Positions 1 to 64,000 of a DNA stretch of 64,000 nucleotides are shown here, piece after piece. Position numbers and translations under genes: made by a program. Source of the stretch: Desulfobacteraceae bacterium (lineage in GTDB: Bacteria; Desulfobacterota; DSM-4660; Desulfatiglandales; Desulfatiglandaceae); the NCBI GenBank assembly GCA_030613055.1, contig JAUWMR010000005.1:1-64000 (forward strand), given 5' to 3'. Below the pieces are notes generated by a model. That model had not been told where the DNA came from and searched no databases. It worked only from the letters and a program-made list of their open reading frames with translations. The stretch's first letter is position 1, and each line of letters opens with the position of its first letter.

Positions 1-514
1 TTTTGTATTCTTCTTCTGATACACCTAAAGCCTCCACTATGGCTTGAGGCTCAAACGATTCGGAGATGAGATAGCGTATTCCCGGTTCACCGGAGAGCTC
101 TTTGGCCCTTGCTATCATCAACTCGATTTTTTTATTTCCAACAATTTCGTCCACATCGGCTCTATGTTTTGAAGCTAAAAAGGAGGGCCAATCTCTACCC
201 AGGTCAGCAATTATTTTCATGGCGGTGGCGTAGGTGTCTTTGATGTCATCCAGGCCCAGCGCGGAAACCGCCTGGTTAAAATCCTGCATAAACGGCCTGC
301 CAACCCGGTTGCGTGCTTTTACCGCCGCTGTTAACTGCATCCAGTTACCACCGTGCTTCGACACATTATAGCCAGTTGTATCCACCTCTTCGGCCATTTT
401 CCTTGAGGTTGCCAGGCTGTTTGCTTCGGTAAAATCCTCGTCAGTGTATTTTTGAATCTGCTTTTCGATGAGCATCCATAAAGGTTCTTTACCCTCATTG
501 CGATTTTCTGGCAT
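1..514 (-). CDS. hypothetical protein, partial (C-terminus outside window)
   Basis: An open minus-strand frame runs from an ATG at 514 to the window edge without a stop, giving about 171 codons. A good ribosome-binding site (GGAAGGA at 521-527) sits 6 bases upstream of the ATG. The visible protein begins MPENRNEGKEPLW and is soluble, rich in charged helices, with no signal peptide or membrane segment and no motif I recognise. It faces the same way as the defence genes at 1-11.6 kb, but a transposase scar separates it from the ABC-3C operon, so membership of that system is not shown. No function is proposed. Confidence 0.7.
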   Translation of the reverse strand, partial: MPENRNEGKEPLWMLIEKQIQKYTDEDFTEANSLATSRKMAEEVDTTGYNVSKHGGNWMQLTAAVKARNRVGRPFMQDFNQAVSALGLDDIKDTYATAMKIIADLGRDWPSFLASKHRADVDEIVGNKKIELMIARAKELSGEPGIRYLISESFEPQAIVEALGVSEEEYK

Positions 515-651
515 AATTTATCCTTCCTAAATTAAAATTGATTAAATTGATAAGAAATTGCTTACTCGAGGAAGGATTATAGGGTAATTAGCCTTTAGCG
601 TCAAGAAAATTGTCACCACACGAAACTCCAATATAATGATCGAAAAAATCG

Positions 652-868
652 TGGGGGGGGCGTCCGTAATTAAGTAAATAATTTGACATGATAATGAAAT
701 ACTGAAAAAGGGGACAGTCACATAATGATTCATTGGCAGATTTGGCAAGACTTCTTTGTATGGCTGGTCAAGGGGTCGGTTATGCCGTGCGAAGGGGCAA
801 GCGAATCGCTAAAGTAAACAATTATAGACTCATAGATTGAGTTGGTTACTTATTGACGGACGTCCCCC
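652..868. mobile_element. degenerate REP-flanked transposase element (RAYT scar)
   Basis: Two inverted copies of a REP-like sequence bound this stretch. The left one (653-677) has a G-run followed by CGTCCGTAATTAAGTAA, and the right one (844-868) reads TTACTTATTGACGGACG and then a C-run. Between them lies only the 3' end of a REP-associated tyrosine transposase gene. The rest of the transposase has been deleted, so the element cannot move by itself. The whole gap from 515 to 974 holds nothing else I can support. Confidence 0.6.
718..840 (+). pseudogene. C-terminal remnant of a REP-associated tyrosine transposase
   Basis: The frame ending at the TGA at 838-840 reads SLADLARLL, then GVGYAVRRG and ends NNYRLID. 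This is the usual C-terminal helix-turn-helix tail of RAYT/TnpA-REP (Y1_Tnp, IS200-like) proteins. About 40 codons remain. The HUH and catalytic Tyr region is absent and there is no plausible start codon with a ribosome-binding site, so I call it a relic. Confidence 0.55.
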
Positions 869-974
869 ATTCCCACACTTAACCGCCATCTATTATGTCA
901 AGAGTGAAGACGCGCCCCCTCTGTCTCCATTTGATACTGCAGCAGTAAATAAAAAAAACTATAAAATAGTATAC

Positions 975-2708
975 CTACGCTTCATACTGCATATCAACCT
1001 CAATCCCTAAAAGCTTTCCGGATGCCCCCTCATCCGTAAGCTCCAACACTACAGCATCCTCAACAAACTCACTATATTCTTGATCAGCGAAGTACTCTCT
1101 TATTTTTTCCAATTGATCCTGATTAACCGATGCAATGTACTGTGTACCCTGATTAGAGGTGACATCTTTGGCGATCTTAAAGGCAGTTGCAGCCTGGCGT
1201 GGGTCCATATTGCTAAAAAGTCTACTATCATGAAAAATAAAATTCACTTCATGATTATGACGCAGTATCAATACCGTCATATCAAAACAGAAAATCTTTA
1301 CTTCATTAATGCCGTCAGATGCATCGTCCTTTATATGCGCATTAATATCAAAACGGATCTGATTGTCACCTTCATTATTTTTAACTGTAAGGCCACCGGG
1401 CCGCTCTCCATAAAACCGCTCTGAGAAGGATCGAAAAACGCTAAGGTTATTTTGCAAAAGAGGTTTTATCTCATTCAAATATTCATTTGCTCTAATTGTA
1501 TCATTGCTCATTGCAGCTGCGATTCGTTGTATGCTGTTGCTGTATTTCTCGATCAATTTTTTATAGTCTTCAAGTTTATCTGTTACACCTTTATAGTAGC
1601 TAAGCTCATTGGTCAAAGCCACAAATTCATCCAGTGCTCCATGCGTACCAAGAAATTGCATTAAATGATTGGACCTATCATTCAGCCCCTCAAGCATGTC
1701 CCTGTATGTCTCTTCCTCTTTTAGCAGTTTATTCTTTTCGGCTGTTAACCGTCTTATTCTGGTTTCAAGCAAATTTATATGAAAATCCGCTACCTCCTCG
1801 ACAGTGTGTTTAACAGCCTCAGACAAGGCCACTTGAGCCTCTTCATATACTTTGAACAGCTGATCAGGGGCAAGGTCAGGTCGCAGCTTGAGGCTCTGGT
1901 CAATATTCTTAATTGCATTGGTTATTAAAGCGATCTGATTACGCAGCTTTTGAGCTTCTTTTGTAACCTCGTTGGCCTCTTCCTGCCGCTCATGGTAATC
2001 TTCAGCCACCTCAAAGTCCTGTAGCTTTTTCTCAAGTTTGGCAATTTTCATGTTCAAATCCTGCAACTCAATGTCAGGATCTTTATTCTGTGTAAAAAAT
2101 TCGATAAAAATCGGATCTTTCTGGAGATTTTCACGAAGTTTTCTGATCTCTTCCTTCTCCATCCGAAGGCGGTTCTTATCTATTATCAGGCCAACATCCA
2201 GTCCAAGCAAAAATGCCATGCAAAGTTCCTGCTGGTATGGCGTCCCGTTAGGCTCTGCCTTATCAAAGGCTTCATAGCTGCTTCTTTGGCGCCGGATAAA
2301 AGAACAAATAAGTGAACGAAAAGTCAAATATTTTATGGGCTCGGGTAAATTAAACACTTCTTTTTCCAAAGTGCTGGCAAACTCTCTCTGCCTTCTCACC
2401 ACACCATCAACAATAAGCCTATCTTGACTGGAAGTCGATCGGGTTACCGTGATCTCTTCACCTCTATGCTCAAATTTAAGTGTAAATTCCCAATCGGGTA
2501 TTTTTTCCTCAAAAGCTTTAATCTTATTAGAACCCAGACAAAAATGAATTAAGGCTATAATCAGTGACTTGCCAACACCATTATACGTACGGCTATCATC
2601 TCTCCTCTCTGGATCTTTCTTAGTTCCTGTAATTAAACTAACACCCGTCTTATTAAATATGACAGGATGAAAGCTATCTTGATTTGCAGTAAGGCTTATT
2701 AATCGCAT
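975..2708 (-). CDS. ABC-3C system SMC-like ATPase (DUF2326 type)
   Basis: This 577-residue protein is the ATPase of an ABC-three-component (ABC-3C) conflict system. The N-terminus has a Walker A motif (YNGVGKSLI, about residues 43-51) followed by HFCLGSN, typical of DUF2326/RecF-SMC-like ATPases. Residues about 175-410 are long charged helices, probably a coiled coil. The C-terminal third carries the second ATPase half, with a Walker B-like strand (VNFIFHDS) and a following D-loop region. There is no membrane segment or signal peptide. Its start overlaps the end of the small gene at 2699-2944 by 10 bases, so the two are translationally coupled, and the effector gene lies just upstream. Family knowledge links such ATPases to DNA-end or invader sensing. 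The trigger here is unknown. Confidence 0.85.
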   Translation of the reverse strand: MRLISLTANQDSFHPVIFNKTGVSLITGTKKDPERRDDSRTYNGVGKSLIIALIHFCLGSNKIKAFEEKIPDWEFTLKFEHRGEEITVTRSTSSQDRLIVDGVVRRQREFASTLEKEVFNLPEPIKYLTFRSLICSFIRRQRSSYEAFDKAEPNGTPYQQELCMAFLLGLDVGLIIDKNRLRMEKEEIRKLRENLQKDPIFIEFFTQNKDPDIELQDLNMKIAKLEKKLQDFEVAEDYHERQEEANEVTKEAQKLRNQIALITNAIKNIDQSLKLRPDLAPDQLFKVYEEAQVALSEAVKHTVEEVADFHINLLETRIRRLTAEKNKLLKEEETYRDMLEGLNDRSNHLMQFLGTHGALDEFVALTNELSYYKGVTDKLEDYKKLIEKYSNSIQRIAAAMSNDTIRANEYLNEIKPLLQNNLSVFRSFSERFYGERPGGLTVKNNEGDNQIRFDINAHIKDDASDGINEVKIFCFDMTVLILRHNHEVNFIFHDSRLFSNMDPRQAATAFKIAKDVTSNQGTQYIASVNQDQLEKIREYFADQEYSEFVEDAVVLELTDEGASGKLLGIEVDMQYEA

Positions 2709-2944
2709 CTTAGCAACTTTCCGTCTTTATGCATGCTAATAGCCCCAATAGCATAAAGAAAGCTTATAGTTATAACCAAATTATCAAAGCTTTGGTATGA
2801 TGGAAAAACGTCTGTGTCACGCACCTTCTCAAAATCCGACCATAGCGCATCTACAGTCTTAGGCTTATCAAGATCCTTTAATACAAAACCACCAAAACCA
2901 ATAATTGATTCGCTCAGTTTGATATGTTTGCCGGGAAGAAGCAT
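2699..2944 (-). CDS. ABC-3C middle component (MC6-like)
   Basis: This is a short soluble protein of 81 residues. It begins MLLPGKHIKL and ends with a predicted helix-strand unit (LYAIGAISMHKDGKL). Size, position between effector and ATPase, and the SFLYAIGAI-type ending match the small middle components of ABC-3C systems, which are winged-helix-like adaptors. It overlaps the ATPase start by 10 bases and follows the effector gene by 18 bases. The ribosome-binding site is weak, consistent with coupling to the upstream gene. The MC6 subtype assignment is from memory of the family and less certain than the ABC-3C context. Confidence 0.75.
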   Translation of the reverse strand: MLLPGKHIKLSESIIGFGGFVLKDLDKPKTVDALWSDFEKVRDTDVFPSYQSFDNLVITISFLYAIGAISMHKDGKLLRCD

Positions 2945-2962
2945 CGTTTTTTATTTACCGCG

Positions 2963-3901
2963 TTAAGATGGGTCCTCAAAAATATCACATGATTCAAAGT
3001 AATATGCCATAAGTACAAAAGCGGCGTCTTGAACCGATTTTGATTTCGAGGGTGTAATTTTATTCAAAATATGAAAGAAGCGTAGGTCGCCTTCACTAAC
3101 ATCATCAGAAACCTCAGCGTAATTTTCCTCGATCGATGCCAGGTAAATCTGATTAAGAGCATCTCGCAACTCCTGCCGGGCAAAAACGCTGTTTTTATTA
3201 AAGTACTCATCAATCGCCCCGGATTGATAAGAGCCACTCTGCAAGAATGCAGCAACACTATGGCTGAGCCCATTAAATTGTATTTTTTTATCAAAGTCCG
3301 GGACCCTTAAAGATGATATTAAATCAATCGGGCGACTTACTTTGATAATATGCTCAATCACTTCCGATAATAATGAATAATCTACATCGCTTATACCCGC
3401 AGGATCTGGTATAAAACCGACTAAAGTTAAGATCTTATCAGCATCCAGAGAAAATAATACATCCTCTATATGTTTTGCTAAAAATACCTCTGATACCTCT
3501 AATTTATATTCTGTTTTTATTTCTGCAAGGGCCTCCTCTATAGCAGGGAAGCTACCTTTATATTTATCATTAAAAACAAAACGATACCCTTTTATTGGAT
3601 GGATATGGTGCCAGGCATCTATTAAGCCCTTAAAATCATCTCGTGCCTTGGCAACAGCAACATTTCTGGTGCGTGTCGCCTCCGGATTCTCAGGGGCGTA
3701 AACCTGATAATAGTAGCCAAGGGAGGGAATGTATCCATCATTTTTCCGATCACCATATCGGCCTTGTGGTTTAATTTGGATAAAATCAGGATAAGCATAA
3801 TTCATAATCTGGGTAAAAAGCTGTTCAAACGCTTGGCCTTCATTTTCATAAATCTTTTTTTTAAATAATATCCTGGCTAGGACTTTTTCTTGGGATGTCA
3901 T
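2963..3901 (-). CDS. ABC-3C effector with nuclease-like N-terminus
   Basis: This 312-residue protein, counted from the ATG at 3901, is first in the ABC-3C operon. A TTG at 3907 is a possible alternative start. Residues about 40-75 carry GRYGDRKNDGYI, then YYYQVYAPE. The spaced Asp and Q-x-Y pattern resembles a PD-(D/E)xK-type nuclease core. The C-terminal half is helical and unlike known domains, as expected for an ABC-3C C-terminal domain. The gene precedes the middle component and ATPase on the same strand with an 18-base gap. Inference: the ATPase and adaptor hold this toxin in check until infection. The nuclease call rests only on the motif pattern. Confidence 0.72.
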   Translation of the reverse strand: MTSQEKVLARILFKKKIYENEGQAFEQLFTQIMNYAYPDFIQIKPQGRYGDRKNDGYIPSLGYYYQVYAPENPEATRTRNVAVAKARDDFKGLIDAWHHIHPIKGYRFVFNDKYKGSFPAIEEALAEIKTEYKLEVSEVFLAKHIEDVLFSLDADKILTLVGFIPDPAGISDVDYSLLSEVIEHIIKVSRPIDLISSLRVPDFDKKIQFNGLSHSVAAFLQSGSYQSGAIDEYFNKNSVFARQELRDALNQIYLASIEENYAEVSDDVSEGDLRFFHILNKITPSKSKSVQDAAFVLMAYYFESCDIFEDPS

Positions 3902-4456
3902 ATTCAAACATGCTTTAAGGCTTTGGAATGATTAAAAAAACCACATAAACCTGGACTGTGCGTTTTCGAATATAAACCGTTGAGTTGATAAGATTTTGCT
4001 TTTTTTATGAGAAGGACTGTAGAGAAATTTCCCTTGTGCGTCAAGGAAAAAGGAACCACAACATATGTGGTATTACGCTGGATTGGAGTTCTGAGGTTCT
4101 TCAGGAATATGGGTTGGAGTATGATAGGGCCTTCAAGGAGTGGAAATATTTGCGAGTAAAGGGGGATGCTCTTTATATTTACAGTTTTAAACAAGCATAA
4201 AAGTGGGGCAGGTCTTGCATTATTTCATTTCAGAGATCTTGCCACCATTACAGCCAAATAGAAATTCACACTGTTCTCATATATCATCTGCATATCTTAT
4301 GAATTCAGTGTCATAAATTCCTGACCAAGATAGCAGATATCACAGAGTAGGGTTACATAAGAATTGAGTAGTGCTGGGTATCGCTGCTGCCTCTCTGACG
4401 AGGGGTCAAACGTTATTTTGATCAGAACAGGAAAAATCAATATTTCTATAGACGTA
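3902..4456. other. intergenic gap between ABC-3C operon and STAND-like gene
   Basis: This 555-base AT-rich stretch presumably carries the promoter of the ABC-3C operon near its left end and the 3' end of the 4457-6796 transcript at its right end. Apart from the doubtful small ORF at 3985-4200 I see no gene, RNA or clear repeat. Confidence 0.5.
3985..4200 (+). CDS. small ORF of uncertain reality, possible relic
   Basis: A 71-codon plus-strand frame ends in WSSEVLQEYGLEY and KGDALYIYSFKQA, which looks more protein-like than a random frame. The first 25 residues look like noise, and no ribosome-binding site precedes the start. It may be the 3' end of a decayed gene, perhaps an AbrB/MazE-type antitoxin because of the LQEYGLEYDRA pattern. 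The opposite strand has an equally long frame (3904-4194) that looks like a shadow. Confidence 0.25.
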   Translation: MIRFCFFYEKDCREISLVRQGKRNHNICGITLDWSSEVLQEYGLEYDRAFKEWKYLRVKGDALYIYSFKQA

Positions 4457-6796
4457 TTAATGGGATCTAACTTCTAATCCTTTCCAAAAGGCTGGATTAA
4501 TCACGTAAACAATGTCCGCGTCCTCCCTTTTGCTTATTAGTGATCGCATTCGTTTCATGTCATAACGGACTGAATATATATATTTGGGCTCACCCTTTGT
4601 TCCACGGAACCCCAAAACGCCATACCAGAGAAGTAAGCCGAGAACTTTCTCCTGGACAGCAACATCCGAAGAGATCTTTAACAGTATCGAACGCATTGAT
4701 TCCATGTCGAGTTCCGAAGGGCATTCTATAAACTCGTAAAGACAGTCTTTAGCGGGTGGAAAGACATCTTGCATTTCGTAACCAATATCATTAATGAGCT
4801 GGTTTGAATACTGCTCTTCACCATGTTCGATGTCTTCGACCTCAATTCGTTCATGTCTGAGGTTTATTGCGTGACTCCGACAAAAGCGCAGAAAATCAAT
4901 TAGAGATCGCGGACGCATTAAAGTTCTTTCCAGCATGTAATGACCTGTTTCTTCACCTTGGATGTGGCTTACACAGATCTGTCTCCAAAGATCCTCAAAA
5001 GTAGGTTCTCCCTTCACACCCCCTGTACACACAAACCTGCGCCTTAGCAATTCAAGAAGTAGGGCTGGATCAGTCCAATCTACAAACGCCTGAGCGATTT
5101 TGCCCCTGTCAGGCATTGCAGCAACCATATTTTCATATACATCATTGCGGATAAAAATGATTCCCGTAGTAGGTATATGCTCACGTTCAAAGGCCAACTT
5201 CAATTTGGTCATGGCATCTAGAAGACAACGGAGCGATAGGACATCCTCAGGCTTTATTCCGTGCGGAGGCCAGCCTTTGTCCAAGTTATCAAACAAGATC
5301 CAAAGTGACTCTTTCTGCTGAAGGTAGTGCACTATCTGAGAACGGAGAGCAACCACATTATGCTTATATAGGAATTGTGTTATTTCCTCGCTACTAAGCC
5401 TTAAATCTGCCTTGCCTGCTCTCATGGCCTCAAAGTCTTGAGCTATTCTCTGTGTCAGCTTTAGCATACGCTCAGCGAAATCCCCTTCAGAGACATATTC
5501 ATCAGTCTCATAAAAAGACTCAAGATTTCGGTAAGGCTTATATAGCCTGTGATCTCGAAGGTGTAGCGACTTGTCTTTTTGCAATAACTTATGACAAATT
5601 TCAAGAAGCACTAGGTATTCCCAGAATGCGGTAATAGTATGTTCTCTTGTACCCTTTTCAAGATAGTCCAGAATCTGGTCTTTGAACTTGATGAGCTGGA
5701 AACCCTCCGGCTTTAGATCGAGAATCACATTGCTTTTGTCTCTTCGGAGTCGATCACGAAGCTGAAAAAAGAGCGCTGTCTTTCCAGAGCCTTTACGTCC
5801 CAGCACGACCTGGACTTCACTCCGTGAGGCCCGTCTGAATTCATCTGTCTCAATATAGTAACTGCCCAATTCTTGGAATTCATTCTCTGCGGAAGATGCT
5901 CCCAAAGTCAACTGCATCAAGAAGGTTGATGGCTTCGTGACGACACTCGGTTGCACCGACTGAACACTTTCAAAGAGCGCAGGCGCAAATTCACTCACGT
6001 ACTCATCAATTTGATCCGGAAACTTGAATGAGCGAACAAGATCACGGTAGTCTAAGGGGACAGGATCCTCTCCGGACTGCAAAAATAAAAGAAGTTTTTG
6101 CATTCCTATTGTCAGCCCCGCGACGAATGCAGCTCGGTAGTTGTGAACTTCAGCGTTGGTATAATGATTGGGAAGTAAAGGTATTATGACACCGTGTGAA
6201 AGAGCGACGTTTTCAATGGCTTCTTGTGCAGACAATCGTCCGTGCTCCTCTGGGTCGAAGGAACGGTAAAACAATCGGCCTTTCTTGATACGGGCGATTA
6301 ATCGTGTTTCCATGTCACCCTTTATTTGTGGTAGGATGAGATATACTGGTGTTCTTATACTAGTGGCGGTTTCATTGAACTTCAGAGGAGCCAAGTCAGT
6401 AATGCTGGTAATGAAGGATGCTAGACTGGTGGAATCCGTGTATGATTTATAGCCAAGTGTATCGAAGATTCCGACTGACCGGATAAGATCACTATCTGGA
6501 AGGATACGGTCGTTGCGTACAAGGATTGCTCGTTTCTTACGACCTATTGCATAACCGATTTCAAAAACAACGTTGAAGTTAAGACGTGTGATATCAGCGA
6601 TGAATGCCGTACCGCCATCAATGAGTTTGAGAACCTCAGTAGATATGAAGCGACCTGGAACATCGCTTTCTTCCCAACTGTTAAGCTGACGGAATCTTTC
6701 GTGCTTGTTAAGTCCTTCTAAGCTGCGGCAAATCGTTTGACCAATTTCTTCTGGATCAGCTGGGTAGGCCATGAGGCCTGAAATTTCTGGAGACAT
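4457..6796 (-). CDS. STAND-like P-loop ATPase with tandem TIR-like N-terminal domains
   Basis: I place the start at the ATG at 6796, because GAGAGG at 6803-6808 gives it good spacing; a longer TTG start at 6856 has none. This gives 779 residues. Residues about 5-130 form a TIR/nucleoside deoxyribosyltransferase-like domain with the strand GGTAFIADITRLNFNVVFEI followed by GYAIG; the Glu of FEIGYAIG is the expected catalytic position. A second, similar domain (about 145-270) has RAAFVAGLTIG, in which that Glu is lost. An ATPase follows, with Walker A GRKGSGKT (about 330) and Walker B WILFDNLDKGW (about 500), then a helical C-terminus. The layout resembles Sll1717-family and other STAND/AVAST-like defence proteins. 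Neighbours on both sides are defence systems. Inference: the ATPase senses a phage product and the first TIR-like domain cleaves a nucleotide. Confidence 0.7.
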   Translation of the reverse strand: MSPEISGLMAYPADPEEIGQTICRSLEGLNKHERFRQLNSWEESDVPGRFISTEVLKLIDGGTAFIADITRLNFNVVFEIGYAIGRKKRAILVRNDRILPDSDLIRSVGIFDTLGYKSYTDSTSLASFITSITDLAPLKFNETATSIRTPVYLILPQIKGDMETRLIARIKKGRLFYRSFDPEEHGRLSAQEAIENVALSHGVIIPLLPNHYTNAEVHNYRAAFVAGLTIGMQKLLLFLQSGEDPVPLDYRDLVRSFKFPDQIDEYVSEFAPALFESVQSVQPSVVTKPSTFLMQLTLGASSAENEFQELGSYYIETDEFRRASRSEVQVVLGRKGSGKTALFFQLRDRLRRDKSNVILDLKPEGFQLIKFKDQILDYLEKGTREHTITAFWEYLVLLEICHKLLQKDKSLHLRDHRLYKPYRNLESFYETDEYVSEGDFAERMLKLTQRIAQDFEAMRAGKADLRLSSEEITQFLYKHNVVALRSQIVHYLQQKESLWILFDNLDKGWPPHGIKPEDVLSLRCLLDAMTKLKLAFEREHIPTTGIIFIRNDVYENMVAAMPDRGKIAQAFVDWTDPALLLELLRRRFVCTGGVKGEPTFEDLWRQICVSHIQGEETGHYMLERTLMRPRSLIDFLRFCRSHAINLRHERIEVEDIEHGEEQYSNQLINDIGYEMQDVFPPAKDCLYEFIECPSELDMESMRSILLKISSDVAVQEKVLGLLLWYGVLGFRGTKGEPKYIYSVRYDMKRMRSLISKREDADIVYVINPAFWKGLEVRSH

Positions 6797-7089
6797 GCGG
6801 AACCTCTCTACAGTAAGGATTTTTTTAAAAATATCCGTGAGATTATCAGAGTGCAATCCCTAGATCGAGTAAGCAAGGCACCCTAATCTACATCCATTGG
6901 AAGAAGCCGGTTCCCGGATCTATCAAATCCTAGATAGATTTGAGCAAATATACGAAATTAAGTTCAAAATCGTTAGACTTAGGATGGCATTTTGCAAAGA
7001 ACCCAGGTTTCTTGTAGAATTTTTCCCCACAGAGTCCTCCTAAATGGAGACGCAGTAACTGAACCAAAAGTAGATCCCGGAGTGAGGTT

Positions 7090-7107
7090 GATACCGAATT
7101 CGGTACC
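7090..7107. promoter_or_regulatory. 18-bp near-perfect palindrome, candidate operator
   Basis: GATACCGAATTCGGTACC is palindromic except for one symmetric pair. It lies in the 417-base gap upstream of the STAND-like gene at 4457-6796, where a repressor site could sit. The regulator is unknown. The rest of the gap (6797-7213) has AT-rich promoter-like sequence and a repeated ATATCC motif (7143-7180), but no gene. Confidence 0.3.
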
Positions 7108-7213
7108 ACAAGAGAATATTTGATACCTTGCCAATCTCATAAATATCCATAATGCTATGATATCACTAAAATATCCAAAATGAAATCTCTGATAAAATCA
7201 TAGATGGTCCAAA

Positions 7214-10200
7214 TTAAAGAACGTCTTCCACTAACTGGATCTCTTCTTCGGTCAATCCATATAGCTTGTAGACGATTTGATCAATAAGCCAATCCGTTTT
7301 TCGCAGTTTTTCCTTGATAGGTAAGAGTCTTGAAAGGGATTTTTCATATTCGGTCTTGACGGTCTCAAAGATTTCCCTGGATTTGAGATTTGCCTGAATT
7401 CTGTTTTTGTTTTTCTCAAGAATTTTCCAGAAGTTTTCAAAGGACAAATGTTCTTCGCCTTTCTGATAATCACCGAGATAGTTTTTAATTTGGGTTTTGC
7501 CTGTTAAGGCTTCGATTCCTGTGTTCCCTTTTTTGTCCGGTTGAACTTTTAATTGACTCTCCAGCCATTCTAAAAATCCCTTGATTTCTTTTTGTTTTTC
7601 CTTATTCATTTCGCTCATTTGTTCTGCAAGGAAAGCGAGGATGTCATGCACTACATCAGTTTGCTCCAATAGTGCATCTTCTGTAATTTGCCTATTTTTG
7701 TTGGTAGGGTCGGCATTGTGCTTATGAACAAGATTAGGATCGGGGAAATGTTTCTTCTCCAATCGTTCTTTTACCAAGATAAATATATTCCTAATTATAT
7801 TTTGCTTCCCTTTTATCCACTCACCGTACATATCTTCGAACTTAGCTGCCATCTTCTCACGCTCATGTTTTGGAGTGACAAAAGAAATGCGGCGAATGGG
7901 TAAAGGGGAGATAAATTGCTTGTTAGCAGAGTAAAAGTTACCTCTGAAGGGAACACTGCCGAGTTTAAAGCGCCAATCGAGCAATTTGCTATTAAGAACG
8001 GATAAAATATAGTTACCACTTTCGAACAATGTTTCTTTAAACAGTATCCCATTAACATCTACGTTATCAAAATAGACCCTCCCCTTAAAATCGCTTATTA
8101 ACTTGAGTCTATCAGATAATCTTGCCACACCCAATTTTGGTCTTTCGTGTTTATCGATGTTCTGTGTCCGTCCGAAGGCATACCAGAGTTCATGATCCAT
8201 CTTTCCCTTTTCTCGGTCCCTCAATTCCTTTTCATGCAACTTCAGGTATTCCCAAATCTTCGGATATTGTTTATCTAACTCTTGAGATTCTATGAGTCTG
8301 GGTCCTTTTTCTTCCAAAATATAAGGGAAAATAAGGAGTTTGTCTGTTTCTGGGTGAGCATACCGATCTATATCTTCCCCTGAAACAAGGGCCTTCAATA
8401 GTCCTGGTTCCAATAGCACTTCTTCCTTAATGGAGTAGGAATAAGCCCTTACAAGCCCATTTCTAACACCAAGCTTTTTGAGTATGTATATATGGTCAGC
8501 GCTTGTTTGAAGCCCAACGATTATTCTTTCCACAATACTTCCAAGGGATTCAGAATTAGAATCTAACTTATCAACTATAGTCTTTTGTTTCCTGGAAAGA
8601 AGAAGCCAGGGATCTTTCCCGATTTTATCTGGCAACTCTTTTAAAAAAGAAACACCTTTTCCGGAAAGATATTTCTTTGTCTCCTCCTGGCTCGTCAACC
8701 GAGGTAGCTTTAAAAAATTAAAGCATTCAGAAGGTTCTCGAAGAAAAAGGAGGCAGGTATAGGTCGTTTGTCCCGGAAAGATCTGGTTGTCTCCAAAATC
8801 TACGACCTTTAATAGTGCCTTTTTCCCCGTAATTAAACCTCTTAGGCCCTGCCCAAAATCAAGATGCATGAATTTATTTGGTAAGATGTAACAAAAGAGC
8901 CCCATTTTCCTCGTTAGTTCTGAACCCTTTTCCACAAAAAGTATGTAAAGATCATAAGAACCTCTGGCGCAGGCAAACCGGCCGAAGTATTTCACTTCAT
9001 CAGGTGATTTGGCGTTTAACTCTTGAATTCTCACATATGGCGGGTTTCCTACCACTGCATCAAAGCCTGGCTTTTCCTTTCTCCGGTCCCCTTCAAAGAC
9101 CTCCGGAAATTCTAAGTTCCAATGGAAAAAATTCTTTTCCTTCGCAATATCCTTTGCTTTCTTGAACCAGGGTTTTTGGCTTAATCTTTGCCATTCCTCA
9201 TCAGATGAACGGAGTTCCCCCTGTAATCTCTGGTAAGTCCCAAAATCAACTTCATTACCAAAATATATACTGGTCCAGACATCGGCAACATCCTGGAAAC
9301 GAGAAAGCTCTCTTCTGAAATCCTGATAACGCCTTTCCTTTTCCCTTATTTGCTCAACAGTATCGGAAGGATGGGTCTCAATTAATTCAAATGATTTAAG
9401 AAGAATGCTTACCTTTTCACGAAAAACGCTTTCAAAAAGTCCAATTTGAACAGGTCCCTCTTTTATTTTCTTCTTTTTCAGTTTTGGAAGGCTTGCTAAA
9501 TCGGCTATGTTTGCACCGATCAAGGAATTCCCGCATCTTAAATGATGGTCAAGGAAATTAAGGGGTCTATCCTTTGAGACCGTATAAAGCCACAAAGAAA
9601 GTTTACCCAGTTCAACTGCTAATGGATTCAAATCAACACCGAAAACACACCTTTCCACAACCTCCCGCCTCGCCCATCTTATGTCTTCCTCTTCGGGTTC
9701 TCTTTTACCATATGGTTCCTGAGCTTCCTTAACTTGCATTTTTTTTGCGGAGCTGACAAGTGGTTCACCGCTTAACACCTTAAGTAGCTCCCTTGCTAAA
9801 AAATCCGTGGCCTCTACTAAAAAGTGGCCACTCCCCATAGCGGGATCAAGAACCTTTAATTGAAGAATTCTTTCTATTGGATCATATCCATGAGAAGGTT
9901 GGGCACCATCAAGCATATTCAGGAGAAAATCCCGGCGTTCCTGATTGCCTCTGGTCAGTTCCCACAACCTTATAAGCTTCTCCTTATCTTCCTCTCCGTT
10001 CTCATTTATTATTTTCTTAAAAATTCCATTAAGGTTCCGCTTGTTATTTTTAATCTCTTGAGCCCATTCTATTTCCCTGTATATCCGTCCTACAAGTGGA
10101 CCAAGGGTATTCTCAATGATGTACTTGACGATATAGTCAGGGGTGTAATAGGAACCAGTTGCTTTACGCTCCCCTCTATCTGTGACAAGGTACACCTCAC

Positions 10201-11557
10201 CATCCCTGACAATATCTTCTTCCTTGATCTTCTTTTTCTGCTTTGTGGCTTCTTTGACGGGAATAAAGATTTCTTTACCTTTTTCTTTTACGGGGACGAT
10301 ATCCTCATCGGCAATCTTGAGTTTGTATTCCAGAAGGCCTTCATAAATAGAGCCTAAATGACGGATTTCAAGGCTGCCGTAATCAATATAGGCCCTGTCA
10401 CTGGAACGGGAAAGCAGGTCCACAGCCTTTGCAATATATAGATTGCCTATCCTGTATTTTTCCAGAAAGTCGTATTTTTCGGGATCAAAAAGCCCGCCGT
10501 TGTATGGCGGTACCCCTAACTCGGAATTCCCAATATTTATGATCTCAAATAATTCTTTAAGCTTATTCCAGTATCCATACGTTGAGGTGGCGATGGGTTC
10601 ACGTTTATCCAATCTTTCCGCTATCTCCTTCTTAAGTGCATCCAGGCTATAGCTTTCCGTGTAGAGCCGGTTTTCTCCTATCGGAAGCAGCGCGCGATAC
10701 TCGGCATAAAGGATGAAGAGAAGGCGGTAAAGGAGGATCAGGGAATTGTCGTGAATTTCTTTAAGGTGTGTGTCCTTTAATTTATTGCCTGGTGTACTCA
10801 AGAAACCCTGAGTCAGGGCCTTCAGGGCCTGATAGACATTTTCTTTAAGCTCTTCACCAACAGCCTTGGCATAATCAACACTCTCTTTATAGACCTTTTC
10901 TAAAAAATCCGGAAAGGCATCCCTTCGGAAGAAGAGATAGAAATATTTGAAATCCTCTATAGAGCCATTTTCGATAAGGTCTTCAAGATCTATCTCGTAG
11001 AAAACATCCAGCCTCTTTGAGCTTTCCCTCTCAAAGATCCGCCAGTATCTTCCATCGGTAAGGATTCCCCACTTTACGCCTGTAAGCCAGAGATACCTGC
11101 TTATTTGAAGGGATGGATTCTGAACCTCAAAGGGTTCCTTTTCTCCTTTAAGTTTCCTGTCTAATGGTCTCCCCCAGCGTTTTGCCTCACCAATACAAAG
11201 AGCCTTGTTAAAATAGTCTTCCCTGGTTGCTTTTTGGGCAATCTTTAAGTCTTCCTTGGAGTGAAACAATGCATAATCAGGGTGTTTAGACCACTCACCT
11301 GATGGGGTTGGAGGCTCGACATCGATTGTCCAGCCTAAGATTTCAAATACTTTATCCAGGAAATGTTTCCTGAGCTGGGGTTCACTCAGGGATGCAAGAT
11401 ACGTCTTATCCCATATGCGCTTGGTTTCTTCAAAGGCCGTCTCAACACGTGAGACTGGGATATTGAATCCTTCTTCTCCAAGAAGAAGTTCATCAAGGTA
11501 ATAGTTGGAAAAAAGTCCTTTGTTAAGGTGAGGTTTCATAGAATGTCCAAATGCCAC
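7214..11557 (-). CDS. single-chain restriction-modification enzyme (type IIG-like, Eco57I family)
   Basis: This is a 1447-residue fusion of nuclease, methylase and specificity parts. The N-terminus has a PD-(D/E)xK-like core (HPDYALF about residue 92, then CIGEAKRW about 120). A helical linker leads to an N6-adenine methyltransferase with motif I DPAMGSGHFLVEA (about 577), the follow-up FGVDLNPLAVELGKLSLWLY (about 665) and motif IV GNPPYVRIQ (about 835). The C-terminal 500 residues resemble a TaqI-like target-recognition region plus helical tail. The start is a GTG at 11557 preceded by AAAAGGGA; an ATG at 11539 is an alternative. No separate methylase, specificity or nuclease gene is adjacent, so it should act alone and methylate one strand of an asymmetric site. 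PglX of BREX is similar in size, but no BREX partner is present. Confidence 0.85.
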   Translation of the reverse strand: MAFGHSMKPHLNKGLFSNYYLDELLLGEEGFNIPVSRVETAFEETKRIWDKTYLASLSEPQLRKHFLDKVFEILGWTIDVEPPTPSGEWSKHPDYALFHSKEDLKIAQKATREDYFNKALCIGEAKRWGRPLDRKLKGEKEPFEVQNPSLQISRYLWLTGVKWGILTDGRYWRIFERESSKRLDVFYEIDLEDLIENGSIEDFKYFYLFFRRDAFPDFLEKVYKESVDYAKAVGEELKENVYQALKALTQGFLSTPGNKLKDTHLKEIHDNSLILLYRLLFILYAEYRALLPIGENRLYTESYSLDALKKEIAERLDKREPIATSTYGYWNKLKELFEIINIGNSELGVPPYNGGLFDPEKYDFLEKYRIGNLYIAKAVDLLSRSSDRAYIDYGSLEIRHLGSIYEGLLEYKLKIADEDIVPVKEKGKEIFIPVKEATKQKKKIKEEDIVRDGEVYLVTDRGERKATGSYYTPDYIVKYIIENTLGPLVGRIYREIEWAQEIKNNKRNLNGIFKKIINENGEEDKEKLIRLWELTRGNQERRDFLLNMLDGAQPSHGYDPIERILQLKVLDPAMGSGHFLVEATDFLARELLKVLSGEPLVSSAKKMQVKEAQEPYGKREPEEEDIRWARREVVERCVFGVDLNPLAVELGKLSLWLYTVSKDRPLNFLDHHLRCGNSLIGANIADLASLPKLKKKKIKEGPVQIGLFESVFREKVSILLKSFELIETHPSDTVEQIREKERRYQDFRRELSRFQDVADVWTSIYFGNEVDFGTYQRLQGELRSSDEEWQRLSQKPWFKKAKDIAKEKNFFHWNLEFPEVFEGDRRKEKPGFDAVVGNPPYVRIQELNAKSPDEVKYFGRFACARGSYDLYILFVEKGSELTRKMGLFCYILPNKFMHLDFGQGLRGLITGKKALLKVVDFGDNQIFPGQTTYTCLLFLREPSECFNFLKLPRLTSQEETKKYLSGKGVSFLKELPDKIGKDPWLLLSRKQKTIVDKLDSNSESLGSIVERIIVGLQTSADHIYILKKLGVRNGLVRAYSYSIKEEVLLEPGLLKALVSGEDIDRYAHPETDKLLIFPYILEEKGPRLIESQELDKQYPKIWEYLKLHEKELRDREKGKMDHELWYAFGRTQNIDKHERPKLGVARLSDRLKLISDFKGRVYFDNVDVNGILFKETLFESGNYILSVLNSKLLDWRFKLGSVPFRGNFYSANKQFISPLPIRRISFVTPKHEREKMAAKFEDMYGEWIKGKQNIIRNIFILVKERLEKKHFPDPNLVHKHNADPTNKNRQITEDALLEQTDVVHDILAFLAEQMSEMNKEKQKEIKGFLEWLESQLKVQPDKKGNTGIEALTGKTQIKNYLGDYQKGEEHLSFENFWKILEKNKNRIQANLKSREIFETVKTEYEKSLSRLLPIKEKLRKTDWLIDQIVYKLYGLTEEEIQLVEDVL

Positions 11558-12014
11558 GAGCGTCCCTTTTCACAGACTCACGCTTTCTAATTTTCCTTTT
11601 TTAAGTATTCCCCGGAAATCAGGCCTGATTGATATAGGTATCGTTCTACCTCATTTGCCAAACGTTCGCATCGTTTCAAGATATCCCTGGCAATTGCTTA
11701 TTCCTTCGCCAGTTATCTTTATCAGCTGTACTCGGGTCACGAGGTAAATAAAGTTGACAAAATCAGGTTAAATTACGTTTAAAATCGAACTTATTGTTTA
11801 ATTTTAATGCAAAATGCCTCTTTGGGTCAAGAACAAACGCGGTTTTTTCTATATTTCATAGCCTGACCATCCAGTTTATCCTGTCCAAAATTTAATGTCA
11901 CAATTGCTTTTAAATAATGAATGTGACATATTCCTGCCATGCCCGCTAACAAAAATTACACCGTAATGTGCTGCCTGCCGGGCTTCAAAAAGCTGAATCT
12001 GGGGAGGGCTTCGA
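11558..12014. other. intergenic gap closing the defence island
   Basis: This 457-base stretch lies between the divergent restriction enzyme and the plus-strand gene at 12015. A possible -35 TTGACA at 11753 is followed 17-18 bases later by GTTTAAA, but it lies 250 bases before the next start. Minus-strand frames around 11580-11760 look like decayed coding sequence, without a recognisable family. Confidence 0.4.
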
Positions 12015-12725
12015 TTGAAACCTAAAGGCCCATACAAAAAGCATATCTACTGGCTGACCAAGGATGAGGAGGAACGCCTGCGGGACGAACTTGCCGCACG
12101 CAATATCAGGTTGAAGTCTGCCAAAGGGATCGTATGCACGCCCTTAGATGAAATCAACAAGATCACCAGCGTTGCGCCGGAGGTGTGGGATGACACCTGC
12201 AAGAGACAGGGGAGCTGGTACCGGACATCTGAGAAAAACGGGCTCTATCTCATTATTAGCTCCTTTGAGCTTGTTGATTACGAGGAACAGAAGGCGGCTA
12301 CCATTACAGAATCGGATTTTGTCCCGCCCAGTCTGGCCAATTTGGATGATAAAAACGCACTCGTACAGGACAGCTCCCTGAAAAAGCGGGTTCCCGATGA
12401 CTGGCTGCGGCCCGGTGATATTGAAAAAAGGATCTACCTGAGATGGGCCAAAAGACTGGGATCTGACGTCAAGGACTACGATTTTCTATACCTATCACAC
12501 ACAGCCAATCACGCCAATTTCATTAACCCCCAATTCTTCATCCAGGATGGCAAGGAGATTATTCCCTATTCCATAGACAAAAGCGCCCATCTCTGCTCCT
12601 GCTGTGTGGAGATGTTTCAGGTTTTGGGAGGTAAATACAAAAAGAAACTGGTTGCCCCATGTCCGGGGGCCACAATTTTTGCCCGCCTCAAGCCGGATCG
12701 TTACTTGTTAGTAGAAAAGACTTAA
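12015..12725 (+). CDS. hypothetical protein with Cys cluster
   Basis: This is a 236-residue soluble protein with a TTG start, supported by GGGGAGGG at 12001-12008 with 6-base spacing. The N-terminus (KKHIYWLTKDEEERLRDEL) is basic and helical. The C-terminal part has HLCSCCVEMFQVLGG and, 16 residues later, APCPG. This could bind a metal or form a redox centre, although Cys-Cys pairs also occur by chance. No transmembrane segment is seen. The next gene, MscS, starts 86 bases downstream on the same strand, so co-transcription is possible but not compelling. I do not recognise the family. Confidence 0.75.
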   Translation: MKPKGPYKKHIYWLTKDEEERLRDELAARNIRLKSAKGIVCTPLDEINKITSVAPEVWDDTCKRQGSWYRTSEKNGLYLIISSFELVDYEEQKAATITESDFVPPSLANLDDKNALVQDSSLKKRVPDDWLRPGDIEKRIYLRWAKRLGSDVKDYDFLYLSHTANHANFINPQFFIQDGKEIIPYSIDKSAHLCSCCVEMFQVLGGKYKKKLVAPCPGATIFARLKPDRYLLVEKT

Positions 12726-12810
12726 AATATTTATTTGCCACAGACCAACGCAGACTGACGCAGAATTTTTTACCTGTTTCTGCGATTGAAACACAACAAG
12801 GAGTTGAAAA

Positions 12811-13893
12811 ATGCAAGATTTTTTTAAACGATTCGACCAGGATTTTTTTATACATCCGGACCCGTTACTGAGCTCCATCATTCATATCCTGGCCGTTTTA
12901 ATTTCGGCAGGCATAGCCTGGTGGGTGTTTAACGTGGTGATCAAGAGATTCGAGAAAAAATATCGTGACCGGCCTTTCTTTGAAAAAAACGAGGCTATTT
13001 TCACTATTCTAAAACGCGCAGGTCACTATTCGATCCTGATCCTTGTGGGCATAGGACTGATCAGCCTGTACCAGGCAACCATTGTAGAGAAAATCTTTTA
13101 TGCCTTTATGATCCTCCTCCTTTGCTCGTTTGCTAACAGCATTTTAGGCAGTCTTGTGCCTTACCTTGAGAGTAAGCTTGCCGCTAAAACAGAGACCGCT
13201 CTGGATGATGTAATTCTTGGTCTGTTTAAAAAGTTTTCAGGCGTGATCATCTATGTCACGGGAATTCTCCTGGCCCTCGATGTGCTGGGCCTGAATATTA
13301 TGCCCTTTGTGGCCGGTGCCGGTGTGGCCGGTATTGCCATCGGTTTTGCAGCCAAGGACACACTTTCAAACCTGATTGCCGGTATCCTCTTGATCATAGA
13401 CCGGCCTTTTGAGATAGGTGACCGCATTGAAATCTGGACGGCCCCGAAAAACGCGGCCACCTGGGGAGATGTTATCGATATCGGACTCAGGGCCACCAAG
13501 ATCCGGACCACGGATAATATAGTGATCGTTATTCCCAACAATGAGATCATGAAAAGAGATATTATCAATTATACGACCATCACAAAGGAGATCAGGGTGC
13601 GAATCCCCATTGGTGTTGCCTATGACGCTGATATCAAAAAGGCCAAGGAGATTATTACCAATATCAGCCTGGAACTGGATTGGGTCATGCGCGATCCTGC
13701 GCCCAAGGTCGTGGTGAGAAATTTTGGGGATTCGGCAGTCAACCTTCAGGCCCGTGTATGGATAGATGAACCCAGAAAAAGAATGGACACCATCTCATAC
13801 ATCACCGACCGCGTGAAAGACGTATTTGATCAGGAAGGGATTGAGATCCCCTTTCCCAAGCGGGATATCTATATCAAACGGGAAACATCGTAA
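12811..13893 (+). CDS. small-conductance mechanosensitive channel (MscS family)
   Basis: This is a 360-residue inner-membrane channel that releases solutes when the membrane is stretched after osmotic downshock. About four hydrophobic segments lie at residues 23-45, 70-90, 95-115 and 140-160. The pore helix region follows (PFVAGAGVAGIAIGFAAKD, about 165-185), with the Gly/Ala packing of TM3. The signature DRPFEIGDRIEI (about 197-208) leads into the beta domain, and the cytoplasmic alpha/beta domain ends at FPKRDIYIK. Length is slightly above E. coli MscS (286) because of the N-terminal helices. An AAGGAG ribosome-binding site lies just before the ATG. Confidence 0.93.
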   Translation: MQDFFKRFDQDFFIHPDPLLSSIIHILAVLISAGIAWWVFNVVIKRFEKKYRDRPFFEKNEAIFTILKRAGHYSILILVGIGLISLYQATIVEKIFYAFMILLLCSFANSILGSLVPYLESKLAAKTETALDDVILGLFKKFSGVIIYVTGILLALDVLGLNIMPFVAGAGVAGIAIGFAAKDTLSNLIAGILLIIDRPFEIGDRIEIWTAPKNAATWGDVIDIGLRATKIRTTDNIVIVIPNNEIMKRDIINYTTITKEIRVRIPIGVAYDADIKKAKEIITNISLELDWVMRDPAPKVVVRNFGDSAVNLQARVWIDEPRKRMDTISYITDRVKDVFDQEGIEIPFPKRDIYIKRETS

Positions 13894-14317
13894 CACAGGC
13901 TGCCGTCTCCTTAATATATGCGTTACTGAGCATTAGGTTCTTGGTAATGGTTCGCCATTAGAAAAACATCTGACGGGATAATCCCGCCACGGCGGGAATC
14001 TTAATCCAGTTGATAAAACAAGGAAGTGCCTAAAATGCCTAAAATGATCTAAAGTGCCTAAAGTTAAGGCATCCCCATCGACAATTTAAACGAACTTAAG
14101 AAGCTCATAACTTTAGCTCACTTGTATTGGTCAATTACCTTGTTGATATGGAAAAACCCGTGGGCCTTATTTTGAATTACTGAACCTGCCAGGAACAGGT
14201 TTTGGAGAGAGAAAGGCTGAAAGGATTTAAATTAAGAGATCAACAAGACAAGAAAAACCATCCTGTTATTCCTGTTAATCCTGTCAAAATAACCGGTGAA
14301 CAGATACGGTACTTGTT
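13894..14317. other. intergenic region with short repeats
   Basis: This stretch holds degenerate repeats and no gene. A piece related to a dispersed palindromic repeat lies at about 13970-14010 (a CCCGCC/GGCGGG hairpin). At 14029-14066 a TGCCTAAA-type unit is repeated three times. The section from about 14237 to 14290 matches another copy at about 51957-52005. The promoter for the dehydratase operon should lie here but is not clear. Confidence 0.45.
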
Positions 14318-15394
14318 ATGACGCGTAAAGATTATCTTCTTAACCAGAAACAGAAGGGCAGGCATCTATTCGGTGTCTTTCCGGCCCAGTATCCTAAGGA
14401 GCTTTTGTGGGCCATGGATATAGTGCCGGCAGAAATATGGGACCCTCCATTGGAGATTACTGCCGCAAACGCGCACCTGCAGCCTTATATCTGTTCGGTA
14501 GTGAAACTCGGGTTGGAATTGGTTCTTGAGGGAAAATGCGACATGCTTGACGGATTCCTGTTCCCCCATACATGCGACTCCATTCAAAACATTGCCTCAG
14601 TAATACGTGATTGTTTAAGCGAAAATAAGCCATGCTATTTTTTTTACCACCCCAAGAATCCCCACGGGAAGGCCGCACGGGATTATTATGTTCTGGAATT
14701 AAAGAACCTGACGCTTTCACTGGAAAAACAACTCGGACCCCTGAATCCAGATGCGCTCAAACAACGGATACAGCAGGGTCACAAGATTTCCGGCCTGTTT
14801 GGTGAGTTTTACGACCTGCGGGCAAAAGGTAAGTTGGATGTGGGAAACAGGGAGTTTTATGAACAGCTTCGTCGTGGCGAATATCTCTTCCCCGATGACC
14901 TGATTCCGGAGCTGGAAGGATTTCTGGCCCGGAACAAAGGCAAAGAAAAAAAGGGGTTAACGCCTGTGATCCTGAGCGGCGTTCTGCCTAATCCACCGGA
15001 AATTCTCACTCTGCTTGATGACTTAGGGGTGAGTGTGGCTCATGACGACCTGTTGATCGGCAGTCGACGTCTTCTTGTGCCGCCAAGTAATCTGAAAGAC
15101 CCCTTCAAACAGCTTGCAGAGAGTTATTTTTCCATGCCTCCCTGCTCGACTAAGGGTGCGCCCATTGTGGAAAGAAGAGAATACCTGCTCCATCTGATCA
15201 AGGCAACGGGGGCAAAGGGCGTTATCTTTAATGTAGTCAAGTTCTGCGAGCCCGAGTGGTTTGACGTTCCCAACCTGACAGATGAACTGAAAAAGAGGGG
15301 CACGTCTACCCTTGTCCTGGACACGGAGTTGAACCAGGGCCTGTCAGGTCAAATGAAAACCAGGGTAGAGGCGTTTGTCGAGATGATCAGCTGA
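14318..15394 (+). CDS. 2-hydroxyacyl-CoA dehydratase / benzoyl-CoA reductase family subunit (HgdB/BcrC-like)
   Basis: This 358-residue cytoplasmic subunit belongs to the HgdB/BcrC/FldC family, which binds a [4Fe-4S] cluster and reduces or dehydrates CoA thioesters with low-potential electrons. Family-type Cys positions are visible in YICSVVKLGLEL (about 66), PHTCDSIQNI (about 87) and VVKFCEPEWFD (about 309). The start is the ATG at 14318; the ribosome-binding site is weak. The second subunit begins 8 bases after the stop and the ATPase activator follows, so the three form an operon. No CoA-transferase, mutase or ferredoxin gene is adjacent, so the substrate cannot be told. Two subunits with one activator fit a 2-hydroxyacyl-CoA dehydratase better than the four-subunit Thauera-type benzoyl-CoA reductase. 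Confidence 0.85.
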   Translation: MTRKDYLLNQKQKGRHLFGVFPAQYPKELLWAMDIVPAEIWDPPLEITAANAHLQPYICSVVKLGLELVLEGKCDMLDGFLFPHTCDSIQNIASVIRDCLSENKPCYFFYHPKNPHGKAARDYYVLELKNLTLSLEKQLGPLNPDALKQRIQQGHKISGLFGEFYDLRAKGKLDVGNREFYEQLRRGEYLFPDDLIPELEGFLARNKGKEKKGLTPVILSGVLPNPPEILTLLDDLGVSVAHDDLLIGSRRLLVPPSNLKDPFKQLAESYFSMPPCSTKGAPIVERREYLLHLIKATGAKGVIFNVVKFCEPEWFDVPNLTDELKKRGTSTLVLDTELNQGLSGQMKTRVEAFVEMIS

Positions 15395-15402
15395 GGTAAT
15401 TC

Positions 15403-16716
15403 ATGTCCCTTGCACAAAAGGCCCGATACAATTTCATGAAGGATCTGGGCGCGCCGGCACTCCTGTGGCTACAGGAGGCGCAAAGGAAAAAACGGTCCCG
15501 CAAGCCAAATCCCTATCTGGGTCCTCCTCTGAAATGCGCTGGACGCCTGAGGGAGATTATGACGCGCCACTATTATTTGTCCCGTTTTACAAAAGGGGCC
15601 AAACCAGTGGCATGGGTGACCAGCGGGGCGCCGGTTGAGCTTCTGAGGGTCTTTGATTTTTATACAATTTATCCGGAAAACCACGGCGCCCTCTGTGGCG
15701 CACAGAAAAAGGGCCCGGAGATTTGCAGCGAGGCTGAAAAGAAAGGTTATCACCCGGATCTCTGCTCCTATGCCCGTATCGACCTGGGGCATGCCTTTTC
15801 AGGCAAAACCCCGGCCGGTCGCCTGCCCAGGCCGGACCTTCTTTTCTGCGCCAATAATATCTGCCAGACAGTGCTCTACTGGTACAAGGAGCTGTCCTAC
15901 TACTGGGATATCCCGTTGATCATCTTTGACACGCCTTACAACTTCCAGGACATCAGGAAGAAGGACATTGAATATATGGTTCGTCAATTCGAAGAGATGA
16001 TCCCTGAACTGGAAAGGATTTCAGGGCGCAAATACTCTCATGACCGGTTCAGGAAGATCATTAGCATTGCAAGAGAGTCAGCCTCCACCTGGGGCAGAGT
16101 TCTGGCAACCATGAAGCACAGGCCGGCCCCCATGAGCATTTTTGATGCCTTTGTCCACCTTGCCCCCATCGTCTCCTTAAGAGGTCTTCCGGTAGCCCTT
16201 GATTATTATCGGATACTATTAGATGAACTTGAAGAGCGGATCGCAAAAGGTATCGGAGCCGTCACAAATGAACGCAAACGTCTCATGTGGGACAACATTG
16301 CCGTCTGGTTCAACCTTCGGGACTGGTCTTCACTTTTTGCCGAAAGAGGATTTAATTTTGTAGCAGCCACCTACACAAACGCCTGGGCAGAGACCATCCA
16401 CTACTTAGACGAAAGGTTTCCATTTGAATCCATGGCAAGGGCATACAGCCTTGTCATCCTGAACAACAATCTCAGCAATCGCCTTAAGCTTATGGAACAG
16501 ATGATCAGGGATTACGAGATTGACGGTCTGGTCATCCTTTCTCTCAGGAGTTGCAAGCCCTATTCTGTCGGACAGTATGATATAAGAAGGCTTTTGGGGG
16601 ACCGCTTAGGGATTAGGTCTGTAGTTATTGAATCGGATATGACCGATTTCAGGACCTACTCTGAGGAGCAAACACGCACCCGGCTTGAAGCCTTTTTTGA
16701 GGCACTGGAGGTATAG
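15403..16716 (+). CDS. 2-hydroxyacyl-CoA dehydratase / benzoyl-CoA reductase family subunit (HgdA/BcrB-like)
   Basis: This 437-residue protein is the partner of the preceding subunit and the probable active-site component. Cluster-type Cys positions appear in HGALCGAQKKG (about 88-98), FCANNICQTVLYWYKEL (about 148-165) and SLRSCKPYSVGQYD (about 385). The IIFDTPYNFQD segment after the second Cys pair is usual for the family. The ATG lies 8 bases after the upstream stop, and the activator gene starts 10 bases after this stop. There is no signal peptide, so it acts in the cytoplasm. The substrate is unknown; a family search against HadBC, FldBC, HgdAB and BcrBC would narrow it. Confidence 0.85.
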   Translation: MSLAQKARYNFMKDLGAPALLWLQEAQRKKRSRKPNPYLGPPLKCAGRLREIMTRHYYLSRFTKGAKPVAWVTSGAPVELLRVFDFYTIYPENHGALCGAQKKGPEICSEAEKKGYHPDLCSYARIDLGHAFSGKTPAGRLPRPDLLFCANNICQTVLYWYKELSYYWDIPLIIFDTPYNFQDIRKKDIEYMVRQFEEMIPELERISGRKYSHDRFRKIISIARESASTWGRVLATMKHRPAPMSIFDAFVHLAPIVSLRGLPVALDYYRILLDELEERIAKGIGAVTNERKRLMWDNIAVWFNLRDWSSLFAERGFNFVAATYTNAWAETIHYLDERFPFESMARAYSLVILNNNLSNRLKLMEQMIRDYEIDGLVILSLRSCKPYSVGQYDIRRLLGDRLGIRSVVIESDMTDFRTYSEEQTRTRLEAFFEALEV

Positions 16717-16726
16717 GCTAATATCT

Positions 16727-17506
16727 ATGACTTACTTTGCAGGCATCGATATCGGCTCACTCACCACCGAGGTTGTAATCCTGAAGGGGAACGACAGGAT
16801 GGTATCCAGCGCTATTGACCTGACCGGGACAGACTGCAATGAAGCCGTGGAACAGGCTCTCGGGCAGGCCCTGTCTCGGGCAGGGATTTCAAGGAGCCAA
16901 TTGAGTTTCATTGTGGCAACCGGATACGGGCGCATTACAATCCCGTTTGTGGATAAAAAAATTACTGAAATCTCGTGCCATGGCGTTGGGGCCCACCACC
17001 TTTTCCCCGACTCCGGAACCGTGATTGATATTGGCGGCCAGGACTCCAAGGTGATTAGAATCGATAAACAAGGCAAAGTCTTAGACTTTACCATGAATGA
17101 TAAGTGTGCAGCAGGAACGGGACGGTTTTTAGAGGTTATGGCAGGCGCATTCCGGCTCTCCCTTGAGGATTTTGGCGCACTTTCCCTGAAATCCAAGCGG
17201 GAGATTCCTATTTCAAGCGTATGTACCGTGTTCGCAGAGTCAGAGGTCATCTCGCTAATTGCCCAGAATCAGGCAAAAGAAGATATTATCAGGGGGCTTC
17301 ACAGGGCAGTTGTGAACCGCATATGGAGTATGGTTCAGATCGTGGGTGTCCATGGTGCCGTGACCATGACCGGGGGTGTGGCAAAAAACCTGGGGGTTGT
17401 GGCGCTTCTGGAAGAAAAGTTGGGGGGAAAAATCCATATTCACAGCGAGCCACAGATCGTGGGGGCCCTTGGTGCGGCACTTTTGGCAAAAAGGCTTTTT
17501 ATATAA
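16727..17506 (+). CDS. ASKHA-type activator ATPase (HgdC/BcrA/BcrD family)
   Basis: This 259-residue ATPase carries a [4Fe-4S] cluster at its dimer interface and drives electrons into the dehydratase/reductase pair upstream. The N-terminal phosphate-1 loop GIDIGSLTTE (about residues 6-15), the DIGGQDSKVI loop (about 102) and the adenosine motif TGGVAKNLG (about 217) are present. So is the conserved NDKCAAGTGRFLEV (about 125), with its cluster Cys, and a second Cys in SSVCTVFAESE (about 165). I chose the ATG at 16727, because the longer frame from 16685 runs into the upstream gene and adds unrelated residues. One activator suggests a homodimer, as in HgdC and HadI. Confidence 0.9.
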   Translation: MTYFAGIDIGSLTTEVVILKGNDRMVSSAIDLTGTDCNEAVEQALGQALSRAGISRSQLSFIVATGYGRITIPFVDKKITEISCHGVGAHHLFPDSGTVIDIGGQDSKVIRIDKQGKVLDFTMNDKCAAGTGRFLEVMAGAFRLSLEDFGALSLKSKREIPISSVCTVFAESEVISLIAQNQAKEDIIRGLHRAVVNRIWSMVQIVGVHGAVTMTGGVAKNLGVVALLEEKLGGKIHIHSEPQIVGALGAALLAKRLFI

Positions 17507-17585
17507 AAAAAGGGCACAGGGAATAGAAATGCGCCCTAAGGAAGAATAAGTTACGTGAAAGAATACGGTGACAGGCCAAAAACAG

Positions 17586-18401
17586 CTATTTCAGTTTCTT
17601 CCTGCCAAGCGCTGCGAGACCAAACAGGCCGGAGCCCAAAAGGAACATAGTGGCTGGCTCCGGGACAGGCACAGTGGGCTCGGAATAAAGCGTATCATTC
17701 GCGCATTTCGGTGTAAATCCAACATAAAAAGGTTCATTTCCCACGTAAACACCCTGACCGGGATTGAAAGAAAAATTCTCAAAATCAATAGTCCCGGACG
17801 ACTGACTTAAATCTCCTGTCCACGTAAGCGTTCCAATCGGATCAAGACCATCCGGTTTTTTAAACCATACCGGATGAGATTCCCTGATTGAGCCGGGTGA
17901 ATAGGCACCCCAATCGATTTCATTGTCATCAATGGTGCCGTCGCCATTGTCGGTATAGTAATAGTGGTCATCATGAATACCAAATTCATAATGGTAGATC
18001 AAACCCGTCACGTTAGTTGTTCCCTTTGCCCATTCATGCAGGTAAGGCTCATATCCGGCTTCAGATGTATAGTGTGTGAGAATATAGTCCCACTCCCCAT
18101 CTGCACCCACATCAATGAAGACATCACCCGGTTCTTTAATTAATATGTGGCCACCTTCTATCCAGGTCACATGAATATCTTTTACATATCCATTTTCAAC
18201 AGTACCATACCCGCCGTCAGCTGTAATATTCGGAACACCGATGACATCCTGTGTGTCATCACTCGTTCCATTTCCCCAGGTAGGCCAGTAGATTTCATTA
18301 TCACCAAAGTAAAACGGGGCCGCATCAACCCTGCCGATGATAACCAATAAGACCATGACACATAAAATTGCTCCTAAGATTCGCTTTTTTATCTTCTTCA
18401 C
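17586..18401 (-). CDS. PEP-CTERM exported protein
   Basis: This is a 271-residue secreted protein with a GTG start at 18401 and an N-terminal signal (KKRILGAILCVMVLLVIIG, cleaved near VDAAP). The mature part is acidic and aromatic-rich with no known enzyme motif. The C-terminus is a typical PEP-CTERM tail: PVPEPATMFLLGSGLFGLAA followed by LGRKKLK, the motif that exosortase recognises. It lies 28 bases downstream of the second PEP-CTERM gene and should share its riboswitch-controlled transcript. No exosortase gene is in the window. Confidence 0.85.
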   Translation of the reverse strand: MKKIKKRILGAILCVMVLLVIIGRVDAAPFYFGDNEIYWPTWGNGTSDDTQDVIGVPNITADGGYGTVENGYVKDIHVTWIEGGHILIKEPGDVFIDVGADGEWDYILTHYTSEAGYEPYLHEWAKGTTNVTGLIYHYEFGIHDDHYYYTDNGDGTIDDNEIDWGAYSPGSIRESHPVWFKKPDGLDPIGTLTWTGDLSQSSGTIDFENFSFNPGQGVYVGNEPFYVGFTPKCANDTLYSEPTVPVPEPATMFLLGSGLFGLAALGRKKLK

Positions 18402-18429
18402 TTAATTTATATCCCTCTTAAAGATTTAA

Positions 18430-19041
18430 CTATCGCCTGAACTTTTTCCTGCTTACTGCTGCAAGACCTATTAGCCCTGAACTTAAAAGTAAGACAGTGG
18501 CTGGTTCGGGGACAGGTTCCGCCGTAAAATCATCCATCAGCCAGTACTTGCCGTCTCCTGATGAAGTAATGATTAATTCATCAATGCCTAAAAAGTTAAT
18601 GTCGAACCATTGATAGGAGGGTGAAAGATTTAAGGTTATTGAGTCAACCAGGATCCCGTCATCATATCCTGTAAGGGCTATAAAATGAGAAGAAGACGGA
18701 TCAAGGTATTGATTTTCATTTCGAGACCAGGCGCTAAAAAACCCGCCAATAAAATTAAAGTCAGAGTCGGGATTTGAAATCGTCGCGTTTAATACGCCAT
18801 CCCCATTGTATACTGCGTTAGGAGATGATGGCGCGCCAGTCGTATTTCCATACGTGCTTGTATAGAACCAATCTGACATCACCTCAAATTCCTGCCATTC
18901 ATATCCACTATAGGACAATGGAAGATCTGCCCACCCCTGTGCGCCGGTATTAATGTCATCAAAATCTATAACAGAGGCCGTGGCCATACTGGCAAAGGAC
19001 AGTGTTAATACACAGACAACAATTGTTATCAATTTTTTCAT
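18430..19041 (-). CDS. PEP-CTERM exported protein under c-di-GMP riboswitch control
   Basis: This 203-residue secreted protein has a signal peptide (MKKLITIVVCVLTLSFASMA, cleaved near ATAS). The middle has a beta-rich, carbohydrate-binding-like feel (residues 24-170, with WLMDDFTAEPV at the end), then the sorting tail PVPEPATVLLLSSGLIGLAA and basic end SRKKFRR. The start is the ATG at 19041. A c-di-GMP-I riboswitch, an intrinsic terminator and a sigma70-like promoter lie directly upstream. Both PEP-CTERM genes here are therefore likely tied to the biofilm or attached lifestyle, consistent with exported matrix proteins. Confidence 0.87.
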   Translation of the reverse strand: MKKLITIVVCVLTLSFASMATASVIDFDDINTGAQGWADLPLSYSGYEWQEFEVMSDWFYTSTYGNTTGAPSSPNAVYNGDGVLNATISNPDSDFNFIGGFFSAWSRNENQYLDPSSSHFIALTGYDDGILVDSITLNLSPSYQWFDINFLGIDELIITSSGDGKYWLMDDFTAEPVPEPATVLLLSSGLIGLAAVSRKKFRR

Positions 19042-19076
19042 TTTACTCTTTCTTTGTTTTTTCTTCTAATGGCAAT

Positions 19077-19112
19077 AAAAAAGCCGGGCTACACTTTCCA
19101 AGGCAACCCGGC
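19077..19112 (-). terminator. intrinsic terminator of the c-di-GMP riboswitch
   Basis: Read on the minus strand, GCCGGGTT and AGCCCGGC can pair across a 13-base loop and are followed by TTTTTT. The left arm lies within the 3' half of the riboswitch aptamer, so aptamer folding and terminator folding compete. It sits 36 bases before the PEP-CTERM start codon. Confidence 0.75.
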
Positions 19113-19180
19113 CATCTCTTGTTTTAAGATCCGTGGCTTTCCGTCCCCACTTTACAGAGGGTTTGGCTTTATCATTGTTC
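19100..19180 (-). promoter_or_regulatory. cyclic-di-GMP-I (GEMM) riboswitch upstream of PEP-CTERM genes
   Basis: On the minus strand the class-I core is visible: AAAGCCAAACC, the first hairpin closing into GTGGGGACGGAAAGCC, a second hairpin (ATCTT/AAGAGAT), and the closing GGCCGGGTTGCC. The receptor spacing fits GEMM-I. It lies between a sigma70-like promoter and an intrinsic terminator. Whether c-di-GMP turns the gene on or off cannot be decided by eye. Confidence 0.85.
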
Positions 19181-19198
19181 TGGTAACAGCAATGTTGT

Positions 19199-19226
19199 AA
19201 TATAGCAAAATATATACCAATTTCAA
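19199..19226 (-). promoter_or_regulatory. sigma70-like promoter for the riboswitch transcript
   Basis: On the minus strand TTGAAA (19221-19226) is separated by 16 bases from TATATT (19199-19204). Transcription would start near 19192, just before the aptamer at 19180. Confidence 0.5.
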
Positions 19227-19433
19227 GGGCATCCAATCATAAAAAAGTGCGATTGCTGCAATTAACAAAAATATCAATTGTTTATAGCGAACAGTTTTTT
19301 TATTTTTTCATAAAAGCATCTTGTTCAAGAAGGTAATTTGAAGGGGGAATGCAACTTGGCTTTCAATTATGTAATTACAATTACACGGTTTCGTCCTATT
19401 AGGGAATTCAGGAGGGTTCTATAAAAGAAAGAT

Positions 19434-20315
19434 TTATCTTATCATCGCAACTGTCCCGAACCGCCCTGTTGTTCCTTCGGCCCTGTAGGAATAAAAAAGG
19501 TCGGTCCTGCACCGGGTGCAGATCCTGGAAAGCTCGATGTTTTCTTCCAAAACCCCCGCTTTAAGAAGCTGCCAGCAGGAAACGGCCCACAGGTTAAAAT
19601 AGTTTTCCCTGACCATGAATGTCATAAAATCCCTTGGAAATATATCCTTGTGAGAAACAAACTCGGCGCAACAGGGGCCTAAGGAGGGACCAATTGCCAC
19701 AATCAGATCAGACGCCCTGCAACCGAAGTCCTTCTTCATCCGGGTTACGACCCCGCCCAGGATATTGTTTACATTTCCCCGCCAGCCGCAATGGACATTA
19801 GCAAGCACGCACCTTTCTGGATCAAAGATAATCACCCCCTGGCAGTCCGCCTGTTTCACCATGAGGGCGATTCCGGGTATGTTCGTGATCATGGCATCGC
19901 CCGATGGAACCTCATATGGCAAACCATTATGGTCCTGTCCAAACACTAATATGGCGTTTCCGTGTGCCTGGTTCATGAACATCAAATGTTCAGACCCAAT
20001 GGTCTTTTTGATCTTATCGAGATTTACTGTCACATTGTCCGGTGTATCGCCAACCATATAGGCCGTATTGAGACTGTCATATGGTGGACTGCTCAAGCCG
20101 CCCACACGGGTAAATACCCCGTGCACAAGCCTTTTATTGCTTAAGAGTTGAGGGAACCGGAAATAGGTAAGAGTCTTCTGGACCCACGAAAGGCCGGATG
20201 GATAGGATACATGGGTACATGAAAGCAAGGAATTAGATGAAAAAGATGGTTTTTTTGATTTTTTTTGAAGTCCTTGGTCGCGCATCTCTATTTGAACCGT
20301 GACCGAGAAGTCCAT
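19434..20315 (-). CDS. pgeF: peptidoglycan editing factor PgeF / purine nucleoside phosphorylase (YfiH/LACC1 family)
   Basis: This family of Cu/Zn-type enzymes phosphorolyses or deaminates purine nucleosides and removes misplaced L-Ser from muropeptide precursors. The 293-residue protein has the family metal ligands in AMVKQADCQGVIIFDP-like order: QADCQ (about 158), NVHCGWRGN (about 175) and GPSLGPCC (about 212). The N-terminal 40 residues before the conserved HGVFTRVGGLS look extra, and there is no ribosome-binding site at 20315, so a later start such as the ATG at 20285 is possible. It lies downstream of SRP RNA on the same strand. Confidence 0.88.
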   Translation of the reverse strand: MDFSVTVQIEMRDQGLQKKSKKPSFSSNSLLSCTHVSYPSGLSWVQKTLTYFRFPQLLSNKRLVHGVFTRVGGLSSPPYDSLNTAYMVGDTPDNVTVNLDKIKKTIGSEHLMFMNQAHGNAILVFGQDHNGLPYEVPSGDAMITNIPGIALMVKQADCQGVIIFDPERCVLANVHCGWRGNVNNILGGVVTRMKKDFGCRASDLIVAIGPSLGPCCAEFVSHKDIFPRDFMTFMVRENYFNLWAVSCWQLLKAGVLEENIELSRICTRCRTDLFYSYRAEGTTGRFGTVAMIR

Positions 20316-20339
20316 GCTGCCCGGAGTAAAAAGATAGAT

Positions 20340-20550
20340 CCCATCACGACACAGGCCTTCTCACTTACCGCTGCTTCCTTCCGGACCTGACGGGGTTCGT
20401 AAGCGCCTGTCACGTGAGGTCCATCTCTTCTCCAAAAGCAGCAGGAGGGCAACTCGTATCAAGGAACGCCTAAAGACATTCAACCCCGCATAAGCGGATT
20501 TCGGGTTACAGGGCACCGCTAACTCCCCGTCTAGCACGACCAAGGCCTAA
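20340..20550 (-). ncRNA. ffs: signal recognition particle RNA
   Basis: On the minus strand the conserved SRP Alu-to-S path is present. It starts GGTCGTGCTAGACGGGG, continues AGCGGTGCCCTGTAACCCG and reaches the helix-8 region CCCCGTCAGGTCC, with the GGAAGGAAGCAGC loop that binds Ffh. GGCCTT near the 5' end can pair with AAGGCC near the 3' end. Length near 200 bases fits the longer bacterial SRP RNA seen in Desulfobacterota. The exact ends are estimated. The gene lies between the HU/IHF gene and pgeF on the same strand. Confidence 0.9.
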
Positions 20551-20558
20551 AAGATCTC

Positions 20559-20837
20559 CTAATCAACATCCACCCTCTCTTTGAGTTCCTTGCCTACCTT
20601 GAAGAAGGGGAGTTTTTTAGGCGCAACCTCAATGACCTCTCCGGTCTTGGGGTTTCTACCCTTATAACCGTCATATGTTTTGACTTTAAAGCTGCCGAGC
20701 CCCCTGACCTCCACTCTTTCGCCCCTGATGAGGGCCTTTTCCAAGTCCCCGAAAACAGTGTTGACCACATCTTCGGCCTTTTTTATGGCCAAATTCTCTT
20801 CCTTGGCGAGGGCTTCTATCAATTGAGATTTGTTCAT
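20559..20837 (-). CDS. HU/IHF-family DNA-binding protein
   Basis: This 92-residue nucleoid protein bends DNA as a dimer. MNKSQLIEALA opens the helical base. GLGSFKVKTYDGYKGRNPKT (about 46-65) holds the start of the DNA-binding arm with the family RNPKTG signature, and KKLPFFKVGKELKE closes the fold. The arm sequence (GEVIEVAPKK) resembles IHF as much as HU, so I leave the subunit open. It lies directly upstream of SRP RNA. Confidence 0.92.
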   Translation of the reverse strand: MNKSQLIEALAKEENLAIKKAEDVVNTVFGDLEKALIRGERVEVRGLGSFKVKTYDGYKGRNPKTGEVIEVAPKKLPFFKVGKELKERVDVD

Positions 20838-21109
20838 GGCTCTCCTCTCTTTACTTTAGGTAGGTATTAAAAGCGGATACATGGGCTGGTTGCTAAAAAT
20901 AGTGTATCAATCTCAGCAAGTCAAGACTAAATCTATGAAAAAATTATTATTAAATTAATACGACTGTCATCTTCCGTCAGGTATTTACTTTTTTTCGAGC
21001 CTGCGCTATAAGCCAGAAGGCTTTTAAAGGCTCTTAAAAAAATCAGGCCAATTGATAGATCAATAAACCAGATCATTCTATTTTCTTGTGGCCCAAAGGA
21101 GTATTTTCT

Positions 21110-22204
21110 ATGAAAAATCTGACCCGGGATGGGGTGGAAAAACTAATACCTTACCCCCCTGGAAAACCTATTGAAGAACTTGAAAGGGAATTGGGCATCA
21201 GAGGCACCATTAAACTGGCTTCCAATGAAAACCCCCTGGGTCCATCTCCCCTGGCCGTCCGGGCCATCATGGACAAAGTGAACACGCTTCACCGCTATCC
21301 CGATGGGAGCGGCTACTACCTCAAGGAAAAGCTCAATGAATTATACGGAGTGCCGCTTGACCAGATCATCATTGGTAACGGCTCAAATGAGTTGATCGAG
21401 TTAATCGTTAGAACATTTCTATCTCCTGGAGAGCATGTTGTCCAGGCTTTCCCGGGCTATCTTATGTACGAAAAAATTGTTACCGGCGCCGGTGGCCAGA
21501 TGACATTCGTCTCACTTTCAAACCTCAAAATCGATCTAAAAAAAATTGGCAAATCAATTACTAATAAGACGAAAATCGTAATTATCTGCAATCCGAATAA
21601 TCCAACCGGTTTAGCACTCTCAAAAGAAGAGATGCGGGGGTTTTTGAAGGATCTTCCGAAAGATGTGATTGTGACAATTGACGAGGCATACATAGAATTT
21701 GTATCAGATGATAAAGTAGCCAATGGCCTTGAATTGCTAAAAGACCATCCCCTTTTAATCGTTCTCAGGACTTTCTCAAAACTGTACGGCCTTGCGGGGC
21801 TGAGGATCGGATATGGCTTTGCTACCAAACAAGTCGTTGACTATATGAATCGGGTGAGGCAACCCTTCAACGTCAACAGCCTGGCCCAGGTAGCTGCTAC
21901 CGCTGCCCTTGACGACACGGGATTTGTTTCACAAACGAAAAAATTGGTAAGAGACGGCCTCGGATTCCTGTATAAAAAAATCGATGAAATAGGCCTCGAA
22001 TATATCCCCACCCAGACCAATTTTTTCCTGATTAAGGTGCCTGGCGGCTCTAAAAAGGTCTATGAGGGGATGTTAAGGCAAGGAGTTATCATTCGTTCCA
22101 TGGAAAGTTACGGCCTTCCCGATTATATCCGGATCAACGTTGGATTGCAGGAAGAAAATGAGAGGTTTGTGAAAACCCTGAAGAAGGTCCTGGGGCATGA
22201 ATAA
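21110..22204 (+). CDS. hisC: histidinol-phosphate aminotransferase
   Basis: A PLP enzyme of fold type I, it transfers an amino group from glutamate to imidazole-acetol phosphate in histidine synthesis and often also serves aromatic amino acids. The 364-residue protein shows LASNENPLGPSP (about 33-45), GNGSNELIEL, ICNPNNPTGLALS (about 163), the DEAYIEF Asp (about 193) and the PLP lysine in TFSKLYGLAGLRIGY (about 222). I chose the ATG at 21110 because AAAGGAG lies 9 bases before it; the longer TTG start at 21086 has no such site. Its last 8 bases overlap cmk. Confidence 0.95.
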   Translation: MKNLTRDGVEKLIPYPPGKPIEELERELGIRGTIKLASNENPLGPSPLAVRAIMDKVNTLHRYPDGSGYYLKEKLNELYGVPLDQIIIGNGSNELIELIVRTFLSPGEHVVQAFPGYLMYEKIVTGAGGQMTFVSLSNLKIDLKKIGKSITNKTKIVIICNPNNPTGLALSKEEMRGFLKDLPKDVIVTIDEAYIEFVSDDKVANGLELLKDHPLLIVLRTFSKLYGLAGLRIGYGFATKQVVDYMNRVRQPFNVNSLAQVAATAALDDTGFVSQTKKLVRDGLGFLYKKIDEIGLEYIPTQTNFFLIKVPGGSKKVYEGMLRQGVIIRSMESYGLPDYIRINVGLQEENERFVKTLKKVLGHE

Positions 22205-22865
22205 CGTTATAACCATAGACGGGCCGTCAGGATCCGGAAAAAGCACCATCAGCCGTCTCCTGGCAGAGAAGATCGGCTTTCTTTATCTCGATACAGGGGC
22301 TATGTACAGGGCTGTGGCCCTGGCAGCAAGCAGAAAGGGAGTCGACTTAACTGATGGCAAAAGATTAGGAGAATTGTGCAGGTCTCTCGACCTCCATTTC
22401 GACATAGACGAAAGCCCTGCAAGACTGTTCTTAGGCAAAGAAGACATCTCCGAGGCCATCAGGAGTCCTGATATGGATATGCTTTCATCTAAGGTTTCCG
22501 CGGTCCCGGAAGTAAGGGAAGCTATGACAGGACTTCAACGCAAAATGGCAGAAGGTGTCAAGCTTGTGGCCGAAGGCAGGGATATGGGTACCGTAGTCTT
22601 TTCTGACGCTAAAAATAAATTTTTCATTACGGCCTCCGCTGAAATCAGGTCAAAGAGAAGATATGATGAGAGAATGAGTAGGGGAGAATCCGTCTCTCTG
22701 GAGGGCGTTACGGCAAAACTGTGTAAGAGGGACCATCAGGACCAGACAAGATCGCTTGCACCTCTTAAGCCAGCTCAGGATGCCAAAGTTATTGATTCAA
22801 CAAGGTTAACGCTGGACGAGGTCGTTAATAAAATACTCGATCATCTTAATCTTGAAAGTGTCTGA
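22197..22865 (+). CDS. cmk: cytidylate kinase
   Basis: This enzyme phosphorylates CMP and dCMP with ATP. The 222-residue protein opens with the P-loop TIDGPSGSGKSTISR (about 6-20). It has the CMP-contacting LDTGAMYRAVALAA (about 33) and VAEGRDMGTVVF (about 121), and the lid RSKRRYDERM. The start overlaps hisC by 8 bases, so the two are translationally coupled. rpsA follows after 158 bases, the usual cmk-rpsA order in bacteria. Confidence 0.96.
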   Translation: MNNVITIDGPSGSGKSTISRLLAEKIGFLYLDTGAMYRAVALAASRKGVDLTDGKRLGELCRSLDLHFDIDESPARLFLGKEDISEAIRSPDMDMLSSKVSAVPEVREAMTGLQRKMAEGVKLVAEGRDMGTVVFSDAKNKFFITASAEIRSKRRYDERMSRGESVSLEGVTAKLCKRDHQDQTRSLAPLKPAQDAKVIDSTRLTLDEVVNKILDHLNLESV

Positions 22866-23023
22866 AGGAAAAAACGACAGCCATAGATTAACAGATTGGA
22901 GACTGGATTACACTGGATGATAGATATAATAAATAAATTGTTGAAATAAGGCTTGATGTTTGATATTATTAAAAGATTTGAATAATAACTAACTGCAAAA
23001 AATCGGAGGGGGTATTCAGGTTA

Positions 23024-25030
23024 ATGGAAAAAGAAACAAACAGCATAACCCAAGATGAGCATCTTGAAACAGAAAGCATGGACACGGAACTCGAGGATAA
23101 CCACAGCGCAAGCGATAAAGAGCTGACAGTAGAAATTGATGACAACGGAGATGAAATTCAGGAGACTGACAACTTCATGGAATTATATGAAGAAAGCCTG
23201 AAAAGCATCCAGGAAGGGGAAGTTGTCAAGGGAGAAATCGTTCAAATAGACAAAGAATATATCCTGGTTGATATTGGATACAAATCAGAAGGCCAAATTC
23301 CTATCCGTGAGTTTTTAGATCCAGAAGGTAATCTGACTGCAAAGGTCGGAGAAAAAGTTGACGTCCTATTGGAGCGAAGGGAGGATGAAGAAGGCACCAT
23401 CAGGCTTTCCAAGGAAAAGGCAGCCAAGATCAAAATATGGGACGAGATTAAAGAAATTTATGAGAACAACGGAACGATTAAAGGGGAAATCCTGTCACGG
23501 GTCAAGGGCGGACTTTCTGTCGACATTGGCCTTCAGGCCTTCTTGCCGGGATCACAGGTCGATTTAAGGCCCATAAGGGACATGGACAGCCTTGTAGGCA
23601 CGGAACATGAGTTCAAGATCGTAAAGTATAACAAAAGGCGGGGCAATATTGTTTTGTCACGCAGGGCAATCCTTGAAGCGGAAAGATTAACCGTTAGAGA
23701 AGACACCCTTAAGCTCCTTGAAGAGGGAGCCGTAATTGAGGGAACAGTTAAGAATATTACGGACTACGGCCTGTTTATAGATTTAGGTGGTATTGACGGT
23801 CTCGTCCATATTACGGATATGTCCTGGGGCAGGGTTGGACACCCGTCGGAAATGCACCAAATTGGAGACAGCGTAAAAGTCAAAGTTTTAAGTTTCGATA
23901 AAGAAAGGGAAAGGGTATCCTTAGGCATTAAGCAGTTAGCATCTGACCCATGGAGCAATGCCGAAGAAAAGTACCCCCTTGGAATGAGAATCAAGGGCCG
24001 TATTGTAAGCCTTACTGACTATGGTGCATTTGTGGAGGTGGAGCAGGGCGTTGAAGGATTGATTCACGTGTCTGAAATGTCCTGGACCAGAAAGATCAGG
24101 CATCCCTCGCAGGTTTTGAGTGTCGGTGATATCGTGGATACTGTAGTCCTGAATATCGATGCAGATAAGAAGCGAATTTCCTTGGGTATGAAACAGGTTG
24201 AACCGAACCCCTGGGACGTCATTGAAGAAAAATATCCCGTTGGAACGACCATTGAAGGGAAGATAAAGAATATCACTGACTTCGGTGTCTTTATTGGTAT
24301 TGATGAAGGCATAGACGGCCTTGTCCACATCTCTGATATTTCCTGGACCAGAAGGATAAAACATCCTTCTGAAATATATAAAAAAGGTCAGGAAGTGCAG
24401 GCAATTGTGCTTAAAATTGAAAAAGAAAATGAGCGTTTTTCTTTGGGAATAAAACAATTGGTCCCTGATCCGTGGGATGAAATTCCTGAAAAATACAAAC
24501 CGGGTACGCGAGTGACAGGTACGGTCACAAATGTGACCGAGTTCGGTCTCTTTCTTGAGCTTGAAGAGGGCATTGAAGGTCTCGTCCATGTCTCAGAGAT
24601 ATCCAAAGATAGACATGGAAACCCCCTTTCCCGATTTCAGGTCGACGATGTGATCCAGGCCAAGGTCCTTAATGTCTCGCGCCAGGACAAAAAAATCGGT
24701 CTTTCCATCCGGAAACTGGAAGAAAGTAAAGAAAAGGATATATACCGGAGTTACCTGAATGGTCATCAGGAGGCTACATCCAACTTAGGAGATCTCTTAA
24801 GAGAAGAGATGCTTAATCTTAAGGAAGGAACACTTGCAGAGAAACCGGAATCCGAAGAGACCGAAACAGCAGAATCAGAAACCAGTATCCAGGAGGAAGC
24901 GGCCGACAGCACTCTTGAAGAACCTTTATCCGAAAACAGTGAAACCGACGAATCAGAATCGGATATTCAGAATGAAATTGCCGGTAATTCTTCCGATGAA
25001 CCTCCGCCAGAGAACTCTGGATCAGCTTGA
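23024..25030 (+). CDS. rpsA: 30S ribosomal protein S1, with long acidic extensions
   Basis: S1 binds mRNA upstream of start codons and helps ribosomes load. Six S1 OB-fold repeats are visible, starting near residues 65, 150, 236, 322, 409 and 496, each with the G-x-I-V/K-x-I-T-D-(Y/F)-G-x-F pattern and, in repeats 3-6, LVHISDMSW-like cores. The protein has 668 residues, against about 557 in E. coli. The extra length is a strongly acidic N-terminus (residues 1-60, TELEDNHSASD) and an acidic, imperfectly repeated C-terminal tail (580-668: SEETETAESE then TDESESD). The ATG follows CGGAGGGGG. cmk lies upstream and sppA downstream. Confidence 0.95.
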   Translation: MEKETNSITQDEHLETESMDTELEDNHSASDKELTVEIDDNGDEIQETDNFMELYEESLKSIQEGEVVKGEIVQIDKEYILVDIGYKSEGQIPIREFLDPEGNLTAKVGEKVDVLLERREDEEGTIRLSKEKAAKIKIWDEIKEIYENNGTIKGEILSRVKGGLSVDIGLQAFLPGSQVDLRPIRDMDSLVGTEHEFKIVKYNKRRGNIVLSRRAILEAERLTVREDTLKLLEEGAVIEGTVKNITDYGLFIDLGGIDGLVHITDMSWGRVGHPSEMHQIGDSVKVKVLSFDKERERVSLGIKQLASDPWSNAEEKYPLGMRIKGRIVSLTDYGAFVEVEQGVEGLIHVSEMSWTRKIRHPSQVLSVGDIVDTVVLNIDADKKRISLGMKQVEPNPWDVIEEKYPVGTTIEGKIKNITDFGVFIGIDEGIDGLVHISDISWTRRIKHPSEIYKKGQEVQAIVLKIEKENERFSLGIKQLVPDPWDEIPEKYKPGTRVTGTVTNVTEFGLFLELEEGIEGLVHVSEISKDRHGNPLSRFQVDDVIQAKVLNVSRQDKKIGLSIRKLEESKEKDIYRSYLNGHQEATSNLGDLLREEMLNLKEGTLAEKPESEETETAESETSIQEEAADSTLEEPLSENSETDESESDIQNEIAGNSSDEPPPENSGSA

Positions 25031-25131
25031 TGCACGGCAATTGCAAGTATCCCCTGACCACTTGACTCCGGTTTCCCGCTTTCACCTTTGTATAGTATAT
25101 AAGAAAATGTTTTTTGGGTAGATTACTATTT

Positions 25132-25242
25132 GACAGTCTCGTAAAAAGTCCAATTTACCGTCACTCCCGCGAAGCCTGCCCGCACTTGATGCGGGGCGGG
25201 AATGACAAAAAAAGACAGATAAAGACTTTTTATGAGTTCATC
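25132..25242. repeat. dispersed palindromic repeat, copy 1
   Basis: This 111-base copy has inverted ends: CTCGTAAAAAGTC at the left and GACTTTTTATGAG at the right. The core has TCACTCCCGCGAAG and the hairpin CCCGCACTTGATGCGGGGCG. The same element recurs at 63824-63975, and part of a third copy starts at the window end. No open frame lies inside, so it is a non-coding, MITE-like repeat. Confidence 0.75.
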
Positions 25243-25301
25243 CTTTTTAATTATACCAAAATAAATAACCCCAAAATAATTTTCTTAAAAGCTATAAAAG
25301 C

Positions 25302-26192
25302 ATGGCGAAAAAAAGACATCCCATTCTAATAATCCTGGTCATCCTTGGGGGCATTGCCCTTTTTTTAGGAACGACGATGGTCATTGTCTTGAAAGTGATC
25401 GGGCCCTCTTCCAGCCTGTCATTCGGTGACAAAATCGGTGTTATCCCAATAGAAGGCACCATTTCGAATTCCGACATGATCATCTCACAACTAGTTGAAT
25501 TTAGGAAAGATAAGGGGATTAAAGCAATCATTTTAAGGATCAATTCGCCAGGCGGATCAGTTGGTCCAACCCAGGAAATCTATCGAGAAGTCCGAAAAAC
25601 CATCAAGACCAAAAAGGTTGTTGTATCCATGGGTGAAGTGGCCGCATCGGGCGGATACTACATTGCGGCCGCTGCTAATAAGATTGTGGCCAACCCGGGC
25701 ACCATTACCGGCAGTATCGGTGTTATCATGAATTTCGTCCGGTTTGAGGATCTTTTCAAGAAAATCGGTATAGACATGGAAGTCCTTAAAAGCGGGGAGT
25801 TCAAGGACATCGGATCCCCCCACAGGAAACTGACTGAACGGGACAAGGAACTGATCAACGCATTGATAGGGGACATACAGAGGCAGTTTGAGGAGGGGGT
25901 AGCTAAAGGCAGGCATCTTCCGGTGGAAGAAATTCAACAAATCGCCGATGGGCGCATCTTCTCAGGGGCACAGGCCAAGGAATTGGGTCTCGTTGATATT
26001 CTGGGCAATTTTCAGGACGCCATAAAAATTGCCAGGAATTTAGCTGGTATCAAAGGAGATGCAATACTGGTTTACCCAAAAAAAGCAAGATTGAGCTTGA
26101 GGGATCTGCTGGTTGAAAATGCTGCAAAGTTAGTTTCGGACGTGTTTCAGAAAATGAAAACCCGAATGGAGTACAGGTGGAGCGGCTTTTGA
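25302..26192 (+). CDS. sppA: signal peptide peptidase SppA, short form
   Basis: This inner-membrane serine protease degrades cleaved signal peptides. The 296-residue protein has one N-terminal membrane anchor (residues about 7-30), then a ClpP-like fold: ILRINSPGGSVGPTQEIYRE (about 76-95), the nucleophile Ser in GEVAASGGYYIAAAA (about 113) and the general-base Lys in VLKSGEFKDIGSP (about 165). Length fits the half-size SppA of Gram-positive and Desulfobacterota species rather than the 618-residue E. coli protein. No strong ribosome-binding site precedes the ATG. Confidence 0.94.
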   Translation: MAKKRHPILIILVILGGIALFLGTTMVIVLKVIGPSSSLSFGDKIGVIPIEGTISNSDMIISQLVEFRKDKGIKAIILRINSPGGSVGPTQEIYREVRKTIKTKKVVVSMGEVAASGGYYIAAAANKIVANPGTITGSIGVIMNFVRFEDLFKKIGIDMEVLKSGEFKDIGSPHRKLTERDKELINALIGDIQRQFEEGVAKGRHLPVEEIQQIADGRIFSGAQAKELGLVDILGNFQDAIKIARNLAGIKGDAILVYPKKARLSLRDLLVENAAKLVSDVFQKMKTRMEYRWSGF

Positions 26193-26203
26193 GCACCACA
26201 GGT

Positions 26204-26833
26204 TCAGAAAAAGCTGCTAACATCTCCTTTCCCCTCTCGTATTACTTCAGGTATATCGTCAATTAAAGAGACTACGCTGGAAGGGCTTGGAAAGAGCACC
26301 CCGCCATCAATAATAATATCGAGATATGAACCATAGGCTTCTTTTATGGATTGCGGATCATCGTATCCAGCGCTTGTGCTTATAATAGGCTGGCCCAGGG
26401 CTTCCACAATACCCAGGCAGATCTTGTTATCCGGAACTCGAATACCGACGGTCTTTCTTTTGGTCAACATTATCTTCGGTACCAACCTGGTGCCTTCCAG
26501 CACAAATGTGTATGGACCGGGGAGGAGTCGTTTCATGGTCTTATACGCATAATTGGAAACTAAGGCATAATGACTGATTCCCTTCAAACTGTCGCATACA
26601 AAAGAGAAGGGCTTGCTCAGGGGACGGTTCTTTAATCTGTAGATAAGCTGTATTCCCTTTTTGTTTTTCAGCTTGCAACCAATCCCGTAAAAAGTATCGG
26701 TAGGATATGCAATTAGACCTCCCCCTTCCAGGACCTCGCTGACACGGTTGATCAGTCGCTGTTGCGGATTGATCGGATTAATGGAAAGCATCACGGCCTT
26801 CTTGCTTATTCTCGAAGGTTTGCTTTTTGACAT
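26204..26833 (-). CDS. L-threonylcarbamoyladenylate synthase family protein (Sua5/YciO/YrdC)
   Basis: Members make threonylcarbamoyl-AMP for t6A37 in tRNA. The 209-residue protein shows the family core: GGLIAYPTDTFYGIGC (about 37-52), then NRPLSKPFSFVC (about 73), PGPYTFVL (about 104) and PIISTSAGYDDPQS (about 148). The KRPxxKP-type substrate loop is present as KNRPLSKP. Typical YrdC/YciO length; there is no Sua5 C-terminal domain. GAAAGG precedes the ATG. It is convergent with sppA and divergent from the prepilin peptidase. Distinguishing YrdC (TsaC) from YciO needs a tree. Confidence 0.9.
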   Translation of the reverse strand: MSKSKPSRISKKAVMLSINPINPQQRLINRVSEVLEGGGLIAYPTDTFYGIGCKLKNKKGIQLIYRLKNRPLSKPFSFVCDSLKGISHYALVSNYAYKTMKRLLPGPYTFVLEGTRLVPKIMLTKRKTVGIRVPDNKICLGIVEALGQPIISTSAGYDDPQSIKEAYGSYLDIIIDGGVLFPSPSSVVSLIDDIPEVIREGKGDVSSFF

Positions 26834-26857
26834 CTTTTACCTTTCAGGAGCAATTAT

Positions 26858-27633
26858 ATGGACATGGATTCATCCATGGCTCTTTTTTCAGTTTTATACG
26901 GGCTGGCCTTGGGTAGCTTTATAAACGTATGTATATATCGAATTCCCCTTAGAAAGTCCATTGTCAGCCCCCCATCTACCTGTCCTGAGTGCGGCAGTAG
27001 GATCAGGTTTTATGACAATATTCCCCTTCTAAGTTACATCCTGTTATCTGGCAAATGCAGGCACTGCCATTGCCGTATTCCATTGCGCTATCCGGCCATA
27101 GAGGCCATGACCGGATTGTTGAGCCTGGCCCTGTTTATCAAATTCTCGCTTGGTTATCAATATTTTCTATTTCTACTGTTCATGACGATCCTCATTGCCA
27201 TAAGTTTTATTGATCTTTCCCACAAGATCATACCGGATATCCTGTCCTTACCCGGGGTTTTCCTCGGATTAGCCTCATCGTTTCTCCCCGGTCATATCAC
27301 ATGGACGGATTCACTGATCGGGATAATAGCGGGATACGGGTCTCTTTTTCTTGTGGAAGTTACATTTAAATACCTTACAGGAAGGGACGGCATGGGCCGT
27401 GGCGACGCGAAACTGCTGGCCATGATCGGCGCATGGATAGGATGGAGAGCACTTCCTATTATTGTACTTATATCTTCCCTTACCGGCGCTGTTATCGGGG
27501 GGGGGTCCTTTTGGTGACAGGAAAAGGATACAGGATCAAGATACCTTTTGGTCCTTTTCTGTCTTTCGGCGCCCTGATTACCCTCTTCTTTGGCCCTGAA
27601 CTGATAAGCTGGTATTTTCATCTGTTTAGATAG
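26858..27633 (+). CDS. type IV prepilin peptidase, frameshifted in a G9 run
   Basis: This polytopic inner-membrane aspartic protease cleaves and N-methylates prepilins and pseudopilins. The first frame (26858-27517) holds the N-terminal domain with GSFINVCIYRIPL and two CxxC zinc pairs (CPEC about 46, CRHC about 67), then DLSHKIIPD with catalytic Asp (about 122) and GRDGMGRGDAKLLA with the second Asp (about 178). It hits a stop after GGGSFW. The missing C-terminal helix continues one frame over, to 27633 (PFGPFLSFGALITLFFGP). The switch falls at nine G residues (27496-27504), and one extra G would restore the protein exactly. CAGGAG precedes the ATG. Confidence 0.88.
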
Positions 27634-27645
27634 AAAGGTCTGATA

Positions 27646-29199
27646 TTGAGATTTCCATTTTACAATTTAAGAACCGGTATATTAACGCATATCGTGTTTT
27701 TGATTGTGTTTTCCATGCTCCTCATTCACGTGGTCATGATAAAACTATCGGAAAGAGACCTTATCCGGGTAAAAATGCAAACAGGCCGCTTGCTCCTTAA
27801 TACAGTAGCGCAAGAGGTTGGATACGAGATGGCAAACAGAAATAAAATGGATTTAGCGCATGAATTAATGACTCATTTTAAAAACAGGATCGTTACATCG
27901 CTTAGAATAGGCGGGTTTTCTGATGTCCTTGTAGTCAACAGGGAAGGGTCAACGGTTTTTGCCTTGAAATCGAGTGGTGAAATAGAAAAAGAGTGTCTCT
28001 TGATCTCTAATAACACCTTGGAAACAGGTGATGTTTCCTGTCATTTTCATGGAAGAACATGGAGCGTGTTCTGGCCTGTTCCAAAATGGATCATCATGTC
28101 TTCGCCTGTTACCTTTAAAGGACATGTAGTAGGTGCGACGACCATCTGTGCGGATCTGGGCCCCTTATATCAGGGACTCAGAGATTCGGAAAAAATCATT
28201 TTGCTTTATATCCTCTTAAACACCTTGATTCTTGGTCTTTTAGGTGTCTATCTCCTCTCAAGGACTGTGGTCAGGCCGATTCACAAACTCCTGCGTATCA
28301 CAGAGGAATTCGAAGGGGGGGAACCCTTTCCCCAGCTCACGGACTCTTCCCGAAACGAAATCGGCCAGCTTTATCGTTCTCTGAACAATATGCTTAAACG
28401 TCTTGAGGAAAACAAACAGGATCTAAAAGACCATATTTCCTCGCTTGAAACGGCCAACCAGGAATTAAATAAGGCTCAAAAGGAAATTATCAAATCGGAA
28501 AAATTGGCATCAATTGGTCGCCTGGCCGCCGGTGTTGCCCACGAAATCGGTAATCCCATCGGGATAATATTAGGTTACTTAGAACTGCTTAACAGGGGAG
28601 ATTTAGATGCCGAGGAAAGGCAGGATTTTTTGGGCCGCATTGAGTCCGAGATAGCTCGCGTTAATCAGATCATAAGACAGCTACTCGATTTATCAAGGCC
28701 CGTGAGTGTAAAGCATGAAAAAACCAGTGTGCACAGGCTTATCACTGAAACATTGAATATGCTAAGACCACAGCCAATGATGGAATCTGTTCGGATAAAA
28801 TCAGTGTTTGAAGCGGAAAGGGATACGGTCTGGGCAGACAATAACCAACTAAAACAGGTTTTGTTAAATGTCATCATGAATGCGGCAGATGCCATGGATG
28901 ATGCCCCGTTATCGGAAAATGAAACTGTCTTAAAGAGCCTGATCATAAAGACTATCAACCTGGAAAATTCCATAGAACTCCGGTTCCAGGATACGGGCTC
29001 CGGCATCCTCGAGCAGGATATAGCAAAAATTTTTGATCCTTTTTATACTACAAAAGCCCCTGGAAAAGGGACCGGTCTCGGTCTATCTGTCTGTTACAGC
29101 ATTATAGAGGGGTTGGGAGGGACAATCCAGGCAGAAAGCACTCCTGGCAAAGGGACAACAATCATCATTGACATTCCGCTTTTTCAGATGAAAAATTAA
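27646..29199 (+). CDS. membrane sensor histidine kinase
   Basis: This is the kinase of a two-component pair with the next gene. It is 517 residues long with a TTG start, supported by AGAAAGG 7 bases upstream. Two membrane helices (about 12-32 and 183-205) enclose a periplasmic sensor domain; then come a HAMP domain (about 207-260), a short coiled coil, and HisKA with AAGVAHEIGNPIGII (phospho-His about 299). The HATPase has NVIMNAADAMDD (N box about 408), DTGSGI (about 449) and GKGTGLGLSVCYSI (about 472). The E-I-G-N-P form is common in NtrB/ZraS-like kinases that pair with sigma54 activators. The ligand is unknown. Confidence 0.93.
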   Translation: MRFPFYNLRTGILTHIVFLIVFSMLLIHVVMIKLSERDLIRVKMQTGRLLLNTVAQEVGYEMANRNKMDLAHELMTHFKNRIVTSLRIGGFSDVLVVNREGSTVFALKSSGEIEKECLLISNNTLETGDVSCHFHGRTWSVFWPVPKWIIMSSPVTFKGHVVGATTICADLGPLYQGLRDSEKIILLYILLNTLILGLLGVYLLSRTVVRPIHKLLRITEEFEGGEPFPQLTDSSRNEIGQLYRSLNNMLKRLEENKQDLKDHISSLETANQELNKAQKEIIKSEKLASIGRLAAGVAHEIGNPIGIILGYLELLNRGDLDAEERQDFLGRIESEIARVNQIIRQLLDLSRPVSVKHEKTSVHRLITETLNMLRPQPMMESVRIKSVFEAERDTVWADNNQLKQVLLNVIMNAADAMDDAPLSENETVLKSLIIKTINLENSIELRFQDTGSGILEQDIAKIFDPFYTTKAPGKGTGLGLSVCYSIIEGLGGTIQAESTPGKGTTIIIDIPLFQMKN

Positions 29200-29225
29200 G
29201 CATGTCCATAATCCGGAGATAAATC

Positions 29226-30584
29226 ATGTCTCAACAACGTGTACTCATCATAGATGATGAAGAGAACATGCGACATATGCTGAAGGTCATGCTGGGCAAG
29301 GCCGGCTATATTGTTGAAGGTGCGGCAGATGGCGCTGAAGCCCTTCAGCAAATGGAAGCATCCAATTTCGACTTTATCCTATGCGATATAAAGATGCCAC
29401 ATATGGATGGAATGACCTTCCTTAAGAAGGCGAAAGAAAGGTATCCCGAAAAAACATTTATTATGATGTCCGCTTACGGAACCATGGAAACAGCGCTTAA
29501 GGCCATGAAGGAAGGTGCCTATGATTACATATCAAAACCCTTCAAAACGGACGAAGTCCTCTTGACCCTTAAAAAGGCCGAAGAACGCGAACGTCTAAAG
29601 GAAGAAAATCTCAGATTAAAGTCCAGGATAAGTGAGATAGAACAGAAGTATTCGTTTGGGAATATTATCGCCCGAAGCGAGGCCATGGCCCACGTATTTG
29701 ATCTTGTCAGCAAAGTGGCTGACCACAAAACAACGGTACTTATTACCGGCGAAAGCGGAACAGGCAAGGAATTGATCGCCAGGGCCATCCATTCGAACGG
29801 CGTCCGCGTCACAGGTCCCCTTGTGACCATAAACTGCGGCGGTATTCCCGAAAACCTTCTTGAAAGTGAATTGTTTGGGTACAAAAAAGGGGCGTTTACT
29901 GACGCGGTCAAGGACAAGCCGGGTCGTTTTGAAGCAGCGGACGGAGGAACCTTTTTTTTAGATGAGATCGGAGAACTGCCTTTGCCCTTGCAGGTAAAGA
30001 TACTGCGTGTTTTGCAGGAGGAGGAGATAACTCCTTTAGGGGATGTTGGTTCAAAAAAGATTGATGTCAGGGTAATTGCCGCAACATCAAAGGAACTGAT
30101 CAAAGAGGTAGAAGAAGGTAGATTCAGGAAAGATCTCTTCTACAGGATAAATGTCATGACAATTCACCTTCCCCCGTTGAGAGAAAGGCGAGGTGATATC
30201 CCGCTCCTCGTTGGTTATTTTATTGACCTGTTCAACAAGAAACTCCATAAGAGTATCGAAGGTCTTTCTTCTGAAGCCATGCCTATCCTAATGGAATACT
30301 CATGGCCCGGCAATGTCAGGGAATTAGAAAACGCTATTGAAAGGGCGGTCCTGCTTGCCAAGGGCAGGTGGATAACTCCGTCGGAACTGGCCCAGGAACC
30401 CTTAACGTATCAGGGTCCTATTGAGAGCCTTTCTATTAAAAAGGCATCCAAACGCATGGAGCGGGATCTTATCGAAAAGGCCCTGAAGATTACTGACGGA
30501 AACCGGACCCGGGCCGCGAAAATTTTGGAGATCAGCCGTCCCATTCTGCTCTCCAAAATCAAGCAATACAAACTGGAATTATGA
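29226..30584 (+). CDS. sigma54-dependent response regulator (NtrC family)
   Basis: This regulator accepts a phosphate from the adjacent kinase and opens sigma54 promoters. The 452-residue protein has a receiver domain (IDDEENM acid pair about 11, phospho-Asp in FILCDIKMPHMDG about 53, Lys in YISKPF). A AAA+ domain follows with Walker A GESGTGKE (about 173), FFLDEIGEL Walker B (about 242) and the sensor R-finger region. A Fis-type helix-turn-helix ends it (NRTRAAKILEISRPILLSK). The sigma54-contact loop reads GAFTDA instead of the textbook GAFTGA. GGAG precedes the ATG. Confidence 0.94.
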   Translation: MSQQRVLIIDDEENMRHMLKVMLGKAGYIVEGAADGAEALQQMEASNFDFILCDIKMPHMDGMTFLKKAKERYPEKTFIMMSAYGTMETALKAMKEGAYDYISKPFKTDEVLLTLKKAEERERLKEENLRLKSRISEIEQKYSFGNIIARSEAMAHVFDLVSKVADHKTTVLITGESGTGKELIARAIHSNGVRVTGPLVTINCGGIPENLLESELFGYKKGAFTDAVKDKPGRFEAADGGTFFLDEIGELPLPLQVKILRVLQEEEITPLGDVGSKKIDVRVIAATSKELIKEVEEGRFRKDLFYRINVMTIHLPPLRERRGDIPLLVGYFIDLFNKKLHKSIEGLSSEAMPILMEYSWPGNVRELENAIERAVLLAKGRWITPSELAQEPLTYQGPIESLSIKKASKRMERDLIEKALKITDGNRTRAAKILEISRPILLSKIKQYKLEL

Positions 30585-30949
30585 ACATTCGAAGATTTAC
30601 AGAAGGCTCATGGGAGTGGATCGAATCAAATATAGCACCTCATGGGCACACATCGCCACAAGGCGAATATCTTTTTTTTTCTTCCCGAAAAGACCTGCTT
30701 TTTGATATTGCCGAAAAGGAGATTGAATCCAATAATTTTTTTACTGCCAAGATCACACAGCATCCCCACCCCGGAACAGGGGAATATGCTCTTCATCTCC
30801 ATGACATAGACGACGCCAAAGAAAAAGAACTTGCATTAAGGCATGGAGATAATCAGGGCATCCGTTATGCTGGTTGGAAAGGTGATGCCTGCACCATCAA
30901 AGACTTCTTTCAAAAATTGTGCGTTAACAAACACGACCTCGCAATCTAA
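30581..30949 (+). CDS. hypothetical protein coupled to the response regulator
   Basis: This small soluble protein of 122 residues starts within the stop codon of the response regulator (ATGA overlap), so it is translated from the same message. It has Trp/His-rich stretches (GSWEWIESN, HPHPGTGEYALHLHD) but no motif I recognise. No signal peptide or membrane segment is present. Co-translation suggests a role in, or dependence on, the two-component pair. I do not assign a function. Confidence 0.75.
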   Translation: MNIRRFTEGSWEWIESNIAPHGHTSPQGEYLFFSSRKDLLFDIAEKEIESNNFFTAKITQHPHPGTGEYALHLHDIDDAKEKELALRHGDNQGIRYAGWKGDACTIKDFFQKLCVNKHDLAI

Positions 30950-30964
30950 GCATTTAACCTGAAT

Positions 30965-33739
30965 TCACCATCGCTCAAATTCAGTTTTTACTGCTATGCC
31001 CATCTTTTCCAGGGTATAAGGTTTTTTAAGATATAACCCAGCACCCAACCGTTGGGCCTCTTTGACACGTTCTGTTTCAGAATAGCCGCTTGCTATTATG
31101 GCCTTCTGCCCGGGGTGTAATTTGAGAATTTGCCTGTACGTATCAAGCCCGTCAATGCCTGGATCCATAATCATATCCAGAACCAGCAGGTCTGCTGAAT
31201 TGTTTTTCAGGTAATCAATTGCCTCTTCACCACTTGAAACTGATGTGACAGAATAACCCAACCTTTTAAGCATCACGGAGGCAATTTCCCTCTGTTCTTT
31301 CACATCATCGATAACTAAAATTGACTCTCCCTTACCCATATAATCATCAATGGACAAAGTGGGTTCATCCCTGGCAATCTCCTTCCTGGTTGCAGGAAAA
31401 ATGAGTTTGAATGTAGTCCCTTTTCCTTCAACGCTTTCAACATCAATATATCCTTTGTGGTCCTTTACTGTCCCCCACACCACTGCCATTCCCAACCCTG
31501 TCCCGCTTCTTCCCATCACCTTTTTTGTGTAAAAGGGCTCAAATATTCTTTCCACATCCTCAGAACTAATACCTACTCCAGTATCAGAGACAAAAAGGAT
31601 AACGTAATCGCCCTCGTCTACATCATTATATCCCTTTATTGGCCTGTCAATGTATCGGTTTTCTGTGGATATAAGGACCTTTCCCCCTTCGGGCATGGAC
31701 TCGGCCGCGTTAGAGGCCAAATTCATGACAGTCTTGGATAGGTGAACGGATGAGCCTGAAATATTCAAGGTATCTGTTTCAAGGTTGGTTTCAAATCGAA
31801 CATTGGGGTGAAATGATCTCAATTTTTCATGTTCAGGGGATCTGAGATAGTCAGAAATAGTCTCATTTAGATTCACAACTTCCATTACCGCGACACCCCT
31901 TCTCGCCAGGGTCAGCAAATCCTGCACAATGGTCGCGGCCCTTTCTCCTGACTCCTGGATGGTTAAGAGGGGTCTTCTTAAGGGACTCTCTTCAGGGAGG
32001 TCCATCAATAACAGTTCAGGATAACTAACAATACCGGACAGGATATTATTGAGATCGTGGGCCACACCGCCTGCAAGGGTGCCAATGGCCTCCATCTTTT
32101 TGGCCTGCTGGAGTTGGGTCTCCAGTCGTTTTTTCTCTTTCTCGGCAAGCCTGCGTTCGGTGACATCACGGGCAACGCCTCTAAATCCCACTGACTCGCC
32201 TTTTGAATCTTTTATCAAGGATATAGACGTCTCAATAGAACACCTTGAGCCATCCTTTTTTATAAGCCCCCAATCAAGCGCTTTAGAGGGTTCCCCAGTC
32301 CGGTATACCAGATTGAAAGTTTTAAAAACCTTCTTCGCATTCTCCTTATCTGTATATCGGCGGTTATTCATGCCTAATAATTCATCTCTGGTATATCCAA
32401 GGATCTTGCACATTGAATCATTGAAAAAGGTAAAGTTCCCCTTAATATCAACCTCATAGTATCCATCTTCAATGCTTTGGAGAATGGTTCGATATTTACC
32501 TTCACTTTCTATAAGTGCATCCTCGGCCCTCTTTCGTTCCTGAAAAAGCTGGTCAACATCCATCTTGATAAGGGATATGGCGTCAAAGACAGGCCCCAAT
32601 GGATGGGATGATTCTTTCTCCGGGAGATTATCATCAAGGCCGTCTGCCTCCCAGTTGATATTCCCAATAAAATGAAGCAGTTCATCAAGGTATTGCCCCG
32701 TTTGATCTGGTTTGGGGGATGGCTTGGATATAACCGCGGTTTTTGGGTGTGGCAAGGATTTTTTGCTCTCGGACTTTTTATCCGAAATCATTTTCAACGC
32801 GCTATCCAAATCCTTGACCACTCGGACCCTGAAAGGCAGGAAGGGCTTGGCCAGATTGACTGCAGCATGGAAAAGCCTATTGGCCCCATAGAAGATTATG
32901 ATATGGAAAGGATGATTCTCGTACCATTTTATTATGTTGTCAATGTAAAGCTTCCGGGCCTTCAGGGTGACACCCTTTAGTTCTTTTACTCCATTAATGA
33001 AATAAAAAGGTCTTCCGTGCAGTCTCATCTGGTTGTAACCTTTGTCTATAATCTCAAACAGGGGAGGGATATGCGCTTCTTCCAGGAATCCGGTTGAAAT
33101 GGAATGGGCAATATCATCGTCTATTAACTCGTATCGTACTGTATAACCATCAAGTTGAAGATGCCCGTCATCACGGGTTGTAAGCTTTGGAGGGGAAACA
33201 AGGGGCTGGGTTGGGATGTGTTCGACAGAATCACCTGCCAGGTTTTTTTCAGCTGAGAGGATTTCAAGGGCAAGCTTGACAGCCTCAGAATAGTCCTCGA
33301 CCAACTGTACATTTCTCTTGACGATGGTGAATCGCTTCCCTAACTTGATACTCATTTTGAAAAATGGCGTCGCTCCACAAAAGATCAGAGCGATAAGTCG
33401 CTCGCGTTTTTGCATGTTGTCGATAAAATATCTTCGAGCCTCAAATGAAGCGCCGTGGAGGTTTGAGTAGTCTTCTATCTGTACATAAGGAAGGTCTTCG
33501 CTAATGGCTTCAGCCACCACTTTGCCCGTTAATTTCAAAGCGTGTTCTGTATCATGGATTGTTGCGTATCCGGAAGGACGGCTATGTAGAATGCTGCTCC
33601 CCACTATTCTGACGGTCAACTTATAATCTTTGCCATAGCCCATATCAGTCCATTCGGGTTTCTGAAGGATGGGTAATCCGGTCACAGGACAGAGGCCACT
33701 TGTCCTTGATTCACCTTCCTGGTTGTTTATCAGACTCAT
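30965..33739 (-). CDS. hybrid histidine kinase with duplicated N-terminal domain, PAS and receiver
   Basis: A 924-residue soluble hybrid kinase. Residues about 30-150 and 190-325 are two copies of one unnamed domain: SFEARRYFIDNM with FCGATPFFKMSIKLGKRF in the first, TLKARKLYIDNI with FYGANRLFHAAVNLAKPF in the second. A PAS domain (about 415-530) precedes HisKA (LAGGVAHDLNNILSG, phospho-His about 560). The HATPase (NAAESMPEGG, SDTGVGISSED, GRSGTGLGMAVV) and a C-terminal receiver (VIDDVKEQRE, phospho-Asp in LLVLDMIMDPGIDG about 855, KKPY) follow. No partner regulator is adjacent. It lies convergent to the gene at 30581. No membrane segment is present. Confidence 0.93.
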   Translation of the reverse strand: MSLINNQEGESRTSGLCPVTGLPILQKPEWTDMGYGKDYKLTVRIVGSSILHSRPSGYATIHDTEHALKLTGKVVAEAISEDLPYVQIEDYSNLHGASFEARRYFIDNMQKRERLIALIFCGATPFFKMSIKLGKRFTIVKRNVQLVEDYSEAVKLALEILSAEKNLAGDSVEHIPTQPLVSPPKLTTRDDGHLQLDGYTVRYELIDDDIAHSISTGFLEEAHIPPLFEIIDKGYNQMRLHGRPFYFINGVKELKGVTLKARKLYIDNIIKWYENHPFHIIIFYGANRLFHAAVNLAKPFLPFRVRVVKDLDSALKMISDKKSESKKSLPHPKTAVISKPSPKPDQTGQYLDELLHFIGNINWEADGLDDNLPEKESSHPLGPVFDAISLIKMDVDQLFQERKRAEDALIESEGKYRTILQSIEDGYYEVDIKGNFTFFNDSMCKILGYTRDELLGMNNRRYTDKENAKKVFKTFNLVYRTGEPSKALDWGLIKKDGSRCSIETSISLIKDSKGESVGFRGVARDVTERRLAEKEKKRLETQLQQAKKMEAIGTLAGGVAHDLNNILSGIVSYPELLLMDLPEESPLRRPLLTIQESGERAATIVQDLLTLARRGVAVMEVVNLNETISDYLRSPEHEKLRSFHPNVRFETNLETDTLNISGSSVHLSKTVMNLASNAAESMPEGGKVLISTENRYIDRPIKGYNDVDEGDYVILFVSDTGVGISSEDVERIFEPFYTKKVMGRSGTGLGMAVVWGTVKDHKGYIDVESVEGKGTTFKLIFPATRKEIARDEPTLSIDDYMGKGESILVIDDVKEQREIASVMLKRLGYSVTSVSSGEEAIDYLKNNSADLLVLDMIMDPGIDGLDTYRQILKLHPGQKAIIASGYSETERVKEAQRLGAGLYLKKPYTLEKMGIAVKTEFERW

Positions 33740-34074
33740 ATTGACTTACCCAATAAAACCTTTTTAGGAATCCCCGTCTGGTCAGTTCTGGCACAAGCCT
33801 CAGGTGGGTAATATTAGACAGGTTTTTAGGGGGTAGGATTTTAAAAAATTTAATTTGCTTTTTATAAAAAAAACTATATAGAAAAATTAATTTTTTATCA
33901 AGAATGATTCAAGAGATTGAAAAGGATAAAAATGTCAAAAAACGTATTGATACCATAATTACTAAAATATCCAAGAGTCAACGGCAGAGTTGACCCCATT
34001 TATTACGAATTTTTCTAACCCATTGAATGAATGTTTTTTAACCCTTTCAAGATTGTCTATGCTGAATTCAGGTA
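33740..34074. other. AT-rich intergenic gap
   Basis: It carries the upstream region of the hybrid kinase and the end of the flagellar-like transcript. A plus-strand 29-codon frame (33904-33993, MIQEIEKDKNVKKR) looks protein-like but has no ribosome-binding site; it may be a relic. I see no RNA or repeat. Confidence 0.4.
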
Positions 34075-34431
34075 TCAGCTCTTTATGTCTATGAGTATTC
34101 CCAATATCTCATCCTGGGTCTTGATCATTTTTAGATTCGCCTCATAACCGCGCTGGGCTATTATGGTTTCAGGTATCTCTTCAGCTAAATCCACATTGGA
34201 CAATTCCCTTTCCGTCATTTGACCTTCACTCAATTCCAAAACAGAAGGCCCCGAAGCGTCTATTTGCCTGACATCAACCCGCACGCCATTATTACAGCCT
34301 TGCTCAAGTACTGCCCTGCTCTTTTTGAACCCGTCTGTATTCACATTGGCGATGTTGTTGGCTGTAACGCTCATCTTCGTCCCGAATGCCTGTAAGGCCG
34401 ACAATGTGCTGTTATTTACGGATGAAATCAT
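34075..34431 (-). CDS. short flagellar rod/hook-type protein (FlgC-like)
   Basis: This 118-residue protein has both halves of flagellar rod/hook proteins and little between them. The N-terminal Flg_bb_rod part reads STLSALQAFGTKMSVTANNI then NVNTDGFKKS (about 6-38). The C-terminal Flg_bbr_C part reads NVDLAEEIPETIIAQRGYEA (about 77-97). FlgC is usually about 140 residues. I chose the ATG at 34431 with AAGGAAA upstream; the longer frame to 34491 would start inside the terminator. No other flagellar gene is nearby. Its own sigma28 promoter and c-di-GMP riboswitch tie it to late flagellar gene control and the motile/sessile switch. It could be an accessory rod or cap protein rather than FlgC itself. 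Confidence 0.85.
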   Translation of the reverse strand: MISSVNNSTLSALQAFGTKMSVTANNIANVNTDGFKKSRAVLEQGCNNGVRVDVRQIDASGPSVLELSEGQMTERELSNVDLAEEIPETIIAQRGYEANLKMIKTQDEILGILIDIKS

Positions 34432-34471
34432 TTGCTTTCCTTTCCTTGTTTCCGAATATCTATTCCTAAAT

Positions 34472-34506
34472 AAAAACCCGCTTCCGGGCAAAGAAAGCGG
34501 GTTTTG
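34472..34506 (-). terminator. intrinsic terminator between riboswitch and FlgC-like gene
   Basis: On the minus strand AAAACCCGCT pairs with AGCGGGTTTT around a loop of about 13 bases, followed by a T-rich run (TTTTTATTT). It lies after the c-di-GMP aptamer and 41 bases before the start codon, the expected place for riboswitch-controlled attenuation. Confidence 0.85.
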
Positions 34507-34520
34507 AATTGAGTAAGCTT

Positions 34521-34608
34521 AGCAACCCCGCTGTCATATTTATCCTTAACGGACTTAGACCGGTAGCTTTGCGTCCCAACCTTTCGGAAGGTTTGCCCTG
34601 TGCAGTAA
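34521..34608 (-). promoter_or_regulatory. cyclic-di-GMP-I (GEMM) riboswitch upstream of FlgC-like gene
   Basis: On the minus strand the core is near-consensus: CACAGGGCAAACC, a hairpin with a GAAA tetraloop (CTTCCGAAAGG), GTTGGGACGCAAAGCTACCGG and, after the second helix, AGCGGGGTTGC. The GAAA loop and its receptor-like partner in the second stem are typical of GEMM-I. A FliA promoter lies upstream and a terminator downstream. Confidence 0.93.
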
Positions 34609-34638
34609 AAATTTATATTTTTCAAATTACCAGATATA

Positions 34639-34665
34639 TTATCGGCATCTTTTTAAAAAACTTTA
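34639..34665 (-). promoter_or_regulatory. perfect sigma28 (FliA) promoter
   Basis: On the minus strand TAAAGTTT (34658-34665) is followed by 11 bases and then GCCGATAA (34639-34646), identical to the enterobacterial FliA consensus including spacing. Transcription would start near 34632, about 25 bases before the riboswitch aptamer. Confidence 0.9.
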
Positions 34666-34875
34666 GAAAAAAATAAATGAGCCATTTTATCCAGCTTGTG
34701 TAAAATCACTCGGTGCGAATAGAATAATAGTCAATATCATTGAATAAATTCTTTACACTTAGTTGTTCGCTCCGCATTCGCTTCTTGACACGATATCAAT
34801 ATTAAGGCTTGCTTTTTGAAAAGGGCTGTCATAAAATCTTACCAGTAAGAGATCCTAACTGCATGGAGGTTTGTC

Positions 34876-35142
34876 ATGGCAAATGTTTCAACAACAAAAA
34901 TGTCATCAAAAGGGCAAGTCGTTATTCCTGAAAATATAAGGAAACAACTGAACTTAAAGGCTGGGGCTCAATTCGTCGTTGTCGGTGAAAAGGACGTTGT
35001 CATCCTTAAGAACATAGCACCACCATCACTTGATAAATTTCGCGCTCTTATTGCTGAGGCCAGAAAAAAAGGAAAACAAGCCGGAATTAAAAAGTCTGAT
35101 ATTAGCGATGCCATTTTAAAAGCTCGAGGAAAAAGGAAATAA
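34876..35142 (+). CDS. AbrB/MazE-type antitoxin
   Basis: This 88-residue protein is the DNA-binding antitoxin of a type II pair. The N-terminal swapped-hairpin domain reads TKMSSKGQVVIPENIRKQLN then LKAGAQFVVVG (about 6-39), and the C-terminal helix (40-88) should wrap the toxin. GGAGG lies 8 bases before the ATG. Its TAA (35140-35142) overlaps the expected start of the PIN toxin. It probably represses its own promoter. Confidence 0.9.
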   Translation: MANVSTTKMSSKGQVVIPENIRKQLNLKAGAQFVVVGEKDVVILKNIAPPSLDKFRALIAEARKKGKQAGIKKSDISDAILKARGKRK

Positions 35143-35540
35143 GAATTGTCCTTGATACCAATGTGTTCATATCCGGGATATTTTTCAGTGGCCCTCCATC
35201 ACAAATACTTAAAGCATGGGGAAACCAGAGCTTTCAAATTGTACTTTCGCAACAAATCCTTCATGAATACCAACGTGTTGCAGAGGATCTATCATCTAAA
35301 TTCCCGATGATCGATATATTGCCAATTATTGAACTGGTTACAATTCATGGGCAATTCATCAATACTCAGGGTTTTGATATCTCGGTATGCGAAGACCCTG
35401 ACGACGATAAATTCATTGAATGCGCAGTCGCCGGCAAATGTAAAACAATTATCAGCGGTGATAAGCACTTATTAAAACTGACAGGATATCAAGGGATTAC
35501 TGTTTTGAATCCGCGGAATTTCGTGGACAAATATTTGTAG
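35139..35540 (+). CDS. PIN-domain ribonuclease toxin with non-canonical start
   Basis: A VapC-like PIN RNase, it is partner to the upstream antitoxin. The catalytic pattern is IVLDTNVFISG (first Asp), VAED and later CEDPDDDKFIECAVAG, and it ends GDKHLLKL. Homologues of this type usually begin MRIVLDTN. Here the matching codon is ATA at 35139, overlapping the antitoxin stop as AATAA where ATGA would be usual. No ATG, GTG or TTG exists between the upstream in-frame TAG at 35103 and the GTG at 35163, and that GTG start would drop the first catalytic Asp. The toxin is therefore either made from ATA or ATT by coupled translation, or it is dead. Confidence 0.8.
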   Translation: MRIVLDTNVFISGIFFSGPPSQILKAWGNQSFQIVLSQQILHEYQRVAEDLSSKFPMIDILPIIELVTIHGQFINTQGFDISVCEDPDDDKFIECAVAGKCKTIISGDKHLLKLTGYQGITVLNPRNFVDKYL

Positions 35541-35679
35541 TACACAAAAGCGAACCTGTCATTTCATCGGAGCGCTAAGGCACCCGGTGAATTCGTCATT
35601 CGCGCCGCCTGCGGCGGCCCCTCAAGCGGAGGCAATAAAGGGTAATAGGAGATTTTTTAGTAACCGAATCTATGCCGCT

Positions 35680-35742
35680 ATGGAATTTGAATTCGATAAA
35701 GGAAAAAGCCAAACTATCAAGAAAAATACGGGATCGAGTTAG
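35680..35742 (+). pseudogene. BrnT-like toxin N-terminal relic
   Basis: ATG at 35680 reads MEFEFDKGKSQTIKK, close to the start of BrnT/DUF497 toxins, which continue KHGIDF. A one-base loss in the A-run near 35722 breaks the frame into a stop at 35740. In the next frame KYGIELGVF continues and runs into the following gene. Only about 25 codons remain, and no BrnA antitoxin is present. Confidence 0.4.
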
Positions 35743-35753
35743 GCGTTTTTAAG

Positions 35754-36413
35754 GTGAAGGAAATGGAAGCAGAGTCTGAAAAAGACATGGATATCTATCT
35801 GAAAGCGACCGCCGCGATTGATTCAGACCACGAAAGCGTCATTAAGACCGCGGGAAATCTCACAAGGGCGTGCTCGACGGATGCGGAAAAGGCCGTTAAG
35901 CTATTCTACTTTGTTCGGGATTCAGTCCGCTACAACCTCTTTATGATATCAGTATTTAAAGAGGACTTCACGGCATCCCGGATTTTAAAATGGGGAAAGG
36001 GCTACTGTGTCCAGAAGGCGGTTCTTCTTACGGCCCTTGGAAGGGCGTCCGGCATCCCGAGTCGCCTGGTGTTTGCAAAGATCAAAAACCATCTCGTCCC
36101 TGACCACATCATTCGGCAGTTAAAAACCAACATCTTCCCCAGGCACGGGTACAACCAGTTTTTCTTGAACGGAAAATGGATAAGCGCCGCCGCGACATTT
36201 GACAAAGCCCTGTGTGACAAAAACAGACTGCCCACAGTTGAATTTGACGGCAAGACAGATGCCATTTTGCCTGAGAGTGATCTGAAAGGCCGGCCCTACA
36301 TCGAATATATTGAGAAATTCCCTCCCAGGGAGGACCTCCCGTTTGATTGGATCTACGCGAAAATCTCAAGGATCGTGGGCACGGACAAGCGGCCCTGGTT
36401 AAATAGGACATGA
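35754..36413 (+). CDS. transglutaminase-like domain protein
   Basis: A 219-residue cytoplasmic protein of the transglutaminase-like superfamily. The catalytic Cys lies in KWGKGYCVQKAVLLTALGRA (about 82-101), the His in FPRHGYNQFFLNGKW (about 128-142), and the Asp in SAAATFDKALC (about 144-154). The pattern WGxGxCxxKAxLL is common in bacterial members. The frame opens with GTG at 35754; an ATG at 35763 with AAGG 8 bases upstream is an equally good start. Substrate and partner are unknown. A BrnT relic lies just upstream. Confidence 0.85.
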   Translation: MKEMEAESEKDMDIYLKATAAIDSDHESVIKTAGNLTRACSTDAEKAVKLFYFVRDSVRYNLFMISVFKEDFTASRILKWGKGYCVQKAVLLTALGRASGIPSRLVFAKIKNHLVPDHIIRQLKTNIFPRHGYNQFFLNGKWISAAATFDKALCDKNRLPTVEFDGKTDAILPESDLKGRPYIEYIEKFPPREDLPFDWIYAKISRIVGTDKRPWLNRT

Positions 36414-36500
36414 GTAAAAGGCGTACCGTTTCAACGGCACATCAGATCATAAGTCAGCCATCGTTGCCCATGAGTTCACCAAGTGCCGCCTGTGCAACAC

Positions 36501-37445
36501 CTATCGAGTCCTTTCCTGCGCGGCTATTTGATTAACAATCAATTCCCCTGCTTTCTCACTGTGTGTTTCCCTATTGCTCTCCATAATCTCCAGTCTGGCA
36601 CACTGCATTAATGCAACCATCCTTTTCATAACGTCCAGACCATGTAATATATCACTGCTCGCGCCAATGATCAGCACCGGGGCCTTGACCTCAGGTAGTT
36701 TATCCCACAATTTGTAGTTCCTCAGTGCCCAGGCGTTGGCTTTCAGTCTCTTTGGCTCCGCCGCATCAAGAGTCCCCTCATATTTCTTTACCTGCTCTGA
36801 TTCTCTGTGCTTGTCCAGGCGAATATTGCGCAAATACCATTTCAATCCTGGTTTGATCGCGGTATATACGGAGGGGGGCAACAATCGAATCAGAGGCAAA
36901 GACCAGACAGGAAATGGGAATTCAGCGTTAGGCCCTATCAATATAGCCTGGCATGGCTGTCTCAGATTTTGACTCAGATAATCGAGAATAATCGTTGAAC
37001 CTAAAGAACTGCCAACAAAATAAAAAGGCCATTTAAGAGAAACTCTCTGCTTTAATACTTCATGAATATCCAGGCTCATGCGGGCAACAGAAAATTCAAC
37101 CGAATCTTCCGGTAACCTGGCGCTCACTTTTTCCCTTGTTTCGATATAGATTGTTCGATAACGGGGGGTTAGTTGCTTGAGTACGCCCTGCCAGCCACTG
37201 ATTAATGAAATCCAGCCGGCCACAAAGACAACAGCCGGTTTCTCAGGCTCATCACCTTCGGGCAGAAAATCAATCACCTTCAGGGCAACACCGTCAGAGA
37301 CCTCAACATAGTCTTCGGTTACCTTAACCCCTGTATCAGTATATTGCCTATAGGACATTGAATTTGACACGTTGAGTTTAATATTGGACATCAAACTGAA
37401 ATCCCCAGCTAACTTCGCCATCTTTGTCTTTGGCCAATAGCACAC
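36501..37445 (-). CDS. alpha/beta hydrolase
   Basis: This 314-residue protein has the alpha/beta-hydrolase fold. PAVVFVAGW (about 70) carries the oxyanion region, the nucleophile elbow is FVGSSLGSTIIL (Ser about 145), the acid is likely in VLIIGASSDILHGL (about 255), and the His in ESNRETHSEKAG (about 298). The start is a GTG at 37445 with AGGA close by; an ATG at 37391 with GGGGA upstream would remove 18 residues. No signal peptide is clear. The substrate is unknown, although lipid esters are likely in this family. It stands alone, convergent with the transglutaminase gene. Confidence 0.85.
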   Translation of the reverse strand: MCYWPKTKMAKLAGDFSLMSNIKLNVSNSMSYRQYTDTGVKVTEDYVEVSDGVALKVIDFLPEGDEPEKPAVVFVAGWISLISGWQGVLKQLTPRYRTIYIETREKVSARLPEDSVEFSVARMSLDIHEVLKQRVSLKWPFYFVGSSLGSTIILDYLSQNLRQPCQAILIGPNAEFPFPVWSLPLIRLLPPSVYTAIKPGLKWYLRNIRLDKHRESEQVKKYEGTLDAAEPKRLKANAWALRNYKLWDKLPEVKAPVLIIGASSDILHGLDVMKRMVALMQCARLEIMESNRETHSEKAGELIVNQIAAQERTR

Positions 37446-37650
37446 CGTTTCCTACTTTACCACAAAAATTAAACCGGCCTTCCTTCAGACCCTCCTTCAC
37501 AGGAACGTTACCCGTTTGACAGGCACGGGATACTTCTGCTAATATATCAATCTATTAGTAAGTTTCACGTATGGACATTATACTATCGGAATCTATATGA
37601 AAAATGTTATTAACCACTTTATAAAATCTCATAAGAAAGGAGTATATATC

Positions 37651-38412
37651 GTGAAATGTGTTGGAATTTTCTTTTTTACCGCTGTTTTAATTCTTGTTTC
37701 ATCAATCGCTTTCGCAGGTTGGGTGATTCACTATGGGGGCGACTCCATGATGGAACCGACGACTTCTTACATTCAAAACAACATGATGCGCCAGGGCATT
37801 GGGAGTATTGTCACCATCATGGATATAAACAGGGAGTGGATCTTCTACATCAATCCGAAAAATAAGACTTACTGGGGCGGTCCGGCCTCAGAGGTTCATA
37901 AAGCAGGCCAGGCCGAGGCACAAAAGGCTATGGAAGACATGCTGAAGAATCTGCCTCCGGAGCAGCGAGAGGCGATAAAGAAGGCTATGGGCCGGAAGGG
38001 CCAGTCGGATGAGCAAACCGGGTTCCAGGCCTCCCTGGATGTCAAGAATACAAAAAGGACCGCCGTCATCGCCGGGCACAAATGTCGACAGTATGAGGTC
38101 TTATCCGATGGCCAACTGGTTATGGAGTTATGGATCGCCAAAAGTGTCTCGGTGTCCAAAGAGTTGGATGCCAAGAAATTTGCTCAAATGATGGCCAAGT
38201 TATCTAAGAGTGGTGGTGGGAAAAGCCCCATGACTTCACCTAAGGTTCAGGCATTGTGGCAGGAAGGCTATCCTCTTAAGCATGTGATACACGTCATGGG
38301 GCGGGCTAATACGATGGAGGCAACCAAGGTGGAGCAGAAGTCAATCCCCTCCGAATTATTCAAGGTGCCTGCCGGCTACAAGAAAGTCGGTTTTATGGAG
38401 GCCATGCAATAG
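37651..38412 (+). CDS. exported protein, DUF4412-like
   Basis: This is a 253-residue envelope protein. I chose the GTG at 37651 because AGAAAGGAG lies just upstream and the residues that follow form a clean signal peptide (KCVGIFFFTAVLILVSSIAF, cleaved near AFAG); the longer ATG start at 37597 lacks a site. The mature domain has WIFYINPKNKTYWGG and KTAVIAGHKCRQYEVLS, ending VPAGYKKV. This is the same plan as the DUF4412 protein at 59604-60248 (IYRKDKN, GYICDKYRYD, IPEGYQK). It is probably a periplasmic or outer-membrane-linked protein of unknown role. Confidence 0.8.
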   Translation: MKCVGIFFFTAVLILVSSIAFAGWVIHYGGDSMMEPTTSYIQNNMMRQGIGSIVTIMDINREWIFYINPKNKTYWGGPASEVHKAGQAEAQKAMEDMLKNLPPEQREAIKKAMGRKGQSDEQTGFQASLDVKNTKRTAVIAGHKCRQYEVLSDGQLVMELWIAKSVSVSKELDAKKFAQMMAKLSKSGGGKSPMTSPKVQALWQEGYPLKHVIHVMGRANTMEATKVEQKSIPSELFKVPAGYKKVGFMEAMQ

Positions 38413-38494
38413 TCACATAAATTAGGATCATCTCCAAATTGGTTGATGATTCTGAGAGGATTCAAGGGGCCAAGGATTCAAGGATTCCAGTGAA

Positions 38495-38674
38495 ATGCTC
38501 AAAAACTATAAAGAATTGATGGTTTGGCAAAAGTCTTATCGGCTATGTCTCGGCATTTACAAGATAGTAAAGCATCCACGCCCATCGAAGATCCCGCTAT
38601 GCGGGGAAGGACATGGTTTTAAAATCGAAATCAATAGAGGGAGGTATTATGGCAATAAAGGCAGCCTTCGATAA
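38495..38674 (+). pseudogene. four-helix-bundle (S23-like) protein relic
   Basis: ATG at 38495 reads MLKNYKELMVWQKSYRLCLG and then IYKIVK, the start of the four-helix-bundle family related to 23S rRNA intervening-sequence proteins. After about 27 codons the similarity stops and the frame runs through unrelated sequence to a stop at 38674, overlapping the DUF1846 start. The family is about 120 residues, so most is gone. Confidence 0.6.
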
Positions 38675-40166
38675 TGAAAAATATATAACTGAGCAGACAT
38701 CTGCGATTCTTGAAAGGGTTAATAAATCAGGCGATAAGCTTTACCTCGAATTCGGCGGAAAACTCCTCTATGACTATCATGCTTCCAGGGTCTTACCCGG
38801 ATATGATCCAAATATTAAAATGAGGCTTCTTCTGGATTTGAAAGATAAAGCGGATATTCTACTTTGTATTTATGCAGGAGATATTGAAAGAAAAAAAATG
38901 AGGGCGGATTTTGGTATAACCTATGACTCCGAGGCCCTTAAATTAATAGACGACTTAAGAGGATGGGGAATAGATGTCCTTGGAGTCGTCATTACCCGTT
39001 TTAACAGCCAGCCTGCTGCTCAATTATTTAAGAATAAATTGGAAAGGAGAAATATAAAGGTCTATACCCATCAATATACAAAAGGGTATCCTACAGACAT
39101 AGATTTAATCGTAAGTGATGAAGGCTATGGGGCCAATGAATACATTCCGACGGAGAAACCTCTGGTCATTGTTACAGGCCCTGGCCCCGGTAGTGGAAAG
39201 TTAGCCACATGTCTTTCTCAGGTATATCATGACTACAGGAGAGGAATAAATTCAGGATATGCAAAATTTGAAACCTTTCCTATATGGAATTTGCCCATTA
39301 ATCATCCGGTAAATATGGCATATGAGGCAGCAACAGCGGATATTAATGATTTCAACCTCATTGATCCATTCCATCTGGAAGCTTACAATAAAAAAGCTGT
39401 TAACTATAATCGTGATGTGGAAGTATTTCCTATCCTTAAAAGGATATTGAAAAAAATAAGTGGCGGTGAGTCAGTTTATCAATCACCAACAGATATGGGT
39501 GTGAATCGAGCAGGTTTTGCGATAACGGATGATGCTCTCATAAGGGAAGCTTCCAAGCAGGAAGTGATTAGGCGATATTTTCGATATCGATGTGAATATG
39601 TGATGGGATTAACGAATAAAGAAACCGTCCAGAGGGTAGAACTCCTTATAAAAGATTTTAGTCTTGGACCCGAGGACAGGAGTGTTGTTAAACCGGCTCG
39701 CCAGGCCGGTTTAGAAGCGCAGGAAAAAGATAAGGGGAGTGAAGGCATTTATTGTGGTGCGGCCATAGAGTTAAAGGACGGAACTATTGTGACCGGTAGC
39801 AATTCCCCGCATCTTCATGCGGCATCCAGCCTTATTCTTCATGCTATTAAGCATCTTGCAGAAATTCCTGATAAGATTAAACTGCTGCCACCAAATATCA
39901 TAGAATCGGTTAGAAATCTCAAAACGCAAATTTTAAATGAGAAAACCCTCAGTCTGGACTTGGTTGAAGCGCTCATCGCACTCAGCATCAGTGCAACGAC
40001 AAATCCTGCGGCTCAATTAGCTATGGAAAATTTAGTCGATCTACAGGGTTGCGAGGTCCATGTAACCCATATCCCCACTCCAGGTGATGAAGCAGGTTTG
40101 AGACGTCTTGGCGTTAATCTGACCAGCGATCCTAGTTTTTCCACAAAAGATCTTTTTGTCGCGTGA
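38649..40166 (+). CDS. DUF1846 family protein
   Basis: A 505-residue cytoplasmic protein of a conserved family without an established function. Family-typical stretches are AAFDNEKYITEQTSAILERV at the start, YLEFGGKLLYDYHASRVLPG (about 34), VTGPGPGSGKLATCLSQVYH (about 179), a P-loop-like segment, and the TGSNSPHLHAASSLILHAIK part (about 376). I chose the ATG at 38649 with GGGAGG upstream; 38613 is unlikely. It is convergent with asnS, with 17 bases between stops. The family has been linked to nucleotide-fold proteins by structure, but I infer no reaction. Confidence 0.92.
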   Translation: MAIKAAFDNEKYITEQTSAILERVNKSGDKLYLEFGGKLLYDYHASRVLPGYDPNIKMRLLLDLKDKADILLCIYAGDIERKKMRADFGITYDSEALKLIDDLRGWGIDVLGVVITRFNSQPAAQLFKNKLERRNIKVYTHQYTKGYPTDIDLIVSDEGYGANEYIPTEKPLVIVTGPGPGSGKLATCLSQVYHDYRRGINSGYAKFETFPIWNLPINHPVNMAYEAATADINDFNLIDPFHLEAYNKKAVNYNRDVEVFPILKRILKKISGGESVYQSPTDMGVNRAGFAITDDALIREASKQEVIRRYFRYRCEYVMGLTNKETVQRVELLIKDFSLGPEDRSVVKPARQAGLEAQEKDKGSEGIYCGAAIELKDGTIVTGSNSPHLHAASSLILHAIKHLAEIPDKIKLLPPNIIESVRNLKTQILNEKTLSLDLVEALIALSISATTNPAAQLAMENLVDLQGCEVHVTHIPTPGDEAGLRRLGVNLTSDPSFSTKDLFVA

Positions 40167-40183
40167 ACATACCTAAACACGGA

Positions 40184-41575
40184 TCAAAAGCTCACATTGC
40201 CGGGTGTTCTCGGGAAAGGAATAACGTCCCGGATATTGGCAAGGCCGGTGATAAATTGTATAAGGCGTTCGAATCCAAGGCCAAAACCGGCGTGGGGCAC
40301 AGAACCGAACTTCCTCAGTTCCAGATACCACCAGTAATCATCCGGATTAAGTCCCGCTTCTTTGATCCTTTCAACAAGGATATCATGGTCATCTTCTCTC
40401 TGGCTGCCCCCGATGATTTCTCCGATCTTGGGCACGAGCACATCCATGGCCCGGACCGTCTTTTTGTCTTCATTTAACTTCATATAAAAGGCCTTGATCT
40501 CTTTTGGATAATCAGTCAGGACAACCGGTTTATTAAAAACCTTTTCACAAAGGTATCTCTCATGCTCTGACTGTAGATCCATTCCCCAGCTTACGGGGAA
40601 CTCAAATTTTTCCTTGGCCTCAGACAGAATTTTCACTCCTTCTGTATAAGTCAGATATTCAAAATCCTGCGCGACCAGGGTTTCAAGGGTATCTATTACT
40701 GAGGAATCAATAAAACGATTGAAAAACACCATATCTTCTTCGCAGTTTTCAAGCACATAACCGAAGATGTATTTGAGAAACTCCACGGCTAAGGTCCTAT
40801 CCCCTTCGAGATCACAGAAGGCCATCTCAGGTTCAACCATCCAGAATTCAGCCAAATGACGTGATGTATTTGAATTCTCCGCCCTGAAGGTCGGGCCGAA
40901 TGTGTACACATCTCCCATGGCAAGGGCATATATTTCCGCTTCAAGCTGGCCGCTCACTGTCAGGTTAGCAGGACCATGAAAAAAATCCCGCCCAAAATCC
41001 ACAAGTCCATCCTTTTTAGGGATCTCATCTAAGTTAAAGGCGGTTACCTTGAACATCTCCCCGGCCCCCTCACAGTCGCTCCCGGTAATAATAGGAGTAT
41101 GGAGATATATAAAACCCTTTCCCTGAAAAAATGCATGAATGGCTTGGCTCATGGCATTCCTTATCCTTGCCACAGCGCCGAATGTATTTGTCCGTGGTCT
41201 CAAGTGGGCAATGGTTCTTAAGAATTCAAATGAGTGTCGTTTTTTCTGAAGCGGGTAGGTGTCAGGATCGGCCCATCCTAAGACCTCGATCTCATCGGCT
41301 TGAAGCTCAATTTTCTGACCCTTGCCGGGAGAGGCCACAAGGGCTCCAGCAATTTTAACAGAGCAGCCTGTCTGTAACTTGAGGATTTCATTTTCATAGT
41401 TGGGCAGTTTATCGGCCGCTATGACCTGGAGAGAGCTCAGGCAGGACCCATCATTGACTTCAATAAAGGAAAACCCACCCTTAGAGTCTCTCCTGGTCCT
41501 GACCCAGCCCATTACTGTTATGTGGGTGCCACTGTTTTCCGAAGACAGGATTTCAGCGATTCTTGTCCTTTTCAA
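40184..41575 (-). CDS. asnS: asparaginyl-tRNA synthetase
   Basis: This class IIb synthetase charges tRNA-Asn. The 463-residue protein has an N-terminal OB anticodon-binding fold ([20 protein letters not shown], about 18-37) and the catalytic domain with motif 1 ([15 protein letters not shown]). Motif 2 is [20 protein letters not shown] with VEPEMAF (about 228-255), and motif 3 is [15 protein letters not shown] (about 433). The AENS and EPEMAF pattern separates it from AspS. Length is normal. Its own synthetase argues against, but does not exclude, the transamidation route to Asn-tRNA. Confidence 0.96.
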
Positions 41576-41609
41576 AACGGATAACCTCGATTGCTCAGAA
41601 GAACCCTTT

Positions 41610-41656
41610 TTTTAAGCGGCGAAGCCGCGCTGTATAGAATTGCGAAGCAATTCTAT
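41610..41656. repeat. pair of TTCG-loop hairpins between asnS and serC
   Basis: On the minus strand, directly after the serC stop, ATAGAATTGC-TTCG-CAATTCTAT forms a hairpin with a stable tetraloop, followed by GCGGC-TTCG-CCGC. The first stem begins inside the serC stop codon. No T-run follows on the minus strand, so these may stabilise the mRNA 3' end or mark a short palindromic repeat rather than act as a classic terminator. Confidence 0.5.
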
Positions 41657-42738
41657 CCTTCTTTCTTTTCAAATTCTACCATAAATTCCACAAGGGCCTT
41701 CACCCCATCGATACCTGTTGCATTGTAAATAGAGGCACGGCAACCGCCTACAGAACGATGGCCTTTAAGTCCTCCTAAATCCTCCTTCAATGCTTCGGCA
41801 ACAAATTTCTTTTCAAGATCTTCGCTTGGAAGCCTGAAAGTCACATTCATTAGTGAACGGCTATCCTTTTCAGTGGTGCCCTGATAAAAGTCGGATTGGT
41901 CAAAAAAATCATAGAGCATTCCTGCCTTTTCCCTGTTGATCTCTTCCATCTTTTCCAGCCCGCCGATGGTCTCTTCAAGCCATTTTAAAACGAGATTGAT
42001 TGTATAGACGATCATGCATGCGGGCGTATTGAACATAGAATTTTTTTCGGAAAACGTGGAATACTTAAGCATGGTAGGGATGTTATCCGGGACCCTGTCT
42101 AACATGTCCTTCCGTATAATGACCATGGCCGTTCCTGACGGCCCGATGTTTTTCTGTGCACCAGCATAGATTAGTCCGAAAGGTCTAACATCAAACCTGC
42201 GGCTCATGATGTCGGAAGACATATCACAAATAATAGGCACATCACCACTTTCAGGGAATTGGGCCCACTGGGTCCCCTTTATGGTATTATTTGAAGTAAT
42301 ATGTAGATAAGCTGCATCGTCGTCAACCTTGAAGTCATTCGGAATATAGGAATAATTCCTGTCCTCCGATGAGGCGATCACACGGACATCCTTGCCCTGG
42401 ATCTTTGCCTCCTTAATGGCCTTAGTAGACCATGTGCCGGTATCAATGAAATCCACCGGCTTATTCTCCAATGCCAAATTCATAGGGATCATACAGAACT
42501 GGAGACTGGCCCCACCCTGGATAAAAACGACATGGAAATCATCCCCGAGATCAAGGAGCTTTTTGGTCCTTTCAACCGCTTCATTTATGACATCATCAAA
42601 CCACTTTGACCTGTGGCTCACCTCTAAAATGGACATGCCGGAGCCTTTGAAGTCCAGCATTTCTTCCTGTATTTCCTCTAACACAGGCAGTGGTAACGCC
42701 GCCGGACCGGCATTAAAATTGTGAACTCTTTTTCCCAT
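41653..42738 (-). CDS. serC: phosphoserine aminotransferase
   Basis: This PLP enzyme converts 3-phosphohydroxypyruvate to phosphoserine (and acts in PLP synthesis in some species). The 361-residue protein has the family start HNFNAGPAALPLPVLEEI, FIQGGASLQF (about 73), TGTWSTKAIKEA, DMSSDIMSR and the PLP lysine in YAGAQKNIGPSG (about 193). It ends GHRSVGGCRASIYNA with substrate-binding Arg residues. AAAGGAG precedes the ATG. It is transcribed with asnS downstream, and cooC is upstream on the same strand. Confidence 0.96.
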   Translation of the reverse strand: MGKRVHNFNAGPAALPLPVLEEIQEEMLDFKGSGMSILEVSHRSKWFDDVINEAVERTKKLLDLGDDFHVVFIQGGASLQFCMIPMNLALENKPVDFIDTGTWSTKAIKEAKIQGKDVRVIASSEDRNYSYIPNDFKVDDDAAYLHITSNNTIKGTQWAQFPESGDVPIICDMSSDIMSRRFDVRPFGLIYAGAQKNIGPSGTAMVIIRKDMLDRVPDNIPTMLKYSTFSEKNSMFNTPACMIVYTINLVLKWLEETIGGLEKMEEINREKAGMLYDFFDQSDFYQGTTEKDSRSLMNVTFRLPSEDLEKKFVAEALKEDLGGLKGHRSVGGCRASIYNATGIDGVKALVEFMVEFEKKEG

Positions 42739-42829
42739 AGCAAAATCTCCTTTAGTAAATATTGTTGAGCGTTAAGCATTGAGAGTTCCATGTTACGAAC
42801 TTTCATATCAATGGCTGCTGCAAACCATA

Positions 42830-43594
42830 TCAATTACCCTCAAGCTCCTTTACCATTTCCTTTACGACTTTTAGTGTTTTCTTGTCTTTTTCATATGGGG
42901 GCCGTCCATCCAGATCCGCCTCAATAATATCGGTTTTAAAGGGAATAAAACCAAGAAAATGAAAATCCGGCATCTGCTTTACCAGGAAATCACTGTCCCT
43001 GTCCGACCGTATCTTGTTTCCCACAAAACTCAACTTCTTTATCCCGAGATCCCCGGCTAATTTGCGGATCTGATGGGCCGTCTCGATACTCCGCCTGCCC
43101 GGTTCCACCACGACAACCAGCCGGTCAACCGACATGGCCGTGCCACGGCCTAAGTGTTCAAGGCCGGCCTCCATGTCTAAAATTACGGCCTCATCTCTGG
43201 CCAGGACAATATGCCTCACCAGATGTTTTAGGAGGACGCTCTCCGGGCATACACATCCTGCGCCACCTGTTTTAACGCTGCCCATAACCATGACCTTTAC
43301 ACCATCTATTTCAACTGAGAGGCTTTCGGGAAGGTCATCAACCTTTGGATTCAGTTTGAAAAACTGGCCCATTGCTCCCACCTTGGCCCCGGTTCTTTCC
43401 TCGATCAGTTCTTTCATCTTTGAAATGGGCACGATCTCTTCACTGTTTTTGACCCCGAGGGCCTGGGCCAGATTGGCGTCTGGATCAGCATCAATGGCCA
43501 GCACCCTTTTCCCGTCATCAGCGAGGGCTTTTATTAAAAAAGCCGCAAAGGTGGTCTTACCCACGCCCCCCTTCCCGCTTATTGCAATCTTCAC
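42830..43594 (-). CDS. CooC-like ATPase for CO dehydrogenase maturation
   Basis: A 254-residue MinD/ParA-type ATPase that helps insert nickel into carbon monoxide dehydrogenase. A deviant Walker A motif GKGGVGKTTF (about 7-16) with switch I IDADPDANLAQALGV (about 38-52) is followed by switch II ILDMEAGLEHLGRGTA (about 138). The CVCPE segment (about 112) holds the Cys pair (GAGCVCPE) that binds metal in CooC/AcsF. The start is a GTG with AAAGGAG upstream. No CODH gene lies in this window, but the Wood-Ljungdahl pathway is common in related sulfate reducers. Confidence 0.88.
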   Translation of the reverse strand: MKIAISGKGGVGKTTFAAFLIKALADDGKRVLAIDADPDANLAQALGVKNSEEIVPISKMKELIEERTGAKVGAMGQFFKLNPKVDDLPESLSVEIDGVKVMVMGSVKTGGAGCVCPESVLLKHLVRHIVLARDEAVILDMEAGLEHLGRGTAMSVDRLVVVVEPGRRSIETAHQIRKLAGDLGIKKLSFVGNKIRSDRDSDFLVKQMPDFHFLGFIPFKTDIIEADLDGRPPYEKDKKTLKVVKEMVKELEGN

Positions 43595-43689
43595 AATCTC
43601 GCTCCTTTTTTCCTTCTTCCTGTCAAAAACCGGATGGATTGGTGTAATTAAAAACCATATACAAGAAAAAGCGGTTTATGGAATGATTT

Positions 43690-43808
43690 GAGTGTAACGT
43701 TTTTTCGTAGCACAGAGCTTTAGTCCCGCTTTAGCGGGACCATTTTGATGCAGGGCTAAAGCCCTGCGCTACGCTATGAGAGAGAATGCACGCAAAAAGG
43801 TTACACTC
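43690..43808. mobile_element. 119-bp MITE with 9-bp target duplications
   Basis: The ends are 15-base inverted repeats with one mismatch: GAGTGTAACGTTTTT at the left, and AAAAAGGTTACACTC at the right. GAATGATTT occurs exactly on both outer sides (43681-43689 and 43809-43817), a clear 9-bp target-site duplication. Inside are two smaller hairpins (AGTCCCGCTTTAGCGGGAC and GCAGGGCTAAAGCCCTGC). There is no open frame, so a transposase elsewhere must have moved it. Confidence 0.88.
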
Positions 43809-43840
43809 GAATGATTTACACCCACAGACATCAGGCGTCA

Positions 43841-44515
43841 TTACTCTAATTCTAACTCAAAGGAGGCGGCATCTGTGGGAACAGGAAGGGATGCCCATCT
43901 TACCTTTCCCCGGGAAAGAGATCCTAATGGAAAACGGCCGGCACTCCTGATAATTTTACGACCTTTAATATCAAAACTCGTTATGCTCATCCCAACAGAC
44001 TCATACAGGAGGTCTTCTTTGGCCTGATACAGAATAGTAACGAACGATCCTTCTCTTTTGTAGTTAATGATCCTGACCTGTTCGTTGCTTATTACACCGT
44101 CGAACCCTTTTTTTTCGGAAGATTCCAAGGCCTGAATTTTTCTGGATATGATGCTTTTTACCACGGCAATATCCAGATCGGCGACCAGCTCTGTACAGGC
44201 AGTCCTTTCCTTAAGGCTTTCTTTCAGCACCTTGATATGCTTCACACAACACCCGGCAGTTATCTCTAAGACTGATTTTTTTGTCTCACAGTCGTCGATA
44301 GAGTCTAAAAGGCTCTTGAAAGTAGTATTTTCTTTAACAGCGTTTCTCAAGGCCAAGGCATAGGATACGTCTTTGGCAATCACAAGGGATCCTCTCTTTA
44401 GGCATGAATAACAGTACTTGCCGCGGATTTCCTCTGCCGAAGCACCCGGGCAATAAAATGAACTCGCCATCAGACATATAAAGACCAGGGCCATGCTTTT
44501 GGTTATCATCTTCAT
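43841..44515 (-). CDS. exported Cys-containing hypothetical protein
   Basis: A 224-residue secreted protein. I chose the ATG at 44515 (MKMITKSM) with GGGAG 8 bases upstream rather than 44530. The signal peptide is ALVFICLMASSFYCPGASA. The mature protein has three Cys pairs (YCYSCLKRG, DDCETKKS, GCCVKHIK), plus a C in RTACTEL, which suggests disulfides or a metal site; the C-terminal half is beta-rich with VSNEQV-like strands. No family is recognised. It lies alone between the MITE and the RND remnant. Confidence 0.75.
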   Translation of the reverse strand: MKMITKSMALVFICLMASSFYCPGASAEEIRGKYCYSCLKRGSLVIAKDVSYALALRNAVKENTTFKSLLDSIDDCETKKSVLEITAGCCVKHIKVLKESLKERTACTELVADLDIAVVKSIISRKIQALESSEKKGFDGVISNEQVRIINYKREGSFVTILYQAKEDLLYESVGMSITSFDIKGRKIIRSAGRFPLGSLSRGKVRWASLPVPTDAASFELELE

Positions 44516-44678
44516 AAGATGCACTCCCATTTAGGTGGTAATGTAACATTTCTTATAGCAGAGAATAGGAAATAGATGGTTTTGTGTCAAGTATACGCGC
44601 TACTCCTTCAGTTCCCCGCAAAACTCAGGTGTAATTAAACCGGGGAATTCCCTTAAATCACTATTTACGAAAAGGGTT

Positions 44679-44855
44679 TCAGTTTCCTCCTCTTGACCGA
44701 CCGCTTTTCAGGCTTTGAGCAATGGAACAAAGGACTGGTACTACAACTAATGTCAGCAGTGTGGCAACTGCAAGGCCGAAGATTACTGCAACGGCCATTG
44801 GCAGCAACCCCAAAACAGTTGCCTGGCGCTTGAGGGCGAGTTGATTGACGATCAT
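44679..44855 (-). pseudogene. RND efflux permease reduced to 58 codons
   Basis: The ATG at 44855 overlaps the stop of the adaptor gene (ATGA), the normal adaptor-permease junction. The frame reads MIVNQLALKRQATVLG, like the first helix of an RND permease, and passes straight into AVIFGLAVATLLTLVVVPVL with CSIAQSLKSG, which is the end of the last helix. About 1000 codons between are missing, without a frame break. The remaining product cannot pump. Confidence 0.8.
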
Positions 44856-45910
44856 TCGACCTGAACCCTTATTCCTTCCTCAATTGCGGTCTGGCCCTCT
44901 ACAATCAACCGGTCGCCTGCCTTGAGTCCCTTTGTGATCTGGATCCGATCCTCTTCAATAATGCCGGTAGAGACAGTGCGGGCATGGGCTACACCATCCT
45001 TTTCCACAAAGAGGATGCGTTCCCCGCCCTTGTCCACCAGGGCGAATAGCGGGGCAACGAGTGCCTTCGCAATGACTCTGCGGACGAAACCAACCCTGGC
45101 AATCATACCCGGCCTAATCAAGTGCTTCTGGTTGTTGACAAGGACTTTTACCATGAAGGTCTTTGTAGCTGGATCGGCCTTGTAAGCCACAAAAACCACC
45201 GCGCCGGTCAGGCGCCGTTTTGGAAAAGCGTCGATTCTGACAGTGGCCTTTTGTCCGACTTTCAGATATCTAACGTCAAGTTCAGGCACGTTAACATTTA
45301 TCTTTATCTTATCAACATTGACCAGGTCCACCATGGGTTTTCCCCGGTCAATGAATTCACCCTCGTCTACAAAAAGGTGGTTGACCACACCTCCTATAGG
45401 AGCCCAGACAAAACCGCGTTCATATTCCACTTTGGCCTGCCTGAAACTGCCCTGGGCGAGGATTTGCTCGGTCTGTGCCCGGTCAAGTTCTTCCTTGTTA
45501 ATGATCTTCCGTTCAAATAGATTCTTGCGGCGTTGATACAGGTTATCGGCCAATTTGAAAGCTGCATCTGCCCTGTCCAGAGCTGCCTTAAGGGCCGAAA
45601 CATCAATCTTTGCCAAAAGATCGCCCTTTTCTATTGTATCGCCTTCAGAAGGGCCGATCCAATCCACACGGCCTCCTTTGTCTGCAGGCACAAGTACGTC
45701 TTGCCAGGCCTTGGTGTCACCGGGCAGGACAAGAATATCCCGGATAGAAACCGGTTTGACTTTGACCACCGAGACCTTAACGACTCTTATGCGCTCCTGC
45801 TTATTTATTGGCTGTGCATCACTCTCCGAGCTACCGCATCCGGCTGTGGAAAACAGCATAATAACAGCAGCTAAAAAAGATGCGACCAGGTTATTATTAA
45901 AACGGCCCAT
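44852..45910 (-). CDS. RND periplasmic adaptor lipoprotein (MFP family)
   Basis: This 352-residue periplasmic adaptor would bridge an RND permease and an outer-membrane channel. The N-terminus is a lipoprotein signal with lipobox STAGC (Cys about 25). The barrel-sandwich half-motifs (VLPGDTKAWQDVLVPADKGG and VWAPIGGVVNHLFVDEGEFI), an alpha-hairpin (about 105-150) and a beta-barrel domain are visible. Its stop overlaps the start of a shrunken permease gene, so the pump it served has been lost here. It could still work with a permease encoded elsewhere. Confidence 0.9.
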   Translation of the reverse strand: MGRFNNNLVASFLAAVIMLFSTAGCGSSESDAQPINKQERIRVVKVSVVKVKPVSIRDILVLPGDTKAWQDVLVPADKGGRVDWIGPSEGDTIEKGDLLAKIDVSALKAALDRADAAFKLADNLYQRRKNLFERKIINKEELDRAQTEQILAQGSFRQAKVEYERGFVWAPIGGVVNHLFVDEGEFIDRGKPMVDLVNVDKIKINVNVPELDVRYLKVGQKATVRIDAFPKRRLTGAVVFVAYKADPATKTFMVKVLVNNQKHLIRPGMIARVGFVRRVIAKALVAPLFALVDKGGERILFVEKDGVAHARTVSTGIIEEDRIQITKGLKAGDRLIVEGQTAIEEGIRVQVE

Positions 45911-46169
45911 TTAAGTACCTTTCCCTTCTTCCCTTGGAGAAAACCCCCTGAAATCAAGGCGCAACAAACACTCCGGTCTTTTTACATCTAATAATAGCGA
46001 TATGCCTCATCCTGTCAACTAAGGAATTTTAGGAAACGTGCTGACAAGGCTATTTGCAATGCAGTTGGTATCTGTTGTTGCGTCATTGATCAGTTTTATA
46101 TATAAGGTATTATAGATCCTGCTTGAATGCATTAAGTATATATATTTATGATACAAGACACTATATATC

Positions 46170-46958
46170 ATGATTGACCGGGAAACTAAAATAATATTCA
46201 ATAGAGCGGTCGCCCCCGACACCTTTTTGATGGGGCTTTGGTCCCGCGAAATTGTGGCCGGGGCAAGACCAGGTCAGTTTGTAATGATAAAAGCAGGACT
46301 TTCCGCTGACCCACTCTTAAGGCGACCTTTTTCCATATGCGCAATCCAGGGGAATGACGTTTTTTGTATACTCTACAGGGTCGTGGGTAGGGGCACTAAA
46401 ATCCTGTCAAGGGTTACGGAAGGAAATAGATTATCGGTTTTAGGCCCTCTGGGCAGAGGATTTGATTTTCCGAAGGCCGATCAAAAACCCTTCATTGTGG
46501 CAGGCGGTATCGGTATTGCGCCCCTTATTTTCCTGGCACAGGCCATTAATAGCGATAACTTGACGTTTATGGCCGGGTATCGTCATAAAGACGAAATAGT
46601 TGCCATGGAAAAGTTTAGCCTTAGCGGCATGGAAATTAATATTGCCACAGATGATGGCACGGCCGGTCATCACGGGCCTGTTACGGAGCTCCTTGAAGCC
46701 CGTTTGGATGGACCGGATGAAGACCGCAGGGTTGTATTTGCGTGCGGCCCATTGCCGATGCTGGAACGGGTAGCTGATCTAACCAACGATAGTTGTATTC
46801 CGTGCCAGGTATCTTTAGAGACGACCATGGCCTGCGGGCTGGGGGCCTGCCTTGGTTGTGCGGTCAAAGCAGCATCAAAAGAAACCGATGTGTACTACCA
46901 TGTATGCAAAGACGGGCCTGTCTTTGATGTTAAAACTCTTTATTGGGGAGCCCGATAA
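46170..46958 (+). CDS. pyrK: dihydroorotate dehydrogenase electron-transfer subunit
   Basis: PyrK passes electrons from dihydroorotate oxidation in PyrD to NAD via FAD and a [2Fe-2S] cluster. The 262-residue protein has FAD-binding DPLLRRPFSIC (about 46-56), an NAD-binding region VAGGIGIAPLIFL (about 110), and a C-terminal cluster motif CGLGACLGCAVKA with YYHVCKDGP (about 223-252), giving four Cys. pyrD starts 3 bases after the stop. No good ribosome-binding site precedes the ATG at 46170. TTGATC/TATTAT at about 46088-46115 could be the promoter. Confidence 0.95.
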   Translation: MIDRETKIIFNRAVAPDTFLMGLWSREIVAGARPGQFVMIKAGLSADPLLRRPFSICAIQGNDVFCILYRVVGRGTKILSRVTEGNRLSVLGPLGRGFDFPKADQKPFIVAGGIGIAPLIFLAQAINSDNLTFMAGYRHKDEIVAMEKFSLSGMEINIATDDGTAGHHGPVTELLEARLDGPDEDRRVVFACGPLPMLERVADLTNDSCIPCQVSLETTMACGLGACLGCAVKAASKETDVYYHVCKDGPVFDVKTLYWGAR

Positions 46959-46961
46959 GCC

Positions 46962-47897
46962 ATGTCCCAAACCCATTTAAAGGTAAAGATCGGCCCTTTG
47001 GAGCTAAAGAATCCTGTGCTTGCAGCATCAGGGACCTTCGGCTATGGCCAGGAATATGCCGACCTGATAGACCTCAACCTTCTGGGCGGTATTGTCATTA
47101 AGGGGCTTTCCATCAAACCAATGTCTGGAAATCCCCCTCCCAGAATTGTAGAGACACCCTGCGGCATGTTGAATTCTATTGGGCTCGCCAATGTGGGCCT
47201 GGAAGCATTTCTAAAGGAAAAGCTTCCATGGCTCCGGAAGCTGAATACGGCTGTAATCGTTAATATCTACGGGCACAGTACGGATGAGTATGGGGCTGTA
47301 TCAGCCGGTCTTAGAGGCATTGAAGGCATATCAGCCATTGAGGTAAATATCTCCTGTCCCAATGTCGAAACGGGCGGCATGGCCTTTGGAACTGATCCGG
47401 ATGTTGCAGCTAAGGTAACCGAGGAAGTCCTTAAAAATACGGACAAGCCGGTCATTGTAAAGCTGTCTCCTAACGTGACAGATATCACGGCAGTGGCTAA
47501 AGCAGTTGAAAAGGCCGGAGCCCATGGGTTATCCCTGATCAATACTCTGACGGGAATGGCCATAGATATTGATACGCGTTCGCCAAGGCTGGCAAATATC
47601 TCAGGTGGTTTGTCGGGGCCAGCCATCCGGCCTGTGGCACTTTATATGGTTCGCGAGGTCGTCAAAGTGGTTCGCATTCCGGTTATTGGTATCGGGGGAA
47701 TTATTAACTACCAGGATGCCCTTGAGTTTCTCATTGCCGGGGCCAGGGCCGTTCAGGTGGGGACAGCCAACTTTGTAAATCCAAGGGCTACCCTGGATAT
47801 CGTAGAGGGTCTAAGAAAATACTGCGAAGATCGGAAGATTGCCAGTATTGATGAAATTATCGGCAGCCTGAAAGGAAATACTCAGCCAGGCGAATGA
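46962..47897 (+). CDS. pyrD: dihydroorotate dehydrogenase catalytic subunit, class 1B
   Basis: This enzyme oxidises dihydroorotate to orotate in pyrimidine synthesis, using FMN. The 311-residue TIM barrel has NPVLAASGTFGYGQEY (about 17-32), KGLSIKPMSGNPPPRI (about 48), the catalytic Cys loop VNISCPNVETGG (about 126-137), KLSPNVTDI (about 166) and FMN-phosphate GIGGIINYQDALEFLIAGA (about 243). The active-site Cys marks class 1, and the adjacent pyrK marks subclass 1B. Confidence 0.96.
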   Translation: MSQTHLKVKIGPLELKNPVLAASGTFGYGQEYADLIDLNLLGGIVIKGLSIKPMSGNPPPRIVETPCGMLNSIGLANVGLEAFLKEKLPWLRKLNTAVIVNIYGHSTDEYGAVSAGLRGIEGISAIEVNISCPNVETGGMAFGTDPDVAAKVTEEVLKNTDKPVIVKLSPNVTDITAVAKAVEKAGAHGLSLINTLTGMAIDIDTRSPRLANISGGLSGPAIRPVALYMVREVVKVVRIPVIGIGGIINYQDALEFLIAGARAVQVGTANFVNPRATLDIVEGLRKYCEDRKIASIDEIIGSLKGNTQPGE

Positions 47898-47915
47898 AAA
47901 CTACTGATCTGCTCA

Positions 47916-49427
47916 TCACGGATGAATCCTGATCTTGCGCGGGATCTTGTAGGAAGAAATGTTCTGCCTGCACCAGTTTGTCAGGTCTTTTTCCGTCATC
48001 GTACCACCGGATCTCAGGAAAACCTCACAGGCAACCATGTCCCGGTGCCTCGGATGCCATTCCCCCCAGACACGGGCCGACTCAATATCGGGATGATACG
48101 AAAGAATCTTTTCCACTTCTTTGGGGTACGCTTTAAGACCGAATATATTAATCATATCTTTCTTCAAGCCCGTAAGGGTAAGATAGTTATCTTTGTCAAG
48201 GTAGCCAAGATCCCCGGTCATAAACCAGTCATCAACAAATGCCTTTTTTGTATGTTCTGGTTGATTAAAATACCTGGAAAAGACATTAAGGCCCCTTGCC
48301 AGGACCTCCCCTTCCACACCTGCGGGAACCTCTCGTCCCTTATTGTCTAAAATTTTCACCTCACAGCAGGCTAAAGGATAGCCGACTGTACCGAATTTGG
48401 GTGGGCGGCTAAGCCCGTTCCATGTGATGACCGGAGAGCACTCTGTCAAACCATAGCCCTCACTGATGCTCAATCCCAGCAAGTCATGATATTTTTCTAA
48501 AAGTTCCACGGAAATTCCAATGCCGCCGCTCGTAAGATTATTCAGCCGGGAACAAAGCCCTGGTTTTTCAGACAAATGGTTGACCAGTGAAAAATATATT
48601 GCCGGGACAGAAATAACCTGCGTAACATGACAGGCTTCCATAATGTTCACGATCTGCCTTCCCCGCAATGTAGTGTCCAGTATTAAACAGGTTGCGCACC
48701 CGGCAAGAGGAACCATAAAACCATCTGTAAAACCGTAACAATGAAATAGAGGAAGCAGGCATGAGAGCACTTCGGATTCCGGATCATTATTCCTGAAGGC
48801 CTCTTCAGCAAAGAAAACGGCATCGTAAAATACAGAGGCATGGGTGAGTTCCGCTCCTAAGGCATATCCCTCCATTGCGGCCGTGTACACAACCATTGCG
48901 GTGTCATCCGGCCCCATGTCCTCGCAATGTGTGTCGGCTTCCGATAAATCAAGGTCCTCGATAGACATGATAGAAGGGGCCTTTTCATCTACCGTAACAA
49001 AACACGGCTGTGGTAGATCATTGATTATTTCATATGCCTTTTGAGCGGTCGATAAATTATCGCGTTTACAGATTATGCATTTGGGCCGGGTTTCGGAAAG
49101 AATATGGGCCAGTTCATAGTGTTTGATTCTGGGATTCAACGGCACTAAGACGGCCCCGATTCGAAAAACCGCCAGAGAGACGAGGGCATAGTTCATGGTG
49201 TTTAGGGATATGAGCAGAACCATGTCATTCCGGTCCACCCCAATCTTCTTTAGCCCGTAAACCATGCGGCAAACCCTGTCATGGTACTCCTCATAGGTCA
49301 GAATCTTGCCTGGAACTCCAATCCCGTTTCTCTCGGGACAAAGCTCTGCTGAAAGGTCTAATAATCCTCCCAGATTCCCCGGAAACTGAAATGCGGTCTT
49401 TTCTTGTGTGTATTGAAGCTCAACCAT
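47916..49427 (-). CDS. acyl-CoA synthetase-like protein with degenerate ATP motifs
   Basis: A 503-residue member of the AMP-forming adenylating family. The core fold signals are present: ISEGYGLTECSPVI (about 332), MTGDLGYLDKDNYL (about 412), and KKDMINIFGLKAYPKEVE (about 428). The ATP P-loop, usually Y-T-S-G-T-T-G-x-P-K-G, reads VYTAAMEGYALGAELTH (about 180), without its Ser/Thr/Lys set. The protein also stops at SYKIPRKIRIHP, before the usual catalytic Lys segment (P-K-T-x-x-G-K). It may be inactive as a ligase, or use a different chemistry. It is convergent with pyrD. Confidence 0.82.
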   Translation of the reverse strand: MVELQYTQEKTAFQFPGNLGGLLDLSAELCPERNGIGVPGKILTYEEYHDRVCRMVYGLKKIGVDRNDMVLLISLNTMNYALVSLAVFRIGAVLVPLNPRIKHYELAHILSETRPKCIICKRDNLSTAQKAYEIINDLPQPCFVTVDEKAPSIMSIEDLDLSEADTHCEDMGPDDTAMVVYTAAMEGYALGAELTHASVFYDAVFFAEEAFRNNDPESEVLSCLLPLFHCYGFTDGFMVPLAGCATCLILDTTLRGRQIVNIMEACHVTQVISVPAIYFSLVNHLSEKPGLCSRLNNLTSGGIGISVELLEKYHDLLGLSISEGYGLTECSPVITWNGLSRPPKFGTVGYPLACCEVKILDNKGREVPAGVEGEVLARGLNVFSRYFNQPEHTKKAFVDDWFMTGDLGYLDKDNYLTLTGLKKDMINIFGLKAYPKEVEKILSYHPDIESARVWGEWHPRHRDMVACEVFLRSGGTMTEKDLTNWCRQNISSYKIPRKIRIHP

Positions 49428-49541
49428 ATTTTTACTATCTGCTGGCAGGTGTTGACAACGGCTCCCTTCTCGCTTTTGACGAAGAAATAATAGGGAAAAT
49501 GCATTTCTGTGTCAAGTACGCAAAACGGTAAATTCTTGCAA

Positions 49542-49580
49542 AAAAGGGCATCTCGTCTTATTATGACAAGATGCCCTTTT
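49542..49580 (-). terminator. intrinsic terminator after cold-shock gene
   Basis: AAGGGCATCT and AGATGCCCTT form a stem (with GTC/GAC above it) around a short loop. On the minus strand the stem is followed by TTTTTTG, so it ends transcription of the cold-shock gene. A-rich sequence on the other side means it could also work on the plus strand. Confidence 0.88.
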
Positions 49581-49600
49581 GATTATCCAGCTTGAACAAA

Positions 49601-49801
49601 TCAAAGCCTGGTTACGTTTTTGGCCTTAGGCCCACGGTCGCTTTCTTCTATCTCAAAGCTCACACGATCTCCTTCAACCAATGTCTTAAATCCTTCCGAC
49701 TGGATGGCGGAAAAATGAACAAATAGATCCTGTCCATCTTCCTGTTCAATAAAACCGAATCCCCTCTTTTCACTAAACCATTTTACAGTTCCTTCTGCCA
49801 A
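49601..49801 (-). CDS. cold-shock protein (CspA family)
   Basis: This 66-residue single-stranded nucleic acid chaperone has RNP1 KRGFGFIEQ (about 12-20), RNP2 DLFVHFSAI (about 25-33) and a C-terminus [13 protein letters not shown]. The predicted start is TTG at 49801; GAAAGGAG lies 9 bases upstream, and no ATG exists in the right place. A long leader (49802-49960) without a gene lies upstream, as in other csp genes, and a terminator follows. Confidence 0.94.
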
Positions 49802-49999
49802 AGCACTGACCTCCTTTCAAAAAATTTCACTCATGGTCCCAAGCTTACGGTCGCCACTCTGGCGAAAGAAACAATCTTCCAGACAAAGCCGACCCGCGAG
49901 ATTAGCCAGGCCAATTTAAAAATTAAACCTTAAACACCCCTTTTTAAAACGTCAAGAGAAAAAATGGGGTTCCTAAATATATCTTTGATGAAACTGCCG

Positions 50000-51004
50000 C
50001 TATTTCAGGGCGTTCGGTAGAAATATCTCCACTTTTGCCGTTTTTTTCATCCTGTCAAGGTAAGCCCCTGCCTCTTTACGAATTTTTTCCTGTTTTAGAT
50101 AATTTTTGAGTTTTTCTTTTATATCCTCATAACTTATAACAGTTGCAGGCTTTTTATCAAAGACCTTGATCAGGTGATATCCGAACTTTGTCTTAACAAT
50201 TCCACTTACTTCACCGGGTTTCAGGCTGAAAGCCACATCTTCAAAAGCCTTCACCATTTTCCCCCGTTCGAAATTTCCCAAATCTCCACCCCTGGCACTG
50301 CTCGGACATTGTGAAAATATCCTGGCAAGCGTGGAAAAATCTTCACCGTTTTTTATTCTTCGCTGAATATTTTCAAGTTTCTGCAATGCTTCCGCTTTCC
50401 TGGCTTCGTCCGATTCTGAGTTGACCTTAATCAAAATGTGGCTGGCCCTCACTTTTTCCGAATGCCTGAAAAATTCAGGATGGCCGTCATAATGGGCCCT
50501 GGCCTCGGCTTCTGAAATATCTACCTTTTGCGCGAATTGCCTGTCGCCAAATCGCTGAATCGATATCCTGCGTCTAATCTCCGATTTTATTTTCTCCTCC
50601 GAGACACCCATCCTTTTAAGGGCCGTTTTGAATTCAGCATCGGTGGGAAATCGCTTTTTCAATTTTATGAACTGTTCGTTCACGGCCGCAGATTCAACTT
50701 TTATCCCATTTTTCCTGCTTGCCTGGTAAAGCAATTCACGCTTAATCAGGTTTTCAAGAATTTCGCTCTCAATCTCTAAAAGCTGGGATTGATTGAGAGA
50801 ACGTCCCATTGTTATAAGCTTTTGCTTGATAGGGGCCATTTCCTTATCAAAATCATTGCGTGTAATGACTGTCCCGTTAACTTCCGCAACTTTGTCCCCA
50901 GGAGCCTGTTTTTTCTCCGCTAAGGCGGGCGGGCAAAACACTGCAAACAAAAAGACCATGACAAGGGCTTGTAATCGTCCGACATATTTTACGTCCATAA
51001 ACAC
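50000..51004 (-). CDS. SurA-like periplasmic peptidyl-prolyl isomerase (parvulin type)
   Basis: A 334-residue exported foldase that helps outer-membrane proteins fold. The signal peptide is about residues 8-29 (ALVMVFLFAVFCPPALA). A SurA N-terminal domain (about 40-165, VNGTVITRNDFDKEM and ENLIKRELLYQASRKNGI) is followed by one parvulin domain (about 185-285: VRASHILIKVNSES, GGDLGNFERGKMVKAFEDVA, KTKFGYHLIKVFDKKPA). E. coli SurA has two parvulin domains. The start is a GTG at 51004 close to AGGTGG; an ATG at 50998 is possible. Confidence 0.92.
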   Translation of the reverse strand: MFMDVKYVGRLQALVMVFLFAVFCPPALAEKKQAPGDKVAEVNGTVITRNDFDKEMAPIKQKLITMGRSLNQSQLLEIESEILENLIKRELLYQASRKNGIKVESAAVNEQFIKLKKRFPTDAEFKTALKRMGVSEEKIKSEIRRRISIQRFGDRQFAQKVDISEAEARAHYDGHPEFFRHSEKVRASHILIKVNSESDEARKAEALQKLENIQRRIKNGEDFSTLARIFSQCPSSARGGDLGNFERGKMVKAFEDVAFSLKPGEVSGIVKTKFGYHLIKVFDKKPATVISYEDIKEKLKNYLKQEKIRKEAGAYLDRMKKTAKVEIFLPNALK

Positions 51005-51064
51005 TTTTCCACCTGCAATTTATTAATACTATATTGGAATTTCAAAGGCTGGAAACTAAGGGAC

Positions 51065-51724
51065 TTACCGCAAAAGTTCAAATGGAACATACCCGTAATG
51101 ATTATCCATAAGTTCTATCTTTTTCCATCCCCCACCTTCATTCAGGACCTTAACGGTTGATCCCTGACTCAAATACCCGACGATCGGTGAGCTTTCCTCA
51201 GGCCTTATATGGATAGTAACCATATCTTTAATAATGTCCGACCAGCCAAATTCCCGATCCTGTTTTAATGTCTCCCTGACATTGGAAAAAAGCTCTTTTT
51301 CCGATGAGTACTCCGGGGTCTTGTCCCCCTTCCGGATCTTACAGTTTACTTTCGTAAGTTTGGGCGTAACAGATTTCATGGAAAACTCTACCGAGGTGTT
51401 TTTCCAGTCAGCTTTAACCAGTCCGTTTTGATTAAATTTTTCAATCCTGACAATGGTAAAACCGGATTCAAGGAGCCTATATGCAGAGGCTTCCAGTACC
51501 TTATCGATTGGATATGAAAAACTCTGTTCCTGTCCAACGGTATAGTCCTTTAGCTCCTTTAGTGTGACGGGAATAGCAGAAAAAAGGATACAGCCAGACA
51601 AAAAAAGGCATAAAATAGCACCAAGGCCTGTAATAAGACACGGCCTGTTTTTTCTTATGTAATAAATGGACATGTTTTGAAAGATATTTGAATACATATT
51701 GCCCAGGATTATTTCCTCCTCCAT
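51065..51724 (-). CDS. lipoprotein with SH3-like C-terminal domain (DUF3568-like)
   Basis: A 219-residue envelope lipoprotein. The lipobox LFLSGC (Cys about 45) follows a hydrophobic stretch (LITGLGAILCLF). Residues about 60-140 resemble DUF3568 (AYRLLESGFTIVRIEK). The C-terminus is a bacterial SH3 domain (about 165-219: IHIRPEESSPIVGYLSQGST, VKVLNEGGGWKKIEL, YGYVPFELL), which often binds peptidoglycan. The N-terminus is uncertain: the 51724 ATG gives an unusually long lead, and an internal GGAGGAGG suggests a later start. Upstream of the SurA-like gene. Confidence 0.8.
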   Translation of the reverse strand: MEEEIILGNMYSNIFQNMSIYYIRKNRPCLITGLGAILCLFLSGCILFSAIPVTLKELKDYTVGQEQSFSYPIDKVLEASAYRLLESGFTIVRIEKFNQNGLVKADWKNTSVEFSMKSVTPKLTKVNCKIRKGDKTPEYSSEKELFSNVRETLKQDREFGWSDIIKDMVTIHIRPEESSPIVGYLSQGSTVKVLNEGGGWKKIELMDNHYGYVPFELLR

Positions 51725-51949
51725 CTTAGGTTCTTATTATTGGACAGAATCTCGTTTTCGCATGATAGCATAAGGAAAAGCAGCCCGAGTGTAAAGTGAA
51801 AAAGGATTACGTGCTTGAATGGTTTTTCTCTATTCTAACCTGCACGGGAACCCCAATTAACTGCTCGGGTATATCTCATCGAATAAAACACGCTTTCCTT
51901 TCCAGAGCTTGTGATGACAGTCATGAGGTAATGAGAGGCCAAATTAAGG

Positions 51950-52005
51950 ATAAAAAAGAGATCAACAGGATGAAAAAAACCATCCTGTAATTCCTGTTAA
52001 AAATG
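51950..52005. repeat. degenerate dispersed repeat, also at about 14237-14290
   Basis: The section with GAGATCAACAGGAT, AAAAACCATCCTGTAATTCC and TGTTAAAAATG closely matches the one upstream of the dehydratase operon at about 14237-14290 (GAGATCAACAAGAC, CCATCCTGTTATTCCTGTTA). Both lie shortly upstream of an operon on the plus strand. Non-coding. Confidence 0.5.
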
Positions 52006-52111
52006 TAGCTGAAATAATAAAATATAATCAAGTGATTTTTTTTCACAAAATTGATAAACTTGTAAAAAGTCTCCTAAAAAACTTTTTTACCAATTGCAGG
52101 GAGGTGTGTTT

Positions 52112-53710
52112 ATGTCTGAGAACAAGTCATACGACTACATCGTAATCGGGTCAGGTTTTGGGGGCTCAGTTTCCGCGCTGCGTTTGGCTGAAAAGGGTTA
52201 CAAGGTTTTAGTTCTGGAAAAAGGCAAACGTTATAGGACCGATGACTTCCCCCGCACCAACTGGAATCTTCGCAAAAACCTCTGGGTCCCTCAGTTCGGG
52301 CTTTACGGAATCTGGGTACTTTCGCTATTAAAGCATGTATTTATTCTCCATGGAACCGGGGTTGGCGGCGGCAGCCTCAATTACTGCAATCAACTGCTTA
52401 TACCGCCTGATGAGGTTTTTAAAAAGGTTGAATGGGGTCCGGGCGACTGGAAGGCCAGATTAGCGCCTTTTTATGCTGTGGCCCGGCGCATGTTGGGCGC
52501 AAACCCCAGTCCCCAGGTGGGAAAAGCGGATAAAATCCTGGCAGAGATCGGCAAAGAGATTCGCGGGGAAGACACATTCCATATCAACGACGTTGGGGTA
52601 TTTTTCGGTGAACCGGATAAGACCGTGTCCGATCCCTATTTCAATGGTGATGGCCCGGAAAGAACCGGCTGTACATTCTGCGGTGCCTGCATGATAGGTT
52701 GTCCTGTTGGAGGAAAAAACACCTTGGACAAGAACTACCTCTACCTTGCAGAACATAAATATGGTGTCGAGATTTTTCCTGAAACAGAGGTAACCGGCGT
52801 TCGCCCACTGGAAAATGGCTATGAAGTCTATGCCAAAAAATCCACTGGCCTTCTTCATCCGAAAAAAGCTTTTAAGGCAAGCGGCGTTGTGTTCAGCGGC
52901 GGGGTCATGGGATCTGTAAAACTGCTACTCAAGTGCAAACAAAAAGGTCTTCTGCCTGATTTGTCAGAAAAATTGGGAGACTTTATCCGCACCAATTCAG
53001 AAGCGATCCTTGCGGTAAAGGCCAATGACAGGCACGCTGACTATTCCGATCAAATCAGCATAACATCCGGAATTTACCCTGACGAAAACACGCATGTTGA
53101 GGTTGTACGGTTTAATAAAGGTTCCGACACTATGGCGAGCCTCACAACATTGCTCACGGATGGCGGTGGTCGAATCCCTCGTGTGGGAAGATTCCTTGGA
53201 AACGCCTTGCAACATCCATGGGCATTTTTGAAATCCGTATGGCCTTTTGGATGGGGTGCCCGAACCTCCGTACTACTGGTTATGCAGAAGGAAGAGAATC
53301 ATATGCGCTTTGACTACAAGAGGCGCTGGTGGCGCTTAGGCAAACAGAGCATGAATTCAACGCTTGCGCCCGGCGTAAAAAAAGTCCCCTCCTATATTCC
53401 CATTGCCAACGAAATAGCCAGGCGCATGGCAGAAAAGATTGACGGCCAGCCTATGAGTTCCTGGCCGGAAGTGCTTTTCGACGTCCCGACCACAGCACAT
53501 ATTTTGGGCGGAGCCGTGATGAGCAAAACCCCGGAAAAAGGCGTGGTTGATTTTAAAGGTGAAATCCACGGTTACCCCAATCTGTTCGTTGCGGACGGCT
53601 CCAATGTCCCCGTTAATCTTGGCGTGAATCCCAGCCTCACCATTACGGCACTGGCCGAATATATCATGTCCCAGGTGCCTGAGAAATCGAAGGGAGGACA
53701 TACAACATAG
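52112..53710 (+). CDS. GMC-family oxidoreductase (cholesterol oxidase-like)
   Basis: This is a 532-residue FAD enzyme that oxidises alcohols. The dinucleotide fold is IVIGSGFGGSVSALRLAEKG (about 10-29), followed by the FAD-contact HGTGVGGGSLNYCN (about 84). The Cys-rich CTFCGACMIGCPVGGKNTLD stretch (about 188-207) is as in cholesterol-oxidase-like GMC members, and the C-terminal HILGGAVMS plus DGSNVPVNLGVNPSLTITAL (about 470-520) holds the catalytic His/Asn region. I chose the ATG at 52112 after GGGAGG. It has no signal peptide. It leads a row of co-directional genes with a lipid carrier, AOR, acyl-CoA synthetase and cytochrome. Inference: it makes the aldehyde or ketone that the next enzymes use; the substrate is unknown. 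Confidence 0.88.
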   Translation: MSENKSYDYIVIGSGFGGSVSALRLAEKGYKVLVLEKGKRYRTDDFPRTNWNLRKNLWVPQFGLYGIWVLSLLKHVFILHGTGVGGGSLNYCNQLLIPPDEVFKKVEWGPGDWKARLAPFYAVARRMLGANPSPQVGKADKILAEIGKEIRGEDTFHINDVGVFFGEPDKTVSDPYFNGDGPERTGCTFCGACMIGCPVGGKNTLDKNYLYLAEHKYGVEIFPETEVTGVRPLENGYEVYAKKSTGLLHPKKAFKASGVVFSGGVMGSVKLLLKCKQKGLLPDLSEKLGDFIRTNSEAILAVKANDRHADYSDQISITSGIYPDENTHVEVVRFNKGSDTMASLTTLLTDGGGRIPRVGRFLGNALQHPWAFLKSVWPFGWGARTSVLLVMQKEENHMRFDYKRRWWRLGKQSMNSTLAPGVKKVPSYIPIANEIARRMAEKIDGQPMSSWPEVLFDVPTTAHILGGAVMSKTPEKGVVDFKGEIHGYPNLFVADGSNVPVNLGVNPSLTITALAEYIMSQVPEKSKGGHTT

Positions 53711-53797
53711 AATCCTTCCGGGGCTGCTGGAAAGGCATGAACCTGGCCGCAGGCCAGTGTGTCTATTGAATGAAATTTTATATCAGGAGGTTATGTC

Positions 53798-54370
53798 ATG
53801 TATAAAGCCGGGACCAAAGAATGGGATGAGAATTATGCCAAACTGGTTGAGGAGAGAAAGAAGTCAGAATCAGAGCCATACATCGTTGGGACTCCGGAAT
53901 GGGCTTCCGAATTTGAAAAAAAAATACAAGGAGATGACCGATACAAGGCGGCCGCCAAGACATGGGAGGGATCAGTGGTTCTTGTCTTTAAGGCAAATCC
54001 TGAAGCCGGATTTGAAGACGATGTCTTTATTTTCATGGATCTATGGCATGGCGAATGCCATTCAACAAAAATCGTCCCTGCTGAAGTTGGAAGAACCGGA
54101 GATTATGTGCTTGAAGCGGAATATGAGCGATGGAAAAAGATATTGAGAAAAGAGCTTAATGTGGTTAGAGAGATCGCTACTATGAAATTGAAACTCGTTC
54201 CCTTCAACATAAAGAAAGCGGCAAAGCTTGCGGCCGCTACCCAGGCGGCTATCAGGCTTGTGGACCTTGCGGGTGAGGTAGGTGCCAAATTTCCCGACGA
54301 ATTGGAAGCAGAGGAATTCCAGTCGTTCAAGGCCATGAACAAAGACCTGAAGTCTCAACTTGGAATTTGA
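53798..54370 (+). CDS. SCP2-like sterol/lipid carrier domain protein
   Basis: A 190-residue soluble protein with GGAGG before the ATG. The central part reads AAAKTWEGSVVLVFKANPEA (about 51-70) and VFIFMDLWHGECHS (about 76), then DYVLEAEYERWKKIL (about 102), like the beta-sheet and following helix of SCP2 sterol-carrier domains. The C-terminal half is helical and KIKLAA-rich. It lies between the GMC oxidoreductase and AOR genes (gaps of 87 and 93 bases). A hydrophobic substrate carrier would fit this place. The SCP2 assignment is from pattern only. Confidence 0.65.
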   Translation: MYKAGTKEWDENYAKLVEERKKSESEPYIVGTPEWASEFEKKIQGDDRYKAAAKTWEGSVVLVFKANPEAGFEDDVFIFMDLWHGECHSTKIVPAEVGRTGDYVLEAEYERWKKILRKELNVVREIATMKLKLVPFNIKKAAKLAAATQAAIRLVDLAGEVGAKFPDELEAEEFQSFKAMNKDLKSQLGI

Positions 54371-54463
54371 GCGCAAAAGATAATTGTTCAAAATAAAAAA
54401 AGGGTAATGAGTGCGGAACAAAGACGTGATGCCACGCACCATGCGATTTACGGAGGTAAGAAC

Positions 54464-56335
54464 ATGTTTGGATTGATTGGAAAGATTCTGAGGGTCAATT
54501 TAACAGAAGGGAAGGTTAGCGAAGAAGCAATACCCGAAGAGATGGCCAGAAAATTCCTTGGAGGGAGGGGGCTGGGCAGCAAGTACCTGTTCGATGAACT
54601 GAAACCGGGTGTGGATCCCTTAGGTCCTGAAAACAAGCTGATCTTTATGGCCGGTCTTTTAACCGGAACCCCTTCTCCCAGTGCAGGCCGCTATAGCGTT
54701 GTTACAAAATCTCCTTTGACCAATATCTGGACCCAGTCCAATTCAGGTGGTCGGTGGGGAGTTGACCTCAAGCATTCAGGCTTTGACGGCATCATTTTCG
54801 AAGGCGCGTCCGAAAAGCCGGTGTATTTGGTCATTGATGATGGAAAGGCCGAAATTAAGGATGCCTCTGATCTCTGGGGCAAGAATGTCTCTGAGACCAC
54901 CGAACTACTCAAAGAAAGGCTGGACCAGAAATTCAATGTAGCGAGCATCGGAATCGCAGGAGAAAATCTGGTCAAATATGCTGCCATTATGAATGACCTT
55001 CATCGGGCGGCCGGTCGATGCGGTGTGGGCGCTGTCATGGGCGCAAAAAGACTTAAGGCGATTGCCGTAAGAGGGTCAAAGAAAATCCAGGTCGCGGATC
55101 AAAAGGCCTTCACACAAGTGACAAAGAAGCAGTTCGAGCTTCTTGATGAATCTATCTTGGCCGCCGGTTTAAGAGGTTATGGCACAAATCTGGTCTTGGA
55201 TATGGTCAACGTCTGCGGGGGCCTTCCGACCAGAAACTGGCAGACCGGGATCTGTTCTTTTGCAGAGGATGTCAATGGGGAGGCCTTGAGTGAAAAGGTC
55301 CTGATAAAACCCACCGGTTGCTTTGCCTGTCCCATTGAATGTGGCCGGAGTTCTGAAATCAGAGAAGGGCCTTATGCCGGGAACAAGGGTGAAGGTCCGG
55401 AGTATGAGACGGTCGGTGTCTTCGGGCCCATGTGCGATGTCTCGGATTTTGGGGCCATTACTATGGCTGGGTATCTCTGTAATGATTATGGCCTGGATAC
55501 GATTTCATGCGGCAGCACCATTGCGTTTGCCATGGAATGTTCTGAAAAAGGCATTTTGACCAAAGAAGATGCAGGGGACATGGAAATAGCTTTTGGTGAT
55601 GCCGAAACCATGTTAAAGCTTGTTCACGCAATTGCCAAAAGGGAGGGTGTCGGTGATCTCCTGGCTGAGGGGACTCGTATTATGGCCAAAAAACTGGGCA
55701 AAGACTCGGAAAAATTTGCAATGAATGTCAAGGGCCTTGAGCTGGCATGTTATGATTCAAGGGCGGCAAAGATTACCGGCCTTGCCTTTGCCACGGCTAA
55801 TCGTGGCGGTGACCATGTCACGGCCTATGTCCAGGGCCCAACGTTTCTTGCCAGCCCGTTTCTGGTGGTAGATGAAAGTGAAATCGAAGATCCTTTAAAG
55901 GAGAATCCCGGGGAGGCAAAAGTCGTCAAAGAGATGGAGGATGCCCTGACGGTTTTTGATGCGGCCGGATGTTGTAAGTTTATGGGATTGACATTGGATG
56001 CCAAAGAATGGTCAGACATTATTAAAGCCCTTACAGGATGGGAATTTGGAGTCGAGGAATTTAGAAAAACCGGAGAAAGAATCTATAATCTGGAAAGGGC
56101 CTTTAACATGAGAGAGGGGCAAACCCGGGCGGACGATACTCTACCCAAGAGATTATTGGAAGACCCCCTTCCCGAAGGTCCGGCTGCGGGTCATGTCAAT
56201 AATTTAGACATTTTTCTGGACCCTTATTATGAGTTCCGTAACTGGGATAAGGCGACCGGCAAGCCGACGCCGGAGAAACTAAGAGAATTGGGGCTGGAAG
56301 AGGTCATCAGCCAAGTCTGGGGAGGTCAAGGTTAA
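54464..56335 (+). CDS. tungsten aldehyde:ferredoxin oxidoreductase (AOR family)
   Basis: A 623-residue enzyme with tungsten bis-pterin and a [4Fe-4S] cluster that oxidises aldehydes to acids with low-potential electrons. The pterin domain has FLGGRGLGSKYLFDEL (about 31-46), GTPSPSAGRYSVVTKSPLTN (about 67-86) and NSGGRWGVDLKHSG (about 91). The cluster Cys are in GCFACPIECGR (about 286-293, C-x2-C-x3-C) and a fourth in DAAGCCKFMG (about 503). The start is the ATG at 54464 with GGAGG upstream. Its TAA overlaps the acyl-CoA synthetase start (TAATG). It should turn the aldehyde into the acid that the next enzyme activates, or run in reverse. Confidence 0.95.
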   Translation: MFGLIGKILRVNLTEGKVSEEAIPEEMARKFLGGRGLGSKYLFDELKPGVDPLGPENKLIFMAGLLTGTPSPSAGRYSVVTKSPLTNIWTQSNSGGRWGVDLKHSGFDGIIFEGASEKPVYLVIDDGKAEIKDASDLWGKNVSETTELLKERLDQKFNVASIGIAGENLVKYAAIMNDLHRAAGRCGVGAVMGAKRLKAIAVRGSKKIQVADQKAFTQVTKKQFELLDESILAAGLRGYGTNLVLDMVNVCGGLPTRNWQTGICSFAEDVNGEALSEKVLIKPTGCFACPIECGRSSEIREGPYAGNKGEGPEYETVGVFGPMCDVSDFGAITMAGYLCNDYGLDTISCGSTIAFAMECSEKGILTKEDAGDMEIAFGDAETMLKLVHAIAKREGVGDLLAEGTRIMAKKLGKDSEKFAMNVKGLELACYDSRAAKITGLAFATANRGGDHVTAYVQGPTFLASPFLVVDESEIEDPLKENPGEAKVVKEMEDALTVFDAAGCCKFMGLTLDAKEWSDIIKALTGWEFGVEEFRKTGERIYNLERAFNMREGQTRADDTLPKRLLEDPLPEGPAAGHVNNLDIFLDPYYEFRNWDKATGKPTPEKLRELGLEEVISQVWGGQG

Positions 56336-58038
56336 TGATGTCTTATGCCGAAAAACCCTGGCTGAAGAGTTATAAGCTGGGCCCATTTAAACTCAAGCAA
56401 ACCATTAAGTATCCTGAAAAACCCCTATTCTCCATTTTGGACGAGGCAGCAGAAAAATTTCCTGGCAAGGATGCCTATTACTATTTAGGGAACAGAATGA
56501 AGTATAGGGAACTAAAACGCCAGGCGGATACATTGGCAAACGCCCTGGTGGATCTTGGCGTCAAAAAGGGGGACACTGTCATCGTTTTTCTTCCCACATG
56601 CCCTCAGTTTATTATCAGTGATTTTGCTATCCTCAAAACAGGAGCGATCCTTGTTCCGTGCAGCCCCATTTTAAAGGCACCTGAATTAAGACACCAGGCC
56701 CAGGAATCAAAAGCAGAAACGATTATCTGTTTAGACAGGCATCTGGAAATGGTTAACTCGATCAAAAAAGATACAGGCCTTAAGAATATTATCGTTACCT
56801 CCCTCAATGATTACTCACCTTCTGAGAGCGAAGAAATAGATGAAATGCCGGGCACGTATAATTTCAGAAAGCTAATTGCGGATTATGAACCTGACCCCCC
56901 GGAGGTAGAGATTGATCCCACCGAAGATCTGGCCATCCTGGCCTTTACCGGCGGGTCAACCGGGGTGCCCAAAGGAGTTATGATAACGCATTTTCAGAGG
57001 TTGGCCAATGTGCTTCAAGGTCTCCCCTGGATGATGGCCCCTTTTCCCGCTTACAGGGGGAGTGCCTCTTCTTTATTGGCCATCCCCGTTTTTCATGCCA
57101 TGGGGCATTATTTAATGCAGTCCAGCATGTATTGGGGGCTGAAACTATTTCTGATTCCGGATCCCAGGGATACGGATATGATCGTTCAGTTGATGAATGA
57201 ATATCGTCCTTTTCTATTATTTATGGTCCCTACGCAGCTATTAAAGCTGGCTCAACCGGAAACTGAAATCAGACGAATGCCGGTGCTGGTCATGTCAGGA
57301 GCGGCCCCGCTCCCCGCAGAAGTTGCTCGAAAACTTGAAGAAAAAACAAAGATGCCCCTCTCGGAAGGCTATGGTCTCACTGAAACAGGCCCCTGTACCC
57401 ATATTAATATCTCCGCCTTTTCGAAAGTGACCCGCTTTGCAAAGTCAACCAGGCCTGGTATCGGACTACCCATTCCCGATACGGATGTAAAACTGGTGGA
57501 CCCCGAAACTTCAAAAGAAGTCCCTTTTGGCGAGGTTGGGGAGATCTGGTTAAGGGGGCCCCAGGTGATGAAAGGCTATTGGCCGCATGCAGGTTCGGGT
57601 CTTGAAGAAGGGGGCTGGTTGAGAACCGGTGATCTTGCCAACATGGACGAAGATGGTTACTTCCACGTGGTGGATCGAATCAAGGACATGATCAATATCT
57701 CAGGGATGAAAGTCTATTCAATAGAGATCGATGAATTCTTATTTCAACACCCGGCAATAGAAGGTGCTGTAACGATCGGCATTCCTGATCCCGAGAGACC
57801 AGGGAGTGAAAGGATTAAGGCATTTATCAGACTGAGAAAAGATTTCAAAGGAAAGGTCTCCGAGCAAGAAATCATTGATTACTGCCGGGAGAAAATGGCG
57901 GCTTACGCTGTTCCCAAATTCATTGAATTCAGAGATGACTTGCCTTTAACCGTGACCGAAAAGATATTCAAACGCGCCTTGAGAGAAGAAGAGATTAAGA
58001 AGATGGAGGAAATCGGGATGAACTCCCTATCTGGTTGA
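56335..58038 (+). CDS. AMP-forming acyl-CoA synthetase
   Basis: A 567-residue fatty-acid-type CoA ligase. The ATP P-loop is FTGGSTGVPKGVMITH (about 203-218), with LSEGYGLTETGPCTH (about 342), LRTGDLANMDEDGYFH (about 424) and DRIKDMINISGMKVYSIEID (about 443). The C-terminal catalytic Lys lies in TEKIFKRAL (about 543), so all key motifs are intact, unlike the paralogue at 47916-49427. The start overlaps the AOR stop by one base. The cytochrome gene follows after 57 bases. Inference: it activates the acid made by AOR. The chain length or ring type of the acid is not visible. Confidence 0.94.
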   Translation: MMSYAEKPWLKSYKLGPFKLKQTIKYPEKPLFSILDEAAEKFPGKDAYYYLGNRMKYRELKRQADTLANALVDLGVKKGDTVIVFLPTCPQFIISDFAILKTGAILVPCSPILKAPELRHQAQESKAETIICLDRHLEMVNSIKKDTGLKNIIVTSLNDYSPSESEEIDEMPGTYNFRKLIADYEPDPPEVEIDPTEDLAILAFTGGSTGVPKGVMITHFQRLANVLQGLPWMMAPFPAYRGSASSLLAIPVFHAMGHYLMQSSMYWGLKLFLIPDPRDTDMIVQLMNEYRPFLLFMVPTQLLKLAQPETEIRRMPVLVMSGAAPLPAEVARKLEEKTKMPLSEGYGLTETGPCTHINISAFSKVTRFAKSTRPGIGLPIPDTDVKLVDPETSKEVPFGEVGEIWLRGPQVMKGYWPHAGSGLEEGGWLRTGDLANMDEDGYFHVVDRIKDMINISGMKVYSIEIDEFLFQHPAIEGAVTIGIPDPERPGSERIKAFIRLRKDFKGKVSEQEIIDYCREKMAAYAVPKFIEFRDDLPLTVTEKIFKRALREEEIKKMEEIGMNSLSG

Positions 58039-58095
58039 TGACACGCACTATGTTGCTGCGAGCAGAAGGTGTTTTGCGTAGAGAAGGAGGAAAAA

Positions 58096-58692
58096 ATGGT
58101 CAAGCGTTATTTCGTGTCTTTTTTAGTATGTCTGTCAATGACGGGTTTTATTATGTGCGGGTTCGGCTGTACCGGTGATGAGCCTGAAGATGTGTCAAAA
58201 GAAAGGTCTCTACCTGCTCAGGAAGCCAGGAAGGCCCCGGAGACCAAAATCCCGCCGGTAAAAGAAATCAAAGAGATAGCGAAGCCAGAAGAGTCCACGC
58301 AGGTAAAAGATATCCAGGAGGCTTCCCTGACAGAAGGCCCTCCAGACGAAATCTTTCTTAAGTCACCTCTGTGGAAAACATATACAAAACGAGGCGTGAA
58401 GCTTACACATGAAAAACATGCCACAAGCTACGAGATCGGATGTGATGAATGCCACCACATTTACTCAGGCGGCAAAAACACCTGGAAGGAGGGGATTCAT
58501 GTTGACAGATGCGAGTCGTGTCATGATGAGCCCACGGTAAAAGGCGAAACTAAGCTCCCTCCCGATTTAAAAAAAAGGAACCTGAAACTTGCGTTTCATA
58601 GAAACTGTCAGGGATGCCATAGAAAGTTAAGAAAAGAAAACCCCTCAAGCAAAGCCCCGACTACTTGTAGTAAATGCCATAAAAAAAGGTAA
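58096..58692 (+). CDS. tetrahaem cytochrome c3-type protein
   Basis: A 198-residue exported electron carrier. GAGAAGGAGG lies just before the ATG at 58096. A signal peptide (FVSFLVCLSMTGFIMCGFGC) may end in a lipobox Cys. A long charged Glu/Lys-rich linker (30-85) follows. The C-terminal part has four haem motifs: CDECHH, CESCHD, CQGCHR and CSKCHK, with extra His (THEKHATS, AFHRNCQG) as sixth ligands, as in class III cytochromes. Last in the GMC-SCP2-AOR-ligase row, it may accept electrons from the pathway. Confidence 0.92.
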   Translation: MVKRYFVSFLVCLSMTGFIMCGFGCTGDEPEDVSKERSLPAQEARKAPETKIPPVKEIKEIAKPEESTQVKDIQEASLTEGPPDEIFLKSPLWKTYTKRGVKLTHEKHATSYEIGCDECHHIYSGGKNTWKEGIHVDRCESCHDEPTVKGETKLPPDLKKRNLKLAFHRNCQGCHRKLRKENPSSKAPTTCSKCHKKR

Positions 58693-58695
58693 CAC

Positions 58696-58976
58696 TTTAG
58701 CCCTTTGAAAAAATCGATCACGGATTGTGGGGACATGGGGATCTCTTTTTTAAAAGCCGCATATGCTTACATCATTACATGGAACGGCAGTTAGGACCTG
58801 AAATTCAAGCAACGGACAGCCACATGTAGAAATTTTCATTATTAAGGCAGCTATCCCTGCCTTTTTCGAGCCTATGGTCAACGCCCGGGGGGCGTGTTGC
58901 TGGCATTGGGTGAATTTGTGATGCGGCTTTTAAAAATGAGATCCCCATGTCCCGGTACTGTTTTCAAAGGGCTAAA
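58696..58976. mobile_element. 281-bp element with long inverted repeats
   Basis: The ends mirror each other over about 70 bases. At the left, TTTAGCCCTTTGAAAA is followed by GGGACATGGGGATCTC and TTTAAAAGCCGCAT. At the right the complements appear in reverse: ATGCGGCTTTTAAAAA, GAGATCCCCATGTCCC, TTTTCAAAGGGCTAAA. The middle (58770-58905) is unrelated and has no open frame. No clear target duplication is visible. It fills the gap between the cytochrome and membrane-protein genes. Confidence 0.75.
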
Positions 58977-59009
58977 CTATTACAGAAATAATAAAAGGGG
59001 GGAAAACAA

Positions 59010-59513
59010 ATGGACGAATTTGATACCCGGTTGAAGACCAAACATAACTTCCTTGACTATCTTTACTGGACCCTACTTATTTCCGTGCCACTCATTGTGG
59101 CAGGCATTGCCATTTTTAAAAGCTCCGTTATCTGGCTGGTCCTGTATATCATTCTAACTATCTGCCTTATTATGGTCGTGTACAGATTTTACTGTACTCA
59201 TTGTCCTCACTACATTCAGGGTAAAAAGACCACAAAATGCATGTTTTTCTGGGGTGTTCCAAAATTCTTTAAGTCAAGACAGGGACCTCTGAGCCTGTTT
59301 GAAAAGGCCATATCAATCATTGCACCCACAATCTTGATACTGTTTCAGGTTTACTGGCTGATCTTACAGCCGGCCCTTTTCATTATCTATATCCTGTCCT
59401 TTCTCGTATTAGGTGCTACCATAAGAAGGAATGAATGCTGCCGGTGCGTCTATTTTTATTGCCCGCTAAACTGCGTGCCGGATGAAATAAAGAATCAGCC
59501 CGCAGATTTCTAA
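59010..59513 (+). CDS. Cys-rich inner-membrane protein
   Basis: A 167-residue integral membrane protein with about four helices in two pairs (about 20-40, 43-62, 105-122, 124-140). Cys/His motifs lie in the loops: FYCTHCPHYIQGKKTTKC (about 65-82) and NECCRCVYFYCPLNC (about 143-157). The paired clusters of six or more Cys could bind iron-sulfur or zinc, near the membrane face. GGGGGGA precedes the ATG. The family is unknown to me. Its closeness to the cytochrome gene is suggestive only, because an element lies between. Confidence 0.78.
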   Translation: MDEFDTRLKTKHNFLDYLYWTLLISVPLIVAGIAIFKSSVIWLVLYIILTICLIMVVYRFYCTHCPHYIQGKKTTKCMFFWGVPKFFKSRQGPLSLFEKAISIIAPTILILFQVYWLILQPALFIIYILSFLVLGATIRRNECCRCVYFYCPLNCVPDEIKNQPADF

Positions 59514-59603
59514 GCCCTCCGGGGCAAAGGGATAACCTAGGAGGCCTTCTGCGTAGTTAATAAATCTTGACCTGCCTGCGCATTATTTCCTATAAGAAAA
59601 TCG

Positions 59604-60248
59604 ATGGGCAAGATTCGTAACAGCTCAATAATTAATTGTTTGAACACCCTTTCAGGGAAGATGCTTTGGCTGCTGTTTTTTACAACAGTACTGGCATATT
59701 CTTTTAGTTACGCCCAAGCATGGGCGGCCGAATTCACCGCTGATTTGGTCCGGAACAGAGGTGATGGTGTAATCACGGGCAAGATTTTTTTAAAAGGAAC
59801 TAACTTCCGTCAGGAAATGGTCAGGGCAGGTCAAAACCAGGTAATGATTTACAGGAAAGACAAAAATCTTGCCTGGATACTCATGCCGGACAGCCGAATG
59901 TACATGGAAATGCCAGGTCTTGCCCAAAACAAAAAAATACCCCAGATGGATCAAAAAGTAATTGAGGACATGGCAGATAAAAAATTTCTCGGTCAGGAAA
60001 AGCTAAACGGGTATATATGCGATAAATACCGTTATGACTATCACAACAAGTCTTATGGCAGCATGACCCAGTGGTATTCTATAAAGCTCAACATTCCGAT
60101 TAAGACAATTGTTGAAAACCCTTATGGTCGATTTATAACAGAATATAAAAACATAGAGGAAACGGGTATCCCAAATTCATTATTCGAGATACCCGAGGGT
60201 TATCAAAAAATGTCCATGCCGGAAATGATGAAGGGCATGGGAAAATAA
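59604..60248 (+). CDS. exported DUF4412-family protein
   Basis: A 214-residue envelope protein. A hydrophobic signal (MLWLLFFTTVLAYSFSYAQA, cleaved near AWAA) follows 19 residues; the start at 59604 may be too early. The mature domain reads KGTNFRQEM, MIYRKDKNLAWILMPDSRMY, then GYICDKYRYD and ends IPEGYQKMSMPEMMKGMGK, a DUF4412 plan. It resembles the protein at 37651-38412. It might fold like LolA/B-type lipoprotein carriers; that is inference. Confidence 0.82.
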   Translation: MGKIRNSSIINCLNTLSGKMLWLLFFTTVLAYSFSYAQAWAAEFTADLVRNRGDGVITGKIFLKGTNFRQEMVRAGQNQVMIYRKDKNLAWILMPDSRMYMEMPGLAQNKKIPQMDQKVIEDMADKKFLGQEKLNGYICDKYRYDYHNKSYGSMTQWYSIKLNIPIKTIVENPYGRFITEYKNIEETGIPNSLFEIPEGYQKMSMPEMMKGMGK

Positions 60249-60272
60249 ATTGTTATAGAAGGAAAACAAAAG

Positions 60273-61631
60273 ATGAAAGTACTTGTTTACGGCTCCGGTG
60301 GTAGAGATCACTGTCTTTCCGATAAATACGGTGACAGCCAGCATGTGGATAAGGTTTTTTTTGCCCCTGGCAATCCGGGAGTATCTTACACGCCAAAAGG
60401 TAAAAGGGGTCTTATTGAACGTATTCCCATAAAAGACCTCAATGAGATAGCCGATTTCTGTGTTGACAGGAATATAGACCTTGTTGACGTAGGCTCTGAA
60501 AACCCACTTGAAGAAGGCCTGGTTGATATCCTAAATGAGCGTGGCATACGAACGGTAGGCCCAAAAAAAGAATTTGTGCGGCTTGAGAGCGATAGAGCCT
60601 TTACCGATGATCTCTTGAGAAAGATAGGGGTCCCCAAACCAGAGTATCGTGTATTTGATGATCCTGCAAATGCCAGTGAATATGTCCGTAACATCGGATA
60701 CCAGGTAGTAGTCAAGGCCAATGGCCTGGCCGCGGGAAAAGGGGCAATCGTATGTGATGATGTTCCGGATGCCGAAGCCGCCATTGAAAAAATCATGGTA
60801 AAGAAGGTCTTTGGAGAATCAGGAAACCGCGTTGTCATTGAAGAAAGAAAATATGGGACAGAAATCTCCTTTTTTGCCTACCTGGACGGAATGCATGTCA
60901 TGCCTCTAAAGACATTCGCGCAGGACTATAAACCTGCTTTCGATCCTGATGACAAGGAATTAATTGACCACTTTGGAGGAAACCTTAATACCGGGGGTAC
61001 AGGATGCTATTGTCCGCACAAATTAGTCAGCCCCTGGCTGGTCAACAGGATCATCAAAGAAATTGTGAACCCAACTGTGAATGCCATTTACAATGATTTA
61101 GGCTGGGCCTACAAAGGGGTTATCTACTTTGGCCTTAACCTTGATCCATATGACCGGCTTGATGTGTTTGAAATCAATGTCAGGCATGGTGATCCGGAAT
61201 GGCCGGTGATCGCGCGCAAGTTGAGCACGGACCTCTTCGAGATTGGTATGGCTGTCTGGGACGGGACCCTGGACAGGATCACCCAGGTATGGAACAAACA
61301 GCATTACGTGGATGTGATAGGTATGGAGGGTCGTTCAAAGGCTTCTAAGGGATGGAATAAGGGGTATCCCGGCCGTTACGGAAAAGGCCATAAGATTCTC
61401 GACCTTGATAAGATCGAAAAAGGTGTTGCAATTTTCTTCGCTGGAGTTGACGAAAATCCCGAAAAAGGCCTTGTAACCTATGGGGGCAGGGCCCTCCATG
61501 TTATTGCGGGAGATTCCACTCTTAAAGGAGCAAGGGACAAGGCATACCGCAATATCGAACTGCTCGCCTTTGAAGATCACAATAATAACGGCGCGAATTG
61601 CCTGCGCTTCAGAAAGACCATCGGGCTTTGA
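60273..61631 (+). CDS. divergent phosphoribosylamine-glycine ligase (PurD-like ATP-grasp)
   Basis: A 452-residue ATP-grasp enzyme of the PurD type, which joins glycine to phosphoribosylamine. The start VLVYGSGGRDHCLSDKYGD, the NPGV segment, VVKANGLAAGKGAIVCDD (about 146-163) and EISFFAYLDG (about 196) follow PurD order. Usual motifs are altered: NTGGMGAYSP reads NTGGTGCYCPHK (about 236) and NVRFGDPETQ reads NVRHGDPEWPV (about 305). A long extra C-terminal part (about 330-430) has GWNKGYPGRYGKG. GAAGGA precedes the ATG. Either it is the organism's PurD or a paralogue with a new substrate. Confidence 0.82.
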   Translation: MKVLVYGSGGRDHCLSDKYGDSQHVDKVFFAPGNPGVSYTPKGKRGLIERIPIKDLNEIADFCVDRNIDLVDVGSENPLEEGLVDILNERGIRTVGPKKEFVRLESDRAFTDDLLRKIGVPKPEYRVFDDPANASEYVRNIGYQVVVKANGLAAGKGAIVCDDVPDAEAAIEKIMVKKVFGESGNRVVIEERKYGTEISFFAYLDGMHVMPLKTFAQDYKPAFDPDDKELIDHFGGNLNTGGTGCYCPHKLVSPWLVNRIIKEIVNPTVNAIYNDLGWAYKGVIYFGLNLDPYDRLDVFEINVRHGDPEWPVIARKLSTDLFEIGMAVWDGTLDRITQVWNKQHYVDVIGMEGRSKASKGWNKGYPGRYGKGHKILDLDKIEKGVAIFFAGVDENPEKGLVTYGGRALHVIAGDSTLKGARDKAYRNIELLAFEDHNNNGANCLRFRKTIGL

Positions 61632-61881
61632 TATATAGCCGTTCAGAGAATTTCCAACAAGTTGTTTCCCAGCTCAACAAATATAAAAAGCTATTCAGAG
61701 ATCATTATCGGGATTATTTCTCACGAAAAGGCCGTTTTATCCCCCGTTTTTTGGGTTAAGGGGGAAAGGCTGAGGTTGATTTCCTGCGGGAAGATCTTGA
61801 CTTTTTCGCGTAATGTCATGTTTCAAGGGCCTGTCATACGGTATTGCTCTTGCGACTGAACTTTCTTTAAAGGAGGTGCTC

Positions 61882-62709
61882 ATGGGGGGACTTGTTTGGG
61901 TGGCTTCCTATCCCAAATCGGGAAACACCTGGACCCGCACTTTCCTGCATAACCTTCTGCGGGGAGATGTGGAGCTCAACAAAATGAACCTGCTGACGAC
62001 ATGGGACAGCCGTCAGATATGGTACCGGCCGCTGCTTGACCGTCCACTGAAGGACTGTACCAAGCAAGAAGTTGCCAAGGTCCGGTTGCGGGCCAATGAG
62101 ATGATCGCGGAGCAGACAGACGACCTGGTTTTCGTCAAGACCCACAACGCCATGGTGACGGACCTCGGTACGCCGATGGTCAACCCCGGGGTGACCGCGG
62201 GTGCTGTCTATATCGTGAGGAATCCGCTGGATGTGGCGGTCTCTTACAGCCATCACCTTGATGCGTCCATCGATAAGACCATCGAACTTATGAATATGGA
62301 AGGAATGCAGGTCGGGAACAGGGAGGAAATGGCATACGAAGTTCACGGCGCGTGGTGGGAAAACGTCTATTCCTGGACCCACAAGCCCAATCCCGCCCTT
62401 TTCGTAATGCGCTACGAGGACATGCTGGAAAATCCTCAGAAAATCTTCGGTGACCTGGCCCGGTTCCTGATGATCAATGTGACCGGCGAGCAGGTTGAAG
62501 CCGCCATCGAGGCATCGTCATTTGAGAGGCTGAAATCCCAGGAACTGGAAAAGGGCTTTGTGGAAAAACCGAGGGAGGAGATGAGCTTTTTCCGTGAAGG
62601 GCGGGCAAACCAGTGGCAGAAGGTCCTGAGCAAATCGCAGGTTGATGACGTCATCAAGGCCAACCGTATCCAGATGGCCAGGTTCCACTACCTCCCGTAT
62701 GGACGTTAG
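61882..62709 (+). CDS. sulfotransferase-domain protein
   Basis: A 275-residue cytosolic sulfotransferase fold protein that would use PAPS. The PAPS 5'-phosphosulfate loop is WVASYPKSGNTWTRTFLHNL (about 6-25) and the 3'-phosphate site IVRNPLDVAVSYSHH (about 112-126). RYEDMLENPQ (about 179) and an ending FFREGRANQWQKVLS (about 236) complete the pattern. I chose the ATG at 61882 with AAAGGAGG upstream; the longer frame from 61813 is unlikely. Target unknown: a lipid, sugar or small molecule. It stands alone. Confidence 0.9.
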   Translation: MGGLVWVASYPKSGNTWTRTFLHNLLRGDVELNKMNLLTTWDSRQIWYRPLLDRPLKDCTKQEVAKVRLRANEMIAEQTDDLVFVKTHNAMVTDLGTPMVNPGVTAGAVYIVRNPLDVAVSYSHHLDASIDKTIELMNMEGMQVGNREEMAYEVHGAWWENVYSWTHKPNPALFVMRYEDMLENPQKIFGDLARFLMINVTGEQVEAAIEASSFERLKSQELEKGFVEKPREEMSFFREGRANQWQKVLSKSQVDDVIKANRIQMARFHYLPYGR

Positions 62710-62770
62710 CGGTTAAACGCCGGTTTTTTGACTGGTCTTCGGGGATATGCCCGCGATGGGGGTATTAAGA

Positions 62771-63742
62771 TTAAAAAGAAATCCCTATTTGCACGAATGG
62801 CCCATGAAAAAACTGGTCTGCGTTGTTGGTTCCAAAGCTGTTACCCAAAAAGAAACTCGGGTTGGTCTGTGTGTAATTAATGTCTTTCCAGTGTTCGCAA
62901 CGGTACCCGAGGACCACCGAGATATCTCCACCGGATGTCATCTTTCCGATGAAGGCCAGACCCAGTTCCCCTTCCGTGGAGTAAAAGGTGCGGGAGTCAC
63001 TGTATAAGGCCTGGTCATAATAATTTGTACCTTCAATCCATTCATCCGTCACGCTCTCCGTTTTACCGAAAAGAACAGCACCGCCTGCCGCACCCACCAA
63101 GTGCAGGCCGCTGTTAAAAATGGGCAGCTTGAAATTAAGGCCCAGCCGGGGACCGACGCCCCAGGTGTCCACGTTTCTTCTCTCATTAAAGACATAGGCA
63201 AAATACTGAAAGGCCGTGTTGACCTCCTGATTGAAATCCGCATAACGCACGCCCGCGGAAAGGCGTATATCCGACCCGCCTAACTTGAAGGTGTGTCCGG
63301 CCTCAAAATCAATCACCTGGTAAGAGGTCTCCACTTCGGCTGTAGCAGCATTCCAATAATAGCGGTAATTTTTGGAAAGGAGGTTTAGGGGCCACGGGCT
63401 TCCGGTGTAATATGATAACAGGTATGAGTCTTCACCTTTTGATTTGAGGCCGCTGTAGCTTGCAAAGATATCAAAGGTTTCGGTGAATTGTATGCCGAGC
63501 CCGGCCTTGCCGGTCCAGGTATAATCCGGCTCAATTTCGAGGGTACCGGCGCTGTTTCCGTTCCAATCCATTAATTCCGCATAAGTCTGCGCCTCTCTGT
63601 TCATAAAGAGATACCGCCCCTCCACTACCAGTTTAAACCGCTTGGAAAATTTCTCATTCGCAAAGACAAAGGTGGGTTTGGCGACAGCTAACGCTATTAT
63701 GATCAACGAGGTAATACCGAATCGCTTTATTAATGAAGCCAT
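62771..63742 (-). CDS. outer-membrane beta-barrel protein (Lpg1974-like)
   Basis: A 323-residue exported protein. The signal peptide is about residues 6-29 (TSLIIIALAVAKPTFVFA). Alternating beta-strand patterns run through the whole length (KLVVEGRYLFMNREAQ, FDIFASYSGLKSKGED, GHTFKLGGSDIRLSAGVRYA), and the last residues are QIGISF, with the terminal Phe that outer-membrane barrels need for assembly. The family resembles Legionella Lpg1974 major outer-membrane proteins. GGAAGGA precedes the ATG. Convergent with the sulfotransferase gene. Confidence 0.85.
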   Translation of the reverse strand: MASLIKRFGITSLIIIALAVAKPTFVFANEKFSKRFKLVVEGRYLFMNREAQTYAELMDWNGNSAGTLEIEPDYTWTGKAGLGIQFTETFDIFASYSGLKSKGEDSYLLSYYTGSPWPLNLLSKNYRYYWNAATAEVETSYQVIDFEAGHTFKLGGSDIRLSAGVRYADFNQEVNTAFQYFAYVFNERRNVDTWGVGPRLGLNFKLPIFNSGLHLVGAAGGAVLFGKTESVTDEWIEGTNYYDQALYSDSRTFYSTEGELGLAFIGKMTSGGDISVVLGYRCEHWKDINYTQTNPSFFLGNSFGTNNADQFFHGPFVQIGISF

Positions 63743-63823
63743 ATCAATATCCTTCCTTGATTAGTTAATAAAAACAGCCTTAATAAAAAAAATATAATAA
63801 GCAAATTTATATGTCAAGTTTTA

Positions 63824-63975
63824 CAGTCTCGCAAAAAGTCTCCATGGCCTTCACTCCCGCGAAGGCGGGAGTCCAGAACTGGTTGATTTTACTGGATTCC
63901 CGCCGTAGTTTATCCCGCACTTGATGCGGGGCGGGAATGACGAAAACGGGTCCTTTCTGACTTTTTACGAGTTCA
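63824..63975. repeat. dispersed palindromic repeat, copy 2 (and start of copy 3)
   Basis: This 152-base copy matches the one at 25132-25242 in its ends (CTCGCAAAAAGTC and GACTTTTTACGAG) and in the hairpin CCCGCACTTGATGCGGGGCG. It also holds an insert of about 50 bases with CGAAGGCGGGAGTCCAG. A direct repeat of TCAAGTTTTA flanks it (63814-63823 and 63976-63985). Right after that, TGGTCTCGCAAAAAA begins another copy, cut by the window end. Confidence 0.7.
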
Positions 63976-64000
63976 TCAAGTTTTATGGTCTCGCAAAAAA

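What the first reader, a model, noticed from the sequence alone, without database searches (positions are those of the whole stretch)
4457..6796. STAND-like ATPase with one live-looking and one degenerate TIR-like domain
Two similar alpha/beta domains stand in tandem before a P-loop ATPase. The first keeps the Glu-containing FEIGYAIG, and the second has R/A at that position. This is like an enzyme and pseudo-enzyme pair, with the second perhaps a sensor or oligomerisation module. Its neighbours are an ABC-3C system and a restriction enzyme, so a defence role is likely. The re-placed start (ATG at 6796) changes the N-terminus used in searches.
Basis: partly seen in the sequence, partly recalled or inferred. 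Interest (0 to 1): 0.58.

Follow-up and report, generated by a model that had tools for sequence, protein, structure and literature searches.

The report
TIR-like enzyme, pseudo-enzyme and ATPase
A single bacterial protein joins a probable nucleotide-destroying enzyme domain, a look-alike domain that has lost the catalytic residue but is just as conserved, and an ATP-driven switch; it is carried on plasmids and prophages across many bacterial phyla and is probably an untested anti-phage suicide device.

Summary
The gene is real: 779 aa, intact, ATG at 6796 with a Shine-Dalgarno-like AGAGAGG upstream. Two tandem TIR/nucleoside-deoxyribosyltransferase-fold domains (residues 2-136 and 142-280) precede a Cdc6/ORC-like P-loop ATPase with winged helix (292-775). 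Only the ATPase is a named family (NCBIfam NF047389, Sll1717, 308 bits). Domain 2 is not decaying: it is as conserved as domain 1 and has its own near-invariant pocket-side set (E184, R187, N219, R221, D249, D252). The repeat is real (profile-profile score 28.1; 0 of 200 column shuffles reach it). The module is a discrete cassette: of 30 IMG/VR loci examined, 9 carry it and 21 have the bare ATPase. No partner gene is conserved. Best explanation: a single-gene abortive-infection defence in which the ATPase switches on an NADase-like domain 1, with domain 2 as built-in regulatory or ligand-binding partner. Fold and conservation are computed; chemistry, trigger and defence are inferred. New variant of a known kind (TIR/NDT effector plus oligomerising ATPase), with an unusual, widespread enzyme/pseudo-enzyme pair.

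The parts
4457..6796 (-). single gene, 779 aa: NDT/TIR-like domain 1 + Glu-less TIR-fold domain 2 + Cdc6/ORC-like ATPase with winged helix
6803..6809 (-). Shine-Dalgarno-like AGAGAGG, 6 nt before ATG 6796
   Evidence: read from the sequence
6389..6793 (-). domain 1 (residues 2-136), DNPH1/NDT/TIR-like, with intact catalytic-type Glu
   Evidence: AlphaFold model; VIA Z 9.0-10.2 to DNPH1; profile match to DNPH1/Rcl E 5.5e-6
6560..6562 (-). codon of E79, aligned to the DNPH1/Rcl catalytic Glu; 68 of 68 Glu
5957..6373 (-). domain 2 (residues 142-280), TIR fold without the catalytic Glu
   Evidence: VIA Z 10.8 to plant TIR RUN1; conservation
6134..6142 (-). codons of N219-x-R221, near-invariant domain-2 signature (65 of 67 each), equivalent to N73-x-N75 of domain 1
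6122..6124 (-). codon of V225, position equivalent to E79; I28 V24 L10 A3 F1 T1 of 67
4472..5923 (-). P-loop ATPase (Sll1717 family) and C-terminal winged helix, residues 292-775
   Evidence: NF047389 308.1 bits; VIA matches to Cdc6/ORC
5777..5800 (-). Walker A GRKGSGKT (residues 333-340)
   Evidence: sequence; G333 R334 K335 G336 G338 K339 68 of 68
5276..5302 (-). Walker B region WILFDNLDK (residues 499-507)
   Evidence: D503 N504 D506 68 of 68
4907..4915 (-). RPR (residues 628-630), sensor-2-like arginines
   Evidence: 68 of 68; the name 'sensor 2' is recalled
975..2708 (-). context only: DUF2326 ATPase of an ABC-3C-type system (PADLOC PDC-M68B)
2963..3907 (-). context only: ABC-3C CTD10 component (PADLOC PDC-M68A)
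7214..11557 (-). context only: type IIG / DrmMI-PglX-like restriction-methylase

Best explanation
A one-gene abortive-infection (anti-phage) device. The C-terminal Cdc6/ORC-like ATPase with winged helix is the switch: it binds ATP, senses an unknown sign of infection and makes the chains assemble (inferred). Assembly turns on domain 1, a TIR/NDT-fold N-glycosidase whose Glu79 attacks the glycosidic bond of a nucleotide, most likely NAD+, stopping the infected cell (fold and Glu computed; substrate inferred). Domain 2 is a conserved pseudo-TIR: it cannot use the Glu chemistry, but its preserved polar pocket and tandem position suggest that it completes or gates the active site of a neighbouring domain 1, or holds a nucleotide as a licence for activity (inferred).
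For: E79 is invariant (68 of 68) and aligns to the catalytic Glu of DNPH1/Rcl (E 5.5e-6). The Asp that DNPH1 needs (D80; role from PMC10603095 passages) aligns to V55, which is I37/V28/T2 of 67. By the constant offset of 16 at the N-terminus of several human DNPH1 rows, DNPH1 Tyr24 faces residue 8, which is Phe in 57, Leu in 10 and His in 1 of 68; PMC11204291 (section 11 read) says NADase TIRs usually carry Phe or Ala there while NDT and DNPH1 carry Tyr. Both differences point to NAD+ rather than deoxynucleotides. Precedents: DUF4062 TIR-like NADases in defence (Swarozyc; PMC13174449, Results part 1 read); NDT-type effector of Retron-Eco1 with NAD+ hydrolysis (PMC12405507 passages). ATPase motifs invariant. 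Mobile: 13 of 136 matching plasmid records cover at least 80% of the query, and 9 of the 30 IMG/VR loci examined hold the full architecture; 8 of those 9 records have an integrase match, 5 over the curated cut-off. No conserved neighbour, so a single gene suffices. Patchy: 1 of 99 searched genomes, the window's own.
Against: No activity has been measured. Domain 1 is structurally and by profile nearer to DNPH1/NDT than to TIR, and the family keeps Y11 at the end of strand 1 (61 of 67). Position 8 is Leu in the window protein itself. The Tyr24 equivalence rests on table offsets, not on superposed coordinates. No C-terminal sensor repeats were seen, so the trigger-sensing part is unidentified. 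Defence families (PADLOC) appear both next to the gene and more than 5 kb away, so no local enrichment is shown. The closest relative (64%) lies between a heavy-metal-transporter-like gene and unassigned frames, with a glycogen-synthase-like gene further along, not in an evident defence island (gene names recalled from the sequences).
Confidence: 0.5

Rival explanations
1. Domain 1 is a deoxynucleotide N-glycosidase of the DNPH1 type that empties or poisons the nucleotide pool during phage replication; the rest works as above.
For: Domain 1 matches DNPH1/Rcl best by profile (E 5.5e-6) and by fold (Z 9.0-10.2, rmsd 2.3-3.1), also MilB and purine deoxyribosyltransferase. Pfam Nuc_deoxyrib_tr hits 47 of 67 members against 2 of 67 for TIR_2.
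Against: The DNPH1 acid/base Asp is replaced by Ile/Val/Thr in 67 of 67; the catalytic Tyr position appears to be Phe/Leu/His. The profile match covers only residues 45-95.
Confidence: 0.15
2. Domain 1 makes a nucleotide signal (an ADP-ribose derivative) that domain 2, a Glu-less receptor of the same fold, binds in the same or a neighbouring chain; the ATPase gates or amplifies this loop.
For: PMC9503650 (passages) states that inactive members of the TIR-DrHyd-SLOG class bind nucleotides as sensors and that members of the DrHyd and TIR groups can make cyclic ADP-ribose forms. Domain 2 keeps near-invariant polar residues on loops after strands 2, 3 and 4 (E184, R187, N219, R221, D249, D252, strand limits).
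Against: No product or ligand is known; no separate effector is conserved nearby, so a signal would have to act inside the same protein.
Confidence: 0.15
3. Domain 2 is purely structural: an interface that sets the assembly of domain 1, without ligand.
For: TIR enzymes work as assemblies (PMC11204291 passages, mention filaments of EcThsB1 TIR). Domain 2 matches a chain of the RPS4/RRS1 TIR heterodimer (Z 10.8); that RRS1 lacks NADase activity is recalled.
Against: Near-invariant charged residues sit at the ligand side of the fold, more than an interface needs.
Confidence: 0.15
4. Not defence: a mobile-element maintenance or DNA-transaction ATPase with a metabolic N-terminal enzyme.
For: The ATPase resembles Cdc6/ORC and TnsC; relatives lie on plasmids and prophage-type contigs; the F-plasmid relative lies near the plasmid's RepA genes.
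Against: Patchy presence, broken copies (5 of 80 loci have interrupted frames), and a distant antiphage relative, DS-41 (NF053860 28.6 bits, far below its 370-bit cut-off).
Confidence: 0.05

Closest known systems
Sll1717-family P-loop ATPases (NCBIfam NF047389)
   Same: The ATPase and winged-helix part, residues 298-774, is a clear member (308.1 bits, cut-off 75).
   Different: Most relatives seen lack the N-terminal module: 21 of 30 IMG/VR loci examined have the bare ATPase of about 450-540 aa; 3 of 21 matches in the same phylum are shown to carry the pair.
DUF4062 TIR-like NADases (Swarozyc, TEP1; PMC13174449)
   Same: TIR/NDT-related N-terminal NADase domain; in TEP1 and NWD1 it lies next to a NACHT ATPase.
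   Different: No DUF4062 match at E up to 1; no pseudo-domain pair is described in the parts read; the ATPase is a different family.
Nucleoside deoxyribosyltransferase / DNPH1 (PF05014)
   Same: Domain 1 fold, Glu and local profile match.
   Different: Catalytic Asp absent; window protein under Pfam's gathering score (17.9 against 28.8).
Retron-Eco1 NDT-like effector
   Same: An NDT-like effector in a system that hydrolyses NAD+ (PMC12405507 passages).
   Different: There a stand-alone effector in a retron; here fused to an ATPase, single gene.
TIR-NLR plant receptors (RPP1, WRR4A) and bacterial SIR2-STAND Avs5
   Same: N-terminal NADase-type domain before an oligomerising P-loop ATPase (recalled); ATPase-region matches.
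   Different: No C-terminal sensor repeats here; two TIR-fold domains instead of one effector.
DS-41 antiphage protein (NF053860; DefensePredictor, PMC13092281)
   Same: Weak similarity of the ATPase region (28.6 bits).
   Different: Far below the family cut-off of 370 bits.

Membership tests
Sll1717-family P-loop ATPase (NF047389) | Score over the curated cut-off across the whole model | tested here: met
   308.1 bits against 75, model 1-454
TIR-domain NADase | TIR/NDT-type five-stranded alpha/beta fold | tested here: met
   domain 2 to RUN1 TIR Z 10.8, rmsd 2.7, 131 aligned; domain 1 to DNPH1 Z 10.2, rmsd 2.6, 125 aligned
TIR-domain NADase | Catalytic Glu in the helix after strand 3, domain 1 | tested here: met
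   E79, 68 of 68
TIR-domain NADase | Catalytic Glu, domain 2 | tested here: not met
   V225; hydrophobic or Thr in 67 of 67
TIR-domain NADase | Match to a TIR sequence model over its cut-off | tested here: not met
   TIR_2 in 2 of 67 at best E 2.9e-4; none for the window's N-terminus at E 0.01
TIR-domain NADase | NAD+ cleavage | not testable with these tools
   needs enzyme assay
NDT / DNPH1 deoxynucleotide N-hydrolase | Catalytic Glu (E104) | tested here: met
   profile alignment
NDT / DNPH1 deoxynucleotide N-hydrolase | Acid/base Asp (D80) | tested here: not met
   aligned column is I37/V28/T2 of 67
NDT / DNPH1 deoxynucleotide N-hydrolase | Catalytic Tyr (Y24) | tested here: inconclusive
   offset puts it at residue 8 (F57/L10/H1 of 68); no explicit coordinate alignment seen
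NDT / DNPH1 deoxynucleotide N-hydrolase | Pfam PF05014 over gathering score | tested here: not met
   17.9 against 28.8 for the window; 47 of 67 members at E 0.01 or better
STAND NTPase | P-loop and Walker B with STAND/NLR-like ATPase-winged helix fold | tested here: inconclusive
   CED-4 Z 11.9 and NLRs Z 11-12, but Cdc6 13.8 and 2fna 13.7 rank higher
STAND NTPase | C-terminal sensor/repeat region (recalled feature) | tested here: not met
   ATPase and winged-helix matches run to residue 775 of 779, leaving no room
Swarozyc (DUF4062) | DUF4062 domain | tested here: not met
   not among Pfam families at E up to 1
DS-41 | NF053860 over cut-off | tested here: not met
   28.6 against 370 bits
Any named PADLOC system | Strong match of the protein | tested here: not met
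   best is PDC-M28C, E 2.3e-6, residues 490-626 only

The most novel reading that the evidence does not exclude
A self-contained enzyme-sensor-switch: domain 1 makes or consumes a nucleotide and domain 2, a pseudo-TIR with a rebuilt pocket (E184, R187, N219, R221, D249, D252), reads that nucleotide and licenses the Cdc6/ORC-like ATPase. This would put messenger production, reception and effector assembly in one polypeptide, spread across about ten phylum-level groups on plasmids and prophages.
Probability: 0.2. Interest if true: 0.78.

Novelty: new variant of a known kind. Interest (0 to 1): 0.52.

Why it matters
TIR-type immunity works through assemblies, and why pseudo-TIR partners are kept is an open question. 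Here an enzyme and a Glu-less partner are locked in one chain, in fixed order, with a separate near-invariant signature in the pseudo-domain, in a family large enough for comparison. The module's clean presence or absence before the same ATPase (9 against 21 of 30 IMG/VR loci examined) allows direct swaps and tests of what the pair adds.

Tried and rejected
Sequence search of the whole protein against the PDB found nothing. tblastn against 50,697 phage records and blastn against E. coli genomes found nothing. Rfam found no RNA in window 1-14000. Promoter-like and terminator-like counts around the gene are near the shuffles (11 against mean 7.4; 3 against mean 2.6).

A two-gene system was considered and rejected: clustering 997 neighbouring frames, the largest cluster (5 loci) includes pieces of the gene itself from loci with broken copies, and the next holds recombinase-like frames from 4 loci.

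Local enrichment of defence genes was looked for by scanning 132 nearest and 103 more distant neighbours. Both sets contain defence families, the output lists at most 25 families and does not count proteins, so nothing is claimed. Pfam on the 132 nearest found Phage_integrase in 5 and Resolvase in 2.

Domain 2 profile against PDB sequences gave no relative (best E 1.3). Domain 2 searched alone in IMG/VR gave only 5 loci, all on contigs that already hold the full protein. Domain 1 alone gave 17, of which 8 lie on such contigs; the other 9 were not followed. The whole-model fold search barely tested the N-terminal part, so the two domains were folded and searched without the ATPase. Foldseek's top N-terminal hits, EngA, were set aside because TM-scores are 0.19-0.27 and rmsd about 21.

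Rows dropped before counts: 14 of 80 genome loci were left out of the conservation set (L024, L031, L057, L090, L093 frame-broken; L032, L053, L066, L067, L068, L071, L073 without a usable start or N-terminus; L085, L095 running off the contig). L002 is in the 68-row set but not in the 67-row alignments A2, A5, A6, A7. Ten of 40 IMG/VR loci were not examined for architecture (L145, L147, L149, L151, L159-L163, L165). The plasmid relatives L010 and L014 are interrupted and were left out.

Phylogeny: the tree needs at least 4 changes of the Pseudomonadota label on starred branches, but labels are clustered; the tool warns that this does not prove transfer.
Full report
What is there. The minus-strand frame 4457-6796 encodes 779 aa without interruption. 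The gene is single in its 4.26-Mb draft genome, present in 1 of 99 genomes of the relatives search, its own, and in 8 of 297 sampled genomes of the phylum as any match, 3 of them over most of the protein.

Domains. NCBIfam places residues 298-774 in the Sll1717 P-loop ATPase family (308.1 bits, cut-off 75). The N-terminal 290 residues have no Pfam family over a cut-off: the best is PF05014 Nuc_deoxyrib_tr at 17.9 bits against 28.8. AlphaFold with an alignment of 67 sequences gives pLDDT 89.3 and pTM 0.86 for the whole and 94.1 and 0.92 for residues 1-290: two consecutive alpha/beta sandwiches. The structural second look matches residues 2-136 to DNPH1/Rcl (Z up to 10.2, rmsd 2.6, 125 aligned), MilB and purine deoxyribosyltransferase, and residues 142-280 to plant TIR domains (RUN1 Z 10.8, rmsd 2.7, 131 aligned; RPS4/RRS1 Z 10.8) and TIR-STING (10.5). 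Flavo-diiron proteins also appear for domain 2 (Z 9.3-10.2), and one MilB and one NDT row align to domain 2 rather than domain 1, so part of the signal is the general fold. The ATPase part matches Cdc6 (Z 13.8), 2fna (13.7), ORC, 2qen, TnsC, CED-4 and plant NLRs.

Repeat. Domain 1 and domain 2 profiles align over 30 columns, score 28.1, E 3e-4, probability 40%. None of 200 column-shuffled domain-2 profiles reached that (mean 12.4, sd 2.4, maximum 20.8) and the reversed one gave 12.6. The register pairs N73/N219, N75/R221, E79/V225, G81/G227, G85/G231.

Enzyme and pseudo-enzyme. In 68 homologues E79, N73, N75 and G48 are invariant, D68 and W41 in 67. In domain 2 of the 67-row alignment the E79 position is I28 V24 L10 A3 F1 T1, never acidic. 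Yet mean column identity is 47% for domain 1 and 49% for domain 2, and domain 2 keeps E184 (66 of 67), R187 (66), N219 (65), R221 (65), P247 (66), D249 (65), D252 (65), R178 (62) and R251 (60). With the strand limits, most of these lie after strands 2, 3 and 4, the side where the active site of this fold lies. So domain 2 is a conserved non-Glu module, not a decaying copy.

Chemistry. The domain-1 profile finds DNPH1/Rcl at E 5.5e-6, with E79 on the catalytic Glu. DNPH1 uses Y24, D80 and E104 (PMC10603095, passages). The D80 column is I37/V28/T2 of 67 here. The N-terminal offset of 16 shared by several human DNPH1 rows puts Y24 on residue 8, Phe in 57, Leu in 10 (the window included) and His in 1 of 68. 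PMC11204291 (section 11 read) reports that NADase TIRs usually have Phe or Ala at this place, and Tyr in NDT and DNPH1. I therefore favour NAD+ over deoxynucleotides, but fold and profile lean to the NDT side (47 of 67 members hit PF05014, 2 of 67 TIR_2), so the substrate is open.

ATPase and module. Walker A, the DNxD Walker B region and R628-P-R630 are invariant in 68. The N-terminal pair is a discrete cassette: of 30 IMG/VR loci examined (of 40 found), 9 have about 295-347 residues before the ATPase and 21 have 45 or fewer. The F-plasmid relative (L017) lacks the pair but has about 220 extra C-terminal residues; I took them for a PD-(D/E)XK-like nuclease by eye, and Pfam did not confirm it. 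The same ATPase is thus seen with different partners.

Context and spread. In the window the gene lies between an ABC-3C pair and a type IIG enzyme, all on the minus strand with gaps of about 550 and 417 nt. Among relatives no neighbour recurs: a one-gene system. Relatives that cover most of the protein are on plasmids of Ochrobactrum, Rhizobium, Paraburkholderia, Mesorhizobium, Ensifer, Rhodococcus, Leptospira and Leptolyngbya, the Rhizobium and Rhodococcus copies interrupted, and in IMG/VR contigs, 8 of 9 with an integrase match. The tree covers 10 labelled phylum-level groups. Five of 80 genome loci have broken frames, as often seen for costly defence genes (general knowledge).

How it most likely works. 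Shown by computation: architecture, repeat, Glu and its loss, conservation, mobility, absence of partner. Inferred: ATP-driven assembly on infection, NAD+ cleavage by domain 1, cell arrest, and a partner or ligand role for domain 2. Precedents are Swarozyc (PMC13174449, abstract, Results part 1 and passages), the NDT effector of Retron-Eco1 (PMC12405507 passages), and the statement in PMC9503650 (passages) that inactive members of this fold class bind nucleotides as sensors.

Literature. 'Sll1717' with 'ATPase' gives 0 papers in the held library; searches for tandem TIR, NDT with STAND/TIR, and PF05014 with ATPase showed no description of this architecture in the listings. DS-41 of DefensePredictor (PMC13092281, passages) is a distant ATPase relative by NCBIfam only. 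In PMC13142454 (passages) the tandem TIRs are in an amoeba protein; in PMC7159879 (passages) inactive domains and DRHyd effectors are described in other conflict systems.

Verdict. A sound observation, with its pseudo-enzyme idea strengthened and corrected: the second domain is a conserved Glu-less partner. New variant of a known kind; defence role likely but untested.

Noticed in passing
L017 2968-5061 (F plasmid NC_002483): The E. coli K-12 F plasmid encodes an uncharacterised Sll1717-family ATPase (291.9 bits) with about 220 extra C-terminal residues that look like a PD-(D/E)XK nuclease by eye; Pfam does not confirm the nuclease.
   Followed up: partly
L136-L166 (IMG/VR contigs): Many virus or prophage-type contigs carry a bare Sll1717-family ATPase of about 450-540 aa without the TIR-like pair; its partner or effector is unknown.
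   Followed up: partly
window 975-3907: ABC-3C-type pair (DUF2326 and CTD10, PADLOC PDC-M68B/M68A) directly downstream of the gene.
   Followed up: no
L014 4918-12396 (Rhodococcus qingshengii plasmid): An interrupted copy of the gene lies between an annotated TIR-domain protein and a DUF4062 protein, a cluster of TIR-like genes.
   Followed up: no
G000:C34:59343-59660 and G000:C23:11527-11796: Two weak Sll1717-type P-loop matches in the same genome, in open frames of 679 and 561 aa.
   Followed up: no
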